Assembly (NCBI GenBank): GCA_030539395.1
Contig: JAUNSC010000013.1
Span: forward strand, 16,732 to 80,731
Source: Eubacteriales bacterium
GTDB lineage: Bacteria > Bacillota > Clostridia > Lachnospirales > Lachnospiraceae
Length of the DNA: 64,000 nt
Direction: 5' to 3'
Position numbers and translations under genes: made by a program. Of the stretch, positions 1 through 64,000 are shown piece by piece. The first letter of the stretch is position 1. The number at the start of each line of letters is the position of its first letter. The notes under the pieces are model-generated. The model made no database searches and was not told the origin of the DNA. It worked only from the letters and a program-made list of their open reading frames with translations.

Positions 1-54
1 ATTGATATTGAAACAGGCAATTATGAAACGAAGATTGTAAATAAGAATAAATAG
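1..54 (+). CDS. 3' end of an upstream gene, probably IMP cyclohydrolase (partial)
   Basis: An open frame enters from the left edge and stops at TAG 52-54, leaving 17 residues that end in VNKNK. Its stop overlaps the AGGAGG ribosome binding site of the next gene, an AICAR transformylase, so the two are tightly coupled. In Clostridia the AICAR transformylase is often separate from the cyclohydrolase and follows a stand-alone PurO-like IMP cyclohydrolase, and the tail resembles such proteins from memory. The identity rests on this context and a short tail, so it is only tentative. Confidence 0.45.
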   Translation: MDIETGNYETKIVNKNK

Positions 55-68
55 GAGGAAAATCTATC

Positions 69-1244
69 ATGAAAGAATTACAGTTAAAATACGGATGTAA
101 TCCAAATCAGAAACCATCCCGCATTTACATGAAAGAGGGCGAACTGCCGATTCAGGTATTATCCGGAAAACCGGGATATATCAATTTCCTGGATGCTTTA
201 AACGGATGGCAGCTGGTACGTGAATTAAAAGAGGCAACAGGTCTTCCGGCTGCAACATCTTTTAAACATGTTTCTCCGGCCGGCGCAGCGATCGGTCTTC
301 CTCTTACAGATACACTTGCAAAAATTTACTGGGTGGATGATTGCGGTGAACTGTCTCCGCTGGCCTGTGCATACGCAAGGGCAAGAGGAGCAGACAGAAT
401 GTCTTCTTTTGGTGACTTTATCGCATTATCTGATGTCTGTGATAAAGATACAGCTATGTTGATCAAGAGAGAAGTATCAGACGGAGTCATTGCTCCCGGA
501 TATACAGAAGAGGCTCTGGAAATTCTTAAAGCAAAGAAAAACGGCAATTATAATGTAATCCAGATTGATGAGGCTTATCGTCCGGCGCCGATTGAACATA
601 AAGAAGTATTTGGCGTAACTTTCGAACAGGGACGTCAGGAGCTGCCGATTAATGATGAGCTGCTTTCCAATATCGTAACAGAAAATAAGAATGTTCCGGC
701 AGATGCTTTAAGAGATATGAAGATTGCACTTATCACTTTGAAATATACACAGTCTAACTCTGTCTGCTTTGTAAAAGACGGCCAGGCCATCGGTATCGGC
801 GCAGGCCAGCAGTCACGTGTACATTGTACAAGACTTGCAGGACAGAAAGCCGACAACTGGCTTCTCCGTCAGTGTCCGAAGGTAATGAATCTTCCCTTTA
901 TTGACGGTATCCGCCGCGCTGACAGAGATAATGCCATTGATGTATATATAGGTGAAGAATATATGGATGTTCTGGCAGACGGTGCATGGGAAAAAGTATT
1001 CAAAATAAAACCGGAAGTATTCACAAGAGAAGAAAAACGTGCCTGGCTTGACCAGATGGACGGTGTTACTCTTGGTTCCGATGCTTTTTTTCCATTCAGT
1101 GATAATATTGAACGCGCACACAAAAGCGGCGTGAAATATATTGCCCAGCCGGGCGGCTCTGTGCGTGATGACCTCGTAGTTGAGTGCTGTAACAAATATG
1201 ATATGGTGATGGCTTTCACGGGCATCAGACTGTTCCATCACTAA
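69..1244 (+). CDS. purH: AICAR transformylase (stand-alone PurH transformylase domain)
   Basis: Transfers a formyl group from 10-formyl-THF to AICAR in the penultimate step of IMP synthesis, in the cytosol. The 391 residues match only the transformylase half of PurH: KYGCNPNQKP at the start, SFKHVSPAGAA near residue 65, TLKYTQSNSVC near 225, then GAGQQSRVHC and SDAFFPFSD, all typical of the AICARFT fold. The N-terminal cyclohydrolase domain of bifunctional PurH is absent, which explains the shorter length. The start follows an AGGAGG site 9 bases upstream. The preceding partial gene is probably the separate cyclohydrolase, so the pair would complete purine synthesis. Sure of the family. Confidence 0.95.
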   Translation: MKELQLKYGCNPNQKPSRIYMKEGELPIQVLSGKPGYINFLDALNGWQLVRELKEATGLPAATSFKHVSPAGAAIGLPLTDTLAKIYWVDDCGELSPLACAYARARGADRMSSFGDFIALSDVCDKDTAMLIKREVSDGVIAPGYTEEALEILKAKKNGNYNVIQIDEAYRPAPIEHKEVFGVTFEQGRQELPINDELLSNIVTENKNVPADALRDMKIALITLKYTQSNSVCFVKDGQAIGIGAGQQSRVHCTRLAGQKADNWLLRQCPKVMNLPFIDGIRRADRDNAIDVYIGEEYMDVLADGAWEKVFKIKPEVFTREEKRAWLDQMDGVTLGSDAFFPFSDNIERAHKSGVKYIAQPGGSVRDDLVVECCNKYDMVMAFTGIRLFHH

Positions 1245-1277
1245 AAAGAGCATATTGTGGGAGATTTGTGAGTTAAA

Positions 1278-2813
1278 ATGAAAAAGAGCACAGAAGAGAA
1301 GACTGCTAAGGAAAAACTGCAGACGGCGGGGCGAATTTTAAAGCGGCGCTTAAGACGGAAACACAGGCAATATCAGAAAACACAGCGGCAGAAAAAAAGT
1401 AATCGTATCAAAATGCGAAAAAAACTGTCGCGGCAGGAATATTTACGCTTCCGCATTCAGGAACTAAAAGAGGGAGAATGGAAAAAGGCATTGGCTTACG
1501 CTCTGGCCCTGCTTTTGTGTGTTTTTCTGTTTACAAAAATTGTTGCGGCAGTATCTGGTTTAATCCGGGAAAAAAGAAAACCGGCAGAAACGGAAACAGA
1601 GACTGTAACAGAAACGGAAACAGTATATCCTGAAAAGGATATCAGCATAGGAAGTACCGGATGCATGCTGCTTCATTCTCCGTTTATTGACTCCTATCCT
1701 GACAGTGACGGAAAATACGATTTCTCTTCCATATATAAATTTATAACGCCTTATTATAGTGCTCCGGATTATATGACCTGTGAATTTGAAGGTGCACTGG
1801 GCGGTGATGAACTTGGATATTCAGGCTATCCTTCTTTTAAATCACCTGATATCATTATAGAAAATATAAGGGACAGCGGTGTTGATCTTCAGTTTCTTGC
1901 TACAAACCATATATATGACGGATGGTCCTACGGATTTCACAGGACGATGGATGTCTATGAGGAAAAAAAGATTCCCTATACAGGGATTCGAAAAACAGAG
2001 CAGGACAAACATTATTACATAGCGGATATAAACGGAATCAAAATTGGATTTGTCAATTATGTCTATGAAACAACAGGAACGGGAACTAACTTAAATGGTA
2101 TGCAGCTGGAACAGGAAGACTGGAATCTGATTAATGTTTTTGATTACAATAATCTGGATCCTTTTTATGTAGAAATGGAAAATAACATATATGCCATGAA
2201 CCAGGAAGGAGCACAGTTTATCATTGCACAGATGCACTGGGGAAATGAATATCAGCTTACAGAAGCTGATTATCAGCGGGAAATTGCCCAGAAACTTGCA
2301 GATATGGGGGTCGGTGCGATTATAGGAGGCCATCCCCATTGCGAACAGCCTATTGATGTATTTACATCATCTGCAACCGGACAAAATATGTTTTGCATCT
2401 TTTCGGAGGGCAATGCTCTCAGCAATCAGAGAATGTACCTGATGGATGAGATGCCTACCGGTCACACTGAAGACGGAGCAATGATCACCTTAACGCTTCA
2501 TCAAAACAGCAGGGGAGAAGTATCCATTAAAAATATAGAACTTCTGCCTACATGGGTATACCGCTGGCAGGATAATGACGGTTCCAGGTATTATATCCTC
2601 CCTCTTGATGATGTTGACAATATCGAAAAAACCACAGGAATCAACGGTATCAAAGAAGAAGCGAAAGCTTCCTATGAGAGAACGATTGAAGAACTGCAGC
2701 CCGGCCTTGAGAAGGCTTTAAAAGCTTTTGGGGCCGGATATGCTGACACAGCAGAAACGGAAGAGCGGCAGTCACAGGATTCAACCGATACCCAAAAAGA
2801 TTCAGAAATATAA
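1278..2813 (+). CDS. CapA-family (poly-gamma-glutamate synthesis type) membrane protein
   Basis: A 511-residue protein with a strongly basic cytoplasmic N-terminus (about residues 1-70, many Arg/Lys), one membrane segment (about 73-95), a Glu/Thr-rich linker with ETETETV repeats, then a CapA/PgsA metallophosphatase-like domain facing outside. Family signatures are GSTGCMLL near residue 130, NHIYDGWSYG near 212 and GGHPHCEQP near 353, where the Asn and His residues would bind metal. CapA domains occur in capsule polymer synthesis but also in many proteins of unknown role. No capB/capC partners are next to it, so a poly-glutamate role is not supported here. The C-terminal tail (after about 485) is polar and probably disordered. 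Confidence 0.85.
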   Translation: MKKSTEEKTAKEKLQTAGRILKRRLRRKHRQYQKTQRQKKSNRIKMRKKLSRQEYLRFRIQELKEGEWKKALAYALALLLCVFLFTKIVAAVSGLIREKRKPAETETETVTETETVYPEKDISIGSTGCMLLHSPFIDSYPDSDGKYDFSSIYKFITPYYSAPDYMTCEFEGALGGDELGYSGYPSFKSPDIIIENIRDSGVDLQFLATNHIYDGWSYGFHRTMDVYEEKKIPYTGIRKTEQDKHYYIADINGIKIGFVNYVYETTGTGTNLNGMQLEQEDWNLINVFDYNNLDPFYVEMENNIYAMNQEGAQFIIAQMHWGNEYQLTEADYQREIAQKLADMGVGAIIGGHPHCEQPIDVFTSSATGQNMFCIFSEGNALSNQRMYLMDEMPTGHTEDGAMITLTLHQNSRGEVSIKNIELLPTWVYRWQDNDGSRYYILPLDDVDNIEKTTGINGIKEEAKASYERTIEELQPGLEKALKAFGAGYADTAETEERQSQDSTDTQKDSEI

Positions 2814-2849
2814 AAAATATATAAAATCGAAAATTTGTTCGAAATTCTG

Positions 2850-2878
2850 TTGACAAACATTTGTTCTAGTATTATAAT
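2850..2878 (+). promoter_or_regulatory. Sigma-A promoter of yneA
   Basis: A perfect -35 (TTGACA, 2850-2855), a 17-bp spacer and a perfect -10 (TATAAT, 2873-2878) lie 56 bases before the yneA start. A LexA box sits in the spacer and a second one just downstream, so this strong promoter should be held shut until DNA damage. Confidence 0.88.
2854..2867 (+). promoter_or_regulatory. LexA (SOS) operator 1
   Basis: CAAAC-ATTT-GTTCT fits the Gram-positive LexA box CGAAC-N4-GTTCG with one mismatch per half. It lies between the -35 and -10 elements of the yneA promoter, so bound LexA would block RNA polymerase. Confidence 0.75.
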
Positions 2879-2886
2879 CTAATTAT

Positions 2887-2900
2887 CGAACGGACGTTCT
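2887..2900 (+). promoter_or_regulatory. LexA (SOS) operator 2
   Basis: CGAAC-GGAC-GTTCT matches the Gram-positive LexA box in all but the last base. It begins 9 bases after the -10 hexamer, over the expected transcription start. Together with operator 1 (centres 33 bp apart, about three helical turns) it predicts tight SOS control of yneA. The lexA gene itself is not in the window. Confidence 0.85.
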
Positions 2901-2933
2901 TTATGATGTCAGAAAGATGAGGGGGATTATAAA

Positions 2934-3266
2934 ATGAGTAGAGCAAAAAGAAGAAGATTACGTCAAATTCAGAGAAACAGAAGGATTGCATCTGTTTTTG
3001 CACTTGTCATCATGACTTTTTCGGTTTCTATTTTATTCCATAATTTTAGTGTACGTGCTGAAAAGCCTGCCGCCTATAAGTATTATACTGATATCCGTGT
3101 GGGATGCGGTGATACACTCTGGGGCATTGCAGAGCAATATATGACGGATGAATATAAAAATCCTGCAGCATATATTCGTGAAATCAAAGAAATCAATAAT
3201 ATTGGTTCAGATATACAGTATGGACAATATCTGACCATACCGTATTATTCAGAAGAACTGAAGTAA
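2934..3266 (+). CDS. yneA: YneA-like SOS cell division inhibitor (membrane anchor + LysM)
   Basis: A 110-residue protein with a basic cytoplasmic end, one membrane segment (about 20-40, FALVIMTFSVSILF) and an extracellular LysM domain (about 54-103) with the typical DTLWGIAEQY start and YGQYLTIP end. This is the size and plan of Bacillus YneA, which delays septation while DNA is repaired. Two LexA boxes and a consensus promoter directly upstream support the SOS assignment more than the sequence itself, which is short. The start follows GAGGGGG 9 bases upstream. Downstream lies a recombinase gene, as in Bacillus (yneA-yneB), though of another recombinase family. A general LysM cell-wall protein is the alternative. 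Confidence 0.8.
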   Translation: MSRAKRRRLRQIQRNRRIASVFALVIMTFSVSILFHNFSVRAEKPAAYKYYTDIRVGCGDTLWGIAEQYMTDEYKNPAAYIREIKEINNIGSDIQYGQYLTIPYYSEELK

Positions 3267-3317
3267 TATAACTGTCTTGACAAAACAAAACTTTTGGCTT
3301 TCAATATTTACAATCAG

Positions 3318-3372
3318 ACCCAATCCTTTTTATAGTATTTATTCTTTAAATATTTTTTAAAAGGGATTGGGT
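3318..3372. repeat. Long inverted repeat between yneA and the recombinase
   Basis: ACCCAATCCTTTTT (from 3318) is mirrored by AAAAGGGATTGGGT (to 3372), a stem of 13-14 bp with one mismatch around an AT-rich centre of about 27 bases. No U-run follows on either strand, so it is a poor intrinsic terminator. It may still end yneA transcription, or be a protein or recombinase site. A TTGACA-like element at 3277 and the promoter at 3399 lie on either side. Confidence 0.55.
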
Positions 3373-3398
3373 TATAATATTATAAAAACATCTTTTTC

Positions 3399-3428
3399 TT
3401 GACAATAGTAAAAGAGATATGTTATGTT
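3399..3428 (+). promoter_or_regulatory. Possible promoter of the Xer-type recombinase
   Basis: TTGACA at 3399-3404 is followed after 18 bp by TATGTT (3423-3428), a weak -10. It lies between the first ATG of the open frame (3424) and the preferred start at 3508, which argues for the later start. No LexA box is visible here. Confidence 0.4.
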
Positions 3429-3507
3429 TAATTTGCTCCATCAATCTATACGACAAACCATAGTTTTTCCAATAGATTATTGTCAAAAGAAAGGAATAAA
3501 CACAAAT

Positions 3508-4566
3508 ATGGACAAAAATCAGCTTACATACCATGAACAGGTTAAAATTGATAATACCTTGCGTCTAAGAGAACTTTTAAAATCAATGCCGCCTTTTGTC
3601 AAAGATTATTTTCGGGCAATTGAGCCAACAACATCCACACGTACACGAATTTCCTACGCATATGATATCCGCGTTTTTTTTCAGTTTTTATTAGATGAAA
3701 ATCCGGCATTTAGAAATAAATCTATGGATGATTTTACTGTAGATGTATTAGATCAGCTAAAGCCGGTTGATATTGAAGAATATCTGGAATATCTGAAAGT
3801 TTACCAGTCAAATGATAATTTGAAAACAAACGGTGAACGAGCTTTAAAACGCAAAATGGTTGCTCTCAGAGGCTTTTACGCATATTATTTTAAACGGGAA
3901 TTAATTAAAACAAATCCCACTGTCCTTGTAGATATGCCCAAGATCCATGACAAGGCAATTATACGCCTTGATGCGGATGAAACAGCCTCTCTGTTGGATT
4001 ATATTGAGCATTGCGGGGCTTCTTTATCCGGACAGAAAAAAATATACTGGGAAAAGACAAAAGTCCGTGATCTGGCCATTGTAACGCTTTTGCTGGGCAC
4101 TGGAATCCGTGTTTCCGAGTGTGTGGGACTGGATATCAAGGATATAGATTTTAAAAATAACGGGATTAAGGTTGTCCGAAAAGGCGGAAATGAAATGGTT
4201 GTATATTTTGGTGATGAAGTTGAAAAAGCCCTTATAAATTATCTTGAACAAAGAAATGGGATCACAGCCCTGGCCGGTCATGAAAATGCTTTATTTCTAT
4301 CTACCCAGAGAAAACGTATCGGGGTTCAGGCAGTGGAAAATCTGGTAAAAAAATATGCAAGTCAAATTACAACCACCAAAAAAATTACTCCGCACAAATT
4401 ACGGAGTACTTACGGAACAAGCCTTTATCAGGAAACAAACGACATATATCTTGTGGCGGATGTCCTGGGTCATAAAGATGTAAATACAACGAAAAAACAT
4501 TACGCTGCCATGGATGATCAGAGAAGGCGCATGGCTGCCACTGCTGTCCGACTGCGCGAAGAATAA
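3508..4566 (+). CDS. Xer-type tyrosine recombinase (XerS/XerCD-like)
   Basis: Site-specific DNA recombinase of 352 residues. All six catalytic residues are visible: Arg201 (GTGIRVSE), Lys225 (VRKGG), His296 and Arg299 (TPHKLRS), His322 (LGHKD) and the nucleophile Tyr332 (KKHYAAMD). The N-terminal core-binding domain (about 15-150) starts with ELLKSMPPFVKDYF, like single-recombinase XerS proteins. The length (XerC/D about 300, XerS about 356) also fits XerS. ATG 3508 is chosen because a GAAAGGA site precedes it and the promoter overlaps the earlier ATG at 3424. No phage genes are nearby, so a phage integrase is unlikely. A dif-like site follows 4 bases after the stop. Likely job: resolving chromosome dimers. 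Confidence 0.82.
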   Translation: MDKNQLTYHEQVKIDNTLRLRELLKSMPPFVKDYFRAIEPTTSTRTRISYAYDIRVFFQFLLDENPAFRNKSMDDFTVDVLDQLKPVDIEEYLEYLKVYQSNDNLKTNGERALKRKMVALRGFYAYYFKRELIKTNPTVLVDMPKIHDKAIIRLDADETASLLDYIEHCGASLSGQKKIYWEKTKVRDLAIVTLLLGTGIRVSECVGLDIKDIDFKNNGIKVVRKGGNEMVVYFGDEVEKALINYLEQRNGITALAGHENALFLSTQRKRIGVQAVENLVKKYASQITTTKKITPHKLRSTYGTSLYQETNDIYLVADVLGHKDVNTTKKHYAAMDDQRRRMAATAVRLREE

Positions 4567-4570
4567 TTAT

Positions 4571-4597
4571 ATTTTACATAATATAGTTATGTATACT
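4571..4597. other. dif-like Xer recombination site
   Basis: Two 11-bp imperfect inverted arms, ATTTTACATAA (4571-4581) and TTATGTATACT (4587-4597), flank a 5-bp AT centre. Read on the - strand the right arm TTATGTAAAAT differs by one base from the XerD-binding arm of known dif sites (as I recall them from E. coli and B. subtilis), and the left arm ends in CATAA like XerC arms. The usual centre is 6 bp, so the spacing is one base short. It lies directly behind a Xer-family recombinase gene and at the point where the two gene blocks converge. Confidence 0.62.
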
Positions 4598-4663
4598 ATA
4601 TTTGGCGATAGAGAAACAAAAGTATACTTCGCACATACTCGCAGCTTCATCCCGTTGTATAAG

Positions 4664-4688
4664 AAAAAGCCGGAAACCCCGGCTTTTT
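4664..4688. terminator. Bidirectional terminator between the recombinase and dtd
   Basis: AAAAAGCCGG, a 5-base loop and CCGGCTTTTT form a 10-bp stem with an A-run on one side and a T-run on the other, so it can end both converging transcripts. Confidence 0.92.
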
Positions 4689-4697
4689 GATTACATA

Positions 4698-5135
4698 TTA
4701 ATTTTCTAATATAATAGTAAACGGTCCGTCATTTACAAGCGAAACTTCCATGTGGGCCCCAAATGATCCGGTTTCCACAATCGGAATATGTTTCCTGCAT
4801 TCAGAAACTACATATTCATAAAGCATCTCAGCCATTTCAGGATCTCCTGCTTCAATAAAACTGGGCCTGTATCCTTTTTTGCAGTTTGCATAGAGAGTAA
4901 ACTGTGATACAAGAAGAAGGCTTCCATCTACATCTTTCAGAGCAAGATTTGTTTTCCCCTCTTCATCGGAAAATATACGAAGCCCAATCATTTTTTTGAT
5001 CAATGCATCTGCTTTCTCTTTATTGTCTTCTTTTCCTGCACCAATCAACACAAGAAATCCACGGTCAATCTGTCCGATTACCTCATCTTCCACCGAAACA
5101 GATGCTTTTGTTACACGCTGAATCACGAATTTCAT
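4698..5135 (-). CDS. dtd: D-aminoacyl-tRNA deacylase
   Basis: Removes D-amino acids wrongly attached to tRNA, a proofreading step in the cytosol. The 145 residues are the standard length. The family motifs SQFTLYA (about residue 78) and NDGPFT (about 136), which build the active site across the dimer, are both intact, as is the start MKFVIQRV. Its ATG overlaps the stop of the upstream kinase-like gene by 4 bases, so it is translated by coupling. It is the last gene of its transcript, before the terminator at 4664-4688. Confidence 0.96.
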
Positions 5136-5767
5136 TTTGCCTGTTTTGCCTCTTTCTTCTGTATAAACTCATAAATAAGATTTACCGTCTCATCAATTCC
5201 CAATACACTGCTGTTAATACACAGATCGTAACTTGAAATATCACCCCAGCGCTTGCTTGTATAATAATTATAGTAGCTGGCACGCTGTTTGTCGGTTTTC
5301 TGTATCACATCTTTTGCCTTCGCGTCAGTAAAATCATATTTCTGTGCAATCCGGCGGATGCGAACTTCTTTATCACCGTAAATAAAAACAGAAATCAGAT
5401 TCGGATTATCATCCAATGCATAATCCGCGCACCGGCCGACCATGACACAGGGACCTTCCTTTGCAATTTCTTTTATGGCATTAAACTGAGCTAAAAATAC
5501 TTTATGGTTTATAGGCATACCAGAAAGAGCTGCAGAAGCATATCCCAGTGAATATGTATCCATTACAAGAGAATATAAAAAACTGTTTGTCGGTTTTTCA
5601 TCATGATTTTCAAATAATTCCTGACAAATACCGCTGTCTTTCGCCGCCCTGTCTAAAAGTTCATTATCATAAAACTTTACACCAAGTTTCTCTGACAGCT
5701 TTCGCCCTATCTCACGGCCTCCGCTGCCATACTGGCGGCCGATGGTTATAATTGATTTACACGCCAT
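5132..5767 (-). CDS. Cytidylate kinase-like family protein
   Basis: A 211-residue P-loop protein of the cytidylate-kinase-like family common in Clostridia. The loop is [15 protein letters not shown] (about residues 6-20), which keeps the SGG of cytidylate kinase, followed by [11 protein letters not shown] (about 33). True Cmk usually has a cleaner GxxGSGKG loop, and the substrate of this branch is unknown. The start at 5767 is chosen because GGGAGGGG lies 6 bases upstream, and no site supports the longer frame. Its stop overlaps the dtd start (ATGA). A promoter is predicted at 5799-5827. Confidence 0.85.
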
Positions 5768-5798
5768 GCAAAACCCCTCCCTTAAATCAATATAAATT

Positions 5799-5827
5799 AT
5801 TATATTACAATATGCCCAAAAAGTACA
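5799..5827 (-). promoter_or_regulatory. Possible promoter of the kinase-like gene and dtd
   Basis: A perfect TATAAT (5799-5804 on the - strand) lies 17 bp from a weak -35, TGTACT (5822-5827). It sits in the 78-base gap after rluD. Confidence 0.5.
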
Positions 5828-5845
5828 CAAATTTCAAAAGAAATT

Positions 5846-6757
5846 TTATAACTTTTTCAGTAATTTTTGGAAATATTCCGGAAGCGGTGCCGAGAATTCC
5901 ATATACATATTAGTCCTTGGATGTATAAATCCAAGAACCTGCGCATGCAGGGTCTGTCCCTGCAGACCGGAAAACGGACATTTAGCCGGACCATATACAT
6001 CATCTCCCAATATAGGATGGTGTATACTGCTCATATGCACACGAATCTGATGAGTACGGCCTGTTTCAAGCCGACACTCAATATATGTGTACTGGCCAAA
6101 ACGCTGCAAAACACGATAATGTGTTACTGCTTCTCTGCCGTTTTTTGTATTTACCGCCATTTTTTTTCTTTCTATTGGATGTCTGCCTATGGGAGCATTT
6201 ATTGTTCCCTCATCCTCTTTCAGATTTCCATGTACAATAGCCCTATATTTTCGTGTAATAGAGTGTTCTTTCAGCTGATCTGCAATGTGGTTATGAGAAA
6301 AATCATTTTTGCAGACCAACAGAGATCCCGTTGTATTCTGATCAATGCGATGTACAATACCAGGACGCAAAACACCGTTAATTCCTGAAAGCTGATCTTT
6401 GCAGTGAAACATTAAAGCATTCACCAGCGTACCGCTGTAATGACCTGCACCCGGATGGACTACCATTCCCTTCGGCTTATTTACTACCAGAAGATCCTCA
6501 TCCTCATACAAAATATCCAGAGGAATATTTTCAGCAGCAATATCCGGTTCGATCTGCCGGGGTATCCGGATCATAATTGTTTCTGTTCCTGTAAGCTTGT
6601 AATTTGATTTGACTGGTTTATCTGAAATCAGGACATTTCCCTCTTTTAACAATTTCTGGATAAAAGAACGTGAAAACTCCTCTATATTTTCAGAAACATA
6701 TTTGTCAATTCTCTGTCCGGCCATGCCTGGATCAGCTGTTAAGATTTTTTCATCCAT
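5846..6757 (-). CDS. rluD: RluA-family 23S rRNA pseudouridine synthase, RluD-like
   Basis: Isomerises uridines to pseudouridine in large-subunit rRNA. An N-terminal S4 RNA-binding domain (about 12-75) is followed by the RluA catalytic domain. The active-site motif PGIVHRIDQNTTG (about 130-142) holds the catalytic Asp. ETGRTHQIRVHM (about 232) is a second family signature. Length 303 is normal. It follows GAGGA upstream and overlaps the end of lspA by 19 bases, the same lspA-rluD pairing found in Bacillus. Exact target uridines cannot be read from the sequence. Confidence 0.93.
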   Translation of the reverse strand: MDEKILTADPGMAGQRIDKYVSENIEEFSRSFIQKLLKEGNVLISDKPVKSNYKLTGTETIMIRIPRQIEPDIAAENIPLDILYEDEDLLVVNKPKGMVVHPGAGHYSGTLVNALMFHCKDQLSGINGVLRPGIVHRIDQNTTGSLLVCKNDFSHNHIADQLKEHSITRKYRAIVHGNLKEDEGTINAPIGRHPIERKKMAVNTKNGREAVTHYRVLQRFGQYTYIECRLETGRTHQIRVHMSSIHHPILGDDVYGPAKCPFSGLQGQTLHAQVLGFIHPRTNMYMEFSAPLPEYFQKLLKKL

Positions 6758-7215
6758 GAAAAATCCTCGTTTCGATAAATAATGAGTATTAGTATCAATG
6801 AGACGCAGACAAAACAGTCTGCAACATTAAATACAGGAAAATCTATTAGTGAAAAATAGAAAAAATCTACAACAAACCCGCGAAAAACACGGTCTAAAGC
6901 ATTCCCAATCGCTCCGGCTGCAAGAATGGAACTTAAAATCCGAAACGCCGTATACTTTGCAGTATTCGGAATTTTTATCCAGGAATACATAATCAGAGCT
7001 GAAATAAGGGCTGTCAAGATCAGAAAGAGCCATTTCATGCCGCCGAACAGTCCCCATGCCGCACCGGTATTTTCAAGATAATAAAGCTCGAATACACCGG
7101 AAATAAGCGGAACACCGGAGGTTTCTTTTAAATGCAAAACTGCAAAATATTTTGTAAGCTGGTCAAAAGCAGTAAGTATGACAGTTGTCAAAATACATGC
7201 CCATGTTTTAATCAT
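6739..7215 (-). CDS. lspA: Lipoprotein signal peptidase (signal peptidase II)
   Basis: Cleaves signal peptides from lipidated prolipoproteins in the membrane. The 158 residues give four membrane segments (about 6-25, 60-78, 88-105 and 130-147). The two catalytic aspartates sit in GNALDRVFRGFVVDFF and FNVADC, and ENTGAAWG (about 50) is the other conserved stretch. A GGAGGATACA site precedes the ATG. It forms an operon with aroB upstream and rluD downstream. Confidence 0.96.
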   Translation of the reverse strand: MIKTWACILTTVILTAFDQLTKYFAVLHLKETSGVPLISGVFELYYLENTGAAWGLFGGMKWLFLILTALISALIMYSWIKIPNTAKYTAFRILSSILAAGAIGNALDRVFRGFVVDFFYFSLIDFPVFNVADCFVCVSLILILIIYRNEDFSWMKKS

Positions 7216-7241
7216 TGTATCCTCCGTTTTGTGAAAAAATT

Positions 7242-8366
7242 TTATTCAAAATCTTCTGTATAGGTAATAAAGCGGATAGCATCAAGAATCTCTTCATCTG
7301 TCACACTCGTGTCAATAAAAGCTTTCCCGATTTTTTTCAAAAGAATAAATTTTACTTTTCCGCCATCCATCTTCTTATCAGATTTCGTGATAGAAAGAAT
7401 CTCCTGTGCATCAATATTATCGACAGAAAACATAAGATTGAATCCTGCATTCATATCGCGCATCTCATAAAATTCCTCAGTTGACAAAAGCTGTCTTTTA
7501 TAAGAAATATAAGCGGCGGCCACACACCCCAAAGCAACACACTGTCCATGAAGAAGCTCCGGAGATTTCACTTTTTCAATAGCATGTCCTATGGTATGTC
7601 CAAAATTTAAGAGAGCACGTTCTCCCTTTTCTGTAGGATCTTTTTCAACAACGGCACGCTTGATCTTACAGCTCTCCATAACCATCCGGCGAAGTGTATT
7701 TGTTTCACGTTCATCAATTTCTGAGATATGTTCGATAAGCCATTCATAGTAAGATGCACTTTTTATCAGGCCATGTTTTAATACCTCACCCATTCCACAG
7801 GCAAACTGCTCCTCATTCAAAGTAGAAAGCACCTGAAGATTCATATATACAAGGGATGGCTGGTGAAAAGCACCTACCATATTTTTATAACTGTCAAAAT
7901 CTACTCCGGTTTTTCCGCCGATACTGCTGTCAACCTGTGACAAAAGTGTAGTTGGAACCTGTACAAAATCAATCCCCCTGAGATATGTCGCAGCAGTATA
8001 ACCGGTAAGATCACCCACAACACCACCTCCAAGAGCAACCAGCATATCTTTTCTTTCAAAATGCTCCAGAATCAGATGTTCATACAGATTTCTTACCGTA
8101 TCGAGGGTCTTGCTTTCTTCTCCTGCAGGAAAAGAAAAGCTGGTGAGATAACGGCATTTGCCGTCCATTTCCTTTTTTACAGACTCCAGATAAAGATCCT
8201 GAACGGTGCTGTCGGTAACTATGCAGATTTTTCTTTCAGAAATATTGCAGTCTTTTTCCAGATACTCACTTAAATGTGCAAAACTGTTTTCAAAATAAAT
8301 AGTATAACTTTTATTTCTCTCTGTTTTAACAATGAGACAATTTTCTTCTGTTTTTTGCTGTGTCAT
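7242..8366 (-). CDS. aroB: 3-dehydroquinate synthase
   Basis: Second step of the shikimate pathway, turning DAHP into 3-dehydroquinate with NAD+ and a divalent metal. The 374 residues carry the NAD-binding GGGVVGDLTGYTAATYLRG (about 110), QVPTTLLSQVDSSIGGKTGVD (about 133) and the metal-binding His of LNFGHTIGHAIE (about 253). A strong AGGAGG lies 9 bases before the ATG. It is the only aromatic-pathway gene here and sits within a division/membrane operon between ylmH and lspA, so its position is one of shared transcription, not shared function. Confidence 0.96.
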   Translation of the reverse strand: MTQQKTEENCLIVKTERNKSYTIYFENSFAHLSEYLEKDCNISERKICIVTDSTVQDLYLESVKKEMDGKCRYLTSFSFPAGEESKTLDTVRNLYEHLILEHFERKDMLVALGGGVVGDLTGYTAATYLRGIDFVQVPTTLLSQVDSSIGGKTGVDFDSYKNMVGAFHQPSLVYMNLQVLSTLNEEQFACGMGEVLKHGLIKSASYYEWLIEHISEIDERETNTLRRMVMESCKIKRAVVEKDPTEKGERALLNFGHTIGHAIEKVKSPELLHGQCVALGCVAAAYISYKRQLLSTEEFYEMRDMNAGFNLMFSVDNIDAQEILSITKSDKKMDGGKVKFILLKKIGKAFIDTSVTDEEILDAIRFITYTEDFE

Positions 8367-8378
8367 GACAAAAGCCTC

Positions 8379-9134
8379 CTAAATAAATTTTTTAAGTTCT
8401 GCCCACATTCTGCCTTTCTTTGTTTCGGCAGTAACACCAAGATAACAGAATCTTCCCAAACCGCGGGCTGAAATAATATCATTTTCTTTTAATTTATATC
8501 CGTTCGACGTAACCATTTTACCGTTTACAAATACTTTGCCGCCCTCAATCAGACCAACAAGACTGCTCCTTGATGAGCCAAAAGCCACACTCAGAAGGCT
8601 GTCCAGACGGATAGATGCTACAGACCCCCGTACAAGCTCATATTTTGGGGTATAATCCATATTTTCATAATCAACCGACTCACAAATCACATTTGTATGT
8701 TTTACCCTTGTAAGCCCGTTTAAAATGAATTCTTCCATCCTGTCAAGGCAGAATACCAGCGCCGCCGATCCATCTATCAGTATATCTCCGAGAGTACTTC
8801 GCTCAATACCAAGGTTCAACAGTGCACCAAGATAATCCCTGTGTGTCATTTTATCAGCATATTTTTCATTTTGCGGACGTATTTTGATACACGAAACAGG
8901 ATAACAGTAATCATAAGAAAGAGCATCAGGTATAAATGCTATTATCTGACGCTCTGCATTCTCATATCCACCAAAAGGTTTACATGTAACAAACGACAAA
9001 TCCCTAAAAGTGAGATGAAAAATATTCAATTCATTTAGATTAAGAAAATCTGTAAACGTAACAATGTTTCGCCTGTCAGCAATACCCGCAAGCTCTTTTA
9101 ATCTTTTTTGAAAAAATTCTTCTTCGCGATTCAT
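8379..9134 (-). CDS. ylmH: YlmH-like S4-domain RNA-binding protein
   Basis: A 251-residue protein of the YlmH family, with an N-terminal part of unknown fold and a C-terminal S4 RNA-binding domain (about 178-240; SRSSLVGLIEGGKVFVNG). Bacterial YlmH binds ribosomal particles and has been linked to rescue of stalled ribosomes; in Gram-positives it lies in the ylm cluster beside sepF. Here it follows sepF by only 3 bases, which supports orthology. The ribosome binding site is weak, so translation is likely coupled to sepF. Confidence 0.9.
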   Translation of the reverse strand: MNREEEFFQKRLKELAGIADRRNIVTFTDFLNLNELNIFHLTFRDLSFVTCKPFGGYENAERQIIAFIPDALSYDYCYPVSCIKIRPQNEKYADKMTHRDYLGALLNLGIERSTLGDILIDGSAALVFCLDRMEEFILNGLTRVKHTNVICESVDYENMDYTPKYELVRGSVASIRLDSLLSVAFGSSRSSLVGLIEGGKVFVNGKMVTSNGYKLKENDIISARGLGRFCYLGVTAETKKGRMWAELKKFI

Positions 9135-9137
9135 AAT

Positions 9138-9728
9138 TTAATAACGGAAATTCATAGGCGGCACATCAAACGCTCCGCTTAAAATGTCCTGAAAATCTCC
9201 TGATATATCTACTGCAGCCGGTGTAATTATAAATATGTAATTACTGATCTTCTGGAGGTTGCCGCTGATTGCATAGCAGGAACCGGATGTAAAATCAATA
9301 ATCCGCTGAGCAAGATCAAGATCAAGTCCTTCCATATTTAAAACAACAGTACAGTTTGCCAGTAATGTCTCTGTAATTTCTCTGGCATCTTCCATGTTTT
9401 TCGGTTTAACAACACAGACTGCCATATCATTATTCCCCTTTCTTGAACGGATAGGAGAAACTTTAGATGATGAAGGCGCTGCTGCAGGTTTTGTTTTCGA
9501 AACAGTTGATTTCACCGATTTTACAGGCTGTTTTGAAACTTTTCTGGAAATCACCGGTTCATCATCTGTCTCATCGAAATCATCCAGATCTTCCTCACGC
9601 GATTTTTTAAAAAGACTTTTGCGAGGTCTGCTTTCCTCATATTCATCTATTTCATCATCCAGAAAATCATCATCGTCATAGTCATCATTCAATTTCATTG
9701 TGCTTAAAATCTTATCCAGAAATCCCAT
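9138..9728 (-). CDS. sepF: Cell division protein SepF
   Basis: Membrane-linked FtsZ partner that helps align and bundle FtsZ at the septum. The first residues MGFLDKILSTMKL form an amphipathic membrane-binding helix. An acidic and Ser/Lys-rich linker (about 15-95, runs of Asp/Glu) leads to the SepF core (about 100-196) starting VCVVKPKNMEDAREIT, with the conserved NLEG-like stretch NMEGLD and the SGSCYAI turn. AGGAG precedes the ATG. Neighbours yggS and ylmH are the classical partners; the usual ylmG and divIVA are not in the cluster. Confidence 0.95.
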   Translation of the reverse strand: MGFLDKILSTMKLNDDYDDDDFLDDEIDEYEESRPRKSLFKKSREEDLDDFDETDDEPVISRKVSKQPVKSVKSTVSKTKPAAAPSSSKVSPIRSRKGNNDMAVCVVKPKNMEDAREITETLLANCTVVLNMEGLDLDLAQRIIDFTSGSCYAISGNLQKISNYIFIITPAAVDISGDFQDILSGAFDVPPMNFRY

Positions 9729-9746
9729 TTCTCATAATCTCCTAAA

Positions 9747-10454
9747 TTATTTTATCTGAACCTGATTATTATAGGTACGTTCTCCAAAAATTCCGGTGCC
9801 TACACGTACAAGTGTGGCGCCCTCTTCTACTGCAACCTCATAGTCATTCGTCATCCCCATGCTGAGACTGCACATATTTACATTATCAACGTTTCTGTCT
9901 TTAATGTCAATAAATAATTTGTACAAATTTCGAAAATGAATTCTGTTTTCTTCCGGATTTTCTACAAAAGGTGCAATTGTCATCAGGCCATTGACTTTAA
10001 TATTATCACAGGCAGATATCTCCTTGATAAAATCAAAAGTTTCATCTGCCTTTATTCCAAATTTTGTATCTTCCTGTGCGATATTAACTTCCACAAGAAC
10101 CGGCATAATAAGATCATGTTTTCCGGCTTCTTCATCGATTGCCTGGGCAAGCCGGATGGAGTCAACCGAGTGTATCATACAACTGCGTTCAATAACATAT
10201 TTCACCTTATTGCGCTGCAGGTGTCCGATCATATGCCATCTCAGATTTTTCGGAAGCTGTTCATATTTTTCCTTTAATTCCTGAGGTTTATTTTCTCCAA
10301 AATTAATTACTCCTTCCGGCAGCAATTCTTCAATCATAGAAACAGGTTTTGTTTTACTTACCGCAATCAGAGTAACGTCATCTTTGTTTCTCCCACTGCG
10401 AAGACATGCCTCATCAATTTTTTGACGGACCATGCGGTAATTCTCTATAGACAT
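9747..10454 (-). CDS. YggS-family PLP homeostasis protein
   Basis: PLP-binding protein (YggS/YlmE/PROSC family) that buffers free pyridoxal phosphate; it has no firm enzymatic reaction. The 235 residues fold as an alanine-racemase-like barrel: PLP lysine in LIAVSKTKP (about 35), then NFGENKPQEL (about 51), WHMIGHLQRNK (about 72) and SLSMGMTNDYEVAV (about 200). GGAGG lies before the ATG. It is the ylmE of the ylm cluster and precedes sepF by 18 bases. Confidence 0.94.
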   Translation of the reverse strand: MSIENYRMVRQKIDEACLRSGRNKDDVTLIAVSKTKPVSMIEELLPEGVINFGENKPQELKEKYEQLPKNLRWHMIGHLQRNKVKYVIERSCMIHSVDSIRLAQAIDEEAGKHDLIMPVLVEVNIAQEDTKFGIKADETFDFIKEISACDNIKVNGLMTIAPFVENPEENRIHFRNLYKLFIDIKDRNVDNVNMCSLSMGMTNDYEVAVEEGATLVRVGTGIFGERTYNNQVQIK

Positions 10455-10471
10455 AAAATTCCTCCATCTTT

Positions 10472-11854
10472 CTATTCTTCAAAAGCGTCCTCCTTAACAG
10501 CAGATGCATCCAGCGCAATCTGATCAAACTGTGCCAGACCATATGCAGAGTCGCTTTCCACAATACAATACTCCTCATTTTCATCAATAATGGTTATTTC
10601 ACGGAAAACCGGATATCCTTTATTAATGTTGTATACGCCTGTCAGTGTTTTGGTATCGGATATCTGATATCTTTTTGAAGAATCTTTCATCAGCACATAA
10701 TCTCCTGCTTCAAAAAGTGAAGTATCCACAAAATAATCCATATCTGTTTTATCATAAACAGTAGCTGTTATCACTTTTGTAACGGCAGAACCATCTGTAT
10801 CATAGGTTTCTTTTCGAAGTGTAATCTCATTTTCATTTTGTTCATTCACTGTCACATATTCCCTGGGAATACGATAAAAAACTTTTTCGGAAATAGCGCT
10901 GTTCGGTATTTTCAGACCATTTTGGCGGTTGATCAAAAGTTCAATATCGATAAAACGATCTGAAGCAAAACGAATCAGAGAATTACTGATATCCAGTTTG
11001 CCAAGATAATTTCCTTCTGTCTGGTATATTGAAAAATCAGCGTTGAAAGTAGAGCCATCTTTCATAAAGCGAAAACGTACAACACTCTGGTCTGCTAGAC
11101 TCATTGCAGTTTTTTTATCAAGAGGAATAATCATAGACCAATTTTCACTTGTAAGGAGTTTATATACAACATCCCCGGCTTTCACACTCTCTTTCATTCT
11201 GAGATTTTCCCGGGAATAATTTTTCTTATTAAAATCATCCATGGTAATATCATCAACAGTATAACCTTCCATACCATCGATAGAATACACCACAATACCA
11301 TCTTTATCCGTAGGGATCAGATTTAATCCTGCACTAATTCCCTGTTCTGTGCTGTCTAAAACCTTTTTTGAGAGCAATTCAATCATTGCAGTCTGTGCAT
11401 CTGCTTTAAAATTATACACATCCTGATAAGATGAAGTTTTAAAATTTGTTGAAAACGATGAACAGATACTGCGCAAATTAGAATAATTTTCATTATCAAG
11501 ATCTGCCAGTTCCTCGCCGGATGTCGAAGAAGCCAGATTCATATTGCCAATAGCATATATTCCATTACCAACTCCAACTTTGCTCCCTTCTCTTGCATAA
11601 TAATTGATCGGACCGGATTCACTGCAGGTTACGAGAAATTCCGATTTTAAAGCAATCGCTGTATATTGATAATTTCCGGAAAGCGGTCCTTCTGTTACTT
11701 CATAAGCGGTTATATGATCCGCAGTCAGGTACATGACAAGATAAATCAAAATATACAGGAACACGATCCCGAACATCATTGTACCTATGTTGAGCATAGA
11801 TGTAGAATGAAGTTTTACAATTTTTTTTCGTCTGTTACTGCGCAAAGCCGTCAT
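10472..11854 (-). CDS. HlyD-like membrane-anchored protein of the sepF cluster
   Basis: A 460-residue protein with a basic start (RRKKIVK), one membrane segment (about 22-45) and a large outside domain resembling HlyD/membrane-fusion adaptors (barrel-sandwich part starting near 55, VTCSESGPINYYAREGSKVGVG; second half near 330). No ABC exporter or outer-membrane partner is nearby, and a Gram-positive has no outer membrane, so an efflux role is doubtful. It sits 17 bases upstream of yggS and shares its transcript with sepF, which suggests a role at the septum or envelope. AAGGAG precedes the ATG. A terminator separates it from the P-loop gene upstream. Confidence 0.75.
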   Translation of the reverse strand: MTALRSNRRKKIVKLHSTSMLNIGTMMFGIVFLYILIYLVMYLTADHITAYEVTEGPLSGNYQYTAIALKSEFLVTCSESGPINYYAREGSKVGVGNGIYAIGNMNLASSTSGEELADLDNENYSNLRSICSSFSTNFKTSSYQDVYNFKADAQTAMIELLSKKVLDSTEQGISAGLNLIPTDKDGIVVYSIDGMEGYTVDDITMDDFNKKNYSRENLRMKESVKAGDVVYKLLTSENWSMIIPLDKKTAMSLADQSVVRFRFMKDGSTFNADFSIYQTEGNYLGKLDISNSLIRFASDRFIDIELLINRQNGLKIPNSAISEKVFYRIPREYVTVNEQNENEITLRKETYDTDGSAVTKVITATVYDKTDMDYFVDTSLFEAGDYVLMKDSSKRYQISDTKTLTGVYNINKGYPVFREITIIDENEEYCIVESDSAYGLAQFDQIALDASAVKEDAFEE

Positions 11855-11877
11855 TTCAACTCCTTAAAAAACATAAG

Positions 11878-11909
11878 TAAAAATGCCGGATAATCAGCTC
11901 ATCCGGCAT
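11878..11909 (-). terminator. Terminator after the P-loop gene
   Basis: On the - strand ATGCCGGAT, a 9-base loop and ATCCGGCAT form a 9-bp stem followed by TTTTT. It lies 28 bases after the P-loop gene stop and before the HlyD-like gene. Confidence 0.88.
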
Positions 11910-11937
11910 AAATACTGCTATGTAATATATCCAAAAA

Positions 11938-12357
11938 TTAAAGTGATACTATAACGTTACTCTGCATGTTCTCAGGAAGTTCATGTGCATCCATGGAAAT
12001 ACTGATAACAAAAGTAACATCATATTTTTCACCGATTGCGTTCAGTTTGTCAAGCATGCCCGGAACTTCAGCACTGTCAAGGGCCGCAATTTTCAGGAAG
12101 CTGTCAAGATACACCTGCTCAAGATCATGATCCTGAGAAATAATTCCACAGATAAAACCGAAAAATGCATCTGAACTGCCAAGTCCGAATTCTGATGTAT
12201 TGATCAGACGAATTTTGTTATTCAATTCATACATATGTTGGGAACTCTTGTCCAAATATACGATATTACCGTGTACAGATTTAATCTCCGTGTTTACTTT
12301 GTCAAGTAAATGTTTTGTCTTTCCTTTTCCCTTATTGCCCGCAATGATCTGTATCAT
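11938..12357 (-). CDS. Small P-loop ATPase-like protein of unknown function
   Basis: A 139-residue protein that begins MIQIIAG and has a clear Walker A loop, GNKGKGKT (about residues 7-14), and hydrophobic strands near 35 (NIVYLD) and 123 (VTFVISI). The rest matches no family I can name; I know similar proteins only as conserved Lachnospiraceae hypotheticals. ATG 12357 is chosen over 12381 because AAAGGAGGAG lies between the two. The gene follows the D,D-carboxypeptidase by 55 bases and ends in its own terminator. Its place between the mre/min/rod block and the sepF block hints at a link to growth or division, but this is inference. Confidence 0.7.
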   Translation of the reverse strand: MIQIIAGNKGKGKTKHLLDKVNTEIKSVHGNIVYLDKSSQHMYELNNKIRLINTSEFGLGSSDAFFGFICGIISQDHDLEQVYLDSFLKIAALDSAEVPGMLDKLNAIGEKYDVTFVISISMDAHELPENMQSNVIVSL

Positions 12358-12412
12358 TGTAATCTCCTCCTTTGGTTTCATATATACTAATTATAATGCA
12401 CAATGTAATAAA

Positions 12413-13474
12413 TTACAACTGTTTTTTAACTGCAATAGACAATAACTCATTCATTTCACTATACAAGTCATCTTTAGTCTGGGACTGCATAATAATGCTG
12501 AAATATGAATTTCCATAATCGTCTTTTGATAAAAGTGACAGACATGCTCCGGCCTCATCCGTCGTACCTGTTTTACCGCCATATACAGAAATACCTTCAG
12601 GGGCAGCAGCATATCCTGTAAAATAATAACTGGTAGCTGACCATGTTCTCTCCCACTGGTTTCCCTCAGAATCTTTGTATGTCACAACATAACTTGATTT
12701 GTTGATAGCATCTGTAAATACATCATATTTCATTGCTTCATTAAACATCAGATAGATATCATAAGGCGTTGTATAATGGTTTTCATCCTGAAGACCATGA
12801 GCATTTGAAAAATGAGTATTTGTAGCTCCGATTTCTGCCGCCTCCTGATTCATCATAGCAACAAAATTATCAATGCTTCCGCCAACATGATTTGCAATTG
12901 CATTTCCGGCATCATTGCCGGATGCGATCAAAAGTCCGTAAATCAACTGGCGAAGAGTATAGATATCACCGTATTCCAGATAGCAGACGGAAGATTCCGG
13001 GTCAATATCAAGAGCAATTTCGTCAATAAAAATCTCGTCATCCAGATTACCATATTTTAAGGCAACAAGAGCTGTCATTATTTTTGTCAGACTGGCCGGA
13101 TAAAGCTGTTCGTGCACATTTTGGGCAAAAAGTACGTCATCATTTGTCAGATCCATTATAGCTCCCGCCGTTGCGTAATCCAGACTCACGCCATCAGCTG
13201 AAACATCTTCTGCCGTTACACAAAGACCATCTGTAAATGGAACTGCTTTTCCTTCACTTGATGCCTGTTCCATAACCCCAAAACACACATCACTGATATC
13301 ATATGGGTTTGTTATTTCAATTTCGTGAGACCGAAATACAAAACGATATAATATCATCGCCAAAAGACAAATAAGACAAATAAATAAAATCAGCATAAGA
13401 ATTGCATTTGCCTTCTGCCTTTTTCGCTCCCGGGCCCGCAAAGTTCTTAAATCATTCCTGTCTGTACATCTCAC
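12413..13474 (-). CDS. D-alanyl-D-alanine carboxypeptidase, DacF-type (peptidase S11)
   Basis: Trims the terminal D-Ala from peptidoglycan stem peptides outside the cell. An N-terminal membrane segment (about 25-46) anchors it. The S11 triad motifs are all present: PASLTKIMTA (SxxK, about 127), SGNDAGNAIA (SxN, about 184) and GGKTGTTDEAG (KTG, about 297). The 353 residues lack the long C-terminal PBP5 region, so it is a compact type. Translation starts at GTG 13474, with GGAGAG 10 bases upstream, and overlaps the mgsA end by 23 bases. Confidence 0.9.
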   Translation of the reverse strand: MRCTDRNDLRTLRARERKRQKANAILMLILFICLICLLAMILYRFVFRSHEIEITNPYDISDVCFGVMEQASSEGKAVPFTDGLCVTAEDVSADGVSLDYATAGAIMDLTNDDVLFAQNVHEQLYPASLTKIMTALVALKYGNLDDEIFIDEIALDIDPESSVCYLEYGDIYTLRQLIYGLLIASGNDAGNAIANHVGGSIDNFVAMMNQEAAEIGATNTHFSNAHGLQDENHYTTPYDIYLMFNEAMKYDVFTDAINKSSYVVTYKDSEGNQWERTWSATSYYFTGYAAAPEGISVYGGKTGTTDEAGACLSLLSKDDYGNSYFSIIMQSQTKDDLYSEMNELLSIAVKKQL

Positions 13475-13853
13475 GCCACTCTAACTCTCCTCTTTCTAAG
13501 GATTTAATCAGCATCTCTGCCGTTGCAAGATTTGTTGCCAACGGTACATTGTATGTATCGCAAAGACGAAACACATTTTTAATATCCGGCTCATGTGATT
13601 TTGGATATAGCGGATCCCGCAAAAAAATCATCATATCCATCTGATTCTGCTCAATCTGAGCAGCAATCTGCTGTTCGCCACCCAAATGTCCGGCCAGATA
13701 TTTATTAATGTTCAAACCTGTCACTTCTTCAACCAGCCTTCCGGTGGTATTTGTAGCATACAGAGAATGCTGATTAAAAATTCCTCTATATGCAATGCAA
13801 AGATTCTGCATCAGGACTTTCTTTGAGTCATGTGCAATTAAACCTATATTCAT
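13452..13853 (-). CDS. mgsA: Methylglyoxal synthase
   Basis: Converts dihydroxyacetone phosphate to methylglyoxal and phosphate, a bypass of lower glycolysis that relieves sugar-phosphate stress. The 133 residues carry IGLIAHDSKK at the start, TTGRLVEE (about 35), SGPLGG-like AGHLGGEQQI (about 54) and the DPL block FLRDPLYPKSHEPD (about 77), with the catalytic Asp. AAGGAGGCGG precedes the ATG. It lies between rodA (33 bases upstream) and the overlapping carboxypeptidase, an odd place for a glycolytic enzyme. Confidence 0.95.
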   Translation of the reverse strand: MNIGLIAHDSKKVLMQNLCIAYRGIFNQHSLYATNTTGRLVEEVTGLNINKYLAGHLGGEQQIAAQIEQNQMDMMIFLRDPLYPKSHEPDIKNVFRLCDTYNVPLATNLATAEMLIKSLERGELEWREMYRQE

Positions 13854-13886
13854 ATAAAACCGCCTCCTTCTCCCAAAAACATTTTT

Positions 13887-14990
13887 TTAATATTTTTTTA
13901 CCTGCAATCCCACATTTAGTACCAGACCGACCCCAATAAATAATGTCATCAAAGAAGTCAGTCCTGCACTTACAAATGGAAGCGGCAGGCCTGTATTCGG
14001 CATTAAGCCTGTTGCAACACATATATTCATAATGCTCTGGATACCGATCAGCGCCCCCATACCACAACAGATCAGTGTACCGGAAAATTCTCTGGCATTT
14101 TTCCCAATCCAGATACATTCCAAAACAATAAGGATTTCAAGAATAATAATTATGCAGCATCCCAAAAATCCCAGTTCTTCACCTGCTACCGCAAAAATAA
14201 AGTCTGTCTGCGCCTCAGCAAGGAAGTTTCCGTTTTTGACAGATTCTACCGCTGTTGTCTCAAGTCCCTTTCCATACAGCTGGCCGGAGCCAATGGCAAT
14301 AATAGAATTGACCTGCTGTGCTGCCTGATCCGGATACTGGTCCGGATACAGCCATGCAAGAATACGAAGCAGCTGGTATTCCTGAATCAGGGTCTGTCCC
14401 GGCTTTAAAATGATACCCACCAGAATGACAATAAGCGGGGCAACTACTGCTATAATACCAGCAATAATTTTATAACTCAAGCCTGCGGCAAAATAAATTG
14501 CACAAAACAGGATCATTGTAAGAAGACAGGTAGAAAGATTCGGCTGTTTTAAAATCAGATAGCATGGGACGGCCGCAATAATAACTGCCTTTATAATGGT
14601 TTTAAAAGTGCTCAGATCATCTTCATGGACTGAGAAAAACTGCGCAAAAAACATAATCAGCACAATTTTCATTACGTCTGAGGGCTGTAATTGCGTAAAT
14701 CCGAGATTAAGCCATCTGGTGGCACCTCCTGCTTCAACTCCCACAAAATGTACCGCCACAAGAAGTGCCATACCCGTAAAATAGAAAATCCAGTAAAATT
14801 TCAATAGCCAGACGTAATCAATCAATGAAACAATTATCATTACAATAAGACCCATTACCAGTCCGGCAATCTGCTTATTCTGAATGTCTTTATCGGCACT
14901 GCCGATAATCATGATTCCCAGAACAGAAAGCAGGATTATCCATAAAATCAATCTGAATCTATAGTCCCTTAATTTGTATTGTTTTAACAT
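13887..14990 (-). CDS. rodA: Rod shape-determining glycosyltransferase RodA (SEDS family)
   Basis: Membrane glycosyltransferase that polymerises lipid II for side-wall growth with its partner PBP2. The 367 residues give about ten membrane segments. SEDS signatures are ATRWLNLGFTQLQPSDVMKI (about 88-108), QAQTDFIFAVAGEELGFLG (about 258) and MPNTGLPLPFVSAG (about 330). AAGGGG precedes the ATG. FtsW or SpoVE are the alternatives, but the mreBCD-PBP2 context favours RodA. It overlaps the end of minE by 32 bases. Confidence 0.92.
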   Translation of the reverse strand: MLKQYKLRDYRFRLILWIILLSVLGIMIIGSADKDIQNKQIAGLVMGLIVMIIVSLIDYVWLLKFYWIFYFTGMALLVAVHFVGVEAGGATRWLNLGFTQLQPSDVMKIVLIMFFAQFFSVHEDDLSTFKTIIKAVIIAAVPCYLILKQPNLSTCLLTMILFCAIYFAAGLSYKIIAGIIAVVAPLIVILVGIILKPGQTLIQEYQLLRILAWLYPDQYPDQAAQQVNSIIAIGSGQLYGKGLETTAVESVKNGNFLAEAQTDFIFAVAGEELGFLGCCIIIILEILIVLECIWIGKNAREFSGTLICCGMGALIGIQSIMNICVATGLMPNTGLPLPFVSAGLTSLMTLFIGVGLVLNVGLQVKKY

Positions 14991-15195
14991 ACTCTGCCCC
15001 TTGTTTTGATTCTCTGATTAATTGAAGCTGTATCTCCATCCGCATATGTTCTGTATTGACATATTTTCTTATAACAGAACGAAGCTCTTTTTTCATCTGT
15101 TCCATCACATCAGGTGAGGATTGCATTTTTTCCGACAAAATCATATGTTTCAACCGGTCTTTTGCAATTGTACAGGAAGCTTTTTTGCCACGCAT
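14959..15195 (-). CDS. minE: Cell division topological specificity factor MinE
   Basis: Drives MinD off the membrane, making the Min system oscillate so that the septum forms at mid-cell. The 78 residues include ASCTIAKDRLKHMILSEKM, the MinD-contact helix region (about 7-25), and a C-terminal dimer domain (SVIRKYVN). ATG 15195 is chosen because AGAGGTG lies 7 bases before it; the GTG at 15204 has no room for a site. It directly follows minD. MinE rather than DivIVA is typical of Clostridia. Confidence 0.9.
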   Translation of the reverse strand: MRGKKASCTIAKDRLKHMILSEKMQSSPDVMEQMKKELRSVIRKYVNTEHMRMEIQLQLIRESKQGAEYVKTIQIKGL

Positions 15196-15206
15196 GGAAA
15201 TCACCT

Positions 15207-15998
15207 CTAACCCTTTCTGAAAAAGTCTTTCACTCTCTGAAAAAGAGATGTTTCCTTTGTAAAATCAGGTATATCAATCTGTTCACCTGTCAGGCGCCGG
15301 GCAATATTGAAAAATGCCTGTCCTGACGGACTGTCATCGCCGGCAAGCGGCTCTCCCTGATTTGTAGATATTACAATATTAGTGTCGTCCGGTACCGCTC
15401 CCACAAGTGGAACAGCCAATATTTCAGTAACGTCTTCTATAGACATCATATCTCCCCGGCTGACCAGCTCAGGCTGAAGACGATTAACTAACAACTCTGT
15501 TTTTTTCATTCCGTCCGCTTCCAGAAGACCAATGATACGGTCGGCATCACGGATTGCTGAAACTTCCGGTGTTGTAACCACGATTGCATGATCTGCGCCG
15601 GCAACTGCATTGCGAAATCCCTGTTCAATTCCCGCCGGGCAGTCAAGAATAATAAAATCAAAATGAAGTCTCAGCTCATCACAAAGTTTTTTCATCTGCT
15701 CCGGATTAACTGCCGATTTATCTTTTGTCTGGGCTGCCGGAAGCAGATACAGATTCGGATAGTGCTTACTTCGGATCAACGCCTGCTTTAAACGGCAGTT
15801 CCCGTCGACAACATCAACCAGATTATAAACAATGCGGTTTTCCAGTCCCATAACAACATCCAGATTCCGCAGTCCGATATCCGTATCTACAAGAACCGTC
15901 TTTTTGTTTAATTTAGCAAGACCTGTTCCGATATTTGCGGTTGCAGTTGTTTTTCCTACCCCGCCTTTTCCTGATGTAATAACAATTACTTCACTCAT
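15207..15998 (-). CDS. minD: Septum site-determining ATPase MinD
   Basis: Membrane-cycling ATPase that carries MinC to the poles. The deviant Walker A SGKGGVGKTT is at residues 9-18, the switch region DTDIGLRNLDVVMG near 40, and DCPAGIEQGF near 120. The C-terminus SLFQRVKDFFRKG is an amphipathic membrane-targeting helix. The start is ATG 15998, with GGAGG 9 bases upstream; the frame 15 bases longer lacks a site. Length 263 is normal. Flanked by minC and minE. Confidence 0.96.
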   Translation of the reverse strand: MSEVIVITSGKGGVGKTTATANIGTGLAKLNKKTVLVDTDIGLRNLDVVMGLENRIVYNLVDVVDGNCRLKQALIRSKHYPNLYLLPAAQTKDKSAVNPEQMKKLCDELRLHFDFIILDCPAGIEQGFRNAVAGADHAIVVTTPEVSAIRDADRIIGLLEADGMKKTELLVNRLQPELVSRGDMMSIEDVTEILAVPLVGAVPDDTNIVISTNQGEPLAGDDSPSGQAFFNIARRLTGEQIDIPDFTKETSLFQRVKDFFRKG

Positions 15999-16043
15999 AA
16001 ATAATTCCTCCACATAGCATAATTTGGAAATTTTCCTGTTATC

Positions 16044-16748
16044 CTATGTATTTTTATCCAGGCTTTCAGACTGATTGCCGAGGATTTCTTTTACTGTACT
16101 TTGAACAAGATTCTTTACGTATATATGATCCTCTTTTACAAAAGCAATTTTAGGGTCCAGAGCATACTCGACATTATCGGTTCGTTTTGTGATAGCGCTT
16201 CTCGCCATTTTATCTGCAATACGTATCTGCACCGGTTTCATAACCAGCGCAGCTACAAAACAATCCCGGTCTCCCGACGCTCCTGCGTAAACGTTGCCTC
16301 TGCAGGCTCCAAGAACAACAACGTTTCCTTTTGAAGTAACAGAAGCTCCAGGATGTACATCGCCAAGTATGACAATGCTGGTATCAGATTCCAAAGACTG
16401 TCCGCCACGGAGATTTCCGCGGTAAAACTGACCGTCTTTTGTATCCATCTCTTCTGCCAGCCGAAGTGCCTTCTCGTAGTAAACTTCCTCTTCAGGCCGT
16501 TCGTCTACAATGCAGACAACATGAAGCTGTGAATTCATAACAATTGTATCTACAAGTCGGTTTTCCTGATCCTTTGTCAGGACACGGCCCTGAAAAGTAA
16601 CCGCCATTTTAGCATCTTTAAAAAAGTTTGCCGAATCCCGGAACTTCTCTCCCACCGCCTCTAAAAGCTCAGCAAAAGGAAGTTCATCGCTGAGCCGTAC
16701 AGTCAGCCCGTATTTGTTACTTTTGATTACAACCGGAAGTTTCCCCAT
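16044..16748 (-). CDS. minC: Septum site-determining protein MinC
   Basis: Inhibits FtsZ polymerisation away from mid-cell, in complex with MinD. The 234 residues have the N-terminal FtsZ-inhibiting domain (about 1-100) and the C-terminal beta-helix domain with GDVHPGASVTSKGNVVVLGACRGNVYAGA (split here: GDVHPGASV near 128 and LGACRGNVYAGA near 146), the MinD-binding surface. GGAG precedes the ATG. The last residues (about 210-234) are polar and variable. Confidence 0.95.
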   Translation of the reverse strand: MGKLPVVIKSNKYGLTVRLSDELPFAELLEAVGEKFRDSANFFKDAKMAVTFQGRVLTKDQENRLVDTIVMNSQLHVVCIVDERPEEEVYYEKALRLAEEMDTKDGQFYRGNLRGGQSLESDTSIVILGDVHPGASVTSKGNVVVLGACRGNVYAGASGDRDCFVAALVMKPVQIRIADKMARSAITKRTDNVEYALDPKIAFVKEDHIYVKNLVQSTVKEILGNQSESLDKNT

Positions 16749-16776
16749 ATTTCACACTCCAACTTCAATAAAACGT

Positions 16777-19710
16777 TTAGTCTGTTCTTGCGCCGGTAAT
16801 AGAACCGTCAATCTGTGCAGCGTAACCGGTAATCAGCTGATCCTTATCCTCAAGATTAAAAATATAGCGGATCATATCTCTTGCAAGCAGGGAAGAAAAT
16901 GCCGAGGTATAGCCGTTTGTAATACGGCATGCAATGGCAATCTGGGGATTATCATACGGCGCATACCCTACAAACAGGGCATGTGACGGCACTCCGCTTT
17001 CCTCCGCAGTACCTGTCTTCCCGGCCATATCGATTCCCACATCCTTTAAATAAGTATTATTCTGAATCATCTGGTTCATTCCGGTCTTGATTGCATTAAG
17101 GCAATATTCATCTGCTTCCACATAATTGTGTACAACCGGTTCCTTTTCAAGAACCGTACGGCCTTCCGAATCCGTAATTTTATCAAGCAGCGTCAGATCA
17201 TAACCGGTTCCGTCATTTGCTATGGTCGCCACATATCTTGCAAGCTGTACCGTTGCATAACCGTTCCGCCCCTGTCCCATTGCAGAAGGCGCCATGGCAT
17301 TGTCGGAAATATGCGGTGTACTTTCATCCATCTCAATGCCTGTTTCCTGGTCAAAACCAAACATGGATGCATATTTGGCCAGCTTTTCAATACCGACTTC
17401 ATCCACCTTCTCTCCGTCCTCATTTCCCACATCACCAAGACGCAAACCGATGGTATTAAAATAAAAGTTACAGGAATCACTGAGAGCAGTAATAAGATTT
17501 TCTGCGCCATGCCTTCCGGGAGCAATCCAGCAATTGATTGGCGGGTCCACCATATCAAATACACCGGTACACTCAATCAGCTCATCCACCGTAACTACGC
17601 CTTCCATTACGCCCGCCACACCGGATACCATTTTATAAGTTGATCCCGGTGCTGTCAGCTCCTGAGTCGCTTTATTGTAAAACGGGCTGGATTTATCTAC
17701 ACTGAGCTCTGCAAAATACTCGTCATCCATATCATTGGCAAGACGGTTATTGTCATATCCGGGATATGTCACAACAGCCAGAGCATCTCCATTATTGGGA
17801 TCCACCACAACAAGGGAACCTGTACAGGGTGCTACTCCCAGCTGCGCCGGTTTCAATTCCAGATTATAGATTTTTTCATATATAAAATCATACGCGGCAA
17901 GACTGCCGTCCTTCAGCCGGCTGTAATAATCCGTATCCATTTCAAGGATACCCTGATCATAGAGCAGCCTGCAAAGAGTAGATGGACTTAAAGTATCATC
18001 TTCCACCATATATTTGTAGACCTTCCTGCTGAAATTATGGTCTTCTCTTACATACTCCTCAAGATAATCACAGAGATTCGTAAATATTTCATCCGAATCC
18101 CAGAACTGAGTGTCTTCCATTATTTCTGAAACGTCCATCCAGTCTTTGGAAATGGCATATGTGAGATAGTCCTTCAGGCTGATGTTCTCTTCTTTTGTCC
18201 ATGCCAGATATGTCTGATCCGTCTTATCAATGGAATCTGTCTTAAGAATACCAAGTTCCGGCAGTGTTGTATCTGTCAGGTATGTTACGTAAACCTGTTC
18301 TGCTTTGGACAGCTCATTATAAGGCCGGGGAGAGTCTGAGAGCAGCTCTGACTTCAGATCCGCAAAAATCTGTGCCTCTCTCTCAAGCAGCAGCCGATAG
18401 ACTTCCTTTTCCAGCTCGGTTGCATCTGAAGCTTCCATGTGTGAAACACTCAGAATATTATTTTCAAAAAAGTTATAATAAATATCATAGACAGGAATCT
18501 GAATATAGTCAGTACTTACCGATTCGTTATCAAATTCCTTGGCATCCAGAAGATATTTACAAACAATTCCCGCAACATACTGTTCAATCAAATGGTAGGC
18601 CGCCTTTTGATAGTCTGTATTAATGGTAAGATAAAGATTATTTCCTGCCTGTGGTTCGACCTCAGAGTCTTCTTTTAAAACCTTTCCAAGGTTGTTTACA
18701 TAGACACTTTTTTTACCATCCACGCCCTGAAGCTGTGTTTCAAAATACTGTTCAAGTCCGCTCTTACCGACAATATCTGACCGGTCATAAACATCCCGTC
18801 CCAGTTCAGCATTCAATGATTCAATTTCCTCAGAGGAAATCGGGCCGGTATATCCGATGATATTTGAATAATATAAACTTTCATTATAAACCCTGATAGA
18901 ACTCTCTACCACATCTACTCCGACATAATATCCCCTGCTCTCCATCAGACTCGACATGGCCCTGTCAGAAATATCTTTCGCAATGGTAGTAGAAATATAT
19001 TTCTGATAACTGTTCTGGTTGACAGCGCAGCGAAGAGCAATCAGCTTCAGTGCGTCCTCACTGGAAAGTGTTTCCGGGAGGCCATATTTTTCCAGTTCTT
19101 CCGGCTTATAGTCCACCAAAACGCCATAATGTTCTTCATCGCCCAGCTCGGCAACAAGATCTTTCGCTGTTACAGCGGCCTCCTCAGCAGACAGCACCGA
19201 GTCTTCAGAAACATCCTCCCCCTCCGGAGCAGATGTATAAATTCTCCCGTAAACATCCGCTTTAAAACGGAGCAGATTAATCCCGCTTTTTGTGAATTCA
19301 TATTCGCCGGCATCATCAATACGTATCGCAAAATCACTTGTGTATACGTCATCCCCATTTTCATAGAGAATCTGCATTATTTTATAAAGATAACCGTTTA
19401 TCGTAAGATTCTTCTGGCGCATGGTTTCATAACTTCCAACATCCTGGAAGGTCACATCATAAGCCAGCTTATTATATGCAATCAGATTTCCTGCACTATC
19501 ATAAATACATCCTCTTGTACTCGGTATGGTAGTTTCTTTCTTTATCTGCATGGTAAAATCATTCAGATAAGCTTCTCCATTCATAATCTGAAGATCAAAA
19601 AGCCTTCTGATAAGCACAAATCCGAGCACAACAAACAGAATACTGAGTATCAGCATTCTGTTTGTTGTTTTATCTTTAAAAAACTTAAATATCTGTTTTC
19701 GTTTAAACAA
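16777..19710 (-). CDS. Class B penicillin-binding protein 2 with a large insert
   Basis: Transpeptidase partner of RodA for rod-shape growth. One membrane segment (about 19-40) is followed by the pedestal domain (TRGCIYDSAGN near 65; DIVGKSGLEQYFE near 312). The catalytic motifs are GSTYKM (SxxK, about 690), SDSCNFY (SxN, about 743) and AGKTGTAEESG (KTG, about 897). At 977 residues it is about 300 longer than usual. Most of the excess is an acidic, Tyr-rich insert at roughly residues 380-625, between the first helix of the transpeptidase domain and VVVDPNNGDALAV. Translation starts at TTG 19710, overlapping the mreD stop, with AAGGAG 12 bases upstream. The mre-rodA context supports PBP2 over SpoVD or FtsI. 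Confidence 0.9.
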   Translation of the reverse strand: MFKRKQIFKFFKDKTTNRMLILSILFVVLGFVLIRRLFDLQIMNGEAYLNDFTMQIKKETTIPSTRGCIYDSAGNLIAYNKLAYDVTFQDVGSYETMRQKNLTINGYLYKIMQILYENGDDVYTSDFAIRIDDAGEYEFTKSGINLLRFKADVYGRIYTSAPEGEDVSEDSVLSAEEAAVTAKDLVAELGDEEHYGVLVDYKPEELEKYGLPETLSSEDALKLIALRCAVNQNSYQKYISTTIAKDISDRAMSSLMESRGYYVGVDVVESSIRVYNESLYYSNIIGYTGPISSEEIESLNAELGRDVYDRSDIVGKSGLEQYFETQLQGVDGKKSVYVNNLGKVLKEDSEVEPQAGNNLYLTINTDYQKAAYHLIEQYVAGIVCKYLLDAKEFDNESVSTDYIQIPVYDIYYNFFENNILSVSHMEASDATELEKEVYRLLLEREAQIFADLKSELLSDSPRPYNELSKAEQVYVTYLTDTTLPELGILKTDSIDKTDQTYLAWTKEENISLKDYLTYAISKDWMDVSEIMEDTQFWDSDEIFTNLCDYLEEYVREDHNFSRKVYKYMVEDDTLSPSTLCRLLYDQGILEMDTDYYSRLKDGSLAAYDFIYEKIYNLELKPAQLGVAPCTGSLVVVDPNNGDALAVVTYPGYDNNRLANDMDDEYFAELSVDKSSPFYNKATQELTAPGSTYKMVSGVAGVMEGVVTVDELIECTGVFDMVDPPINCWIAPGRHGAENLITALSDSCNFYFNTIGLRLGDVGNEDGEKVDEVGIEKLAKYASMFGFDQETGIEMDESTPHISDNAMAPSAMGQGRNGYATVQLARYVATIANDGTGYDLTLLDKITDSEGRTVLEKEPVVHNYVEADEYCLNAIKTGMNQMIQNNTYLKDVGIDMAGKTGTAEESGVPSHALFVGYAPYDNPQIAIACRITNGYTSAFSSLLARDMIRYIFNLEDKDQLITGYAAQIDGSITGARTD

Positions 19711-20221
19711 AACTGCCTACACTCCTTTTGTCCATTTTATCAAGCTTACGGTTCAGCAGTAAAAGCAGGCGGTAAAATACAATGGTAATGAGAATGGTAT
19801 ATATCACTTCCGGAAGAATCATTCTTCTGATATAGAAAAAGATTCCCACACGCCCGCGAAGAAGAAACTGAAATATATAAACGGCAAAGCCGTATACCAT
19901 ATCGCCGGCAGCCGTAAGCAATATCGGCATTTTTATATCATCATCATAAAAAATACGATAACAATAACCACTGTAATATCCGATAAACATATAAATAAAT
20001 GCTCTGAAACCGACAATCGGACCAATCATAAGATCCGTCAGCAGACCACATAAAAAACCGAGTAGAAGTCCCGCCCGTTTTCCCCTCATTAAACCGAAAG
20101 AAACTGTAAGTACGATCATTAAATTAGGTGTGATGGACGCTATGGAAATTGCCGGCATCAGGGAACACTGAAGAATCAACCCTGCCAGCACTGTAACAAC
20201 CAGAATAACTTTTGTTCTCAA
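19703..20221 (-). CDS. mreD: Rod shape-determining protein MreD
   Basis: Integral membrane part of the elongasome. The 172 residues give five to six membrane segments, with LMIVLTVSFGLMRGKRAGLLLG (split: NLMIVLTVSFGLMRG near 33 and KRAGLLLGFLCGLL near 48) the typical family start. Sequence conservation in MreD is low, so the call leans on size, topology and its position between mreC and PBP2. Translation starts at TTG 20221, seven bases after GGGAGG. Confidence 0.9.
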   Translation of the reverse strand: MRTKVILVVTVLAGLILQCSLMPAISIASITPNLMIVLTVSFGLMRGKRAGLLLGFLCGLLTDLMIGPIVGFRAFIYMFIGYYSGYCYRIFYDDDIKMPILLTAAGDMVYGFAVYIFQFLLRGRVGIFFYIRRMILPEVIYTILITIVFYRLLLLLNRKLDKMDKRSVGSFV

Positions 20222-20236
20222 GGTAATTCCTCCCGC

Positions 20237-21094
20237 CTAGTCCACAGACTGCTTCAAATTCTTGATCACCAGCACTTCTTTAATGGATTTAAAATCAACT
20301 GCCGGTGAAATATATCCGGATCTGGTCAGGTTATTGGCATCTGTCTGGATATCGCTGATATAACCGATCAGAATTCCCGGAAGAAACTTATCACTGATAT
20401 GTGATGTAATTACCGTATCTCCAGCCTTTGCTTTTGATTCAGGATCCTCAAGCTTTACAAGATTGATCTTGCCCTCATCGATCAGATCAAGGCTTCCGGC
20501 TATAATACATGTATCAGATGTCTCGGAAATTTCAGCACTGACATTACTGTAATCGTCAATGACAGCACGCACTTTCGACCAGTTTGGCCCTACTTCAATA
20601 ATAATCCCTGCAAGGCCTGCTCCTGATAAAACATTCATATCTACAGCAAGGCCGTCATTTTCACCCTTATCTATTGTAAACTCGCTGAACCAGTTTCCTG
20701 CATTTTCTCTTGAAATAACACGAGCCCCGACTTTTTCATAACTTTCATACTGGTGATCCAGCGCGTACAGATCCCGCAGGCTGTTCAGTTCCGCATGATC
20801 CTGTAAAAGCTGTGTATTTTCTACTGTAAGTTCATTTACCTGTTCCTGGAGTTTTTCATTTTCCGCAACCAGATCAAGAATATCTTCAAAATAGTCCATC
20901 TTGCCTGAAAGCCAGCCTCCAACCTGGTTTATTCCGGACTGAAGCGGTGTCAGCACATATCCTGATACATAATTCAACGGGTTTGAAGAAAAATCCAGGA
21001 CAAAGCTCAGGATAATGATGATCCCGCTCAGCAAAGATAAAATAAATAATAATGTTTTACTTTTGATTGGTTCCCTTAACTGTTTCTTTTTCAT
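20237..21094 (-). CDS. mreC: Rod shape-determining protein MreC
   Basis: Bitopic scaffold linking MreB to PBP2. A membrane segment (about 13-35) is followed by a coiled coil (about 70-105, LVAENEKLQEQVNELTVE) and the beta-rich MreC domain (about 120-280) with DKGENDGLAVDMNVLSGAGLAG near 142-163. The 285 residues are standard. AGGT lies before the ATG, and the gene follows mreB by only 7 bases. Confidence 0.95.
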   Translation of the reverse strand: MKKKQLREPIKSKTLLFILSLLSGIIIILSFVLDFSSNPLNYVSGYVLTPLQSGINQVGGWLSGKMDYFEDILDLVAENEKLQEQVNELTVENTQLLQDHAELNSLRDLYALDHQYESYEKVGARVISRENAGNWFSEFTIDKGENDGLAVDMNVLSGAGLAGIIIEVGPNWSKVRAVIDDYSNVSAEISETSDTCIIAGSLDLIDEGKINLVKLEDPESKAKAGDTVITSHISDKFLPGILIGYISDIQTDANNLTRSGYISPAVDFKSIKEVLVIKNLKQSVD

Positions 21095-21101
21095 AATGAC
21101 C

Positions 21102-22124
21102 TCATAATCTGGTTTCTGTCAGATCTTTTAAAGAATACGTATATTCAGCCAATTCAGGCCTGTTCATAATCATCTGGATACCCCGGAGTGTAGCCAGTCC
21201 CGGTTCCCGGACCATCGAAATCGGAACGGAAAGTTCTCTTCTCATATATTCCGACAAATTCGGGATAAGAGATGTCCCTCCTGTCAGGCATAATCCCGCT
21301 TCCATAATATCATTGTAGAACTGCGGAGGAAGTCTGTCCAGAATTCCCTTCAGCTCATTTGTAATCGCTTCAATAGTATTTGTGATGGCCACACTGACAG
21401 CCATGGATGTAATTTCTGCCGAGACAGGCAAGCCTGATATCGCACTGATTCCATAAACAATAACAGAATCTGCCGGACCGTCTATTACATATGCAAGACG
21501 ATTTTTAAGCAGTGATGCTGTTTTTCTTCCAATATTTACATGGAACATCCGGCGGACCATAGTGATAATATCTTCATCCAGCTTATGACCTCCGAGCTGA
21601 AGTGTTTTACTGATCAGAATTTTTCCTCCGGCGGCAACTGTTATTTCGGTTGTACCTGCACCGATATTTACAAGCATGCTTGCACGGGGAGATTCAACAG
21701 ATACACCTACCCCAATGGTATCTGCAAAGCCTTTATCCACAAGGTATGTCTTTCTTGCGCGTATCGTACCGTTAAGTACGTTATAATAAGCCCTTTTTTC
21801 AACTGATGAAATGTCCCTGGGAACGGCAATATACACAGCCGGCTGTCCACTCAGAAAATGCTTATTCTTTTTCAGCAAATAGGATAAGACTGTTTCTGCA
21901 TTTTTCTGTTCAGCGATTACTCCATGGATCATGGGGCAACCGGCAGTGACATCTTCCGGCGTCTTTTCAAACATATCGTAAGCAGCATCTCCAATCGCTA
22001 TCACATTATGTCCGCCACGGATCGCAATCATATTTTTTTCACATACCGTGATCCTGTTTTTCCGGTCACAGATTTTTATAGTATCTGTTCCGAAATCTAT
22101 CCCCAGCGCATTGTTAAAAATCAT
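21102..22124 (-). CDS. mreB: Rod shape-determining actin homologue MreB
   Basis: Actin-like ATPase that forms membrane filaments directing side-wall synthesis. The 340 residues have the phosphate-1 loop GIDFGTDTIKI (about 8), phosphate-2 VNIGAGTTEITV (about 153) and adenosine motif LTGGTSLIPNL (about 285). The first residues MIFNNALGIDFGT are more divergent than typical MreB (usually GIDLGTAN), so it may be an Mbl-like paralogue, but its place at the head of mreCD fits MreB. GAGGGG precedes the ATG. Confidence 0.92.
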   Translation of the reverse strand: MIFNNALGIDFGTDTIKICDRKNRITVCEKNMIAIRGGHNVIAIGDAAYDMFEKTPEDVTAGCPMIHGVIAEQKNAETVLSYLLKKNKHFLSGQPAVYIAVPRDISSVEKRAYYNVLNGTIRARKTYLVDKGFADTIGVGVSVESPRASMLVNIGAGTTEITVAAGGKILISKTLQLGGHKLDEDIITMVRRMFHVNIGRKTASLLKNRLAYVIDGPADSVIVYGISAISGLPVSAEITSMAVSVAITNTIEAITNELKGILDRLPPQFYNDIMEAGLCLTGGTSLIPNLSEYMRRELSVPISMVREPGLATLRGIQMIMNRPELAEYTYSLKDLTETRL

Positions 22125-22142
22125 ACTTTATCCCCTCGTAAA

Positions 22143-22835
22143 TTAAATCATATTATTTTCCCGATAACTGAAATAACATTTATCTCCCAGTATTATATGG
22201 TCTAAAAGCGTAATCTCCAGCATCTCCCCTGCTTCCCGGATCCGCTTTGTAAACAGACTGTCTTCCTCACTTGGTGAGCAGTCTCCGCTTGGATGATTAT
22301 GAATCAGCACAACACAAACCGCATGATGGACAAGCGCCTCACTGAAAATTTCCCTCGGAGATACACTGCATCGGTCTGCTGTTCCCTTTGCTATCATCTG
22401 CTCCCGAAGCAGATGACACTTCGTATCAAACATCAGGAGCATTATGTGCTCCTGTTTCAGATGCCTGAAGTCTTCCATATAATAATCTGCAATCATTTCC
22501 GGCCTGTTAAAACTGATTCCGTCACCTGCACAGGATTTCGCAATTCTCCTTGAAAGTTCTGTAATACATTGGATCTGTACTGCTTTTACTTTTCCAACTC
22601 CTTTAATACGGCACAGTTCAGACACTGTCATATTGTGCAGTCCCGGAAGACTTGATCTCACATCAGCATTCGATAATATTTCTTTTGCCATCTCGATGGA
22701 AGTTATTCCCTTTGCGCCTGTACGAAGAATAACTGCCAGCAGTTCTGCATCAGAAAGACATCCCGGACCATTTTTTAAACATTTTTCATAAGGCCTGTCT
22801 TTCTCCGGCATGTCTTTTAATCTGTAATGATTCAT
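22143..22835 (-). CDS. radC: RadC/JAB-domain DNA repair-type protein
   Basis: A 230-residue RadC protein of uncertain function, once linked to DNA repair. A helix-hairpin-helix part (about 20-90, CRIKGVGKVKAVQIQ) is followed by the JAMM metalloprotease-like domain with HNHPSGDCSPSEED (about 178-191), the metal-binding His/His/Asp set. ATG 22835 is preferred because family members start with a MPEKDRPYEK-like stretch just after it; GGGGA lies 14 bases upstream, a loose fit, and a longer start at 22886 is possible. It is 18 bases before mreB, a common pairing. Confidence 0.9.
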   Translation of the reverse strand: MNHYRLKDMPEKDRPYEKCLKNGPGCLSDAELLAVILRTGAKGITSIEMAKEILSNADVRSSLPGLHNMTVSELCRIKGVGKVKAVQIQCITELSRRIAKSCAGDGISFNRPEMIADYYMEDFRHLKQEHIMLLMFDTKCHLLREQMIAKGTADRCSVSPREIFSEALVHHAVCVVLIHNHPSGDCSPSEEDSLFTKRIREAGEMLEITLLDHIILGDKCYFSYRENNMI

Positions 22836-22930
22836 GCAAATATTAATATTCCCCGGCAGGAAAACATAGTTTTGCATCATAATCAAGAAAATGATATCAC
22901 ATTTCTCACAAAATGTATAGAAAAGTTTCC

Positions 22931-24520
22931 TTAAATTTTCCTGTATGCTGAAATGATGGCTTCTGCGGTTTTCATCCCGTCCATTGCTGCAGAAGTAATC
23001 CCTCCTGCATATCCTGCGCCTTCACCGCAGGGATAGAAACCTTCTACTGATGACAGGCGCTCTCCATCTCTAAGTATTCTGACAGGTGACGAAGTTCTGC
23101 TTTCCACCCCGCAAAGAAGAGCGTCTTTCCGTGAAAATCCTCTGATTTTTTTGTCAAACATATTTATTCCCGCTTCCAGAGACTCACTTAAAAAAGCCGG
23201 CAGTCCTTCCCGAAGATTTGTAAGCTGGTATGCACCCTTTATACACGGTTCTACATCTCCCAAAGAAGTACTCCTGCGATTACCGCAAAAATCTCCAAAC
23301 AACTGGAGCGGTATGACTTTGTCACCGCATCTGTAAGCATATTTTTCCAGTCTGCGCTGAAATTCTACACCGGCGAGCAGATCTGAACTCCCAAAATCAG
23401 CGGGTGTTACTGTCACTACAATAGCACTGTTTGCATTTTTACTTCCCCGATCATGAAAGCTCATGCCGTTTACAGCAATCATGCCATCTTCTGATGAAGC
23501 ATTTACCACATAACCGCCCGGGCACATACAAAAGGAATAAACACCTCTTCCGTTTTCAAGTTTTCCTGTCAGCTTGTAATCCGACGGAGGAAGAACCTTT
23601 GCATATCCTTCCCCATATTGAGAAATATTTATCATTTCCTGCGGATGTTCAATCCTTACACCTACCGCAAATGCTTTGGGCTCCATGGGAATTTTGTTTC
23701 TGAGAAGCATCTGGAAAGTATCTCTCGCACTGTGCCCGACAGCACACACAAGGATCTGGCAGTCCATCTGTTCTTTCCCGTTAATTTCCACACCCTTCAC
23801 CTGACTGTTTTTAATAAAAATATCTGTCACGGTACTGTCAAAATGAACTTCACCGCCCAGAGATTCAATTTCCCTGCGGATATTTTTTACTACTGTGCAA
23901 AGAACATCCGTGCCGATATGCGGCTTATTCGCATATAGAATTTCCTGATCTGCTCCTGCATCCACAAACGTATTAAGGACAAAGCTGTTCCGGCCCTGTC
24001 TGTCATTTACCATTGTATTTAGTTTGCCATCAGAAAACGTGCCTGCACCGCCCTCACCAAACTGCACGTTAGATGATGTATTCAGTTTTCCCGTCTCCCA
24101 GAATTTCTGCACCGATGCGGTTCTCGTATCAACGTCTTCCCCCCGTTCAAGAATAACAGGACGATATCCGCATCTGGCAAGGAGAAGTCCACAGAAAAGT
24201 CCGGCAGGACCGCAGCCGATAATAATCGGCCTGTTTGAAAGCTGTCTGGTCCCCGGCTCCGGATATTTATAGGAAACTGTTTCTGCCTTCGAAACACGAT
24301 TGCTGCGATTCTTTCTAAGGACGATATCCTCTCCGGATATTTTTACATCTACAGACAAAATATAATAAATATCCGGCTTCTTTCTGGCATCAATGGATCT
24401 CTTTTGAATGATGAGTTCCTGAATTTTTGCCGGCGAAATCCGCAGTTCCTTTGCGGCGGATTTATATAGATCTTCCCGGGAATAATTTAAGGGAAGCTTT
24501 AATTGCTGAATTCGTATCAT
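22931..24520 (-). CDS. NAD(P)/FAD-dependent oxidoreductase (COG2509-like flavoprotein)
   Basis: A 529-residue flavoprotein of uncharacterised reaction. A short N-terminal domain (about 1-75) precedes the FAD-binding IIIGCGPAGLFCGLLLA (about 95-111); QFGEGGAGTFSDGKLNT (about 155) and the C-terminal FYPCGEGAGYAGGITSAA (about 500) are signatures of this family. The start at 24520 has GGAGGAG 10 bases upstream and overlaps the stop of the next flavoprotein gene by 4 bases. Two unlike flavoproteins in tandem suggests related substrates, but nothing shows which. Confidence 0.85.
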   Translation of the reverse strand: MIRIQQLKLPLNYSREDLYKSAAKELRISPAKIQELIIQKRSIDARKKPDIYYILSVDVKISGEDIVLRKNRSNRVSKAETVSYKYPEPGTRQLSNRPIIIGCGPAGLFCGLLLARCGYRPVILERGEDVDTRTASVQKFWETGKLNTSSNVQFGEGGAGTFSDGKLNTMVNDRQGRNSFVLNTFVDAGADQEILYANKPHIGTDVLCTVVKNIRREIESLGGEVHFDSTVTDIFIKNSQVKGVEINGKEQMDCQILVCAVGHSARDTFQMLLRNKIPMEPKAFAVGVRIEHPQEMINISQYGEGYAKVLPPSDYKLTGKLENGRGVYSFCMCPGGYVVNASSEDGMIAVNGMSFHDRGSKNANSAIVVTVTPADFGSSDLLAGVEFQRRLEKYAYRCGDKVIPLQLFGDFCGNRRSTSLGDVEPCIKGAYQLTNLREGLPAFLSESLEAGINMFDKKIRGFSRKDALLCGVESRTSSPVRILRDGERLSSVEGFYPCGEGAGYAGGITSAAMDGMKTAEAIISAYRKI

Positions 24521-25731
24521 ACCGTTCTTTCTCCTCCACTGCTGTGAATACCGGCTGTCCATCCGCTGGACCACGCCCACTGAAGATTATAGCCTCCACA
24601 GATTCCGTCAACATCAAGAAGTTCACCTGCTATAAACAGTCCTGAAACAATTCTGGATTCCAGCGTCTGCTCATTTATTTCAGATGTATCGACACCGCCC
24701 GAACATACCTGCGCATTTTCAAATCCTTTTACACCTGCAATATCCAGTGTAAAGTGTTTCAAATCATATATTATTTTTTGAAGGACTTTTTCGCACACCT
24801 TTTCATCCGGCAGATATCCTGCGCCGCGAAGCAGAGGTGTTATAGACTTTGCCGGAAGCCAGCCGGCAAATACATCTTCATATTTCAGGTCTTTGCAGCG
24901 GCTTACTGCCCACATATACAAATTTTCTTCTGAATCAAAAGGAAGAAGGTCCAGTATCACAGACACCTTTCTTCCGCTGTCTAATTCCCTTGCAGCAAAT
25001 CCGCTCAGCTGAAACACTGCAATTCCTGATATGCCGTAATCTGTCCACTGAAGTTCTCCCGACTCCGCAAACTCATTCTCATTTGTTTTCAAAATTATTT
25101 TTGCAGGCATACGTACTCCTGCAATTTTTTTCAGCCAGTTTTCTTTAGCTGTCATGGCCGCTAGGGCCGGAAGGGGTTTCACTAATCTGTGCCCGACAGA
25201 CTCCGCCAAAAGATAGCCGCTTCCGTCTGAACCGGTGGCCGGAGCTGCTTTTGAACCGGCAGCAAGTATCACAGCATCTGCCTCATATGTCCATCCTTTT
25301 GTAGAAACCTTCCAGTTACCCTTATCACGCTCTATGGAAATAACTTTTTCAGAATATTTTATTTTAACAGATAATCTTCGAAGCTCTAAAAGGAGAACAT
25401 TCAGAACAGACTGTGCCTGTCCTGCCACAGGATATATATATCCTTCACGGTCACAGACCTTTAACCCGATTTCTTCAAAAAAAGAAAGGGTATCCTGCAC
25501 AGAAAACTGATTCAGAATATTTGTAATAAACTTCTCCCCGGCTCCATGGTACGTTCTTTTAACATCCACAACAAGATTTGTCAGATTACATCTTCCGCTT
25601 CCTGTAATCAAAAGTTTTTTGCCTGGTTTTTCTTTCCCCTCCAAAAGGGTAACCGAAGCCCCGCATCTTGCAGCAGATATTGCTGCAAGCATTCCTGAGG
25701 CTCCGGCTCCGATTACAATAATACGTTTCAT
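24517..25731 (-). CDS. HI0933/BaiN-like FAD flavoprotein
   Basis: A 404-residue flavoprotein of the HI0933/YhiN family, whose members include the bile-acid enzyme BaiN and proteins of unknown function. FAD binding: IVIGAGASGMLAAISAARCGA (split: IVIGAGASGMLAA near 5 and LEGKEKPGKKLLITGSGRCN near 30). C-terminal signatures are CSGGVDTSEI (about 345) and FIAGELLDVDGICGGYNLQ (about 368). The bile-acid role is not supported by anything else here. Its start overlaps the upstream PLP-enzyme stop by 4 bases. Confidence 0.88.
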   Translation of the reverse strand: MKRIIVIGAGASGMLAAISAARCGASVTLLEGKEKPGKKLLITGSGRCNLTNLVVDVKRTYHGAGEKFITNILNQFSVQDTLSFFEEIGLKVCDREGYIYPVAGQAQSVLNVLLLELRRLSVKIKYSEKVISIERDKGNWKVSTKGWTYEADAVILAAGSKAAPATGSDGSGYLLAESVGHRLVKPLPALAAMTAKENWLKKIAGVRMPAKIILKTNENEFAESGELQWTDYGISGIAVFQLSGFAARELDSGRKVSVILDLLPFDSEENLYMWAVSRCKDLKYEDVFAGWLPAKSITPLLRGAGYLPDEKVCEKVLQKIIYDLKHFTLDIAGVKGFENAQVCSGGVDTSEINEQTLESRIVSGLFIAGELLDVDGICGGYNLQWAWSSGWTAGIHSSGGERTV

Positions 25732-27011
25732 AACGTAACGATTCCTTTATCCACTAATTTCTGCAGGGCTTTTAATATGCCCAATTTCGCATGCTCCCAG
25801 GTAAGTCCCCCCTGGAAGTATGCAGCATAGGGCGGTTTCACCGGTCCGTCAGCGCTTAATTCAATAGAAGAACCCTGTATAAATGCTCCGGCAGCCATGA
25901 TCACGTCACTGTCATATCCCGGCATCGCCCAAGGTTCAGGCGTTACATAGCTGTCTACCGGAGCAGCAGCCTGGATTCCTTCACAAAAAGCAATCAATCC
26001 CTCTGCTGTACCAAATTCTACTGCCTGAATAATATCATGACGGCTTTCCCTGCCATCCGGAACAACTTTAAAACCAAGCTTTTCAAAAATATTGGCAGCA
26101 AAAATCGCTCCTTTTAACGCACCGGCAGTCACAGTCGGCGCTAAAAACAGTCCCTGAAAAAATGATCTGTTCACTCCGAGAGATGCACCTACTTCTTTTC
26201 CAAGACCAGGTGTTGTAAGTCTGCAGGCAGCATTTTCAATACATTCCTTCGTTCCTGCAATATATCCTCCGATTGGTGCAAGACCGCCTCCTGGATTTTT
26301 GATCAGAGAGCCGACCACCATGTCTGCGCCAAAATCACCTGGTTCTCCACACTCCACAAATTCTCCGTAACAGTTATCCACAAGTACTATGATATCTTTA
26401 CGGATATCTTTTACAAAACGTATCGCTTCAGCAATCTGAGCAACCGACAGGGTAGGCCTTGTCTGATATCCTTTTGACCGCTGGATTTCGACCAATTTTG
26501 TTTTTTCAGAGATTGTCTTTCTGACAGATTCAAAGTCAAAACTGCCGTCTCCGAGAAGATCCACCTGACGGTATGAAACCCCATATTCTGCCAGTGATCC
26601 ACGCGAAGGTCTGATTCCGATTACTTCCTCCAGCGTATCATATGGTTTTCCTGAAATAGAAAGCAATTCATCCCCCGGTTTTAAATTGCCAAAAAGAGCG
26701 ACAGCCAGAGCATGGGTTCCGCATGTAATCTGTGCACGTACCAATGCAGCCTCAGTATGAAACACCTCTGCATAGACTTCTTCCAGAACGTCTCTTCCCA
26801 GATCATTATAACCATATCCTGTCCCCGACTGAAAGCACTCGGCGCTTACCCTGCATTTCTGCATAGCCCGGATAACTTTGAGCTGATTGTATTCTGCTGT
26901 CTTCTGGATTTCTTCAAAACGTTTCTTCAGTTTTTCTTCAACCTCTGCACCGAACCTGTACACCCTTTCTTCGATTCCAAGTTCCTGATACATAGCTTCT
27001 ATTGTATTCAC
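25728..27011 (-). CDS. PLP enzyme of the methionine gamma-lyase-like / aluminium resistance family
   Basis: A 427-residue fold-type I PLP enzyme of the YnbB-type family, often named aluminium resistance protein; the real reaction is not established. SGTGYGYNDLGRD (about 61), ITCGTHALAVALFG (about 94) and the PLP lysine region GSLIKNPGGGLAPIGGYIAG (about 236) are visible. Translation starts at GTG 27011, with AAGGAAG 9 bases before it, and overlaps the miaA stop (GTGA). The TTG at 27035 has no binding site. miaA followed by this gene is a common Gram-positive arrangement. Confidence 0.88.
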   Translation of the reverse strand: MNTIEAMYQELGIEERVYRFGAEVEEKLKKRFEEIQKTAEYNQLKVIRAMQKCRVSAECFQSGTGYGYNDLGRDVLEEVYAEVFHTEAALVRAQITCGTHALAVALFGNLKPGDELLSISGKPYDTLEEVIGIRPSRGSLAEYGVSYRQVDLLGDGSFDFESVRKTISEKTKLVEIQRSKGYQTRPTLSVAQIAEAIRFVKDIRKDIIVLVDNCYGEFVECGEPGDFGADMVVGSLIKNPGGGLAPIGGYIAGTKECIENAACRLTTPGLGKEVGASLGVNRSFFQGLFLAPTVTAGALKGAIFAANIFEKLGFKVVPDGRESRHDIIQAVEFGTAEGLIAFCEGIQAAAPVDSYVTPEPWAMPGYDSDVIMAAGAFIQGSSIELSADGPVKPPYAAYFQGGLTWEHAKLGILKALQKLVDKGIVTL

Positions 27012-27967
27012 TTTATAATTTCTTCCTTTCCGCAAACATTGCTGATTATATCAAGCATATATGCCAGCACGGCATCCTGATCTTCAAAATCTTCCTTTTG
27101 TACCCAGCAGACATTCTTCTCCCGCTTAAACCACGTGATCTGACGTTTTGCAAAATGCCTGGTATCTCTTTTCAGCCGGTAGACCGCATCCTCCAGTGAA
27201 CATTTGCCATCCAGATAATCAAGAATTTCCTTATAGCCCAGCCCCTGCATGGATACCATATCAGAAGTAAAACCGCGAGCCCTCAGTCTCCTGACTTCAT
27301 CCACCAATCCCTGTTCAAGCATTGTATCAACTCTCTGATTGATCCGTTCATACAGCCTGCTTCGCTCTTCATTCAGCACAAAATAAACTGCCGCATAGGG
27401 TGACTCTTTCTGCCGCTCCTGCCGGTTATGGACTGATATGGGCTGTCCGCTGTCATGATAATATTCTAAAGCTCTGATGACTCTTTTTACATTATTTGCA
27501 TGAATATCTCCTGCAGAATCAGGGTCAACCTCTGCAAGCATACGATGCAGATATTCAGCGCCATGTTCTTTCGCCAGCTGTTCCAGTTCAGTGCGATATA
27601 CTGCATCACTGCTGTTCTCTGTAAAATTAATATCGTACAAAACCGATTGGATATAGAATCCTGTCCCGCCTGTTAAAATCGGAATCTTTCCCTTTTCATA
27701 AATCTGTTCCATATATTTTCGGGCCATATTTTTGAATTTGACCACATGAAATTCCTCATCCGGCTCCAGTTCATCAATCAGATAATGCGGGACACCCTGC
27801 ATCTCTTCCGGAGTGATTTTTGCAGAACCTATGTCCATGCCACGGTAAACCTGCATGGAATCGGCAGAAATTATTTCACCGTTAATTGCCTTTGCAAGCG
27901 CAATAGACAAGTTTGTCTTTCCCACGGCCGTTGGCCCGGTTAATATAATAAGTGGTTTTTTTGACAT
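27008..27967 (-). CDS. miaA: tRNA dimethylallyltransferase
   Basis: Adds a dimethylallyl group to A37 of tRNAs that read UNN codons, the substrate that MiaB (32599-34056) then thiomethylates. The 319 residues have the P-loop GPTAVGKT (about 10), SADSMQVYRGMDIGSAK (about 34) and GGTGFYIQSVL (about 96). ATG 27967 starts at the family motif MSKKPLIILTG and has AAGGA inside the end of mutL; the 93-base longer frame is spurious. Confidence 0.96.
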   Translation of the reverse strand: MSKKPLIILTGPTAVGKTNLSIALAKAINGEIISADSMQVYRGMDIGSAKITPEEMQGVPHYLIDELEPDEEFHVVKFKNMARKYMEQIYEKGKIPILTGGTGFYIQSVLYDINFTENSSDAVYRTELEQLAKEHGAEYLHRMLAEVDPDSAGDIHANNVKRVIRALEYYHDSGQPISVHNRQERQKESPYAAVYFVLNEERSRLYERINQRVDTMLEQGLVDEVRRLRARGFTSDMVSMQGLGYKEILDYLDGKCSLEDAVYRLKRDTRHFAKRQITWFKREKNVCWVQKEDFEDQDAVLAYMLDIISNVCGKEEIIK

Positions 27968-27968
27968 T

Positions 27969-29915
27969 TCATATAATCCTTTTGAATTTTCGTTCCAGTT
28001 CATATTTTGACATGGAGATAATGGTAGGTCTTCCGTGGGGACAATTGTATGGATTCTCAAGTTTCAGAAGTTCATCAATAAGGGCATGGATTTCTGATAC
28101 AGAAAGCTTCGAGTTACCCTTTACTGCCGCTTTACAGGACATGGTTGCAATCCTGTCATCCATGGTTTCCACAGTCAGGTTTTCTCCCTGCGTTCCAAGA
28201 GAATCCAACATTTCAAGAAATAAATCCCTGTCTGCAAGACCGAACAGATTATCCGGTACTGCCCGCAAAGCATACTCTTTGCCGCCAAATTCTTCAATCT
28301 CGAAACCGATTTTTGTAAAACGATCCATGTACTTTTTTAAAAGTGCTTCTTCTGTCATGTTTAAGGTCAGGATAATCGGAGGATTAATATTCTGTGAAGT
28401 ATATTCCCGGTTTTCCATGGACTTAATCAGTCTCTCGTACATGACCTTTTCATGGGCAGCATGCTGGTCAATGATAAAAAGCTTGTCTCTGAATTCTACC
28501 AGCCAATAAGTATCGAACAATTGTCCGATAATCTTATGTTCTTTCACATTTTCTTTTGAAAGAAGTCTGTCATCAAAAAGATTCATCTGCTGCGGTTTTT
28601 CTGCATAGACAGCAGGTGCTTCACATATCTGCTCTGCGCCAGGAGGCTCTGTCTGTTTAATCACCGGCTGTCTTGGTTTCGTTTCAGCCTGCTTTACTTC
28701 CTGTCGTTCAATTTCAGACCGCTCTGTTTCTCTGCTGAGAACTTCTCTGTAGTCCGGCCCCTTTGAAACCTTTTCCTCTAAAACCGGGATAGTCCGTTCC
28801 GTTTTTTTCGGCATTTCCGCCTCCCGGCGGCGCACTTCGAAAGGCTCCGGCACCGGTTTTTTCACTTCTCTATGTTCCGGAGTTTTCGTTTTTTCTTCCT
28901 TTCCCACTTCTACCTGAACGACCATCTCTTTGTGTGTCAATGCATTTTTTACAGCTTCATACACAAACTGATACATCTCCTCATTATCTGAAAAACGAAG
29001 TTCCATCTTAGTGGGATGCACATTAATATCCAGCAGATTACCGTCAATTTGAAAATGAAGGACCGTAAACGGATACTTATGCTTCATCATAAATGTATGA
29101 TAAGCATCTTCTATTGCTTTTGATATGACGCTGCTTCGGATATAGCGGCCATTGACAAAATAATTCTCATAGTTCCGGTTTCCTCTTGAAATAACCGGCT
29201 TTCCAATAAATCCGCTTAAATGTACGCTTTCTGTTTCAGAAGATGCGGAAAGAAGATTTCCCGCTATATCTCTCCCGTAAATATTGTAAATAATATCTTT
29301 CAGATTATGATTTCCGGAGGTATGCAGCTTCGTCTGGTTATTTGATATAAACTTAAATGCTACTTCCGGATGTGAAAGTGCGATCCGTTCCACAATATCT
29401 CCGATATATCCTGCCTCTGTCTGAGCAGTTTTCAAAAATTTCTTTCTGGCAGGTGTGTTAAAAAAAATATTCCTCACAAGAAAAGTTGTTCCGGAAGGTG
29501 CACCTATCTCTTCCATACCCTTTTCTTTCCCGCCTTCGATCAGATAGCGGACACCCGTAAGGCTTTCTGTTGTTTTGGTTATCAGTTCCACCTGGCAGAC
29601 AGCCGCAATACTGGAAAGCGCCTCACCTCGAAATCCAAGACTGGTCACATCAAGCAGATCGTCCACTTTTCTGATCTTGCTTGTAGCATGACGCATAAAT
29701 GCAAGCTTTACCTGGTCGGCCTCTATACCCATACCATTATCCGTAATTCGGATAAATGAAATCCCTCCGTCCTTAATCTCAACAGTTATGGCATTGGCAC
29801 CCGCATCAATTGCATTTTCCACCAGTTCTTTTACAATGGATGCCGGTCGTTCAATCACTTCACCGGCAGCAATTTTATCAATTGTCTGTTCATCAAGTAC
29901 TGCTATTTTATTCAT
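27969..29915 (-). CDS. mutL: DNA mismatch repair protein MutL (endonuclease type)
   Basis: Couples MutS mismatch recognition to strand cutting. The GHKL ATPase has ELVENAIDAGA (about 30), DNGMGI (about 58) and GFRGEALSSI (about 93). A long charged linker (about 330-440, many Glu/Lys/Pro) joins the C-terminal domain, which holds DQHAAHEKVMYE (about 478), the DQHA-x2-E-x4-E metal site of nicking MutL proteins, plus CPHGRP at the end. It should therefore incise DNA itself, as expected without MutH. ATG 29915 has AAAGGA 10 bases upstream. Follows mutS by 32 bases. Confidence 0.96.
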   Translation of the reverse strand: MNKIAVLDEQTIDKIAAGEVIERPASIVKELVENAIDAGANAITVEIKDGGISFIRITDNGMGIEADQVKLAFMRHATSKIRKVDDLLDVTSLGFRGEALSSIAAVCQVELITKTTESLTGVRYLIEGGKEKGMEEIGAPSGTTFLVRNIFFNTPARKKFLKTAQTEAGYIGDIVERIALSHPEVAFKFISNNQTKLHTSGNHNLKDIIYNIYGRDIAGNLLSASSETESVHLSGFIGKPVISRGNRNYENYFVNGRYIRSSVISKAIEDAYHTFMMKHKYPFTVLHFQIDGNLLDINVHPTKMELRFSDNEEMYQFVYEAVKNALTHKEMVVQVEVGKEEKTKTPEHREVKKPVPEPFEVRRREAEMPKKTERTIPVLEEKVSKGPDYREVLSRETERSEIERQEVKQAETKPRQPVIKQTEPPGAEQICEAPAVYAEKPQQMNLFDDRLLSKENVKEHKIIGQLFDTYWLVEFRDKLFIIDQHAAHEKVMYERLIKSMENREYTSQNINPPIILTLNMTEEALLKKYMDRFTKIGFEIEEFGGKEYALRAVPDNLFGLADRDLFLEMLDSLGTQGENLTVETMDDRIATMSCKAAVKGNSKLSVSEIHALIDELLKLENPYNCPHGRPTIISMSKYELERKFKRII

Positions 29916-29947
29916 AAACCGCTGTCCTTTTTCAGTTAGTTGATTCA

Positions 29948-32596
29948 TTACCATCTGTTTTTCAATCTGCTCTGGAGCCTGTTCAGCACATTTAATGCTT
30001 CAATAGGCGTAAGCGTAGATATCTCAATTTCTTTCAGTTCATTTAGAACATCTTCATCGCTGACCGTATCAAACAGTGTCATCTGGTCAAGATCAACCTG
30101 ATCATATTTTTTCTTAACCTGTTTCCCATGACTCTTGTTATCCGTCTTAAATTCGTGTACAGCTTCTGTAATATCAGCATCACTTAATTCCTGGACAAGT
30201 TCTTTTGCCCTCTCAATTACATTGTCAGGGACACCTGCCAGTTTTGCCACCTGAATACCATAACTCTTATCAGCACCGCCTTTCACAATTTTACGCAGAA
30301 AGACGATATCATCGCCCCTCTCTTTTACGGCAATGCAGTAATTATTCACACCGGATAGTTTGCCTTCCAATTCTGTAAGTTCATGGTAATGAGTAGCAAA
30401 CAGGGTCTTTGCTCCCAGCAATTTCGTATTGCTGATATGTTCCACAACGGCCCACGCAATAGAAAGGCCGTCAAACGTACTTGTCCCACGACCGATCTCA
30501 TCAAGGATCAGCAGGCTGTCAGATGTTGCATTTCGAAGTATATTAGCCACTTCAGTCATTTCCACCATAAAGGTACTCTGGCCGGATGCAAGGTCATCCG
30601 ATGCACCTACTCTGGTGAAAATACGGTCTACAATCCCTATTTTTGCACTGGAAGCAGGCACAAATGATCCTATTTGAGCCATCAGCACAATCAAAGCTGT
30701 CTGGCGCATATACGTAGATTTTCCTGCCATATTAGGTCCTGTAATGATTGAAATACGGTTTTTTCCATTATCCAGAACCGTATCATTAGAGATAAACATA
30801 TCATTTGTTATCATCTTTTCTACAACAGGATGGCGGCCGTCACGAATATGTATCTGACCTTTCGTATTCATCTTCGGACAAACATAATTATTCTGCTCTG
30901 CCACAAGGGACAGGGAAGTAAATACATCAATTCCGGCAATTGCCTTTGCAGTCTGCTGTATTCTCAGGATTTCTGCCCCGATTTTATCACGGATTTCACA
31001 GAACAGATCATACTCCAGAGAAACAAGGCGGTCCTCCGCTCCGAGAATAATATCTTCCAGCTCCTTCAACTCAGGAGTAATATAGCGCTCCGCATTTGCA
31101 AGCGTCTGTTTTCTTGTATAGTAGTCCGGTACAAGATCTTTATAAGAGTTTGTGACTTCAAGATAATATCCGAATACACGATTGTATTTTATCTTGAGCC
31201 CTTTGATACCGGTAGCTTCCCGCTCTTTAGTTTCCAGCTGTGCAAGCCAGGTCTTTCCTTCTGTCTTCGCGTTTCGCAGACGGTCTACCTCTTCGTGGAA
31301 ACCTTCCCGGATAATATTACCTTCACGAACCGATATGGGAGGTTCATCCTGAATGGAACGTTCTATCAGACTGAAAATATCTTCAAGCACATCCATATCA
31401 TCACGGATATCCTTAAGAAGACCACAGCCAAAATCAGACATAATATATTTGATGTGCGGCAGCATAGACAGAGAACTTTTAAATGCAATCAGATCCCTCG
31501 GATTTGCCGACTGATAACTGATTTTACTGATAAGACGCTCCAGATCATATACAGGATTTAAATACTCGCGGATTTCTTCACGGGCTATGGCATTCTGATT
31601 CAGTTCTGTGACCGCCTCCTGCCTTCTTTCAATTTCTTCAATATCAATCAAAGGCTGTTCAATAAAGCTTCGCAGCATTCTGGCACCCATTGCAGTTTTG
31701 GTCTTATCAAGCACCCAAAGAAGGGAACCTCTTTTCTGTTTTTCACGCAAAGTCTCACAAAGCTCCAGATTTCGTCTCGTTGAACTGTCAAGGATCATAT
31801 ATTTTCCTGTAATGTACGGTGTCAGCTTTGTAAGATTAGAAATAGATGTCTTCTGTGTCTCTATAAGATATTGTAAAAGAGCGCCTGCCGCAATGATCCC
31901 ACAGTTAAAATCCGCCAGACCAAGCCCTGCAAGATTGTTTGTATGAAAATGATCCATCAAGGCACGGCGGCACAGGTCATCATCAAAATACCAGTCCTCT
32001 AATGTGTAAATAGTAATTCCCAGCCGTGATTTCAAGTCTTCCAGCGGAGTACCGCTGACGAGAAGTGACTGATTACAGATAATCTCTGTGGGAGAAAACT
32101 TAAAGATTTCATCTGTCAGTTTCCGCACGGAATCAAGTTCCGTAACCATATAATCTCCAGTAGAAATATCGGAAATCGATACACCGTATTTATCTGCCAT
32201 GCAGACAATGCACATCAGATAATTGTTTCTCGTCTCATCAAGGGCCATCGTATTCAGGTTAGTTCCAGGAGTGACAATACGCACGACCTCCCTTTTTACA
32301 ATTCCCTTCGCCATTTTAGGATCCTCCATCTGTTCGCAGATGGCTACTTTATATCCTTTTGAAACAAGTTTATTTAAATATCCGTCAACGGAATGAAACG
32401 GTACACCGCACATGGGTGCCCGTTCTTCCTGACCACAGTTTTTTCCGGTAAGAGTAATCTCCAGCTCACGGGATGCTGTAAGTGCGTCATCAAAAAACAT
32501 TTCATAAAAATCGCCCAGGCGATAAAATAAAATACAGTCTTGATAATTTTTCTTCGTTTCAAGATATTGCTGCATCATTGGTGTTAACTGTTCCAC
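29948..32596 (-). CDS. mutS: DNA mismatch repair protein MutS
   Basis: Recognises mismatches and small loops. The 882 residues have the mismatch-binding Phe-x-Glu in LGDFYEMFFDD (about 27-37), the Walker A GPNMAGKSTYMRQ (about 618), Walker B LILDEIGRGTSTFDG (about 690) and FATHYHELT (about 730). The C-terminus (to 882) has the usual clamp-binding-like QMTLF stretch. Translation starts at GTG 32596, eight bases after GAGG at the end of miaB. Confidence 0.97.
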   Translation of the reverse strand: MEQLTPMMQQYLETKKNYQDCILFYRLGDFYEMFFDDALTASRELEITLTGKNCGQEERAPMCGVPFHSVDGYLNKLVSKGYKVAICEQMEDPKMAKGIVKREVVRIVTPGTNLNTMALDETRNNYLMCIVCMADKYGVSISDISTGDYMVTELDSVRKLTDEIFKFSPTEIICNQSLLVSGTPLEDLKSRLGITIYTLEDWYFDDDLCRRALMDHFHTNNLAGLGLADFNCGIIAAGALLQYLIETQKTSISNLTKLTPYITGKYMILDSSTRRNLELCETLREKQKRGSLLWVLDKTKTAMGARMLRSFIEQPLIDIEEIERRQEAVTELNQNAIAREEIREYLNPVYDLERLISKISYQSANPRDLIAFKSSLSMLPHIKYIMSDFGCGLLKDIRDDMDVLEDIFSLIERSIQDEPPISVREGNIIREGFHEEVDRLRNAKTEGKTWLAQLETKEREATGIKGLKIKYNRVFGYYLEVTNSYKDLVPDYYTRKQTLANAERYITPELKELEDIILGAEDRLVSLEYDLFCEIRDKIGAEILRIQQTAKAIAGIDVFTSLSLVAEQNNYVCPKMNTKGQIHIRDGRHPVVEKMITNDMFISNDTVLDNGKNRISIITGPNMAGKSTYMRQTALIVLMAQIGSFVPASSAKIGIVDRIFTRVGASDDLASGQSTFMVEMTEVANILRNATSDSLLILDEIGRGTSTFDGLSIAWAVVEHISNTKLLGAKTLFATHYHELTELEGKLSGVNNYCIAVKERGDDIVFLRKIVKGGADKSYGIQVAKLAGVPDNVIERAKELVQELSDADITEAVHEFKTDNKSHGKQVKKKYDQVDLDQMTLFDTVSDEDVLNELKEIEISTLTPIEALNVLNRLQSRLKNRW

Positions 32597-32598
32597 TT

Positions 32599-34056
32599 TT
32601 AAACCTCACTATCTTTTATCTCACCGATATAATAAAATCCCTTGCACTGTGAAAGCCTGACATTCACAATCTTTCCGATCAGAGATGCATCTCCCGGGAA
32701 ATGAACTAAAAGATTATTACTGAGACGTCCCGTCATAAGGGTATTATCCTGGCTGTTTACTTCTTCCACCAGAACAGGCTGCACCTGTCCGGTCAGGCGC
32801 CCTGCCATTTCTTTGGAAATATCCTGTACTTCTTTTAAAAGTCTGTCAAAACGGTCTTTCACCACATCTTCCGGCACCTGGTTATCCATAGATGCCGCAG
32901 GTGTACCCGTCCTCTTCGAATAAATAAAAGTAAACGCACTGTCATAATGAGCTTTTCTTACCACATCCAAAGTTTCCTGGAAGTCTTCTTCTGTCTCGCC
33001 CGGAAATCCCACAATAATATCGGTTGTCAATGAAATATCCGGAATTGCTCTGCGCAGTTTTTCTACAAGCTCCAGATACTGTTCTTTTGTATAACGCCTG
33101 TTCATAATTTTAAGGATACGGCTGCTTCCGGACTGAAGAGGAAGATGCATATGCCTGCATATTTTTTCTGAACCGGCCATAACTTCTATCAATTCATCTG
33201 ACAAATCTTTGGGATGGGATGTCATAAAACGGATTCTTTTCAATCCTTCAATTTTTTCAACTTCACGAAGAAGCTGGGCAAAGCTGATCGGATCCTCCAG
33301 ATTTTTCCCATAGGAATTTACATTCTGTCCAAGCAGCATCACTTCAACCACTCCATCGTCTACCAGACGTTCGATTTCCCGGATAATCTCCACCGGAGTC
33401 CGGCTGCGCTCTCTTCCCCTCACATAAGGGACAATGCAATAACTGCAGAAGTTATTACATCCGAACATAATATTTACACCGGATTTAAACGGATATTTAC
33501 GTTCCACCGGAAGGTTTTCCACGATTTTGTCAGTATCTTTCCAGATGTCAATGACCATCCGGTCGCTTTCCATGGCAGCAGCCAGAAGTTCTGCAAATTT
33601 GTATATATTGTGAGTACCGAAAATGAGGTTCACAAACCGATAACTTTTCTTAATTTTTTCAACCACTTCCGGTTCCTGCATCATGCAACCGCAAAGTGCG
33701 ATCATCATATGGGGATTTTTCTTCTTTTTATTATTCAATACACCAAGTCTGCCATAAACACGCAGATTGGCATTTTCACGTACCGTGCAGGTGTTATAAA
33801 TAACAAAATCCGCATCCTCACCTTCTACAATAGAGTACCCGACTTTTTCCAGAATACCGATCAGTTTTTCGCTGTCTCTTGCATTCATCTGACAGCCGAA
33901 GGTCACTGCAGATGCTGTCAGTTTCCTTCCCAGTTCATTTTCCTTTTTTTCAAGAAGGCTGCGGCATTTTTTTATAAAATAGTACTGGCGCCTGGTCTCA
34001 TCTGCCGGAATATTCCCCTGTAAATCTATCTGTTCCAGTTCTTTATCATAATTCAT
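32599..34056 (-). CDS. miaB: tRNA-2-methylthio-N6-dimethylallyladenosine synthase
   Basis: Radical SAM enzyme that methylthiolates the i6A37 made by MiaA. The N-terminal UPF0004 domain has its three cluster cysteines in [21 protein letters not shown] and ALCGCMMQE (about 55-145). The radical SAM CxxxCxxC is in [20 protein letters not shown] (about 200), split as CNNFCSYC and [19 protein letters not shown]-binding domain ends the protein. An N-terminal extension of about 45 residues is common in Clostridia. Overlaps proA by 4 bases. Confidence 0.96.
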
Positions 34057-35303
34057 GAGCGTACCTGTCCATTTCCATAAATAATATATTTGGCAGATGT
34101 CAGTGCATGAAGCCCCATAGGTCCTCTGGCATGGAGTTTTTGTGTACTGATGCCAATCTCTGCACCGAATCCAAATTCAAAACCATCTGTAAATCTGGTA
34201 GATGCATTTACATATACAGCTGCGGCATCAATTTCATTCAGGAAACGCTGTGCGTTTTCATAATTATTTGTGATGATTGCCTCAGAATGACCGGTATTAT
34301 AACGGTTAATATGCGCGATTGCCTCATCAACAGACGACACTGTCTTTATAGAAAGAATATAATCCAGATACTCTGTTCCCCAATCTTCTTCTGTTGCCGC
34401 TTTCGCATCCGGAAGTATATTGCAGACGGCTTCATCCCCCCGCAGCTCAACATTTTTCTCTTTCAGCCGCTCCTGCATTGCCGGCAGAAGCGCCTCTTTT
34501 ATATTTTCATGTACGACCAGAGATTCGCACGCATTACATACACCGATGCGCTGTGTCTTTGCATTAAAAATAATATCTGCAGCCATCTTAATGTCTGCTG
34601 ATTCATCCACATATATATGGCAGTTTCCTGTTCCTGTTTCAATAACAGGAATCGTGCTGTTCATTACCACAGCTTTAATAAGTCCGGCACCACCCCGCGG
34701 AATCAGTACATCTACGTACTCATTCATCTTCATAAACCGGGATGTGGTTTCTCTGTCAGTGGATTCTATCAGCTGGATAGCATCTTCTGTGACCTGACAT
34801 TTATACAAAGTATCCCTGATTATCTTTACAATAGCCTTATTGGAACAGATGGCATCACTTCCGCCTTTTAAAATCACCACATTCCCTGTCTTAAAACACA
34901 GGCCAAAAGCATCTGCCGTAACATTAGGACGTGATTCATAGATAATGCCGATAACGCCGAGAGGAACCCTCTGCTGCCCGATCAAAAGGCCATTGGGACG
35001 CCGCTTCATTTCTGATATTTCTCCAATAGGATCTTCCAGTGCAGAAATCTGCCGAAGTCCTTCTGCCATGGCAAAAATACGTTCTTTTGTAAGCATAAGC
35101 CTGTCTATCAGGCCTGGTTTCATATGATTTTCTTCTGCTGTTCTGATATCTTCGGCATTTTCTCCAAGAATAAACTCATACTGCTTTTCCAATTCAGAGG
35201 CGATCTTCAAAAGAGCCTCATTCTTTTTTGCCGTATTCATAATTCGCATCTGCGGTTCCGCCATTTTTGCTCTTTGTCCGATTTCGATTAATGTTTGTGA
35301 CAT
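34053..35303 (-). CDS. proA: Gamma-glutamyl phosphate reductase
   Basis: Second step of proline synthesis, reducing glutamyl-5-phosphate (made by ProB) with NADPH. The 416 residues belong to the aldehyde dehydrogenase fold; the catalytic Cys is in [11 protein letters not shown] (about 250). [16 protein letters not shown] (about 113) and [21 protein letters not shown] (split: NASTRFTDG near 365, [10 protein letters not shown] near 376) are family marks. AAGGAGG precedes the ATG. It overlaps the cyclo-ligase end by 16 bases. Confidence 0.97.
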
Positions 35304-35848
35304 ACGTAAACCTCCTTTTCCGTAACCACTTTCTGAGGGAAAATATCAAACTCTCCTGCGGGCACACAATCAACCATTTGAAAATCAAATGCCACAGCAA
35401 TTGTGGCATGTTCTTTATGTGCAGAAAGATAACGGTCATAAAACCCCTGTCCATAACCGCATCTGTGACATTCTTTATCAAACGCAACACCTGGAACGAT
35501 CAAAAGCGCTGTTTCATCGTGAGCCTCCGTACCGGTAACCGGCTCTGGAATATCATAATATCCGGGAGCAGTATCTTCATAGGAACTGATATAATAATAT
35601 TTCATCTGTCCAGGCCCTGTAACTTTTGGCGCTGCTGTTTTCTTTCCCAGCTTCCATGCAGTTTCAAGGAGAGGCTTTGTGGACACCTCTCCTTTACAGT
35701 CCATATAAACATAGATAACGGAAGCATTTTTAAAAGCCTCCGTCTCCATAATTTTTTCACAGATAATACGGCTGTTCTCATCACAAACTGCCGCATCCGC
35801 TTCTTTTCTTCGCTTAAATACAAGCTTTCTAATTTCCTTCTTTTCCAT
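35288..35848 (-). CDS. 5-formyltetrahydrofolate cyclo-ligase
   Basis: Converts 5-formyl-THF back into 5,10-methenyl-THF with ATP. The 186 residues have [14 protein letters not shown] at the start (ATP-binding basic patch), VPGVAFD (about 118) and [11 protein letters not shown] (about 130), the signature loop. ATG 35848 is chosen because GGAGC lies 11 bases upstream and the length then equals the family norm; an alternative ATG is at 35866. It overlaps the end of the DUF896 gene by 20 bases and lies between proB and proA. Confidence 0.93.
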
Positions 35849-36071
35849 TTTCTGCTTTTGCTCCATATTTTTCACCAAGGTTTGTGATACTTCCATCCGG
35901 TTCACGAATATCAATGCTGTCCAGCTGCGAGCGCAGATTACGTCTGACTGCGGCAATATACTCCTGACGGAGAACTGCCTGCTCTGCTGCTTCCGCGTCT
36001 GTCAGTCCTTCGGCCTTAGATTTACGTGCCAGCTCATTGATCCGTTCTATCTTTTTTTCCGTAATTCCCAT
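35829..36071 (-). CDS. DUF896 family protein (YnzC-like)
   Basis: An 80-residue cytoplasmic protein of the DUF896/YnzC family, function unknown. ITEKKIERINELARKSK (about 3) and GLTDAEAAEQAVLRQEYI (about 22) are the conserved helical core, a small helix hairpin. In Bacillus the homologue ynzC lies in the SOS operon after yneA and yneB; here it is 32 kb away from yneA and inside a proline/folate operon. It follows proB by 12 bases. Confidence 0.9.
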   Translation of the reverse strand: MGITEKKIERINELARKSKAEGLTDAEAAEQAVLRQEYIAAVRRNLRSQLDSIDIREPDGSITNLGEKYGAKAENGKEGN

Positions 36072-36083
36072 TAAAATGTCTCC

Positions 36084-36935
36084 TTAACTAATATCGATCT
36101 TATGCAGATAATCTGCCAGAGAAAACCCCTGCTCCTGTTTTGCCACAAACAGGGTCCCATATTGTTCACCATTTAAAATTTTATGTATTATATGAAAATC
36201 TTTTCCATTGGCAATGATCATATCAGCTCCTGAACTGACTGCAATCTGAGCTGCCGAAAGTTTTGCACTCATGCCTCCGGTTCCCACATTGCTTCCGCTC
36301 GAGCTTTTTCCCATATGGAAAAGCTTTTCATCCAGTTCTTCAACAGTATCAATGAATTCTGCCGACGGATTCTGATGCGGATCGTCTGTAAATAAACCGT
36401 CAATATCCGACAACAGGATCAAAAGATCCGCTCCTATCAGAGAAGCAACCATTGCTGAAAGATTATCATTATCTCCAAACTTAATTTCATCGGTAGAAAC
36501 CGTGTCATTTTCATTTACAATCGGTATTGCTCCCAACTTTAACAGTTCCTGGAACGTGTTATATGCATTATCTCTGCTCACAGAATTTGTAATCGTAAAT
36601 TTTGTAAGTAATATCTGCGCTGCCATCTGACCGTATTCTGCAAACAATTTCTGATAGATCATCATCAGCTTTGCCTGTCCAATAGCCGCACAAGCCTGCT
36701 TCTCTGCAATATCTGTCGGCTTTTTATGAAATCCGGCAGTACTGCTCCCGACAGCAATCGCTCCGGAAGAAACCAGAATTACTTCTTTTCCCATGTTATG
36801 GATATTGCTGATTTCCCGAACAAGTATTTCAAGTTTTGTCAGATTCAACGCTCCTGTTGTCTCATGTGTCAGAGAAGAAGAACCTATTTTTATAATAATT
36901 CTTTGTTTATCCCTCAGTTTTTCACGAATATTCAA
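36084..36935 (-). CDS. proB: Glutamate 5-kinase (short form, no PUA domain)
   Basis: First step of proline synthesis, phosphorylating glutamate, and the usual point of proline feedback. The 283 residues hold the amino-acid kinase domain only: IIKIGSSSLT (about 14), VSSGAIAVG (about 54), NENDTVST (about 143) and GTGGMSAKLSAAQIA (about 219). The C-terminal PUA domain of many ProB proteins is missing, as is common in Clostridia. Translation starts at TTG 36935, ten bases after TAGGAG. Confidence 0.94.
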   Translation of the reverse strand: MNIREKLRDKQRIIIKIGSSSLTHETTGALNLTKLEILVREISNIHNMGKEVILVSSGAIAVGSSTAGFHKKPTDIAEKQACAAIGQAKLMMIYQKLFAEYGQMAAQILLTKFTITNSVSRDNAYNTFQELLKLGAIPIVNENDTVSTDEIKFGDNDNLSAMVASLIGADLLILLSDIDGLFTDDPHQNPSAEFIDTVEELDEKLFHMGKSSSGSNVGTGGMSAKLSAAQIAVSSGADMIIANGKDFHIIHKILNGEQYGTLFVAKQEQGFSLADYLHKIDIS

Positions 36936-36966
36936 TGTCTTCAGCTCCTACTTTCCAGCATTTTTC

Positions 36967-38625
36967 TTACAGAAATCTGATTTTTCGCAGCATACGAACC
37001 AGCAAATCCCCTTTAGGCAGATCTGCAATCTCACTTTCCCGGATCCCTTTTAAACGGATCAATAAGAATGCATAGACAAAAATTGCAGCAAGCACAGCCA
37101 GTATTAAAGCAGCTGCATTAGAAAATCTGTCTATAAAAATCGTATTTAAGAGAGCATTAAATATTTTGTATATGGCAATATCGACAATCCCCATTATAGT
37201 TGCAGAAATAAGCGGTATAAGAAACGTCTTTCTGATTTCCTGAGTATAATGCAGATAACGTTTAATCGCCATAGAATTCAAAATACATACCACAAGTGCA
37301 AAAATCGTATTAGAGTACACAACTCCATAAATATTCAGCTGAAAATTTTTCAAAAATACATACAATACAATAATATGTATCACCAGTGCTATAGCTGAAT
37401 TTTTCACCGGCTCCCCCATCCTGCTCATGCCCTGGAGAACCGCTGTAGATACCGTTGAAACAGCAAAAAGTATCATCATCAAAGAGCCCGCCTGCATAAG
37501 ACCTGCCGGAAGCTGTCTCCAATCATTAAATACAAGCGCCATAATCGGGTGTCCGAGTGTTAGAAATCCAACGGCGCAGGGAATCGTAATGATCATAGTG
37601 TAACGCATTACAGAACGGACTTTGATTTTTGCATCCCGGTAATCTCCATGAATCATTGCAGCTGAAAGAGGTGGAACAACAGAAGGCGCCAGCGATGATG
37701 CAAGCACCAGCGGAACATTCATCAGCACATAGAATTTCCCGCTGTATATGCCATAAATCGTATTATACTGAGATGGTGTATATCCCTGACCTGCAAGAAT
37801 ACTGTTAAAAATCGCCTGATCCAGTGTAGGTGTTATATTATAAATAACGGTGCTCAAAATTACCGGCAGTATTGTCAAAAAAATTGCAGTGTAAATCGCT
37901 CTGTCAGATTCAAGCCTCTTTGTCGGATCTCCGGCCATCTGACGCCGGAATTTCTTATTGAATGTTGCAAACAAAACTGCCAGGAGAACCAGAGATACCG
38001 CTACACTGACAGTTGTTCCAAATGTTGCCCCTGCTGCCCCAAGCGCATAGGCATATGACGGATCTTCACCTGCAAGAGACTTCCCGTAATTCACCATGAT
38101 CATTGCTCCTGCCACAGCAAAAATAACATGTATGATCTGTTCCACAACCTGTGAAACAGCTGTGGGAACCATGGTCTCATGCCCCTGGAAAAAGCCGCGG
38201 AATACACCCACTATCGCATAAATAAAAATTGCCGGAGCAAGAACACGAAGTGCATAAACAGCATTCTCAACTTTCATAATATTACAGATAACGCCCGCAA
38301 GAAAAAATGTCAGGAGTGCCACAACACCACCGCTGATAAGCGCAAATCTCATGGAACAGCGGAATACTTTCTGAGCATTTTTCATCTGTCCCAGATTAAT
38401 TCTCTCGGACACCAGTTTTGATACTGCAAGCGGAAGACTGAATGTGGAAATCATTAACAAAATCGTATATATGGAATTTGCAGTCTGATAATAGGCATTT
38501 CCTTCATCCGTAAGAATATTAGCGAGCGGAAAGCGATACAGCATTCCAAGTATTCTCGCCAAAATAGACGCCGCTGCAAGAATTGTGCCCTGCACTAAAT
38601 AATTTGATTTGTTTTTCTCTCCCAC
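36967..38625 (-). CDS. Polysaccharide/lipid flippase of the MurJ/SpoVB (MOP) family
   Basis: A 552-residue membrane protein with about 14 membrane segments of the MOP exporter superfamily, SpoVB/YtgP/MurJ branch, which flip lipid-linked sugar precursors such as lipid II. The N-terminus GTILAAASILARILGMLYRFPL (split: GTILAAASILARILG, MLYRFPLANIL) is typical. SpoVB (spore cortex) and YtgP/MurJ (vegetative) cannot be told apart here. GTG 38625 is preferred as start: GGAGG lies 8 bases before it, too close for the TTG at 38634. Confidence 0.87.
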   Translation of the reverse strand: MGEKNKSNYLVQGTILAAASILARILGMLYRFPLANILTDEGNAYYQTANSIYTILLMISTFSLPLAVSKLVSERINLGQMKNAQKVFRCSMRFALISGGVVALLTFFLAGVICNIMKVENAVYALRVLAPAIFIYAIVGVFRGFFQGHETMVPTAVSQVVEQIIHVIFAVAGAMIMVNYGKSLAGEDPSYAYALGAAGATFGTTVSVAVSLVLLAVLFATFNKKFRRQMAGDPTKRLESDRAIYTAIFLTILPVILSTVIYNITPTLDQAIFNSILAGQGYTPSQYNTIYGIYSGKFYVLMNVPLVLASSLAPSVVPPLSAAMIHGDYRDAKIKVRSVMRYTMIITIPCAVGFLTLGHPIMALVFNDWRQLPAGLMQAGSLMMILFAVSTVSTAVLQGMSRMGEPVKNSAIALVIHIIVLYVFLKNFQLNIYGVVYSNTIFALVVCILNSMAIKRYLHYTQEIRKTFLIPLISATIMGIVDIAIYKIFNALLNTIFIDRFSNAAALILAVLAAIFVYAFLLIRLKGIRESEIADLPKGDLLVRMLRKIRFL

Positions 38626-38652
38626 GTGTTCCAATCCTCCATGAAGTATATT

Positions 38653-39750
38653 TTAGCGAATAGTCGTATCTCCCTTTTTTGTATCCTGCACAATACAAAT
38701 CCATGTTTTGCCCTGATTTATTGCAATTTCATTTCCCTGTGCATCATAATATCTTGCCGGGCCCCAGTCAGTATCTTTCTCCCACACTGCATTCTGGTAA
38801 GTACCTTTTGTGAAAAGTATCGCTTCACCGCCGGAATTTGTGTTTACATTCAAATAACCATTATCATCATAAGGCTCTATCTCACAATATTGAATGATAA
38901 CATTATCATATGCCAGCTGTCGGCCGGTAAGTTCATCTATCTGAGCGTCTCCATACTGAAAACGCTTATACTGTTCTGTCTCTGAATCGTATTCAAAATA
39001 CGGCTTATTGCTGTACAGGCTTGGTTCAATATATTCTGCCGTTCCATCCGAATACGTTATAACTTCACCATCTGCCGCAAACTTGAAGTGTCCTTCATAT
39101 TCATCATCAAGTTCCGTATTATATTCTTTTTTCTCCAGTGCCTTCTGCAGGCCTTCATAACTTGTATATGCATTATGAGGCGCAGGTCTGTCATTTGTGC
39201 GATAGAAAATTTCTTCTCCGGCATATCCATTGATTTTTCCTGCTGCCTCCTGATATTCAAGTCCGCTTATATTATCTACCATATCAGAATTCAGCAGATC
39301 AAAAGCATAGACCGCCTGTCCGTAATGCGTATAAAATGCATCAAATTCCATTGCAAAATCTATGAAATAGTCACGGCAGCTTCTGACCGGTCCTATTTTT
39401 TCAAGTTCATAATCTTCGAAAATGCCCAGAAGTCTTGTAATTGCGCCCTCTACAGGTGCTTCATATATTACTTCAGCATTGGCAATTCCTGCCTGGGGCA
39501 TCGCATTAATGATATTATTGATCATGATACCCATCGGTCTTGTATGCGCTATGCTCTCATCCGTCAATTTTCCAGTAAGATAGCTGTGAACATTTCCGTT
39601 TTCATCAGCCTGCTCACGCTCCAGATTTCCTCTTGTAATATCTGTTTTGGGTTCCTGATGCCACGTATCATCTTCCGCAAAAACCGGCACAGAAATCCCT
39701 GTGATAACAGCAGCAACAAATAAAAGCTTTGCAATTTTTTTCTTATACAT
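38653..39750 (-). CDS. Secreted DUF3048 protein (YerB-like)
   Basis: A 365-residue exported protein. The signal peptide is residues 1-25, ending VPVFA before EDD, with no lipobox Cys, unlike Bacillus YerB which is a lipoprotein. The DUF3048 N-terminal domain has RPMGIMINNIINAMPQAGI (about 75) and IGPVRSCRDYF (about 123); the C-terminal half (about 230-365) is the second DUF3048 domain. Function unknown. AGGAGGAG precedes the ATG, and ybeY lies 18 bases upstream. Confidence 0.88.
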   Translation of the reverse strand: MYKKKIAKLLFVAAVITGISVPVFAEDDTWHQEPKTDITRGNLEREQADENGNVHSYLTGKLTDESIAHTRPMGIMINNIINAMPQAGIANAEVIYEAPVEGAITRLLGIFEDYELEKIGPVRSCRDYFIDFAMEFDAFYTHYGQAVYAFDLLNSDMVDNISGLEYQEAAGKINGYAGEEIFYRTNDRPAPHNAYTSYEGLQKALEKKEYNTELDDEYEGHFKFAADGEVITYSDGTAEYIEPSLYSNKPYFEYDSETEQYKRFQYGDAQIDELTGRQLAYDNVIIQYCEIEPYDDNGYLNVNTNSGGEAILFTKGTYQNAVWEKDTDWGPARYYDAQGNEIAINQGKTWICIVQDTKKGDTTIR

Positions 39751-39768
39751 ATACTCTCCTCCTTATTA

Positions 39769-40272
39769 TTATAAACCATCTCTGGAAATTTTAAGTATCT
39801 CCATAACCCCTCTTTGTTTCTCTTCCATAACAGCAGCATCTGCCTGGGTCATATGATCATATCCCAACAGGTGGAACATGCTGTGAACGATCAGGAACGC
39901 ATATTCTCTTAAAACAGAATGCCCGTATTCTTTCGCCTGGTTTTCCACATGATCAATTGAAATCACAATATCTCCCAGAAGAAGTTCACCGGTTTCCGGA
40001 TGAAAGCAGTCTTCCTCCTCTTCCAGAAAATCAAACTTTCCGGGGACAGGATATGCAACCATAGGGAAAGAAAGCACATCTGTTGCCCGGTCTATTCCGC
40101 GCTGCTGCATATTGATAGAATGTATTTCCGCATCATTTGTCAACATAATACATACTTCTGCTTCATAAGGACATTCTTCATAATCAAGTACTGCTTCCAC
40201 CACCTGTTCAGCAACTTTGCGGCAGTCAAACGGCGTATCCCATTCTACTTCTCTTTCAAGATAAACCATCAT
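39769..40272 (-). CDS. ybeY: Endoribonuclease YbeY (rRNA maturation)
   Basis: Metal-dependent RNase for 16S rRNA processing and ribosome quality control. The zinc motif H-x3-H-x5-H is in HSMFHLLGYDH (about 130-140). NIEMRG-like NMQQRGIDRATDVLSFPM (about 54) is the other signature. Length 167 is normal. GGAGG lies 6 bases upstream, and the start overlaps the phoH stop. In Firmicutes it often follows phoH, as here. Confidence 0.95.
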   Translation of the reverse strand: MMVYLEREVEWDTPFDCRKVAEQVVEAVLDYEECPYEAEVCIMLTNDAEIHSINMQQRGIDRATDVLSFPMVAYPVPGKFDFLEEEEDCFHPETGELLLGDIVISIDHVENQAKEYGHSVLREYAFLIVHSMFHLLGYDHMTQADAAVMEEKQRGVMEILKISRDGL

Positions 40273-41285
40273 TTCATACCTCCGCGTACTCTTCCTCCGG
40301 AACGTGTTCCTGTTTTTCTTGACGGTGCCTGTTTTTTCTCAAACTCTTCATATGCCTGTACTATTTTCTGAACCAGCGGATGTCTGACAACATCCTGACT
40401 GCTAAGAGTACAAAATCCGATTTCATCTACTTTCTTTAAAACCTTTACCGCAACATCCAGACCCGACTGGCTTCCCGATGGCAGATCTTTCTGTGTCATA
40501 TCGCCGGTAATCACAACTTTTGATCCAAATCCGATACGGGTCAGAAACATTTTCATCTGTGCGGGAGTAGTATTCTGCGCTTCATCAAGGATAATATAAG
40601 CATTATCCAATGTACGTCCCCTCATATACGCCAGCGGCGCAACTTCGATCAGCCCTTTTTCCATATTTTTCTGAAAGCTCTCCGGTCCCATGATCTGATA
40701 AAGAGCATCATAAAGGGGACGCAGATACGGATCCACTTTACTCTGCAGATCTCCCGGCAAAAATCCAAGTTTTTCCCCTGCTTCAATGGCCGGCCTCGTC
40801 AGAATGATCCTGCTCACTTCGTCATTTTTAAAGGCCTGAATTGCCATAGCCATAGCCAAATATGTTTTCCCGGTACCGGCAGGGCCAATACCGAATACGA
40901 TCATTTTTTTCCGGATCGCATCTACATAATTTTTCTGCCCAAGCGTCTTTGGTTTGATCACCTTCCCGTTTATGGTATGACAGATAATGTCTTTATCGAT
41001 CTCCACAATGGCAGATTCTTTATTTTCAAAGGATAACGCGATCGCATAATCTACATTTTGTTCGGTAATCTGGTTGCCTGCAGATGCCAGACGTGTCAGT
41101 TGTTCAAGAATGTCTGCAGCTTTTTTTGAAGCATGCTCACTCCCAAGTATCTTAACAGTTCCTTCCCTCGAAATTACTGTCACATTCAGTGTTTTTTCAA
41201 TCTTTTTTACATGTTGGTCGAACTGCCCGAATACATTACTCTCCAGATTAACCGGAATTGATACAGTTGATTCAACAATACTCAT
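40269..41285 (-). CDS. PhoH-family ATPase (YqfE/PhoL type)
   Basis: A 338-residue P-loop ATPase thought to act on RNA, often found with YbeY. Walker A is GPAGTGKTYLAM (about 137), Walker B VIILDEAQNTTP-like YIILDEAQNTTPAQMK (about 229), and ITGDMTQKDLP (about 257). A small KH-like N-terminal part precedes it. Its ATG overlaps the yqfD stop (ATGA). The yqfC-yqfD-phoH-ybeY order is the one known from spore-forming Firmicutes. Confidence 0.93.
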   Translation of the reverse strand: MSIVESTVSIPVNLESNVFGQFDQHVKKIEKTLNVTVISREGTVKILGSEHASKKAADILEQLTRLASAGNQITEQNVDYAIALSFENKESAIVEIDKDIICHTINGKVIKPKTLGQKNYVDAIRKKMIVFGIGPAGTGKTYLAMAMAIQAFKNDEVSRIILTRPAIEAGEKLGFLPGDLQSKVDPYLRPLYDALYQIMGPESFQKNMEKGLIEVAPLAYMRGRTLDNAYIILDEAQNTTPAQMKMFLTRIGFGSKVVITGDMTQKDLPSGSQSGLDVAVKVLKKVDEIGFCTLSSQDVVRHPLVQKIVQAYEEFEKKQAPSRKTGTRSGGRVRGGMK

Positions 41286-42508
41286 TCATCTATTCCTTCC
41301 TGCATGGACTCTGTCATCTCAGTGTCGCATCTTGTACCGGCTTTCTTCATCACAGTTAAGGTTCCGCTTGCACGGCACAAAGTCGCACTTATATTTATTT
41401 TAACATTATTTTCAAATATTTGAACCCCCTTTTGTGTATTTTCTAATAGAAATTTCTGTAATTGCTTTTCTGCAATTTCTTCAGCTTCCTTCGGGGCGTA
41501 TGTTTTTGTCACATACCGGTATTCTTTCGCACTTATGTAACCGACAGACAGCGGTATATAAAAGTCTTTCATAATATGCAGCTGATGTTCCGAACTGATG
41601 ATATCTGCTGTTTCAAAATGATCCAGGCCGCTGTCAATACCAAAATATTTACTGCCGATCCTGGCATATACACCGAACCTTTTCTTTCCTGTATATTCCT
41701 GTGCCTGGTAGTTCATTTTAAAACAATTATTATAATTTATTTTTGTGCGTATATAAATATCCGCATCAGCGGCCGTATAAATACGTGAGGCAACCTCCCC
41801 TGCATCATCTGTGATCTCCATCGCCCCGGATACAAGAATATCCCCCTTTTTGACAGTATCTCCCTGAGATACCATCGGTTTCCCCTCTCTGGTAATCATT
41901 TTTTCGATAATGCCATCCACATCAGCCACAAGATCACTTGCCCCGTATTCTCTGTTCTCATATAAATTGAGATCCGTATTTTCCTGTACATTCACAAACA
42001 GCCCGGTGCCTTCCATCTTTACGGATACCCATATGATATCAGGAAAATGATTTCGTATATCTGCCGCAAGCTGCTTACAGTCCACATTTTTCTTTCTTGT
42101 TCCATATGATATTTTGTCTTCAGAAAGATATTCCATAATAGTCTGGCGGCTGATAGACATGTTTCCTTCAATTGATATGCCCCATATATACTGTGACAAC
42201 AGATAAATGAAAAAACCACAGAAAACGATTCCCAGCACAAAAGCTTTTCGTTTCCTATGGCGATTTATAAAAAAGGGCAGTCCATATTTTCTTTTTATTC
42301 TGATTCGTGTCCGGCATTTTTTTGAAAATGGTCTGAGTCTGTGGAAGTCTCTTGCAAACATATTGGTCTCATATCCCTTTTCTACCGGACGCAGCTCCCA
42401 AAGAAAGATGCCATTATTACAGCACAGATTTAAAAACCGCTCATAGGCGCCGCCGCAAATATGAATTCGAACATATCCTCTACACAGACGAAGCAAATGT
42501 CTTACCAG
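41282..42508 (-). CDS. yqfD: Sporulation protein YqfD
   Basis: A membrane protein (about 408 residues) of the YqfD family, expressed in the mother cell during sporulation in Bacillus. One membrane segment (about 95-113) with a basic stretch before it (RIRIKRKYGLP, HRKRK) and an external domain carrying WVSVKMEGTGLFVNVQE (about 160). The start is uncertain: GAGGGGG at 42516-42522 is 7 bases before a CTG (42508) that opens LVRHLLRLCRGYVRI, a good match to family N-termini. The alternative TTG 42496 lies 19 bases from that site and gives 404 residues. Confidence 0.85.
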   Translation of the reverse strand: MVRHLLRLCRGYVRIHICGGAYERFLNLCCNNGIFLWELRPVEKGYETNMFARDFHRLRPFSKKCRTRIRIKRKYGLPFFINRHRKRKAFVLGIVFCGFFIYLLSQYIWGISIEGNMSISRQTIMEYLSEDKISYGTRKKNVDCKQLAADIRNHFPDIIWVSVKMEGTGLFVNVQENTDLNLYENREYGASDLVADVDGIIEKMITREGKPMVSQGDTVKKGDILVSGAMEITDDAGEVASRIYTAADADIYIRTKINYNNCFKMNYQAQEYTGKKRFGVYARIGSKYFGIDSGLDHFETADIISSEHQLHIMKDFYIPLSVGYISAKEYRYVTKTYAPKEAEEIAEKQLQKFLLENTQKGVQIFENNVKINISATLCRASGTLTVMKKAGTRCDTEMTESMQEGIDE

Positions 42509-42522
42509 ACAAATTCCCCCTC

Positions 42523-42789
42523 TTAATAATAGTGTATATATTCAATCCTTCCACTTAAAACCAGTTCTTCTCTGGAATAGGAATCAATGAACAAGCCTTT
42601 TCCGCATACTTCAATCCGGCAGTTTTTGCACTGAATAAGCAATCTGTCTTCAGAGTATTCAATAATCCCAAGATAATTTTGCAGCTTGAGGCCAAATTGT
42701 CCAGTGATTTCTACCAAAGCAGCTTTTTCGGACAAATCTGCCGGAATCTCCATGGCTGAAGCAATTGTTTGATAGAAAGGTTTTTTCAT
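42523..42789 (-). CDS. yqfC: Sporulation protein YqfC (YabP/YqfC family)
   Basis: An 88-residue protein of the YabP/YqfC family; YabP is a coat-assembly protein, and YqfC is made in the mother cell. SAMEIPADLSEKAALVEITG (split: SAMEIPADL near 10, VEITGQFGLKLQNYLGI near 25) and the ending SGRIEYIHYY fit YqfC. ATG 42789 aligns with family starts; a GTG at 42801 is also possible, and neither has a strong ribosome binding site. It leads yqfD by 15 bases. Confidence 0.85.
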   Translation of the reverse strand: MKKPFYQTIASAMEIPADLSEKAALVEITGQFGLKLQNYLGIIEYSEDRLLIQCKNCRIEVCGKGLFIDSYSREELVLSGRIEYIHYY

Positions 42790-42844
42790 CGAACATATCA
42801 CTATCTTTGCATTTTATTATTTAATATATGTTCCTGCAGGCCTT

Positions 42845-43369
42845 TTATGCAAAAAATATTAACCCGAACCACGTTACGGTATGATTGTCACAATAAAAAT
42901 CTATCTTGCATTTCTCAGCAATTTCTGTGACTAATATACCGAAACTTTCTACGCACGGTATCATCTCTTCAGGATGCCTGCATGCATTCGGATATGCACA
43001 TACTTCACACTTCTGACAGGATTCACTGGAAAGAGGCATACACTCCATATCATGCTTTTTAAATTCTGTACACAACGCACGGGTTATTTCTTCATGTTCC
43101 TGCCTTGTCTTTAATGTTTCCTCCATAATAGAAGCATCACTGACTTCAGCCATTGTCGTGAATACCAGAACCTTTTGAAATTCCAAACATCTCCGCCGGC
43201 ATTCATCCACATCCCCCACCGCAGGGGGACAGGACCATGATTTTCCATAACGTTCACATTCTGTCCGGCATATATACCTTACTTTTTCCGAAAACGGGAT
43301 ATCAGATACATCTAATATCTCATACTGACATACCGGATAACCGGAAATCATTTCATCAAGATCAAACAT
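42845..43369 (-). CDS. DUF2284 cysteine-rich, probable metal-binding protein
   Basis: A 174-residue protein of the DUF2284 family, function unknown. It has two cysteine groups: CRTECERYGKSWSCPPAVG (about 34-52) and CQKCEVCAYPNACRHP (about 117-132), the latter laid out like a metal or iron-sulfur site. The rest is alpha/beta without membrane segments. A GGAGGAG-type site precedes the ATG. It lies between a HAD phosphatase gene and yqfC, with 45-56-base gaps, so it may or may not share their transcript. Confidence 0.82.
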   Translation of the reverse strand: MFDLDEMISGYPVCQYEILDVSDIPFSEKVRYICRTECERYGKSWSCPPAVGDVDECRRRCLEFQKVLVFTTMAEVSDASIMEETLKTRQEHEEITRALCTEFKKHDMECMPLSSESCQKCEVCAYPNACRHPEEMIPCVESFGILVTEIAEKCKIDFYCDNHTVTWFGLIFFA

Positions 43370-43413
43370 TTTACTCCTCCGGAATTAATTACTGCATCCT
43401 GACGGAGATTAAG

Positions 43414-44070
43414 TCACCTTAAAAGCAATTCCGAAATTTCTGCAGCTGTCTCTACAATGTAATCTGCTCCGGCGCCCGCCAGCTCAGAACGGTTTCCGTA
43501 ACCGTACAATACTCCCATGCTGTCCAGTCCGTTTCTCCTGGCGCCCAGAATGTCATGTTCACGATCCCCCACCATAAGGACCTTCTTTTTCTCCTCAGGC
43601 CGAATTTTTAATGATTCCAACGTATATTGAATTACTTCTTCTTTTTTCACACGCTTTTCATCCAAAGTTGCACCACAGATAAGCTCAAAATAGTCTGCCA
43701 TGTGAAAATATTTCAGGATCTGAACAGAAAACACCTCCGGTTTGGAAGTAGCGACAGCAAGTTTTTTTCCGTTTTTCTTCAAAATACCAAGCATTTCTTC
43801 CACACCCGGATAAATTTTGTTTTCAAACATTCCCTGTCTTTTGTAATACTCTCTGTACAGAGAAATTGCATAATCTGTCTCCTCTTTCGGAATGCCGCAA
43901 AAGTTCATAAAAGACTGCGCAAGAGGCGGTCCCACAAATTTTCGCAAAACACTTTCCGGCTGCTCCTTTGCTCCCAATTTTTTTAACGCATATGCCACAG
44001 AATTCATGATGCCCGGGCCTGATTCTGTAATCGTGCCATCTAAATCAAATAAAATATACTGATAATTCAT
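43414..44070 (-). CDS. HAD-family phosphatase (phosphoglycolate phosphatase-like)
   Basis: A 218-residue HAD hydrolase with motif I FDLDGTITES (about 6), an alpha-helical cap, motif II VATSKP (about 106) and motif III/IV VLMVGDREHDILGARRNG (about 162-179). It resembles Gph/PpaX-type phosphatases; the substrate cannot be read from the sequence. ATG 44070 is preferred, 9 bases after AAAGGA, over the ATG two codons earlier. It follows rlmH by 14 bases. Confidence 0.88.
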   Translation of the reverse strand: MNYQYILFDLDGTITESGPGIMNSVAYALKKLGAKEQPESVLRKFVGPPLAQSFMNFCGIPKEETDYAISLYREYYKRQGMFENKIYPGVEEMLGILKKNGKKLAVATSKPEVFSVQILKYFHMADYFELICGATLDEKRVKKEEVIQYTLESLKIRPEEKKKVLMVGDREHDILGARRNGLDSMGVLYGYGNRSELAGAGADYIVETAAEISELLLR

Positions 44071-44084
44071 ATACATATTTCCTT

Positions 44085-44564
44085 TTATTTGTGATAAGGC
44101 TCGTGGTTAATAATCCGAAAGCCTCTGTAAATCTGCTCCAGTAAAATTACGCGCATTAATTGATGGGGAAATGTCATATCAGAGAAACTGAGCAGATAAT
44201 CCGCACGTTTTAACACACGTTCATCAAGTCCCAGCGAACCGCCGATAATGAAAGTCAGATGACTGTCACCGTATGCCGCGCGCTTTTCTACAAAATCCGC
44301 AAACCCTTCTGAAGAAACCTTCTTCCCCTGAATAGCCAATGCGATCACGTAAGAGCCTTCTTTCACGGACTTTAAAATCCGCTCCCCCTCTTTTTCCTTA
44401 ATTTTCTTTTCCTCACCGTCACTTGCCCCATCCGGTGTTTTTTCATCTGTAACTTCCACAATTTCAAGTCTGGCATAACGGGAAAGGCGTTTAGCATATT
44501 CCTTTATAGCGTCTGCAAAATATTTTTCTTTTATTTTTCCGACACAGACAACTGTAATTCTCAT
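44085..44564 (-). CDS. rlmH: 23S rRNA (pseudouridine1915-N3)-methyltransferase
   Basis: SPOUT methyltransferase that modifies pseudouridine 1915 in helix 69 of 23S rRNA. The 159 residues are standard; FIIGGSLGLDERV (about 103) and FPHQLMRVILLEQIYRGFRI (about 130) form the knotted SAM site, and the ending NHEPYHK is diagnostic. Its ATG overlaps the stop of the Dabb gene (ATGA). The weak ribosome binding site suggests coupling. Confidence 0.97.
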   Translation of the reverse strand: MRITVVCVGKIKEKYFADAIKEYAKRLSRYARLEIVEVTDEKTPDGASDGEEKKIKEKEGERILKSVKEGSYVIALAIQGKKVSSEGFADFVEKRAAYGDSHLTFIIGGSLGLDERVLKRADYLLSFSDMTFPHQLMRVILLEQIYRGFRIINHEPYHK

Positions 44565-44860
44565 AATTCAAAATCCAGGCAGGAACGGTTGCAGGTGACG
44601 CTCCGGACGTATTTTCCGGCTTCCACATGGGCAGGATGTACCGTATATCCATTCAGCGCCTCAACTGACTCATAATCTCCGATCAGTGCCACATCACGGT
44701 TGCTGGAAGGCAGTTCATTTACAACTACCTGAAGAGAAACAACCCCCGGAACAATATCTCTTAAAGGCTCCAGAATCTCTTTCATTTTCTGTCCCGCTGC
44801 TTTTTTCTCTTCCTCATTTAATGTTTCTGCAAAATTCCACATTACAATATGTCTAACCAT
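44561..44860 (-). CDS. Dabb-domain protein (stress-responsive alpha/beta barrel)
   Basis: A 99-residue dimeric alpha/beta barrel (Dabb) protein. VRHIVMWNFAE at the start and YTVHPAHVEAGKYVR (about 71) are the family marks. Family members range from plant stress proteins to small enzymes, and the bacterial role is unknown. Two cysteines end the protein (VTCNRSCLDFEL). GAGGAG precedes the ATG. It overlaps rlmH by 4 bases. Confidence 0.88.
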   Translation of the reverse strand: MVRHIVMWNFAETLNEEEKKAAGQKMKEILEPLRDIVPGVVSLQVVVNELPSSNRDVALIGDYESVEALNGYTVHPAHVEAGKYVRSVTCNRSCLDFEL

Positions 44861-44901
44861 TCTCTTTCTCCTCGTATTATAAATCTGTATCTGATATACA
44901 A

Positions 44902-44935
44902 ATCCGCCACGCTCAAAATGCCGAGTGTGGCGGAT
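44902..44935 (-). terminator. Probable terminator after nfnB
   Basis: A 13-bp stem with one G-U pair (ATCCGCCACACTC / GAGCGTGGCGGAT on the - strand) lies 12 bases after the nfnB stop. Only TTTG follows, so the U-run is short, but the stem is very stable. Confidence 0.65.
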
Positions 44936-44946
44936 ATTTGCAAAAA

Positions 44947-46335
44947 TTATTTATTACTTAAAAACTCGTGAATTCCCTTTGCAGCTGTTTTTCCTGCGCC
45001 CATTGCCAGGATAACTGTAGCTGCACCTGTAACAGCATCACCGCCGGCATAAACACCTTCTTTTGATGTCTTTCCTGTCTCTTCTTCTGCAATGATACAT
45101 TTACGTTTATTTGTATCGAGACCGATTGTTGTGGAAGAAATCAGCGGATTCGGTGATGTACCAAGAGACATGATTACTGTATCCACATCCAGAGTAAACT
45201 CAGAACCCGGAACTTCAACAGGACGTCTTCTTCCGGAAGCATCCGGCTCGCCAAGTTCCATTCTTATACATGTCATACCCTTCACTGCATCATTTTCGTC
45301 TACAAGAATTTCCTTCGGATTTGTCAGGAGATCAAAAATGATGCCTTCTTCTTTTGCGTGATGAACTTCTTCAACACGTGCCGGAAGTTCTGCTTCGCTG
45401 CGACGGTAAACAATATGTACTTCCGCACCAAGACGAAGAGCTGTTCTTGCAGCATCCATCGCAACGTTACCGCCGCCTACAACAGCAACTTTCTTTCCTC
45501 TTACGATCGGTGTATCGTAATCCTCACGGAACGCCTTCATCAGATTGTTTCTTGTCAGATATTCATTTGCGGAGAATACACCTTTTGCAGTTTCTCCCGG
45601 AATGCCCATGAACATCGGAAGACCTGCACCAGAGCCGATAAATACAGCTTCGAATCCTTCTTCATCCATAAGTTCATCGATCGTAATAGAACGTCCTATA
45701 ATTACATTTGTCTCAATCTTGACTCCAAGAGCTTTTACATTTTCAACTTCCTTTGCAACTACGTCAAGTTTCGGAAGACGGAATTCAGGGATACCATAGA
45801 CAAGAACTCCACCCGGCTCATGCAATGCCTCAAAAATTGTTACATCATAACCAAGTTTTGCAAGATCGCCTGCACAGGTAAGTCCGGAAGGACCTGAACC
45901 TATAACTGCAACTTTCCTGCCATTCTTAGCTTCAGGAGCTGTCGGTTTAATACCATTCTCTCTTGCCCAGTCAGCTACGAAACGTTCCAGCTTACCGATG
46001 GAAACCGCCTCGCCTTTGATACCACGGATACATTTTCCTTCACACTGGCTTTCCTGAGGACAAACACGTCCGCAGATTGCCGGAAGGGCACTTGACTCAG
46101 AGATTACTTTATAAGCTTCCTCAAAATTGCCTTCCTTTACCTGCGCAATGAATCCCGGAATATTAATATTAACAGGACATCCTGTAATACATTTTGCATT
46201 CTTACAATTGATGCAGCGTGATGCTTCTTCCATCGCTTCTTCTTTATTATATCCAAGACAAACCTCATCAAAGTTTGTTGCTCTTACCTTTGGTGCCTGT
46301 TCTCTGACAGGAACTTTCTTTAATACGTCTCCCAT
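44947..46335 (-). CDS. nfnB: NfnB, large subunit of NADH-dependent reduced ferredoxin:NADP+ oxidoreductase
   Basis: Catalytic NADPH side of the electron-bifurcating NfnAB enzyme. The 462 residues have cluster cysteines in CINCKNAKCITGCPVNI (about 40) and CGRVCPQESQCEGKC (about 87), an FAD site VIGSGPSGLTCAG (about 144) and an NADPH site VVGGGNVAMDAARTA (about 286). The sequence also looks like the small subunit of glutamate synthase (GltD), which databases often name it. The NfnA partner 1 base upstream and the lack of a large glutamate synthase subunit favour NfnB. GGAGG lies 8 bases upstream. Confidence 0.9.
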   Translation of the reverse strand: MGDVLKKVPVREQAPKVRATNFDEVCLGYNKEEAMEEASRCINCKNAKCITGCPVNINIPGFIAQVKEGNFEEAYKVISESSALPAICGRVCPQESQCEGKCIRGIKGEAVSIGKLERFVADWARENGIKPTAPEAKNGRKVAVIGSGPSGLTCAGDLAKLGYDVTIFEALHEPGGVLVYGIPEFRLPKLDVVAKEVENVKALGVKIETNVIIGRSITIDELMDEEGFEAVFIGSGAGLPMFMGIPGETAKGVFSANEYLTRNNLMKAFREDYDTPIVRGKKVAVVGGGNVAMDAARTALRLGAEVHIVYRRSEAELPARVEEVHHAKEEGIIFDLLTNPKEILVDENDAVKGMTCIRMELGEPDASGRRRPVEVPGSEFTLDVDTVIMSLGTSPNPLISSTTIGLDTNKRKCIIAEEETGKTSKEGVYAGGDAVTGAATVILAMGAGKTAAKGIHEFLSNK

Positions 46336-47228
46336 TATTTGTCACCTCCGCAGTTTCCACATCCGCCGTGATGTGTTTCACCTTCACGCAATTTCAAGAG
46401 CGCACGGCCTTCTTCGGTCTTATACATGGCCTGTCTCTTCATTGCCGCATCGAAATCAATAGCGTGTCCGTCAAATTCCGGTCCATCAACACAGGCAAAT
46501 TTAACTTCATCACCAACCATTACACGACAGGCGCCGCACATACCGGTTCCGTCTACCATGATCGGATTCATGCTGACGATTGTCGGAAGATTATATTTCT
46601 TTGTTGTCAGACAGCAGAATTTCATCATGATCATCGGGCCGATAGAAACACAGTGGTCATATGTCTTTCCTTCTTCTGTGATCAGATCATCAATGACTTT
46701 TGTAACCATACCGCTTCTGCCGTAAGAACCGTCATCTGTCGTTATGTAAAGATTTCCACTGACTGCTTTAAACTTCTCTTCAAGAATAACCAGTTCTTTT
46801 GTCTTTGCACCAATGATAACATCCGCATCCACACCATGCTCATGGAGCCATTTAACCTGTGGATACACCGGAGCAGTTCCCACACCGCCGGCTACAAACA
46901 GAATTTTCTTTTTCTTTGTCTCTTCCAGATTTTCTTCCATGCAAAGTTCGGACGGCTGACCAAGAGGACCGACAAAATCACGGAAGCTGTCACCAGCCTG
47001 CAATTTTGTAAATTTCTCTGTAGATGCTCCGATTGGCTGGAATACAATCGTGATAGTTCCGGCTTCTCTGTCATAATCGCAGATTGTCAGAGGAATTCTC
47101 TCTCCAACCTCATCCATCTTTACGATGATAAACTGTCCGGGCAGGCAATGTTTTGCTACTCTCGGGGCTTCTACAACCATCTCGTAGATATTGCCTGCAA
47201 GTTTTCCCGCTTTTAAAATCTTGTACAT
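46335..47228 (-). CDS. nfnA: NfnA, small subunit of NADH-dependent reduced ferredoxin:NADP+ oxidoreductase
   Basis: NADH-binding, FAD and [2Fe-2S] subunit of NfnAB, relative of PyrK-type reductases. It has the FAD-binding IPLTICDYDREAGTI (about 51), the NAD-binding LFVAGGVGTAPVYPQ (about 110) and the cluster cysteines in GMCGACRVMVGDEVKFACVD (about 227). A C-terminal Cys/Gly-rich tail, HHGGCGNCGGDK, is unusual. With NfnB it balances NADH, NADPH and ferredoxin pools in anaerobes. GGAGG precedes the ATG; a promoter lies at 47296-47324. Confidence 0.9.
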   Translation of the reverse strand: MYKILKAGKLAGNIYEMVVEAPRVAKHCLPGQFIIVKMDEVGERIPLTICDYDREAGTITIVFQPIGASTEKFTKLQAGDSFRDFVGPLGQPSELCMEENLEETKKKKILFVAGGVGTAPVYPQVKWLHEHGVDADVIIGAKTKELVILEEKFKAVSGNLYITTDDGSYGRSGMVTKVIDDLITEEGKTYDHCVSIGPMIMMKFCCLTTKKYNLPTIVSMNPIMVDGTGMCGACRVMVGDEVKFACVDGPEFDGHAIDFDAAMKRQAMYKTEEGRALLKLREGETHHGGCGNCGGDK

Positions 47229-47295
47229 AATCGCTTCCTCCTCTAATAATATGCATTTGAAAAGCTAAATGCCAGACATACGCATAACTAAGACA

Positions 47296-47324
47296 AATAT
47301 ACCGCATTAACGCAACAAATTCAA
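47296..47324 (-). promoter_or_regulatory. Promoter of nfnAB
   Basis: On the - strand TTGAAT (47319-47324), a 17-bp spacer and TATATT (47296-47301) lie in the gap after ftsK, about 70 bases before nfnA. So nfnAB is likely its own unit. No clear Rex site is visible. Confidence 0.7.
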
Positions 47325-47330
47325 GATTTT

Positions 47331-50063
47331 TTATATGTATTCGTCAATATATTGTTCAAATTCTTCCATAGACATCAGTACTTTCCGCGGTTTTGTGCCT
47401 TCTTCGGGTCCCACGACCCCTGCCTCTGACAATTGATCCATAATCCTTGCGGCACGATTGAATCCGATTTTGAACACACGCTGAAGCATACCAATGGACG
47501 CTTTCTCTTTTTCAATAATAAATTTTCCGGCATCTGCAAAATAAGCGTCATATTCACTTCCTCCGCCGCCCCCTGTTTCTACTGCGGCAGACGTTGCCTG
47601 CTGGACAAGATTCATCCGTTCTTCCATTTCCTGCTTATAAGCGCCCGTGTCATTTTTCTTTGTAAGGAATTCTGTCACATCACTGACTTCTTTATCTGAA
47701 ACAAATGCTCCCTGCACACGTGCAGGCTTCTGGTATCCCTGAGGATAAAACAGCATATCTCCTTTACCCAGAAGTTTTTCAGCCCCATTCATATCAATAA
47801 TCGTTCTGGAGTCTACACCACTTGTTACTGAAAAAGCAATTCTGGAAGGCATATTCGCCTTGATCAGACCCGTAATTACATTGACAGAAGGTCTCTGAGT
47901 CGCGATCACAAGATGAATTCCTGCCGCCCTGGCAAGCTGGGCCAGCCGGCAGATCGAATCCTCTACTTCACCCGGAGCAACCATCATAAGATCCGCCAGC
48001 TCATCTACAATAATAATGATCTGCGGCAGCTTCTTCGGTCTCTCTTCTTCCGGAATATCTGTCATGGCTGCAATTCTTGCATTATATCCTTTCAGATCCC
48101 GGACACCGCACTCGGCAAATTTATTATATCGGTCCGTCATTTCCGCAACTCCCCAGTTAAGGGCACCGGATGCCTTTTTCGGATCCGTTACCACCGGAAT
48201 AAACAGATGTGGTATCCCATTATAAACGGACAGCTCCACCACTTTCGGATCGATCATGATCAGTTTCACATCTTCCGGGTCAGCCTTGTATAAAATACTC
48301 ATGATCAGCGTATTGATACATACCGATTTACCGGAACCGGTCGCACCGGCAATCAAAAGATGCGGCATTTTCGCAATATCTGCCACGACAACTTTTCCTG
48401 CTATATCCTTACCTACCGCAAAACTCAGATTTGAAGGGGCCTTCTTAAACTCATCTGACTCAAGCAATTCTCTCAGATGAACCGCACTGTTTTCTTTATT
48501 TGGCACTTCAATACCCACCGCAGGTTTCCCTGGAATCGGTGCCTCGATCCGGATATCTGCCGCAGCAAGATTCAGTTTTATATCATCTGAAAGATTTACG
48601 ATCCTGCTTACTTTTACACCCTGTTCCGGCATAATCTCGTATCTGGTGACAGCCGGACCACAGCTTACATTTGTTACAGTAACATTTACCCCAAAATTAT
48701 GGAGCGTCTGCTGCAGTTTCACCGCAGTCTGTTTAACTTCCTCCATGGAATCTCCGCCACGTCCACGGGAAGGCTTTGACAAAAGCGACAGCGGCGGAAA
48801 AACATATGCCGGTTTTGCAACGCAGTCCGCCTGTGCAATCTCATCTGCCACCTGCTTCATATTCTTTTCCTGCTCTTCCTTTGAAGATTTTGGATTTTTA
48901 ACAGACTTATTCTGCGGAATATTATCAGCCTGTGTATCATCTTTTTGAATATTATCTATCGTTTTTGTGTCAGATTCAAGATTCATTGACGCAAAAGATT
49001 TCTCTTCTACCGTTTCCGAAACGCCATCTCTTTGAATTGTAAAATTCAAATCCATCTGCCTGGCCTTTTTCTCCGTATCTACCGAATCCACCATTTTTCT
49101 TGCACGGGAATCTGAAATTTTCTTTACGGGTGCAGATTCAACTTCCTCCATTTTATCCGTTTGCTTTATCTGCTTCCTGTTTTCACGTCTGTCTGTTTCT
49201 TCCTGCCTGTCTGCATCATTTTTTCTTCTGATTCTCGGCACAACCTCGTGAATTTCCTGCGCCGGTGGAAGCGTCCTGTCCATATCCGTATTTTCCATTA
49301 CACCGGAAACAATTCTTTCTCTTCTGGGTTTTTGAACTTCCAGTTTCAGCTCTTCATTATTATCTCTCAGCTGCTGGATCTGCTTCTGCATCCGCTGGCG
49401 TTTTTGCAGCTGGTTTCTTTCTTTTTTTAAAGAATGGAGTTCTCTTTTCGCCATGCTCCCGGATTTTGCCCTGCAGTATGCCCTCTTCCCTCTGCCGCGT
49501 ATATTATCAAACAGAGATCGCTCTGTAATAATGATGGCACATATGATCAGCAAGACCAGTAAACAGATCCAGGTACCTGCATTACCGAATACCGGAAAGA
49601 AAATCCGGCATAACAAAGCACCTGCCACACCGCCGCCGCTGTGAAAATCACTTCCCATTTCATAATAATCAGAAAAGACTCTTTCGGCATCATACTGTCC
49701 GGAAAGAAGTTCGCAAAAAGCACAGACGATCATAAACATGATAAAAGCTGCTCCGCCTTTTATCCAGGCCTCTGTATTTCCGTGATTTGCAACAAGAAAA
49801 GCGGTAAAAAAGAACAAAACAAACGGAACAGCATAACTGCTCACACCAAACACGCCAAAAAAGAACCTGCTGATGGTATTTCCAATCATTCCGCCAATTC
49901 CAAAAATATTACTGAGCATTAAAATAACACATATTGCAAGCACGATCCAGAGAAGAACCTCTGCGAGCATCGGGGTTCCCGGCTCACGGCTGATATCCGG
50001 AACATCAATTTCTTTTCTGCTGCTTTTCTTTGGTTTCGTTGATGATGTTTTCTTACTTGCCAT
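47331..50063 (-). CDS. ftsK: DNA translocase FtsK/SpoIIIE
   Basis: Pumps DNA through the closing septum and, in FtsK, activates Xer recombination at dif. The 910 residues have four membrane segments (about 30-185), a charged coiled linker (about 190-430), the alpha/beta motor and a C-terminal gamma domain (about 850-910) that reads DNA polarity. Walker A is GATGSGKSVCINTL (about 572), Walker B IIIIVDELADLMM (about 690). FtsK and SpoIIIE functions cannot be separated by sequence. A Xer recombinase and dif-like site are 43 kb away. Confidence 0.95.
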   Translation of the reverse strand: MASKKTSSTKPKKSSRKEIDVPDISREPGTPMLAEVLLWIVLAICVILMLSNIFGIGGMIGNTISRFFFGVFGVSSYAVPFVLFFFTAFLVANHGNTEAWIKGGAAFIMFMIVCAFCELLSGQYDAERVFSDYYEMGSDFHSGGGVAGALLCRIFFPVFGNAGTWICLLVLLIICAIIITERSLFDNIRGRGKRAYCRAKSGSMAKRELHSLKKERNQLQKRQRMQKQIQQLRDNNEELKLEVQKPRRERIVSGVMENTDMDRTLPPAQEIHEVVPRIRRKNDADRQEETDRRENRKQIKQTDKMEEVESAPVKKISDSRARKMVDSVDTEKKARQMDLNFTIQRDGVSETVEEKSFASMNLESDTKTIDNIQKDDTQADNIPQNKSVKNPKSSKEEQEKNMKQVADEIAQADCVAKPAYVFPPLSLLSKPSRGRGGDSMEEVKQTAVKLQQTLHNFGVNVTVTNVSCGPAVTRYEIMPEQGVKVSRIVNLSDDIKLNLAAADIRIEAPIPGKPAVGIEVPNKENSAVHLRELLESDEFKKAPSNLSFAVGKDIAGKVVVADIAKMPHLLIAGATGSGKSVCINTLIMSILYKADPEDVKLIMIDPKVVELSVYNGIPHLFIPVVTDPKKASGALNWGVAEMTDRYNKFAECGVRDLKGYNARIAAMTDIPEEERPKKLPQIIIIVDELADLMMVAPGEVEDSICRLAQLARAAGIHLVIATQRPSVNVITGLIKANMPSRIAFSVTSGVDSRTIIDMNGAEKLLGKGDMLFYPQGYQKPARVQGAFVSDKEVSDVTEFLTKKNDTGAYKQEMEERMNLVQQATSAAVETGGGGGSEYDAYFADAGKFIIEKEKASIGMLQRVFKIGFNRAARIMDQLSEAGVVGPEEGTKPRKVLMSMEEFEQYIDEYI

Positions 50064-50090
50064 GAATACTATATTCTCCCCTTACACTCC

Positions 50091-50969
50091 TTATCTGCTT
50101 ATAAAGTGGCCTGAAATAGCAATAATACCGACTATAAGACAATATACCGCAAACCCTTTAAATTTCTTTTTTCTGACCACAACAAGCATTTTTTTTATGC
50201 AAATAAATCCTGTAACTCCCGCTATTACCGATCCCAATAAATAAATGAATATCTGCGGCATTGTCACTGTATACTTTCCCAGATCCCCGCATTCCAGAAT
50301 AACTGCACCGAGTATTGCCGGTACAGACATAATAAAGGAATATTTCACCGCAAATCTCCTGTCAAAACCGCTGATAAGACATGCCGCTATCGTTGTCCCG
50401 GACCTTGATAATCCCGGAAGTGTTGACAGCCCCTGAGCAACGCCGATCATAAAGCTGTTTGTATATGTAATATCTTTTGGAATTTTTTTATCTGATTCCA
50501 CTACATCTGCAACAAGAAGCAATCCTGCGGTGAGAATCAGGCAAACACCCGGTACGATCAAAGTCTGTTCCGCTATGGACACCAGTTCTCTTGCTGAATA
50601 ACCGATTATAGCTGTAGGAATCGTTGAAATAATAACCAGCATTACAAATTTCCGGTAATTATTATGGACGATCTTACGATATCTTTTTGCATCCTGTTCT
50701 TTATGATTATGCTTCATAATTCCAATATTATAGATAATATCCCGAATCATCCGCAAAGTCTCTGCGATCATCCGGCCAATATCTTTCCGAAAGGCAACAA
50801 TAACCGCAACCATGGTTCCAAAGTGCAGAAGGACATCAAAAAGAAGTCCCCCGTCTGTATTGATATCCAGTAAATTTTTTATAATGGAAAGATGTCCGGA
50901 GCTGCTGACCGGCAAAAATTCCGTAATTCCCTGGACAAATCCCAAAAATATAGCTTGAATAATCGACAT
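50091..50969 (-). CDS. uppP: Undecaprenyl-diphosphatase UppP (BacA)
   Basis: Integral membrane phosphatase that recycles undecaprenyl pyrophosphate for wall synthesis; its overproduction gives bacitracin resistance. The 292 residues have about seven membrane segments and the two catalytic blocks GITEFLPVSSSGHL (about 14) and LPGLSRSGTT (about 183). ATG 50969 has GGGGGAGG six bases upstream, so the 21-base longer frame is rejected. It leads ftsK by 27 bases. Confidence 0.96.
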   Translation of the reverse strand: MSIIQAIFLGFVQGITEFLPVSSSGHLSIIKNLLDINTDGGLLFDVLLHFGTMVAVIVAFRKDIGRMIAETLRMIRDIIYNIGIMKHNHKEQDAKRYRKIVHNNYRKFVMLVIISTIPTAIIGYSARELVSIAEQTLIVPGVCLILTAGLLLVADVVESDKKIPKDITYTNSFMIGVAQGLSTLPGLSRSGTTIAACLISGFDRRFAVKYSFIMSVPAILGAVILECGDLGKYTVTMPQIFIYLLGSVIAGVTGFICIKKMLVVVRKKKFKGFAVYCLIVGIIAISGHFISR

Positions 50970-51000
50970 GATATCCTCCCCCAAATTCAATCAATAAATT

Positions 51001-51029
51001 ATTTTATCATATTTTTTTATTTTATACAA
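51001..51029 (-). promoter_or_regulatory. Likely promoter of uppP-ftsK
   Basis: On the - strand TTGTAT (51024-51029), a 17-bp spacer and TAAAAT (51001-51006) lie 32 bases before the uppP start, in an AT-rich gap after tepA. Confidence 0.55.
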
Positions 51030-51059
51030 ATATTAAATCCCACATACATCAGGCACTCT

Positions 51060-51710
51060 TTAAATCATACTGTGGATTTTCTTTAAAGCTTCAGAAATTC
51101 CGCCCACCTGGTTAATAATGCCCTCTTCTACCGCCTGTTTTCCAACCAGAATCGTTCCAAGATCCTTTGTCAGCATCCCTGTATCAAGCATCAGCTGCTC
51201 CAGCCGTTCTCTGCCTGCACCGCAATGTGATGAAATAAAACCAAGAATGCGGTCCTGCATCTGCTTAAAATAATCATAAGTCTGTGGTGCGCCAATTACT
51301 GTTCCGCTCATACGAACCGGATGAATTACCATTGTTCCTGTCTCTACAATAAAAGAATAATCTGTAGATACTGCAATCGGAACACCAATAGAATGACTCC
51401 CGCCAAGAACAAGGGAAACTGTTGGTTTGCTTAAAGACGCAATCATTTCAGCAATTGCAAGCCCTGCTTCCACATCACCGCCCACGGTATTTAAAAGTAC
51501 CAGAACTCCTTCGATTTCGCGGCTGTCCTCAATTGCTGCAAGCTGAGGAAGAATATGCTCATATTTTGTTGTTTTAGTATTGGAAGGAAGACACTCATGT
51601 CCTTCTATTTCCCCGATCACCGTGATCAGATGAATTTTGTGATTCAATGTAACCTGGCCATATTCTTTGAGATCTTTACCATTATTGTCATTTTTCTTTT
51701 CTTCTGCCAT
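51060..51710 (-). CDS. tepA: ClpP-like serine protease TepA
   Basis: A 216-residue ClpP-family peptidase of the TepA/YmfB branch, linked in Bacillus to protein export and to spores. The nucleophile Ser lies in VLGGSHSIGVPIA (about 101) and the His in TMVIHPVRMSG (about 125), with LLNTVGGDVEAG (about 75) the oxyanion region. ATG 51710 follows AGAGGTG and is preferred to the GTG three codons earlier. In Bacillus tepA also neighbours spoIIIE/ftsK, as here (uppP between). Confidence 0.88.
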   Translation of the reverse strand: MAEEKKNDNNGKDLKEYGQVTLNHKIHLITVIGEIEGHECLPSNTKTTKYEHILPQLAAIEDSREIEGVLVLLNTVGGDVEAGLAIAEMIASLSKPTVSLVLGGSHSIGVPIAVSTDYSFIVETGTMVIHPVRMSGTVIGAPQTYDYFKQMQDRILGFISSHCGAGRERLEQLMLDTGMLTKDLGTILVGKQAVEEGIINQVGGISEALKKIHSMI

Positions 51711-51781
51711 ATTTGTCACCTCTTTTGGATAATTAGAAAAAGTATTCCCTTTTTTCTGATCATCTATTCAGGAAGAAGAAA

Positions 51782-51809
51782 AGACAGTGTGCCGCTTTGC
51801 ACACTGTCT
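51782..51809 (-). terminator. Terminator after the CYITT-box protein gene
   Basis: An 11-bp perfect stem, AGACAGTGTGC / GCACACTGTCT with a 6-base loop, lies 8 bases after the stop at 51817 and is followed on the - strand by TTTTCTTCTTCC. Confidence 0.88.
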
Positions 51810-51816
51810 GTTGGTA

Positions 51817-52590
51817 TCAGCTACAATAGAAATACTCTTCCTGCAATTTTCTCACCATTTCCATATAGAGTTCTTTGCAGGATTCGTTCTCGCCCTTTTC
51901 AATCATAGTCATACAGGGATATAAATACGTCTCCCATATTGATTGATAAATCTTTTCCCGTTCAGGCAATTTATTAATTCTTTTTACGATGGTAGGTGCA
52001 ACATCATAGTATTCCCGGATAACCTGCTCCCCTTCCGGCTGCTGCATCAAATATCCGTCCCGATAATTTCTGAAAAGTGTCAGTTCATAACAATCATCCG
52101 GTTTTCCCTGAGTTTCACAAACTGCCGTAGTAATATAACACCACTTTTTATGAAATCCGGCTTCAATATCTTCGAAAGGCGCCGCAGAAATATTTGTTGA
52201 CGGGAATTGTTCTTTCCAGCATTTCAAAATAATATCTGTCAATGGCTTCGCACTCTCTCCGCCATACTTTAAGATTCCCGGCAGTACATAGACAACCATA
52301 CAGAGATTCAGATCAATCAGTTTCGCATCTTTTTTTCTCTTTTTGATCACAGCATCAATCGCAGATACTGCACTTTCAATAACAGCATCCGCCATATTTA
52401 ATATGAACTGCTCTTTATCAACCGCATTGTTATATCCCGTTTCTACAGCTTCATATACATTCAGGTTGCTCTCATAATACTTTTTGAATGTATCTGCATA
52501 GGATTTTTTATTAAAACTGCCCATCGGATTTTCCCAGTCAGGTATGATCTTTTCCATTCCATGAAGGGCGGTAAGGTATGTATTTTCCAT
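51817..52590 (-). CDS. Uncharacterised protein with a C-terminal CYITTAVC (CFI-box-like) domain
   Basis: A 257-residue cytoplasmic protein. The N-terminal two thirds are helical without a known domain. From about residue 150 it has CYITTAVCETQGKPDDC, LFRNYRDGYL and IREYYDVAPTIVKRI, the conserved block of CFI-box C-terminal proteins, with two cysteines seven residues apart. Function unknown. GGAGG precedes the ATG, and the start overlaps the yebC stop (TAATG), so the two genes are coupled. A terminator follows. Confidence 0.78.
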   Translation of the reverse strand: MENTYLTALHGMEKIIPDWENPMGSFNKKSYADTFKKYYESNLNVYEAVETGYNNAVDKEQFILNMADAVIESAVSAIDAVIKKRKKDAKLIDLNLCMVVYVLPGILKYGGESAKPLTDIILKCWKEQFPSTNISAAPFEDIEAGFHKKWCYITTAVCETQGKPDDCYELTLFRNYRDGYLMQQPEGEQVIREYYDVAPTIVKRINKLPEREKIYQSIWETYLYPCMTMIEKGENESCKELYMEMVRKLQEEYFYCS

Positions 52591-53324
52591 TATACCTGGT
52601 CCTCCAGATTTGTATAAACATTCTGAACATCATCATCTTCATCCAGCAGATCCAGTGTTCTCTGAAGATTTTTTAATGCTGTCTCATCTGTAACTGAAAC
52701 ATAATTCTGAGGAATCATCGTAACCTCTGCCTCAGCCATCAAAATTCCCTCTTTTTCCAGAGCCTCCCGAACTTTTCCGAATTCATCCGGGTCCGTAATG
52801 ATCTCAAAACTGTCTTCTTCCTCGGAAAAATCTTCTGCACCGGCATCCAGAACAAGCATCATCAGATCATCTGCATCCATTTCACATTCTTCACGGTCAA
52901 TGATAATCTGTCCCTTTTTATCAAAACTGTAAGAAACGCATCCCGGTGTACCAATGCTTCCGCCGCCTTTTGTAAAAGCACTTCTTACATTGGCAGCCGT
53001 ACGGTTTTTATTGTCAGTCAGCGCATCAACAATAATTGCTATACCACCTGGTCCATACCCCTCATAGGATACGTATTCATAATTAACAGAATTGGCATCT
53101 CCTGCCGCCTTTTTAATACCACGGTCAATCGTATCATTCGGCATATTGTTTGCTTTTGCCTTTGCGATCACATCGCGAAGTTTGCTGTTATTTGCCGGAT
53201 CCGGTCCGCCTTCTTTTACTGCAACAGCAATTTCACGTCCGATAATAGTGAAAATCTTTCCTTTCGCAGCATCATTTTTTTCTTTTTTGTGCTTAATATT
53301 CGCAAATTTTGAGTGTCCTGACAT
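52590..53324 (-). CDS. yebC: YebC/PmpR-family regulator
   Basis: A 244-residue protein of the YebC/PmpR family, DNA-binding regulators or, as shown for some members, factors that help ribosomes through proline stretches. [21 protein letters not shown] (split: [16 protein letters not shown] near 3, [14 protein letters not shown] near 19) and [19 protein letters not shown] (about 84) are signatures. AGGAG precedes the ATG. Overlaps the next gene by one base. Confidence 0.95.
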
Positions 53325-53335
53325 TGTTTTCTCTC

Positions 53336-54235
53336 CTATTCTTCACTTTCATTTTTCTGTATATCTTCGTCAAGTTTATGTACTTTTACACGATCGATAA
53401 TCTTATTGGCCACATTCAGAATCTGAAAACTGTATCCGTCTGTTATAATTTCAGACCTCTCATCCTCAGATGGAATCTTGTCCAGTTTTGACACCAGATA
53501 CCCATTCAGTGTCTCATAATCCACACCTTCAAATGTAATACCAAGCGCATCCGACACTTCGCTAAGCGGCGCAAGCCCTGATATAACATAATCACCACCG
53601 GCGCATTCCTCAATCAAAACCTCGTCATCATCATATTCATCCTGAATATTCCCAACAATTTTTTCCAGAATGTCTTCCATTGCAACCAGTCCTGCTGTCT
53701 GTCCATATTCGTCAGCCACAATGACCATCTGGAGCTTTTTCAGCTGCATATTCGTGATCAGTCTGCTCAGGGATCTTGTTTCCGGAATAAAAACCGCTTT
53801 GCGCAGCAGCTCCGGTATGTCCTTGATCATCCAGTCATTATATTTATGCTCATGCTTTGTATGACACCTCATGGCATCTTTTAAATACAGCAGACCTATG
53901 ATATTGTCAATATTATCCAGATATACCGGATATCTGGAATGGGTATCATCAAGCATAAAGTTGAGTGCATCCGCAAGCCTCGCTGTTCCGTCAACAGCTG
54001 TTATATTCATACGGTGCGTCATGACATCCTGTGCTTCCAAATCTGTAAACTCCAGGATATTTTGTATCATTTCTGCTTCATTTGCTTCAATTACACCCTG
54101 TTCATGTCCTTCATTCACTTTTGATATAATTTCTTCTTCGATATAATCTTCCGGCTCAGGATTATTGCCCCCGAGTATCTTTGCAAGATGTCCGGCAAAA
54201 GACTTTAACACTCTTGTTCTCCCTTTCTTTCGCAT
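53336..54235 (-). CDS. CBS-domain protein with CorC/HlyC transporter-associated domain
   Basis: A 299-residue soluble protein of the hemolysin C/CorC family. Paired CBS domains (about 85-205; [33 protein letters not shown]) are followed by the CorC_HlyC domain (about 225-285; [14 protein letters not shown]). The membrane DUF21 domain of larger homologues is absent. Homologues affect Mg/Co transport or act as hemolysins, but the role here is not known. It has its own promoter at 54262-54290. Confidence 0.88.
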
Positions 54236-54261
54236 CTATCTTTGCGCTGCATCAATAAGAT

Positions 54262-54290
54262 AATATATCATTTATCATTCGTTTCGTCAA
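54262..54290 (-). promoter_or_regulatory. Promoter of the CBS-domain gene
   Basis: On the - strand TTGACG (54285-54290) overlaps the mazF stop, with a 17-bp spacer and TATATT (54262-54267), 27 bases before the start codon. Confidence 0.75.
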
Positions 54291-54643
54291 GACAGGTATG
54301 TATCCAGTTCCAGACTTATCATCAGTGCATGGTCAACCTGTTTTAAAACGGAAGCATCCAGATGACATACTTTATCTTTCAGCCTTTTTTTATCAATTGT
54401 CCTCAGTTGTTCCAACAATATGACCGAATCTTTTACAATGTTATAGCGGCTCGCTTCTATTCCTATATGTGTCGGCAGTTTTGCCTTATTCATTTTTGAA
54501 GTAATAGCAGCAACAATAACCGTGGGACTGTGTTTATTTCCCACATCATTCTGTATTACAAGTACAGGTCTTATTCCTCCCTGTTCTGAACCGACAACCG
54601 GTCTCAGATCCGCATAAAAAATATCACCTCGTCTGATAATCAC
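54287..54643 (-). CDS. MazF/PemK-type toxin, EndoA-like mRNA interferase
   Basis: A 118-residue endoribonuclease of the MazF family, close in layout to Bacillus EndoA (NdoA), which cuts mRNA at short motifs. [20 protein letters not shown] (split: [15 protein letters not shown] near 4, [14 protein letters not shown] near 20) and VSQLRTI-like [13 protein letters not shown] (about 77) are present. Translation starts at GTG 54643. No MazE-type antitoxin frame fits the 76-base gap to alr, where Bacillus has ndoAI. Repeated TCACACT motifs lie over its start (see 54640-54677). Confidence 0.92.
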
Positions 54644-54677
54644 ACTTCTTCACACTCCAAATTATATGTTTCACACT
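54640..54677. repeat. Three direct TCACACT motifs around a -10 box before mazF
   Basis: TCACACT occurs at 54640-54646, 54650-54656 and 54671-54677, that is 10 and 21 bp apart, about one and two helical turns. A perfect -10 hexamer on the - strand (TATAAT, 54661-54666) lies between the last two; its -35 is weak. The layout resembles an operator, though the regulator is unknown. Confidence 0.45.
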
Positions 54678-54719
54678 GTCTGGAGTATTTCCGTTTTTTT
54701 ATCAGATATGCACCTGATA

Positions 54720-55892
54720 TCAATATACGTGAAAGAAATCTTTCTGTTCCGAAATTATGTTGTCCTTTATATAAACCCGCGGGACACGTTTACTGATATC
54801 GCACACGAATTCGTAGGGAAACCTTCCGCAGATCTCACTGAGCTCCTCTACAGAAATCCGCTCATTCCCATCTGCTCCGAGAAGAGTCACTTCATCCAGC
54901 TCTGATATTCCGTCCAGATCTGTTACATCTACCATGAATTGATCCATACATACCCTTCCTGTGATCGGCGCCCGCTGTCCACGAATAAGTACACAGCCCT
55001 TATTAGAAAGCATTCTTGGGTATCCGTCTGCATATCCTACCGGAATCGTAGCAATACGGCTTTTTCTTTTTGTTACAAATGTCCCGCCGTAACTGATCTG
55101 AATTCCTTCTTCCACCTCTTTAACATAAGAAACATGGCTCTTTAATTCCATGACCGGCTTCAGCGGCACTCTGTTCTGGTCCACCTCATCGGAAGGATAG
55201 ATGCCGTAAATACTGATCCCCGCTCTCACCAGATCGAGATTTGCCTGCGGCATATCGATAATCCCTGCACTATTCGAACAGTGGCGTATCGGAACATGTA
55301 CTCCATTTCTTTCCAGCATTTCCAGGAAATTAAGATATCTTTTCAACTGGCTTTCAGCCCACTTCTTATCAGTTTCATCTGCTCTGGCAAAGTGCGTGAA
55401 CATTCCTTCAATTTCAAGTCCTTCAAGATGGGATATCTGTCTGATAATCTCCACCGAAGTCTCATCATCCCGAAAGCCGATTCTGGTCATTCCCGTATCA
55501 AGTCCAAGATGAATTATCGCTTTTTTGTTTAGGCAGACAGCTTTTTCCGCAAGTTTTTCTGCCATATCTCTTTTAAAAACTACCGGACGGATATCATTTT
55601 GAATAATTTCTTTATAATGTTCCTCAAACACATATCCCAGGATCAGTATTGGTTTTTTCACTCCGGCATTTCTAAGTTCCAACGCTTCCTCAGCTGTCGC
55701 GGTTGCAAATCCCCAGATATAGTCATAGTTTTCTGTCAAATGTGCAATTTGAACCGCACCATGCCCATATCCATCCGCCTTGATCACCGCAATCATTCTG
55801 GCGTCATTTCTTATATTTTTTCTCATTGATTCGAAATTGTATGCGACAGCGTCCAGGTCGATTTTTGCATAAATCCTGCTGTAATTTTTCAT
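54720..55892 (-). CDS. alr: Alanine racemase
   Basis: Makes D-alanine for peptidoglycan, PLP-dependent. The 390 residues have the PLP lysine in AVIKADGYGHGA (about 33-44), HLGLDTGMTRIGF (about 130) and the second catalytic Tyr in ISYGGTFV (about 265). ATG 55892 has GGAGG eight bases upstream; the longer frame to 55937 overlaps nnrD and is rejected. It follows nnrD by 13 bases, a common pair. Confidence 0.96.
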   Translation of the reverse strand: MKNYSRIYAKIDLDAVAYNFESMRKNIRNDARMIAVIKADGYGHGAVQIAHLTENYDYIWGFATATAEEALELRNAGVKKPILILGYVFEEHYKEIIQNDIRPVVFKRDMAEKLAEKAVCLNKKAIIHLGLDTGMTRIGFRDDETSVEIIRQISHLEGLEIEGMFTHFARADETDKKWAESQLKRYLNFLEMLERNGVHVPIRHCSNSAGIIDMPQANLDLVRAGISIYGIYPSDEVDQNRVPLKPVMELKSHVSYVKEVEEGIQISYGGTFVTKRKSRIATIPVGYADGYPRMLSNKGCVLIRGQRAPITGRVCMDQFMVDVTDLDGISELDEVTLLGADGNERISVEELSEICGRFPYEFVCDISKRVPRVYIKDNIISEQKDFFHVY

Positions 55893-55905
55893 AACTATCC
55901 TCCAT

Positions 55906-56748
55906 TTATGATATCCCGTAAAGAATACTATCAACAATATCTTCTGCCATCATAGAATAAGCGCCTCTTATATCCCGTGCTCTGTCTCCGGCCATTCCAT
56001 GAATGTAGCAGCCAAGACAGGCTGCTTCAAACAGATTCATTTTCTGGGCAAGCAGTCCTCCAATGACCCCGGCCAGCACATCTCCGCTCCCGCCTGTGGC
56101 CATCCCATGATTTCCCGTTGTATTTCTATAAAAATCTGTTCCGTCACTTACAACCGTTCTGTGGTCTTTTAAGACGGTTATAACCTGATGTTCTGATGAA
56201 AAACGTCCGGCCGTTCCGGCAATGTCTTTTTTGATCGCTCCCACAGGAAGTTTTGTCAGACGGCTCATTTCTCCCGGATGCGGTGTAATGATAAACTCAC
56301 CCTCTGCCACTTTCCACAGTTCAGGATGTGCAGCCAGCAGGTTTAAAGCATCTGCATCCAACACACGTTTGATACCGCAGGCCTTCAGCACCTGCCTTAA
56401 AATGAGCAGTTTATCTGCCCCTGCACCAAGTCCCGGCCCCATTACAACAGCATCTTTTCCTTCCAGCACACATCTGATAGTCTCTTCTGTAATGCACTCC
56501 GGATTATAAGTGATCAATACCGCCTCCGGCAGTTGCTGCTGAAGTATGACCCGATTACATTCTTCTGTAAAAATATATACCAGACCGGCGCCCGTACGAT
56601 ACGCAGCTTTTGCTGAAAAATAAGACGCGCCGCACATATTCCGGCTTCCGGCTATGACCAGCACTTTTCCGTACGTTCCCTTATTAGAATCATCATTTCT
56701 TTCCGGAAGCATCGTTTTCCATTCATCCGGTCCCGGATATCTTTTCAT
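55906..56748 (-). CDS. nnrD: ADP-dependent NAD(P)H-hydrate dehydratase (NnrD only)
   Basis: Repairs damaged NAD(P)H hydrates with ADP or ATP. The 280 residues form the ribokinase-like YjeF C-terminal domain: GTYGKVLVIAGSRNMCGAS (about 25), VMGPGLG (about 105), FIITPHPGEMSRL (about 152) and TGGSGDVLAGVIGGLLAQ (about 212). The N-terminal epimerase domain found in bifunctional Nnr is not present. ATG 56748 follows GGAGGTG; the TTG upstream is too close to it. Lies between rex and alr. Confidence 0.93.
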   Translation of the reverse strand: MKRYPGPDEWKTMLPERNDDSNKGTYGKVLVIAGSRNMCGASYFSAKAAYRTGAGLVYIFTEECNRVILQQQLPEAVLITYNPECITEETIRCVLEGKDAVVMGPGLGAGADKLLILRQVLKACGIKRVLDADALNLLAAHPELWKVAEGEFIITPHPGEMSRLTKLPVGAIKKDIAGTAGRFSSEHQVITVLKDHRTVVSDGTDFYRNTTGNHGMATGGSGDVLAGVIGGLLAQKMNLFEAACLGCYIHGMAGDRARDIRGAYSMMAEDIVDSILYGIS

Positions 56749-56797
56749 GACTGGCACCTCCAAAACTATCTGTGATATCCCGTTTTACACAGCACAG

Positions 56798-56822
56798 GGC
56801 AGCCGCATTCCATGCAGCCGCC
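56798..56822 (-). other. Strong hairpin between rex and nnrD
   Basis: GGCGGCTGCAT, a 3-base loop and ATGCGGCTGCC on the - strand pair over 11 bp with two G-U pairs, starting 6 bases after the rex stop. No T-run follows, so it is not a normal terminator; it may stabilise or trim the message. Confidence 0.55.
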
Positions 56823-56828
56823 CCACTG

Positions 56829-57476
56829 TTATTTACCATTTTTTCCCTGTTGATGTCTGGTAATATTATATGATAATTGCATAAGGCTCTCTGACAGATG
56901 CACATTTTCAACTATCACATCTTCCGGAAGATTCAGATCTGTATGGGCAAAATTCCAGATTGCCTTCACACCACCCTCAACAAGCCTGACCGCCACTTCC
57001 TCTGCCGCCTGCTTTGGGAGAGTAAGTGTCGCTATGTGTATTTCATTTTCTTCTAAGAAGGGCTTCAGATCATCCAGCATTTTTATCTCAATGCCACGTA
57101 CTCTTTTTCCAACCAGGTTTTCGTTGACATCAAACATACCGATAACACGAAAGCCTCTTTTCTCAAATTTCACATAGTTTGCCAGTGCCTGTCCTAAATT
57201 ACCTGCACCGACAATGATAACGTTGTAGGTTTTATCCAATCCTAAAATCTTTCCGATTTCATTATAAAGGTACTTCACATTATAACCATATCCCTGCTGT
57301 CCAAATCCGCCGAAATTATTAAGGTCCTGACGAATCTGTGAAGCTGTCACCTGCATGCGGTCACTCAGCTCATTGGATGAAATTCTCTCCACGCCATTAT
57401 CCAACAGTTCACCCAGATAACGATAGTAACGCGGAAGACGCTTTATAACTGCTCTTGATATTTCCTTTTCTTCCAC
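56829..57476 (-). CDS. rex: Redox-sensing transcriptional repressor Rex
   Basis: Binds DNA when NADH is low and leaves it when NADH rises, controlling fermentation and NADH-use genes. The 215 residues have an N-terminal winged helix (about 1-75; RLPRYYRYLGELL, ASQIRQDLNNFGGFGQQGYGY split as ASQIRQDLNNFGGF and GQQGYGYNV) and a Rossmann fold with VGAGNLGQALANY (about 91). Translation starts at GTG 57476, eight bases after GGGGG. Its own promoter is at 57509-57537. Confidence 0.96.
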   Translation of the reverse strand: MEEKEISRAVIKRLPRYYRYLGELLDNGVERISSNELSDRMQVTASQIRQDLNNFGGFGQQGYGYNVKYLYNEIGKILGLDKTYNVIIVGAGNLGQALANYVKFEKRGFRVIGMFDVNENLVGKRVRGIEIKMLDDLKPFLEENEIHIATLTLPKQAAEEVAVRLVEGGVKAIWNFAHTDLNLPEDVIVENVHLSESLMQLSYNITRHQQGKNGK

Positions 57477-57508
57477 AAATGTAACCCCCGGTCTTCCAAT
57501 CTTAAGTT

Positions 57509-57537
57509 AGTATATCAAAACGATAAAAATAAGTCAA
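57509..57537 (-). promoter_or_regulatory. Promoter of rex
   Basis: On the - strand TTGACT (57532-57537), a 17-bp spacer and TATACT (57509-57514). The -35 touches the lysC stop. No Rex-type inverted repeat is seen, so autoregulation is not supported. Confidence 0.82.
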
Positions 57538-58857
57538 TTAAAGGCGGAGAGTAACAAATATATCATAAATTGCCCGAATCGCTTTTTCGAAGTCATCATT
57601 GCTCACGCCGATGATAATATTCAGTTCGCTGGATCCCTGATCAATCATTCTTATATTAATATCTGCATGGGCAAGTGCAGAAAAGATCCTCCCCGCAGTC
57701 CCCCGTGTGGAACGCATACCGCGTCCGACGACTGCTATCAGTGCAAGATCTGATTCGACATTCAGCACATCCGGATCTACAACACGGTGAATTCCCGCAA
57801 GAACTTTCTGTTCCTTTTCCTCAAACTCAGACTGATGTACGAACACACTCATGGTATCAATACCGGAAGGTATATGTTCAAATGAAATTCCATTTGTCTC
57901 AAATACACTCAAAACTTTGCGTCCAAATCCCACTTCTGTATTCATACGGTCTTTCTCAATATTAATTGTGGCAAATCCTTTTTTGCCCGCAATACCTGTT
58001 ATAGTATATTTTGATTTTTTACAGGTACTTTCCACAATCATTGTACCCGGCGCGCTGGGATCATTTGTATTTCGTATATTAATGGGGATGCCTTCGCTTC
58101 TGACCGGGAAAATGGCTTCATCGTGAAGAACAGATGCTCCCATATATGCCAGCTCCCGAAGCTCTCTGTATGTGATCGTCTCTATCGGCTCCGGATCCTT
58201 TACAATACGCGGATCTGTCACAAGAAAACCAGATACGTCCGTCCAGTTTTCATAAAGATCAGCTTTTACCGCTCTGGCAACGATAGAGCCTGTAATGTCA
58301 GAACCACCTCTGGAAAATGTCTTTATCCTTCCATTTGCCATTGCACCGTAAAATCCCGGTATAACCGCATATTCCACTTTTTCCAGACGTGCAGATAAAA
58401 TTTTATTTGTCTTTTCGGCATCAAATTCTTCTTTATCATTAAAAAAGATTACTTCGGCCGCATCAATAAAATCAAATCCAAGATACGCTGCCATGATTTT
58501 TCCATTCAGATATTCCCCCCTGGAACCGGCGTAATCTTTTCCAACACCTTTTTCAAAAAAATCATGTATCTGCTTAAAATCTTCATCCAGAGAAAGAGTC
58601 AGATCCAGCCCCTCTATAATTTCATTATATCGTTCTTTGATTTTTTCAAGTTTTTTATCAAAATCTTGTCCCATGACAGCTGTTTCATAACAATCATACA
58701 GCATATCCGTTACTTTGATATCATTGTCAAAGCGTTTTCCGGGAGCAGACGGCACCACGTATCTTCTGGATTTCTCCGCACGAATGATACTTTCCACTTT
58801 CTTGAACTGTCTGGCGCTTGCCAGAGAGCTGCCGCCAAATTTCACAACCTTTTTCAT
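57538..58857 (-). CDS. Aspartate kinase
   Basis: First step of the lysine, threonine and methionine pathway. The 439 residues have the kinase domain (KFGGSSLAS near 5; FSRGGSDITGS near 200) and two C-terminal ACT domains (about 300-439; ITGIAGKKGFATINIEK, IRMIDQGSSELNIIIGV split as given) that usually bind feedback amino acids. Which amino acid inhibits it cannot be told. ATG 58857 has GGAGG 10 bases upstream. It is a single-gene unit at the edge of the long - strand block. Confidence 0.94.
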   Translation of the reverse strand: MKKVVKFGGSSLASARQFKKVESIIRAEKSRRYVVPSAPGKRFDNDIKVTDMLYDCYETAVMGQDFDKKLEKIKERYNEIIEGLDLTLSLDEDFKQIHDFFEKGVGKDYAGSRGEYLNGKIMAAYLGFDFIDAAEVIFFNDKEEFDAEKTNKILSARLEKVEYAVIPGFYGAMANGRIKTFSRGGSDITGSIVARAVKADLYENWTDVSGFLVTDPRIVKDPEPIETITYRELRELAYMGASVLHDEAIFPVRSEGIPINIRNTNDPSAPGTMIVESTCKKSKYTITGIAGKKGFATINIEKDRMNTEVGFGRKVLSVFETNGISFEHIPSGIDTMSVFVHQSEFEEKEQKVLAGIHRVVDPDVLNVESDLALIAVVGRGMRSTRGTAGRIFSALAHADINIRMIDQGSSELNIIIGVSNDDFEKAIRAIYDIFVTLRL

Positions 58858-58987
58858 CGAACCATTCCTCCTGTGTATCAACTAAGAAAATATTTTACTT
58901 CATTTTAATCAAAAAAGCTAGTGCAAATTGTTCAGATATGATAAACTATCGTAAAAAAACAGAAATGAAGGTTAATGTGTAAAAATC

Positions 58988-60931
58988 ATGATTTTATCTT
59001 GCAATCATATATCAAAATCTTTCGGCGTAAACACAGTATTAAAAGATGTTTCCTTTCATGTTGAAGAACGTGAAAAAACAGCTATTGTCGGTATCAATGG
59101 TGCAGGAAAATCCACTCTCCTTAAAATCATTATGAATCAGATGAATGCTGACAGCGGTGATGTAGTAATATCAAAAGGGGCAACCATCGGATATCTGGCC
59201 CAGCATGATGCCGTATCCAGCGGTAATACTATCTATGAAGAAATGCTTGATACCAAAAAAGATGTAATCGAACTTGAAGCACGCATCCGCACTTTAGAAC
59301 AGGATATGCGACATCTGCAGGGACAGGCTCTGACAAATACACTTGAAACATATAATCGTCTTATGACAGAATTTGAGAATAAAAACGGCTATGCCTGTGA
59401 AAGTGAGATAACCGGTGTTTTAAAAGGACTCGGATTTGAAGAAACTGAATTTGGCAAGCAGGTAAATACCCTGTCCGGGGGGCAGAAAACCCGTGTTGCT
59501 CTCGGAAAACTGCTCCTCTCCCGCCCGGATATTATCCTCCTTGATGAACCTACTAACCATCTTGATATGAATTCTATTGCCTGGCTGGAAACATATCTCC
59601 AAAATTATGACGGTGCTGTTATTATCGTTGCCCATGACCGCTATTTTCTCAATAAAGTTGTTTCCAAAATTGTGGAACTGGATCAGTCTCATGCATCTGT
59701 TTTTATGGGAAATTATAATGAATATGCCAGAAAACGTGCCAGCATCCGGGAGGCGCAGATGAAAGCCTACCTCAATCAGCAGCAGGAAATCCGCCATCAG
59801 GAGGAAGTCATTGCCAGATTGAAATCTTTCAACAGAGAAAAAAGTATCCGCCGTGCAGAAAGCCGTGAAAAAGCACTGGATAAAATTGAACGCCTTGATA
59901 AGCCTGTTGAAGCCGCCAGTGAAATGAAGCTTCATTTGGAACCTCGCATATTAAGCGGAAATGATGTTCTTACAGTCCGCGGATTATCGAAGACCTATGG
60001 CACCCAGAATCTGTTTTCAAATCTGGATTTTGAGATAAAGCGGGGCGAAAAAGTGGCTATTATCGGCGATAACGGTACCGGTAAGACAACTCTTTTAAAA
60101 ATCATCAATCAGGTGATCAGCCAGGACAGCGGATCTTTTGAACTTGGAAGCAAAGTACATATTGGATATTATGACCAGGAACATCATGTTCTTCATATGG
60201 AAAAAACTTTGTTTGAAGAACTGTCCGATGCATATCCTGCTCTCACCAACACCCAGATAAGAAATGTCCTTGCATCTTTTCTTTTTACAAATGATGATGT
60301 ATTTAAGAGGATCAGTGACTTAAGCGGCGGAGAGCGGGGACGCATATCTCTCGCGAAACTCATGCTCTCTGAAGCAAACTTTCTGATATTGGACGAGCCG
60401 ACAAACCACCTGGATATTACCTCCAAAGAAATTTTAGAAAATGCTTTGAAACAATATACCGGTACTGTCCTGTATGTTTCTCATGACCGTTATTTCATCA
60501 ATGAAACCGCCACACGGATACTGGAATTAACCGGAAGTACTCTGGTAAATTATATAGGAAATTATGACTACTATCTTGAAAAAAAGGATGAACTGACTCC
60601 GATTTATGCTCCTGGTGCTTCGGCCCGGTCTGTCAGATTTTTCTCCGGAGCATCATCTTCATCTGCCTCATCACAGCAGGAATCTGAAACAAAAAAAGAC
60701 TGGAAACTGCAAAAAGAAGAACAGGCAAAAGAACGGAAACGTCAAAATGATCTTAAAAAGACTGAAGAACGCATTCAGCAATTAGAACAGCGTGATGGGG
60801 AAATTGATGCTCTTCTGGCATCACCTGATGTTTATTCAGATGTCCGGAAATGTCTGGAACTCAACAACGAAAAATTTTCTATCTCACAGGAACTTGAAAC
60901 CCTGTATGAGCTTTGGGAGAAGCTGATGTAA
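58988..60931 (+). CDS. ABC-F family ATPase (ribosome-associated)
   Basis: A soluble protein of 647 residues with two ABC domains and no membrane part; ABC-F proteins act on the ribosome as translation factors or in antibiotic protection. Domain 1: GINGAGKSTLLK (about 36), LSGGQKTRVALGKLL (about 162), LLDEPTNHLD. The linker (about 235-310) is helical and charged. Domain 2: GDNGTGKTTLLK (about 358), LSGGERGRISLAKLM, LDEPTNHLD. A C-terminal coiled coil (about 570-647) follows a Ser-rich stretch. The layout is that of housekeeping YdiF/Uup-like types; resistance is not indicated. The ribosome binding site is weak. Confidence 0.92.
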   Translation: MILSCNHISKSFGVNTVLKDVSFHVEEREKTAIVGINGAGKSTLLKIIMNQMNADSGDVVISKGATIGYLAQHDAVSSGNTIYEEMLDTKKDVIELEARIRTLEQDMRHLQGQALTNTLETYNRLMTEFENKNGYACESEITGVLKGLGFEETEFGKQVNTLSGGQKTRVALGKLLLSRPDIILLDEPTNHLDMNSIAWLETYLQNYDGAVIIVAHDRYFLNKVVSKIVELDQSHASVFMGNYNEYARKRASIREAQMKAYLNQQQEIRHQEEVIARLKSFNREKSIRRAESREKALDKIERLDKPVEAASEMKLHLEPRILSGNDVLTVRGLSKTYGTQNLFSNLDFEIKRGEKVAIIGDNGTGKTTLLKIINQVISQDSGSFELGSKVHIGYYDQEHHVLHMEKTLFEELSDAYPALTNTQIRNVLASFLFTNDDVFKRISDLSGGERGRISLAKLMLSEANFLILDEPTNHLDITSKEILENALKQYTGTVLYVSHDRYFINETATRILELTGSTLVNYIGNYDYYLEKKDELTPIYAPGASARSVRFFSGASSSSASSQQESETKKDWKLQKEEQAKERKRQNDLKKTEERIQQLEQRDGEIDALLASPDVYSDVRKCLELNNEKFSISQELETLYELWEKLM

Positions 60932-60958
60932 AAAAGAATCCCCGGCGGGATTCTTTTT
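60931..60958. terminator. Bidirectional terminator between the ABC-F gene and thiD
   Basis: AAAAAGAATCCC, the loop CGGC and GGGATTCTTTTT make a 12-bp perfect stem with A- and T-runs at the ends. It overlaps the ABC-F stop and lies 21 bases after the thiD stop. Confidence 0.93.
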
Positions 60959-60979
60959 TAATCTAAATAGCACGCTCAA

Positions 60980-61792
60980 TTATATCTGCTCCGGCATCAA
61001 TGCAAAATAGCCGTTCAGGTTAAATGCATGTTTCACAGGCCCGCTTCCTCTTCCGAGATCAAGCTGCGCCGCCAATGCCCCTGAAATATATTCTTTGGCC
61101 CGTTGGACAGATATTTCCAGATCAAAACCTTTGGCAAGGTTTGATGCAATTGCACTTGACAATGTACAACCTGTGCCATGGGTGTTTGGATTGTCTATCC
61201 GTTGTCCTTCAAACCAGCGGCAGATTCCATCTGCATATAAAAGGTCATTCGCATCATTTATACTGTGGCCGCCCTTCAAAAGTACCGCACAGCCATACCT
61301 GTCACTGATTTTCTTTGCTGCTTCTGTGATATCCGCTTTATTTTGAATTGACATTTCTGACAGAATTTCAGCTTCCGGTATATTAGGTGTCACAATTGTC
61401 GATATGGGCAATAATTCTTCCGCCAGTACGGATACTGCCTCTGACCGGATAAGATTCGATCCGCTGGTTGCCGCCATGACCGGGTCAACAACAATGTTCT
61501 CTGCTTTATAATACTTAAGTCTGCCAATGATCACTTTAATCAGCCCGACTGATGAAACCATTCCAATCTTTACTGCATCAGGATAGATATCCTCAAATAC
61601 AGCATCTATCTGTTTTTGCAAAAAATCCGGTTCCACTTCAGAAATACCTGAAACTTTAGTCGTATTTTGTGCTGTCAGCGCAGTAATCGCGCTCATTGCA
61701 TAAACACCGTTCATTGTCATTGTCTTAATATCCGCCTGAATACCTGCCCCTCCGCTGGAATCACTGCCCGCTATTGATAGTGCTGTTTTCAT
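60980..61792 (-). CDS. thiD: Hydroxymethylpyrimidine kinase / HMP-phosphate kinase
   Basis: Phosphorylates HMP twice to HMP-PP, the pyrimidine half of thiamine. The 270 residues are ribokinase-like with AGSDSSGGAGIQADIKT (about 8), VVDPVMAATSG (about 100) and NTHGTGCTLSSAIA (about 208). GGAGG precedes the ATG. It is the last gene of the thiM-thiE-HAD-thiD operon and overlaps the HAD gene by 32 bases. It lacks the ThiE fusion seen in some bacteria. Confidence 0.96.
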   Translation of the reverse strand: MKTALSIAGSDSSGGAGIQADIKTMTMNGVYAMSAITALTAQNTTKVSGISEVEPDFLQKQIDAVFEDIYPDAVKIGMVSSVGLIKVIIGRLKYYKAENIVVDPVMAATSGSNLIRSEAVSVLAEELLPISTIVTPNIPEAEILSEMSIQNKADITEAAKKISDRYGCAVLLKGGHSINDANDLLYADGICRWFEGQRIDNPNTHGTGCTLSSAIASNLAKGFDLEISVQRAKEYISGALAAQLDLGRGSGPVKHAFNLNGYFALMPEQI

Positions 61793-62441
61793 CGATTTCC
61801 CTCCAAAATGTATCTATATCCGAATAATTCCGCAAATAAATATCCGCAATTCTTTTCAGTTCCATTTGCCCTGTCTCATGAGAATCATAGACAGCTGCAG
61901 TAAGAAATCCGTCTTCTTTTGCAGTCTTTAGTGCATGAAGTGCATCTTCAAATATAATCGTCTCAGTCTTTTTTGTTCCAAGGTACCTCTGTGCCTCCCG
62001 ATAGATAACTGGTTCATCTTTTCCGGCCCCCACAGCAGTACAGGTGAAAATTTCAGAAAAGAAATCTCTGATCCCGCAGCGTTTAAGCGCTGCTTCTATC
62101 AAATATTGATCAGTTGCCGTGGCAATACACATTTTGATATTTTTTTTCTGCATCCGGCAAAGAAAATCTGCTGCTCCCGGTTTCAGGAGAACTTCCTCCA
62201 GATAATACGTTTCAATCATCCGGTTTACATCATCCATGATATCCTGCACAGACAGCTTTACCCCATACTCACTCCTGTAGTAGCAGGCTGCCTGATACAG
62301 ACTGAATGTACTGAAGATTTCATTTAAATTCTCTTTTGGCTCATAGCCAAGGATACGAAGATAATCCTCACCAACCGTATCCCATATCCCCATCGAATCA
62401 AGCAGCGTACCATCCGCATCAAAAACTGCGCCTTTTATCAT
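61761..62441 (-). CDS. HAD-family phosphatase embedded in the thiamine operon
   Basis: A 226-residue HAD hydrolase with motif I FDADGTLLDSMG (about 7), a helical cap (about 16-85), motif II CIATATD (about 104) and a motif IV region IIFEDALHALKTAKEDG (about 157). It resembles beta-phosphoglucomutase-like phosphatases. Overlaps of 4 bases with thiE and 32 bases with thiD show it is part of the operon. It may act on a thiamine phosphate or pyrimidine phosphate, but no residue shows the substrate. Confidence 0.87.
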   Translation of the reverse strand: MIKGAVFDADGTLLDSMGIWDTVGEDYLRILGYEPKENLNEIFSTFSLYQAACYYRSEYGVKLSVQDIMDDVNRMIETYYLEEVLLKPGAADFLCRMQKKNIKMCIATATDQYLIEAALKRCGIRDFFSEIFTCTAVGAGKDEPVIYREAQRYLGTKKTETIIFEDALHALKTAKEDGFLTAAVYDSHETGQMELKRIADIYLRNYSDIDTFWREIDENSTINSGQ

Positions 62442-63079
62442 CCCTTTACCATCTTTCCCGAAAGTTCATGCAGTATACGGCACTCACTTTCAATATCATC
62501 CGCAGCAAAAATGGCAGAAACCAGGGCAACACCGTCTACTCCTGAGCCAGAAAGCTTCATAATATTATTTTTACTGATACCGCCGATTGCCACCACCGGA
62601 ATACTGACCGTCGAACAGATTTCTTTTAAAGTCTGATGTTCCACACCATGTGCATCCAATTTTGTTGTTGTGGAAAAGACCGCACCCACACCAAGATAAT
62701 CTGCCCCTGCCTTTTCTGCCGCAAGAGCCTGATCCACAGTTTGTGCTGATACACCGATTATCATGTCATCCCCCACAAGGGCACGGACATTACCGGCCTC
62801 CATGTCATGCTGTCCCACATGGATACCATCCGCACCACATTTAATGGCAATCTCTACGTTATCATTGATAATGAACGGTACATTATACTTTTTACATAAA
62901 GCACACATTTCAACCGCTTCTTCCAAAAAAAGAGCCTCCTCCAGTCCTTTTTCTCTCAGCTGAACACATGTTGCTCCGCCTTTAATGGCTGATTCCACCT
63001 GTTCCATTAAGTTCTGTTTTCCAACCCAGCTTCTGTCTGTCACTGCATACAAAAGCATGCTTTCTCTTCTGCACCGCAT
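62438..63079 (-). CDS. thiE: Thiamine-phosphate synthase
   Basis: Joins HMP-PP and thiazole phosphate to thiamine phosphate. The 213-residue TIM barrel has CVQLREKGLEEALFLEEA (about 37), FIINDNVEIAIKCGADGIHVGQ (split: FIINDNVEIA near 69, GADGIHVGQHD near 83), VSAQTVDQAL (about 109) and VVAIGGISKNNI (about 165). GGACGGGAA precedes the ATG. Lies 17 bases after thiM. Confidence 0.96.
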   Translation of the reverse strand: MRCRRESMLLYAVTDRSWVGKQNLMEQVESAIKGGATCVQLREKGLEEALFLEEAVEMCALCKKYNVPFIINDNVEIAIKCGADGIHVGQHDMEAGNVRALVGDDMIIGVSAQTVDQALAAEKAGADYLGVGAVFSTTTKLDAHGVEHQTLKEICSTVSIPVVAIGGISKNNIMKLSGSGVDGVALVSAIFAADDIESECRILHELSGKMVKG

Positions 63080-63096
63080 ATTAAATTTCCCGTCCT

Positions 63097-63918
63097 TTAC
63101 ATTATTCTATATTTTGCCCGGTTCTCCAGCGTTTCTCCATCAAGATGGTAAATTGCATCAATGATGTAATTCCGATAACTGGCATTTCCATCCTTTTCAT
63201 CCAGGCGCTGATGCGCAATTTCACCGCAAACCCCCATAGCGCATACTGCTGCAGCTGCTGCCTCAAGCTTCTCACCCGGATTTGCAGTGATATACGCAGT
63301 CACCAATGCGGATAACTGGCAGCCTGTTCCGGTAATGCTGCTCATCATAGGATGACCATTAAAAATACAAAATGCTTTTCCGGCATCTGCAACAATATCA
63401 ATTGCACCCGTAATCGCAATAACGGCATTTGTCTTTGCTGCAAATTTCTTTGCAAAAGCAACTGCCTGATCCAGATTGTCCGGCATCACACTGTCTGCCA
63501 CATCTGCATCCACACCCTTTGTTGTGCCCTCGCCCATAGCCAGTGTTTTAATCTCAGATATATTTCCACGGATAACTGTAAATCTGATATTCTCAAGAAG
63601 AGTAAACGCCGTATTTGTTCTCAGGGCTGATGCTCCGGCTCCAACAGGGTCAAGCACAACAGGATGCCCCAGTTCATTTGCTTTCTTTCCGGCAGCAATC
63701 ATTGCCGGGATTGTCCTTTGATTCAACGTGCCGATATTTATGTTCAGCCCTCCGCAGATACTGGTAACTTCCTCCACTTCGTCGATATCATCAGACATGA
63801 TCGGCGAACCACCGCAGGCAAGCAAAATATTGGCACAGTCATTTACCGTTACATAATTGGTGATATTGTGGATCAGCGGGCTTTGTTTTCTTACATTTTC
63901 GCATTTTTCTCTAAACAT
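63097..63918 (-). CDS. thiM: Hydroxyethylthiazole kinase
   Basis: Phosphorylates the thiazole alcohol THZ for salvage. The 273 residues start MFREKCENVRKQSPLIHNITN, given here as MFREKCENVR and QSPLIHNITNYVT, with VVLDPVGAGASALRT (about 110) and ITGTGCQLSALVTAY (about 195). ATG 63918 follows AAGGAG seven bases upstream, so the frame to 63948 is rejected. It is the first gene of the thi operon in this window. thiC and thiG are absent here, so the operon is for salvage. Confidence 0.95.
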   Translation of the reverse strand: MFREKCENVRKQSPLIHNITNYVTVNDCANILLACGGSPIMSDDIDEVEEVTSICGGLNINIGTLNQRTIPAMIAAGKKANELGHPVVLDPVGAGASALRTNTAFTLLENIRFTVIRGNISEIKTLAMGEGTTKGVDADVADSVMPDNLDQAVAFAKKFAAKTNAVIAITGAIDIVADAGKAFCIFNGHPMMSSITGTGCQLSALVTAYITANPGEKLEAAAAAVCAMGVCGEIAHQRLDEKDGNASYRNYIIDAIYHLDGETLENRAKYRIM

Positions 63919-63958
63919 TTTTTTCTCCTTCATAAAATTCAGAGCCAATCGAGTAGGA

Positions 63959-63985
63959 GAAAATTTCTCTAAATGAGAAATTTTC
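63959..63985. repeat. Perfect inverted repeat upstream of thiM
   Basis: GAAAATTTCTC and GAGAAATTTTC form an 11-bp perfect stem with a 5-base loop, 41 bases before the thiM start. No T-run follows on the - strand. The window ends 15 bases further on, so whether it belongs to a riboswitch, a repeat element or a leader cannot be seen. Confidence 0.6.
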
Positions 63986-64000
63986 GACCTCTCACACCAC

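Follow-up and report, generated by a model that had tools for sequence, protein, structure and literature searches.

In the literature found, the XerS/difSL system is described for streptococci and lactococci. According to the available excerpts of its description, difSL is a 31-bp site with the arms TTTCCGAAAA and TTTTCTTGAAA, in which one repeat is a base longer and the central region comprises 11 bp (PMC5357621). The dif site of B. subtilis ends in TTATGTAAACT (PMC3025954, in excerpt), and XerD of B. subtilis unloads SMC at the terminus, as stated in the accessible parts of PMC12322038, PMC8357415, PMC8242196, PMC13342612, and PMC9733580. No title or abstract on XerS/dif in Lachnospiraceae or on XerD sites beside XerS was found among the matches listed from the open-licence literature, and no paper in that literature was found to contain both XerS and Lachnospiraceae.

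The recombinase gene and the chromosome terminus

The window, which is the whole 64,000-nucleotide stretch of DNA that was analysed, contained a gene on the + strand (3508..4566, start codon inferred) that encoded a XerS-type tyrosine recombinase of 352 aa. The residues R, K, H, R, H, and Y were present by eye, which agrees with the full catalytic set that the original prediction had assigned to this protein. The best NCBIfam family was XerS (NF003462) with 219.5 bits, below the cut-off of 267. In a quick tree of 26 rows, which carried a warning of long-branch joining, the recombinase clustered with XerS of Lactobacillales, apart from XerD (SH-aLRT 95). Strong relatives (E < 1e-59) were detected in 180 of the 200 genomes of the family, and the named relatives were Lachnospiraceae.

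The GC skew of a chromosome should turn at dif. The cumulative G-C maximum (computed, no strand) was located at position 4357 of the window, and the window and the whole 80,731-bp contig agreed on this position; the skew of this genome refers to that single contig of an assembly in 77 contigs. All genes up to 4566 were on the + strand and those after it on the - strand, with the exception of an ABC-F gene at 58988-60931. Furthermore, dnaA and the recombinase gene were 0.47-0.49 of the circle apart in five of five single-contig relatives (G035, 0.485; G046, 0.473; G085, 0.488; G185, 0.472; and G191, 0.482), and the skew of G046, sampled over 0.8 Mb, changed from + to - inside the 20 kb containing the recombinase gene. 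A chromosome terminus at this locus is therefore supported, because the skew turns here and the recombinase gene lies opposite dnaA in the single-contig relatives. The original prediction had suggested a terminus here from the switch in gene orientation, a switch that was confirmed, and the skew extremum of the contig indeed lay beside the palindrome that it had singled out (4571-4597).

Palindromes on either side of the recombinase gene

A de novo search for palindromes common to stretches of up to 20 kb round the gene (79 fetched, 74 used) returned the palindrome at 4571-4597, here termed site A5, and the pattern ATTCGNNAAA-N6-TTTNNCGAAT. In the window, the latter corresponded to site U (3444..3477, no strand), ATCTATACGACAAA - CCATAG - TTTTTCCAATAGAT, with 14-bp arms (3444-3457 and 3464-3477) and a 6-bp centre (3458-3463), located 30 bp upstream of the recombinase ATG at 3508. 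With a spacer of 6, the U motif gave 20 exact matches and 11 matches with one mismatch; the other spacers of 2-10 gave zero exact matches and at most two with one mismatch. No other place in the window matched, even with 3 mismatches allowed (0.02 matches expected). A refined pattern (up to 2 mismatches) was found in 126 of the 200 family genomes, as against 22 for the reversed control, counted from the table; 7 of the 126 had two or more matches on one strand, and the genome studied here had the pattern at one place. In G121, the only genome of the same genus in the draw, site U was identical over 32 bases and located 15 bp from the gene.

With as many as 3 mismatches allowed, site U was present in 55 of 80 stretches (the 79 plus the window) and not found in the other 25, and in all 55 it lay upstream of the recombinase gene. 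The arms were conserved and the centre was variable in these loci, although the conservation of the arms leans to the pattern because the 55 were chosen with it. The distance to the gene was within 300 bp in 30 loci and 0.3-7.4 kb in 25, and site U is therefore not tied to the promoter. A role as operator of xerS was rejected on account of these kilobase distances and of G144, in which site U was 56 kb from the recombinase gene. The skew peak of G144 was 112 bp from U; in G166, where U was about 37 kb from the recombinase gene, the peak was 1.9 kb from U and 36 kb from the gene. U and the gene were at least 1.4 kb apart in 15 loci, and the skew peak was nearer U in 10 of them, including seven in which it was at most 160 bp away (G003, G047, G056, G084, G096, G131, and G185), and nearer the gene in five (G054, G082, G086, G110, and G150). 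Site U behaved as a dif should, with mostly one copy per genome at the skew turn, despite these five loci.

The exact U half-site TCTATTCGGAAAA was also detected on a plasmid of Streptococcus salivarius and on one of S. equinus, where it began 88 bp ahead of the annotated xerS and the partner arm was less similar. It was not found upstream of xerS on the Carnobacterium and Ligilactobacillus plasmids or upstream of the pCY360 recombinase, so that two of the four Lactobacillales plasmids examined, both from Streptococcus, had the half-site upstream of xerS.

Site U is likely the dif of the XerS-type recombinase, because the skew often turns at U where U is far from xerS. The sequence, position, conservation, copy number, and skew of the site point in this direction, and recombination at U is predicted from them. 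The original prediction had proposed a XerS-type recombinase linked to its dif as in streptococci; the linkage was upheld, and the dif is most likely another palindrome than the one at 4571-4597, namely site U, located 5' of the gene. These results suggest that a XerS-type recombinase is encoded throughout a large family, with a likely dif that could be derived from sequence.

Several other observations were made on such loci. A recombinase of 70% identity, preceded by a U-like site, was encoded on a contig labelled Bacteriophage sp. (L246, MT835555), which probably represents bacterial DNA or a terminus-located prophage. A gene for a YneA-like SOS division inhibitor (2888-3266; 48 bits against a cut-off of 60) just preceded site U in the window, and an exact GAACN4GTTC box was located 34 bp upstream of this gene. 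Of 79 relatives, 50 had a YneA-like gene no more than 10 kb from xer, and the exact box was within 300 bp in 16 of the 20 YneA-like genes that were upstream on the recombinase strand (random stretches, 1.2%). A YneA-like gene beside the likely dif might link DNA damage to division arrest and to the resolution of dimers. The Butyrivibrio plasmid pCY360 (L242, 2285-3487) has an Xer-type gene of its own, at whose annotated start there is a perfect palindrome, AGTTCGCTAAATGTTGTATTTAGCGAACT; the two perhaps form a plasmid Xer/dif module.

Site A5 (4571..4597, no strand), ATTTTACATAA-TATAG-TTATGTATACT, consists of two XerD-type 11-bp arms (4571-4581 and 4587-4597) round a 5-bp centre and begins 4 bases past the recombinase stop, as originally described. 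The arms were complementary at 9 of 11 positions. Because the window holds 28 palindromes with a 5-bp centre and at least 9 of 11 pairs, the palindrome by itself is unremarkable. Each arm, however, matched the B. subtilis XerD arm TTATGTAAACT at 10 of 11 positions, and the likeness to a XerD arm that had been pointed out for one arm was thereby borne out for both. When up to 3 mismatches were allowed, the A5 motif, TTTACATAA-N5-TTATGTAAA, matched the window once (0.09 matches expected; one match in 8 of 100 shuffles); in the whole genome it had one match at up to 1 mismatch, another at 2, and another at 3.

Across 110 loci, which include the window and some near-duplicates, a spacer of 5 gave 10 sites with 0 mismatches and 5 with 1, and spacers of 2-4 and 6-11 gave none below 3 mismatches. 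The same palindrome recurred 3' of the recombinase gene in several relatives, with a variable 5-bp centre, as the comparison of such flanks proposed with the original prediction had envisaged. The doubt that it had expressed over the 5-bp centre was well placed, since five is the rule for this class, and this is one more reason against the label of a classical dif. A stricter pattern at up to 1 mismatch was found in 42 of the 200 family genomes at 63 sites (reversed control, 1 of 200); the copy of the window has 2 mismatches to this pattern and is outside the count. The spacing of 5 bp was kept in these 42 genomes of as many genera, and both arms of the consensus had the sequence of the XerD arm in the B. 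subtilis dif site. A5 departs from the dif layout of 11+6+11 bp with unlike XerC and XerD arms in its 5-bp centre and its two XerD-type arms. At up to 2 mismatches, a spacer of 6 was tried and proved uninformative (91 of 200 genomes for spacers 5 and 6 alike); at 0 mismatches, spacer 5 gave 15 sites versus 1 for spacer 6, by eye, among the matches listed. A variant with one additional base in an arm, TTATNGTAAA, was weakly enriched.

The 42 genomes had 1-4 copies of A5 each, with at least two in 17. In 27 of them A5 was on the contig of the recombinase gene, at 41 sites; the distance to the gene was at most 10 kb for 25 of these and at most 50 kb for 39, a nearness that is favoured by the short contigs of many genomes. 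A5 lies in the vicinity of the terminus, mostly in genomes with XerD. The two sites beyond 50 kb were in G024 (145 kb) and G149 (84 kb). On contigs above 3 Mb, the distances to the gene were 6 and 15 kb (G046), 7 kb (G085), 32 kb (G102), and 2 kb in addition to the 84 kb (G149). In G119 and G102, 31-32 kb separated the sole A5 from U, and the skew peaked 4-5 kb from U. In the window itself, the skew peak was 227 bp from site A5 and 896 bp from site U; U, the recombinase gene, and A5 together span less than 1.2 kb, and this peak makes no decision between the two sites. Among the eight genomes with at least two A5 sites and U on one contig, A5 was on both sides of U in five (G024, G033, G046, G082, and G118) and not in G003, G096, and G149, by eye. 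Close pairs of A5, 40 to 560 bp apart, were seen in L205, L218, and L221.

XerD and the role of site A5

The genome encoded a XerD equivalog on another contig (C64:18682-19545; 346 bits, cut-off 329.6), whose gene adjoined a stage II sporulation protein M-like gene (64 bits, cut-off 100). No XerC above its cut-off was found among the 11 scanned of the 16 tyrosine recombinases of this genome. The proposed single-recombinase system is thus not strictly one, and the XerS-type protein is not the only Xer recombinase of the cell, whereas a XerS/difSL module would be expected to have a single one. XerD-like genes (E <= 1e-60) were detected in 111 of the 200 family genomes, 74 of them above the curated cut-off. 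They were present in 37 of the 42 A5 genomes (one weak) versus 74 of the 158 genomes outside this set (Fisher p 1e-6), and XerD without A5 was accordingly common (74 genomes). On the recombinase tree, A5 needed 17 changes and XerD 19, and independent pairs went the same way in 3.8, the opposite way in 0.1, and were tied in 7.1 (median p 0.125); the link on the tree is in the expected direction and, with too few pairs, below significance. Five A5 genomes were without a full XerD: G065, G085, and G173 carried a truncated XerD-like gene, and no XerD-like gene, not even a truncated one, was seen in G001 (74% complete) and G033. Both A5 and XerD were present in G006 (67% complete) and G048 (93% complete), in which the xerS match was weak.

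An alignment of 61 XerD sequences, consisting of that of the genome studied here and 60 hand-chosen ones, showed all six catalytic residues in 40, and 14 others differed at the hairpin Lys alone, where the alignment is unsure. Seven deviated further, namely those of G065, G085, and G173, which are truncated and have no Tyr, that of G137, with Asn in place of Tyr, and those of the A5 genomes G024, G114, and G194 (altered catalytic residues). Site A5 was present in six of these seven genomes, among them the three with a truncated XerD. By eye, no frame just past the stop of the three truncated genes resumed the protein, and that of G085 was preceded by a similar neighbour gene. A XerD match was absent in three congeners of G085, and its truncated gene may therefore simply be decaying.

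Site A5 was originally read as the dif of the neighbouring recombinase, in keeping with its palindrome, its distance of 4 bp from the gene, the same position in several relatives, and a skew turn that is nearer A5 than U in the window. However, the upstream palindrome U has the properties of a dif and is far more widespread (126 versus 42 of 200 genomes), and A5 was not found in most genomes that carry the recombinase (strong in 180 of 200), has more than one copy in 17 of 42, and is separated from the skew turn in G119 and G102. The reading of A5 as the cognate dif was therefore rejected as highly improbable, given the properties of U and the copy number, skew, and XerD association of A5. A second recombination site used by XerD only, either for backup dimer resolution or as the target of integrating elements, would fit the arms and palindrome, which suit a XerD homotetramer, and the catalytic residues, which are complete in 40 of 61 XerD and differ only at the unsure Lys in 14 more. 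It is nevertheless unlikely: the centre has 5 bp, the centres of copies inside one genome are mostly unlike, which should hinder recombination between them, and A5 is kept in three genomes whose XerD is without the tyrosine.

XerD-type arms and a patchy distribution could also be left by a worn remnant of an ancestral XerCD dif to which nothing binds today. This is very unlikely in view of a 5-bp spacing that 42 genomes, each from a different genus, share while the centre varies, of several copies per genome in 17, and of arms neither of which is XerC-like. A palindrome of about 25 bp might likewise be read by any dimer, such as another terminus or regulatory protein, but the identity of the consensus arms with the XerD arm of B. 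subtilis dif and the association of A5 with the presence of XerD make such a protein rather improbable.

Site A5 is most likely a candidate docking site of XerD rather than a dif, and a terminus with two sites, in which U is the dif of XerS and A5 a docking site of XerD, possibly for SMC unloading, is judged somewhat more probable than its alternatives combined. The XerS-type recombinase would act on U as a homotetramer and so resolve chromosome dimers, and the unlinked XerD would dock as a dimer on A5, a pair of XerD half-sites; both actions are predicted from the DNA and protein sequences. XerD may have been retained for a task without DNA cutting, because recombination would have passed to XerS and no XerC was detected among the recombinases scanned, and a candidate for this task is the unloading of SMC condensin on reaching the terminus. 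This possible purpose of A5 is the most speculative step. The SMC role of XerD in B. subtilis is reportedly independent of catalysis, XerC, and dif. A bolder and tentative proposal, held at less than even probability, is that in this family XerD, in the absence of XerC and in several lineages also of its own catalytic residues, would do nothing but bind DNA, docking on the 5-bp-spaced palindromes round the terminus for SMC release, with dimer resolution left to XerS, as a natural split of the two roles of XerD. Genomes in which nature may have separated recombination from the SMC role would allow the idea of SMC unloading to be examined comparatively.

Comparison with known Xer systems

The locus resembles XerS/difSL of streptococci and lactococci, as far as the excerpts available describe it (PMC5357621), in the recombinase of about 356 aa, in a terminus site adjoining the gene, and in a GAAAA-type half-site, which is shared with the two plasmid-borne streptococcal xerS genes; the related palindrome next to the gene is site U at 3444-3477. 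It differs in that the protein scored below the NCBIfam XerS cut-off, in that the two arms of U are both 14 bp long, round a centre of 6 bp, whereas difSL is described there with unequal repeats and an 11-bp central region, and in the additional XerD gene and XerD-type site of the genome. XerH/difH of epsilonproteobacteria is likewise described, in the available part of PMC2731167, as a single recombinase linked to a dif-like palindrome, but the similarity of the recombinase to the solved XerH was weak (44 bits, versus 80 for XerA and 70 for XerD).

The arms of A5 match the XerD arm of the XerCD/dif systems of B. subtilis and E. coli. In contrast to dif of these systems, A5 has no XerC-type arm, has a 5-bp centre, occurs in several copies in many genomes, and is off the skew turn in two genomes where it is far from U. 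In B. subtilis, XerD sites of the terminus region are said to exist besides a separate dif. Compared by description only, in the excerpts available, the SMC-unloading sites of B. subtilis XerD are similar to A5 in being XerD-type sites in the terminus region.
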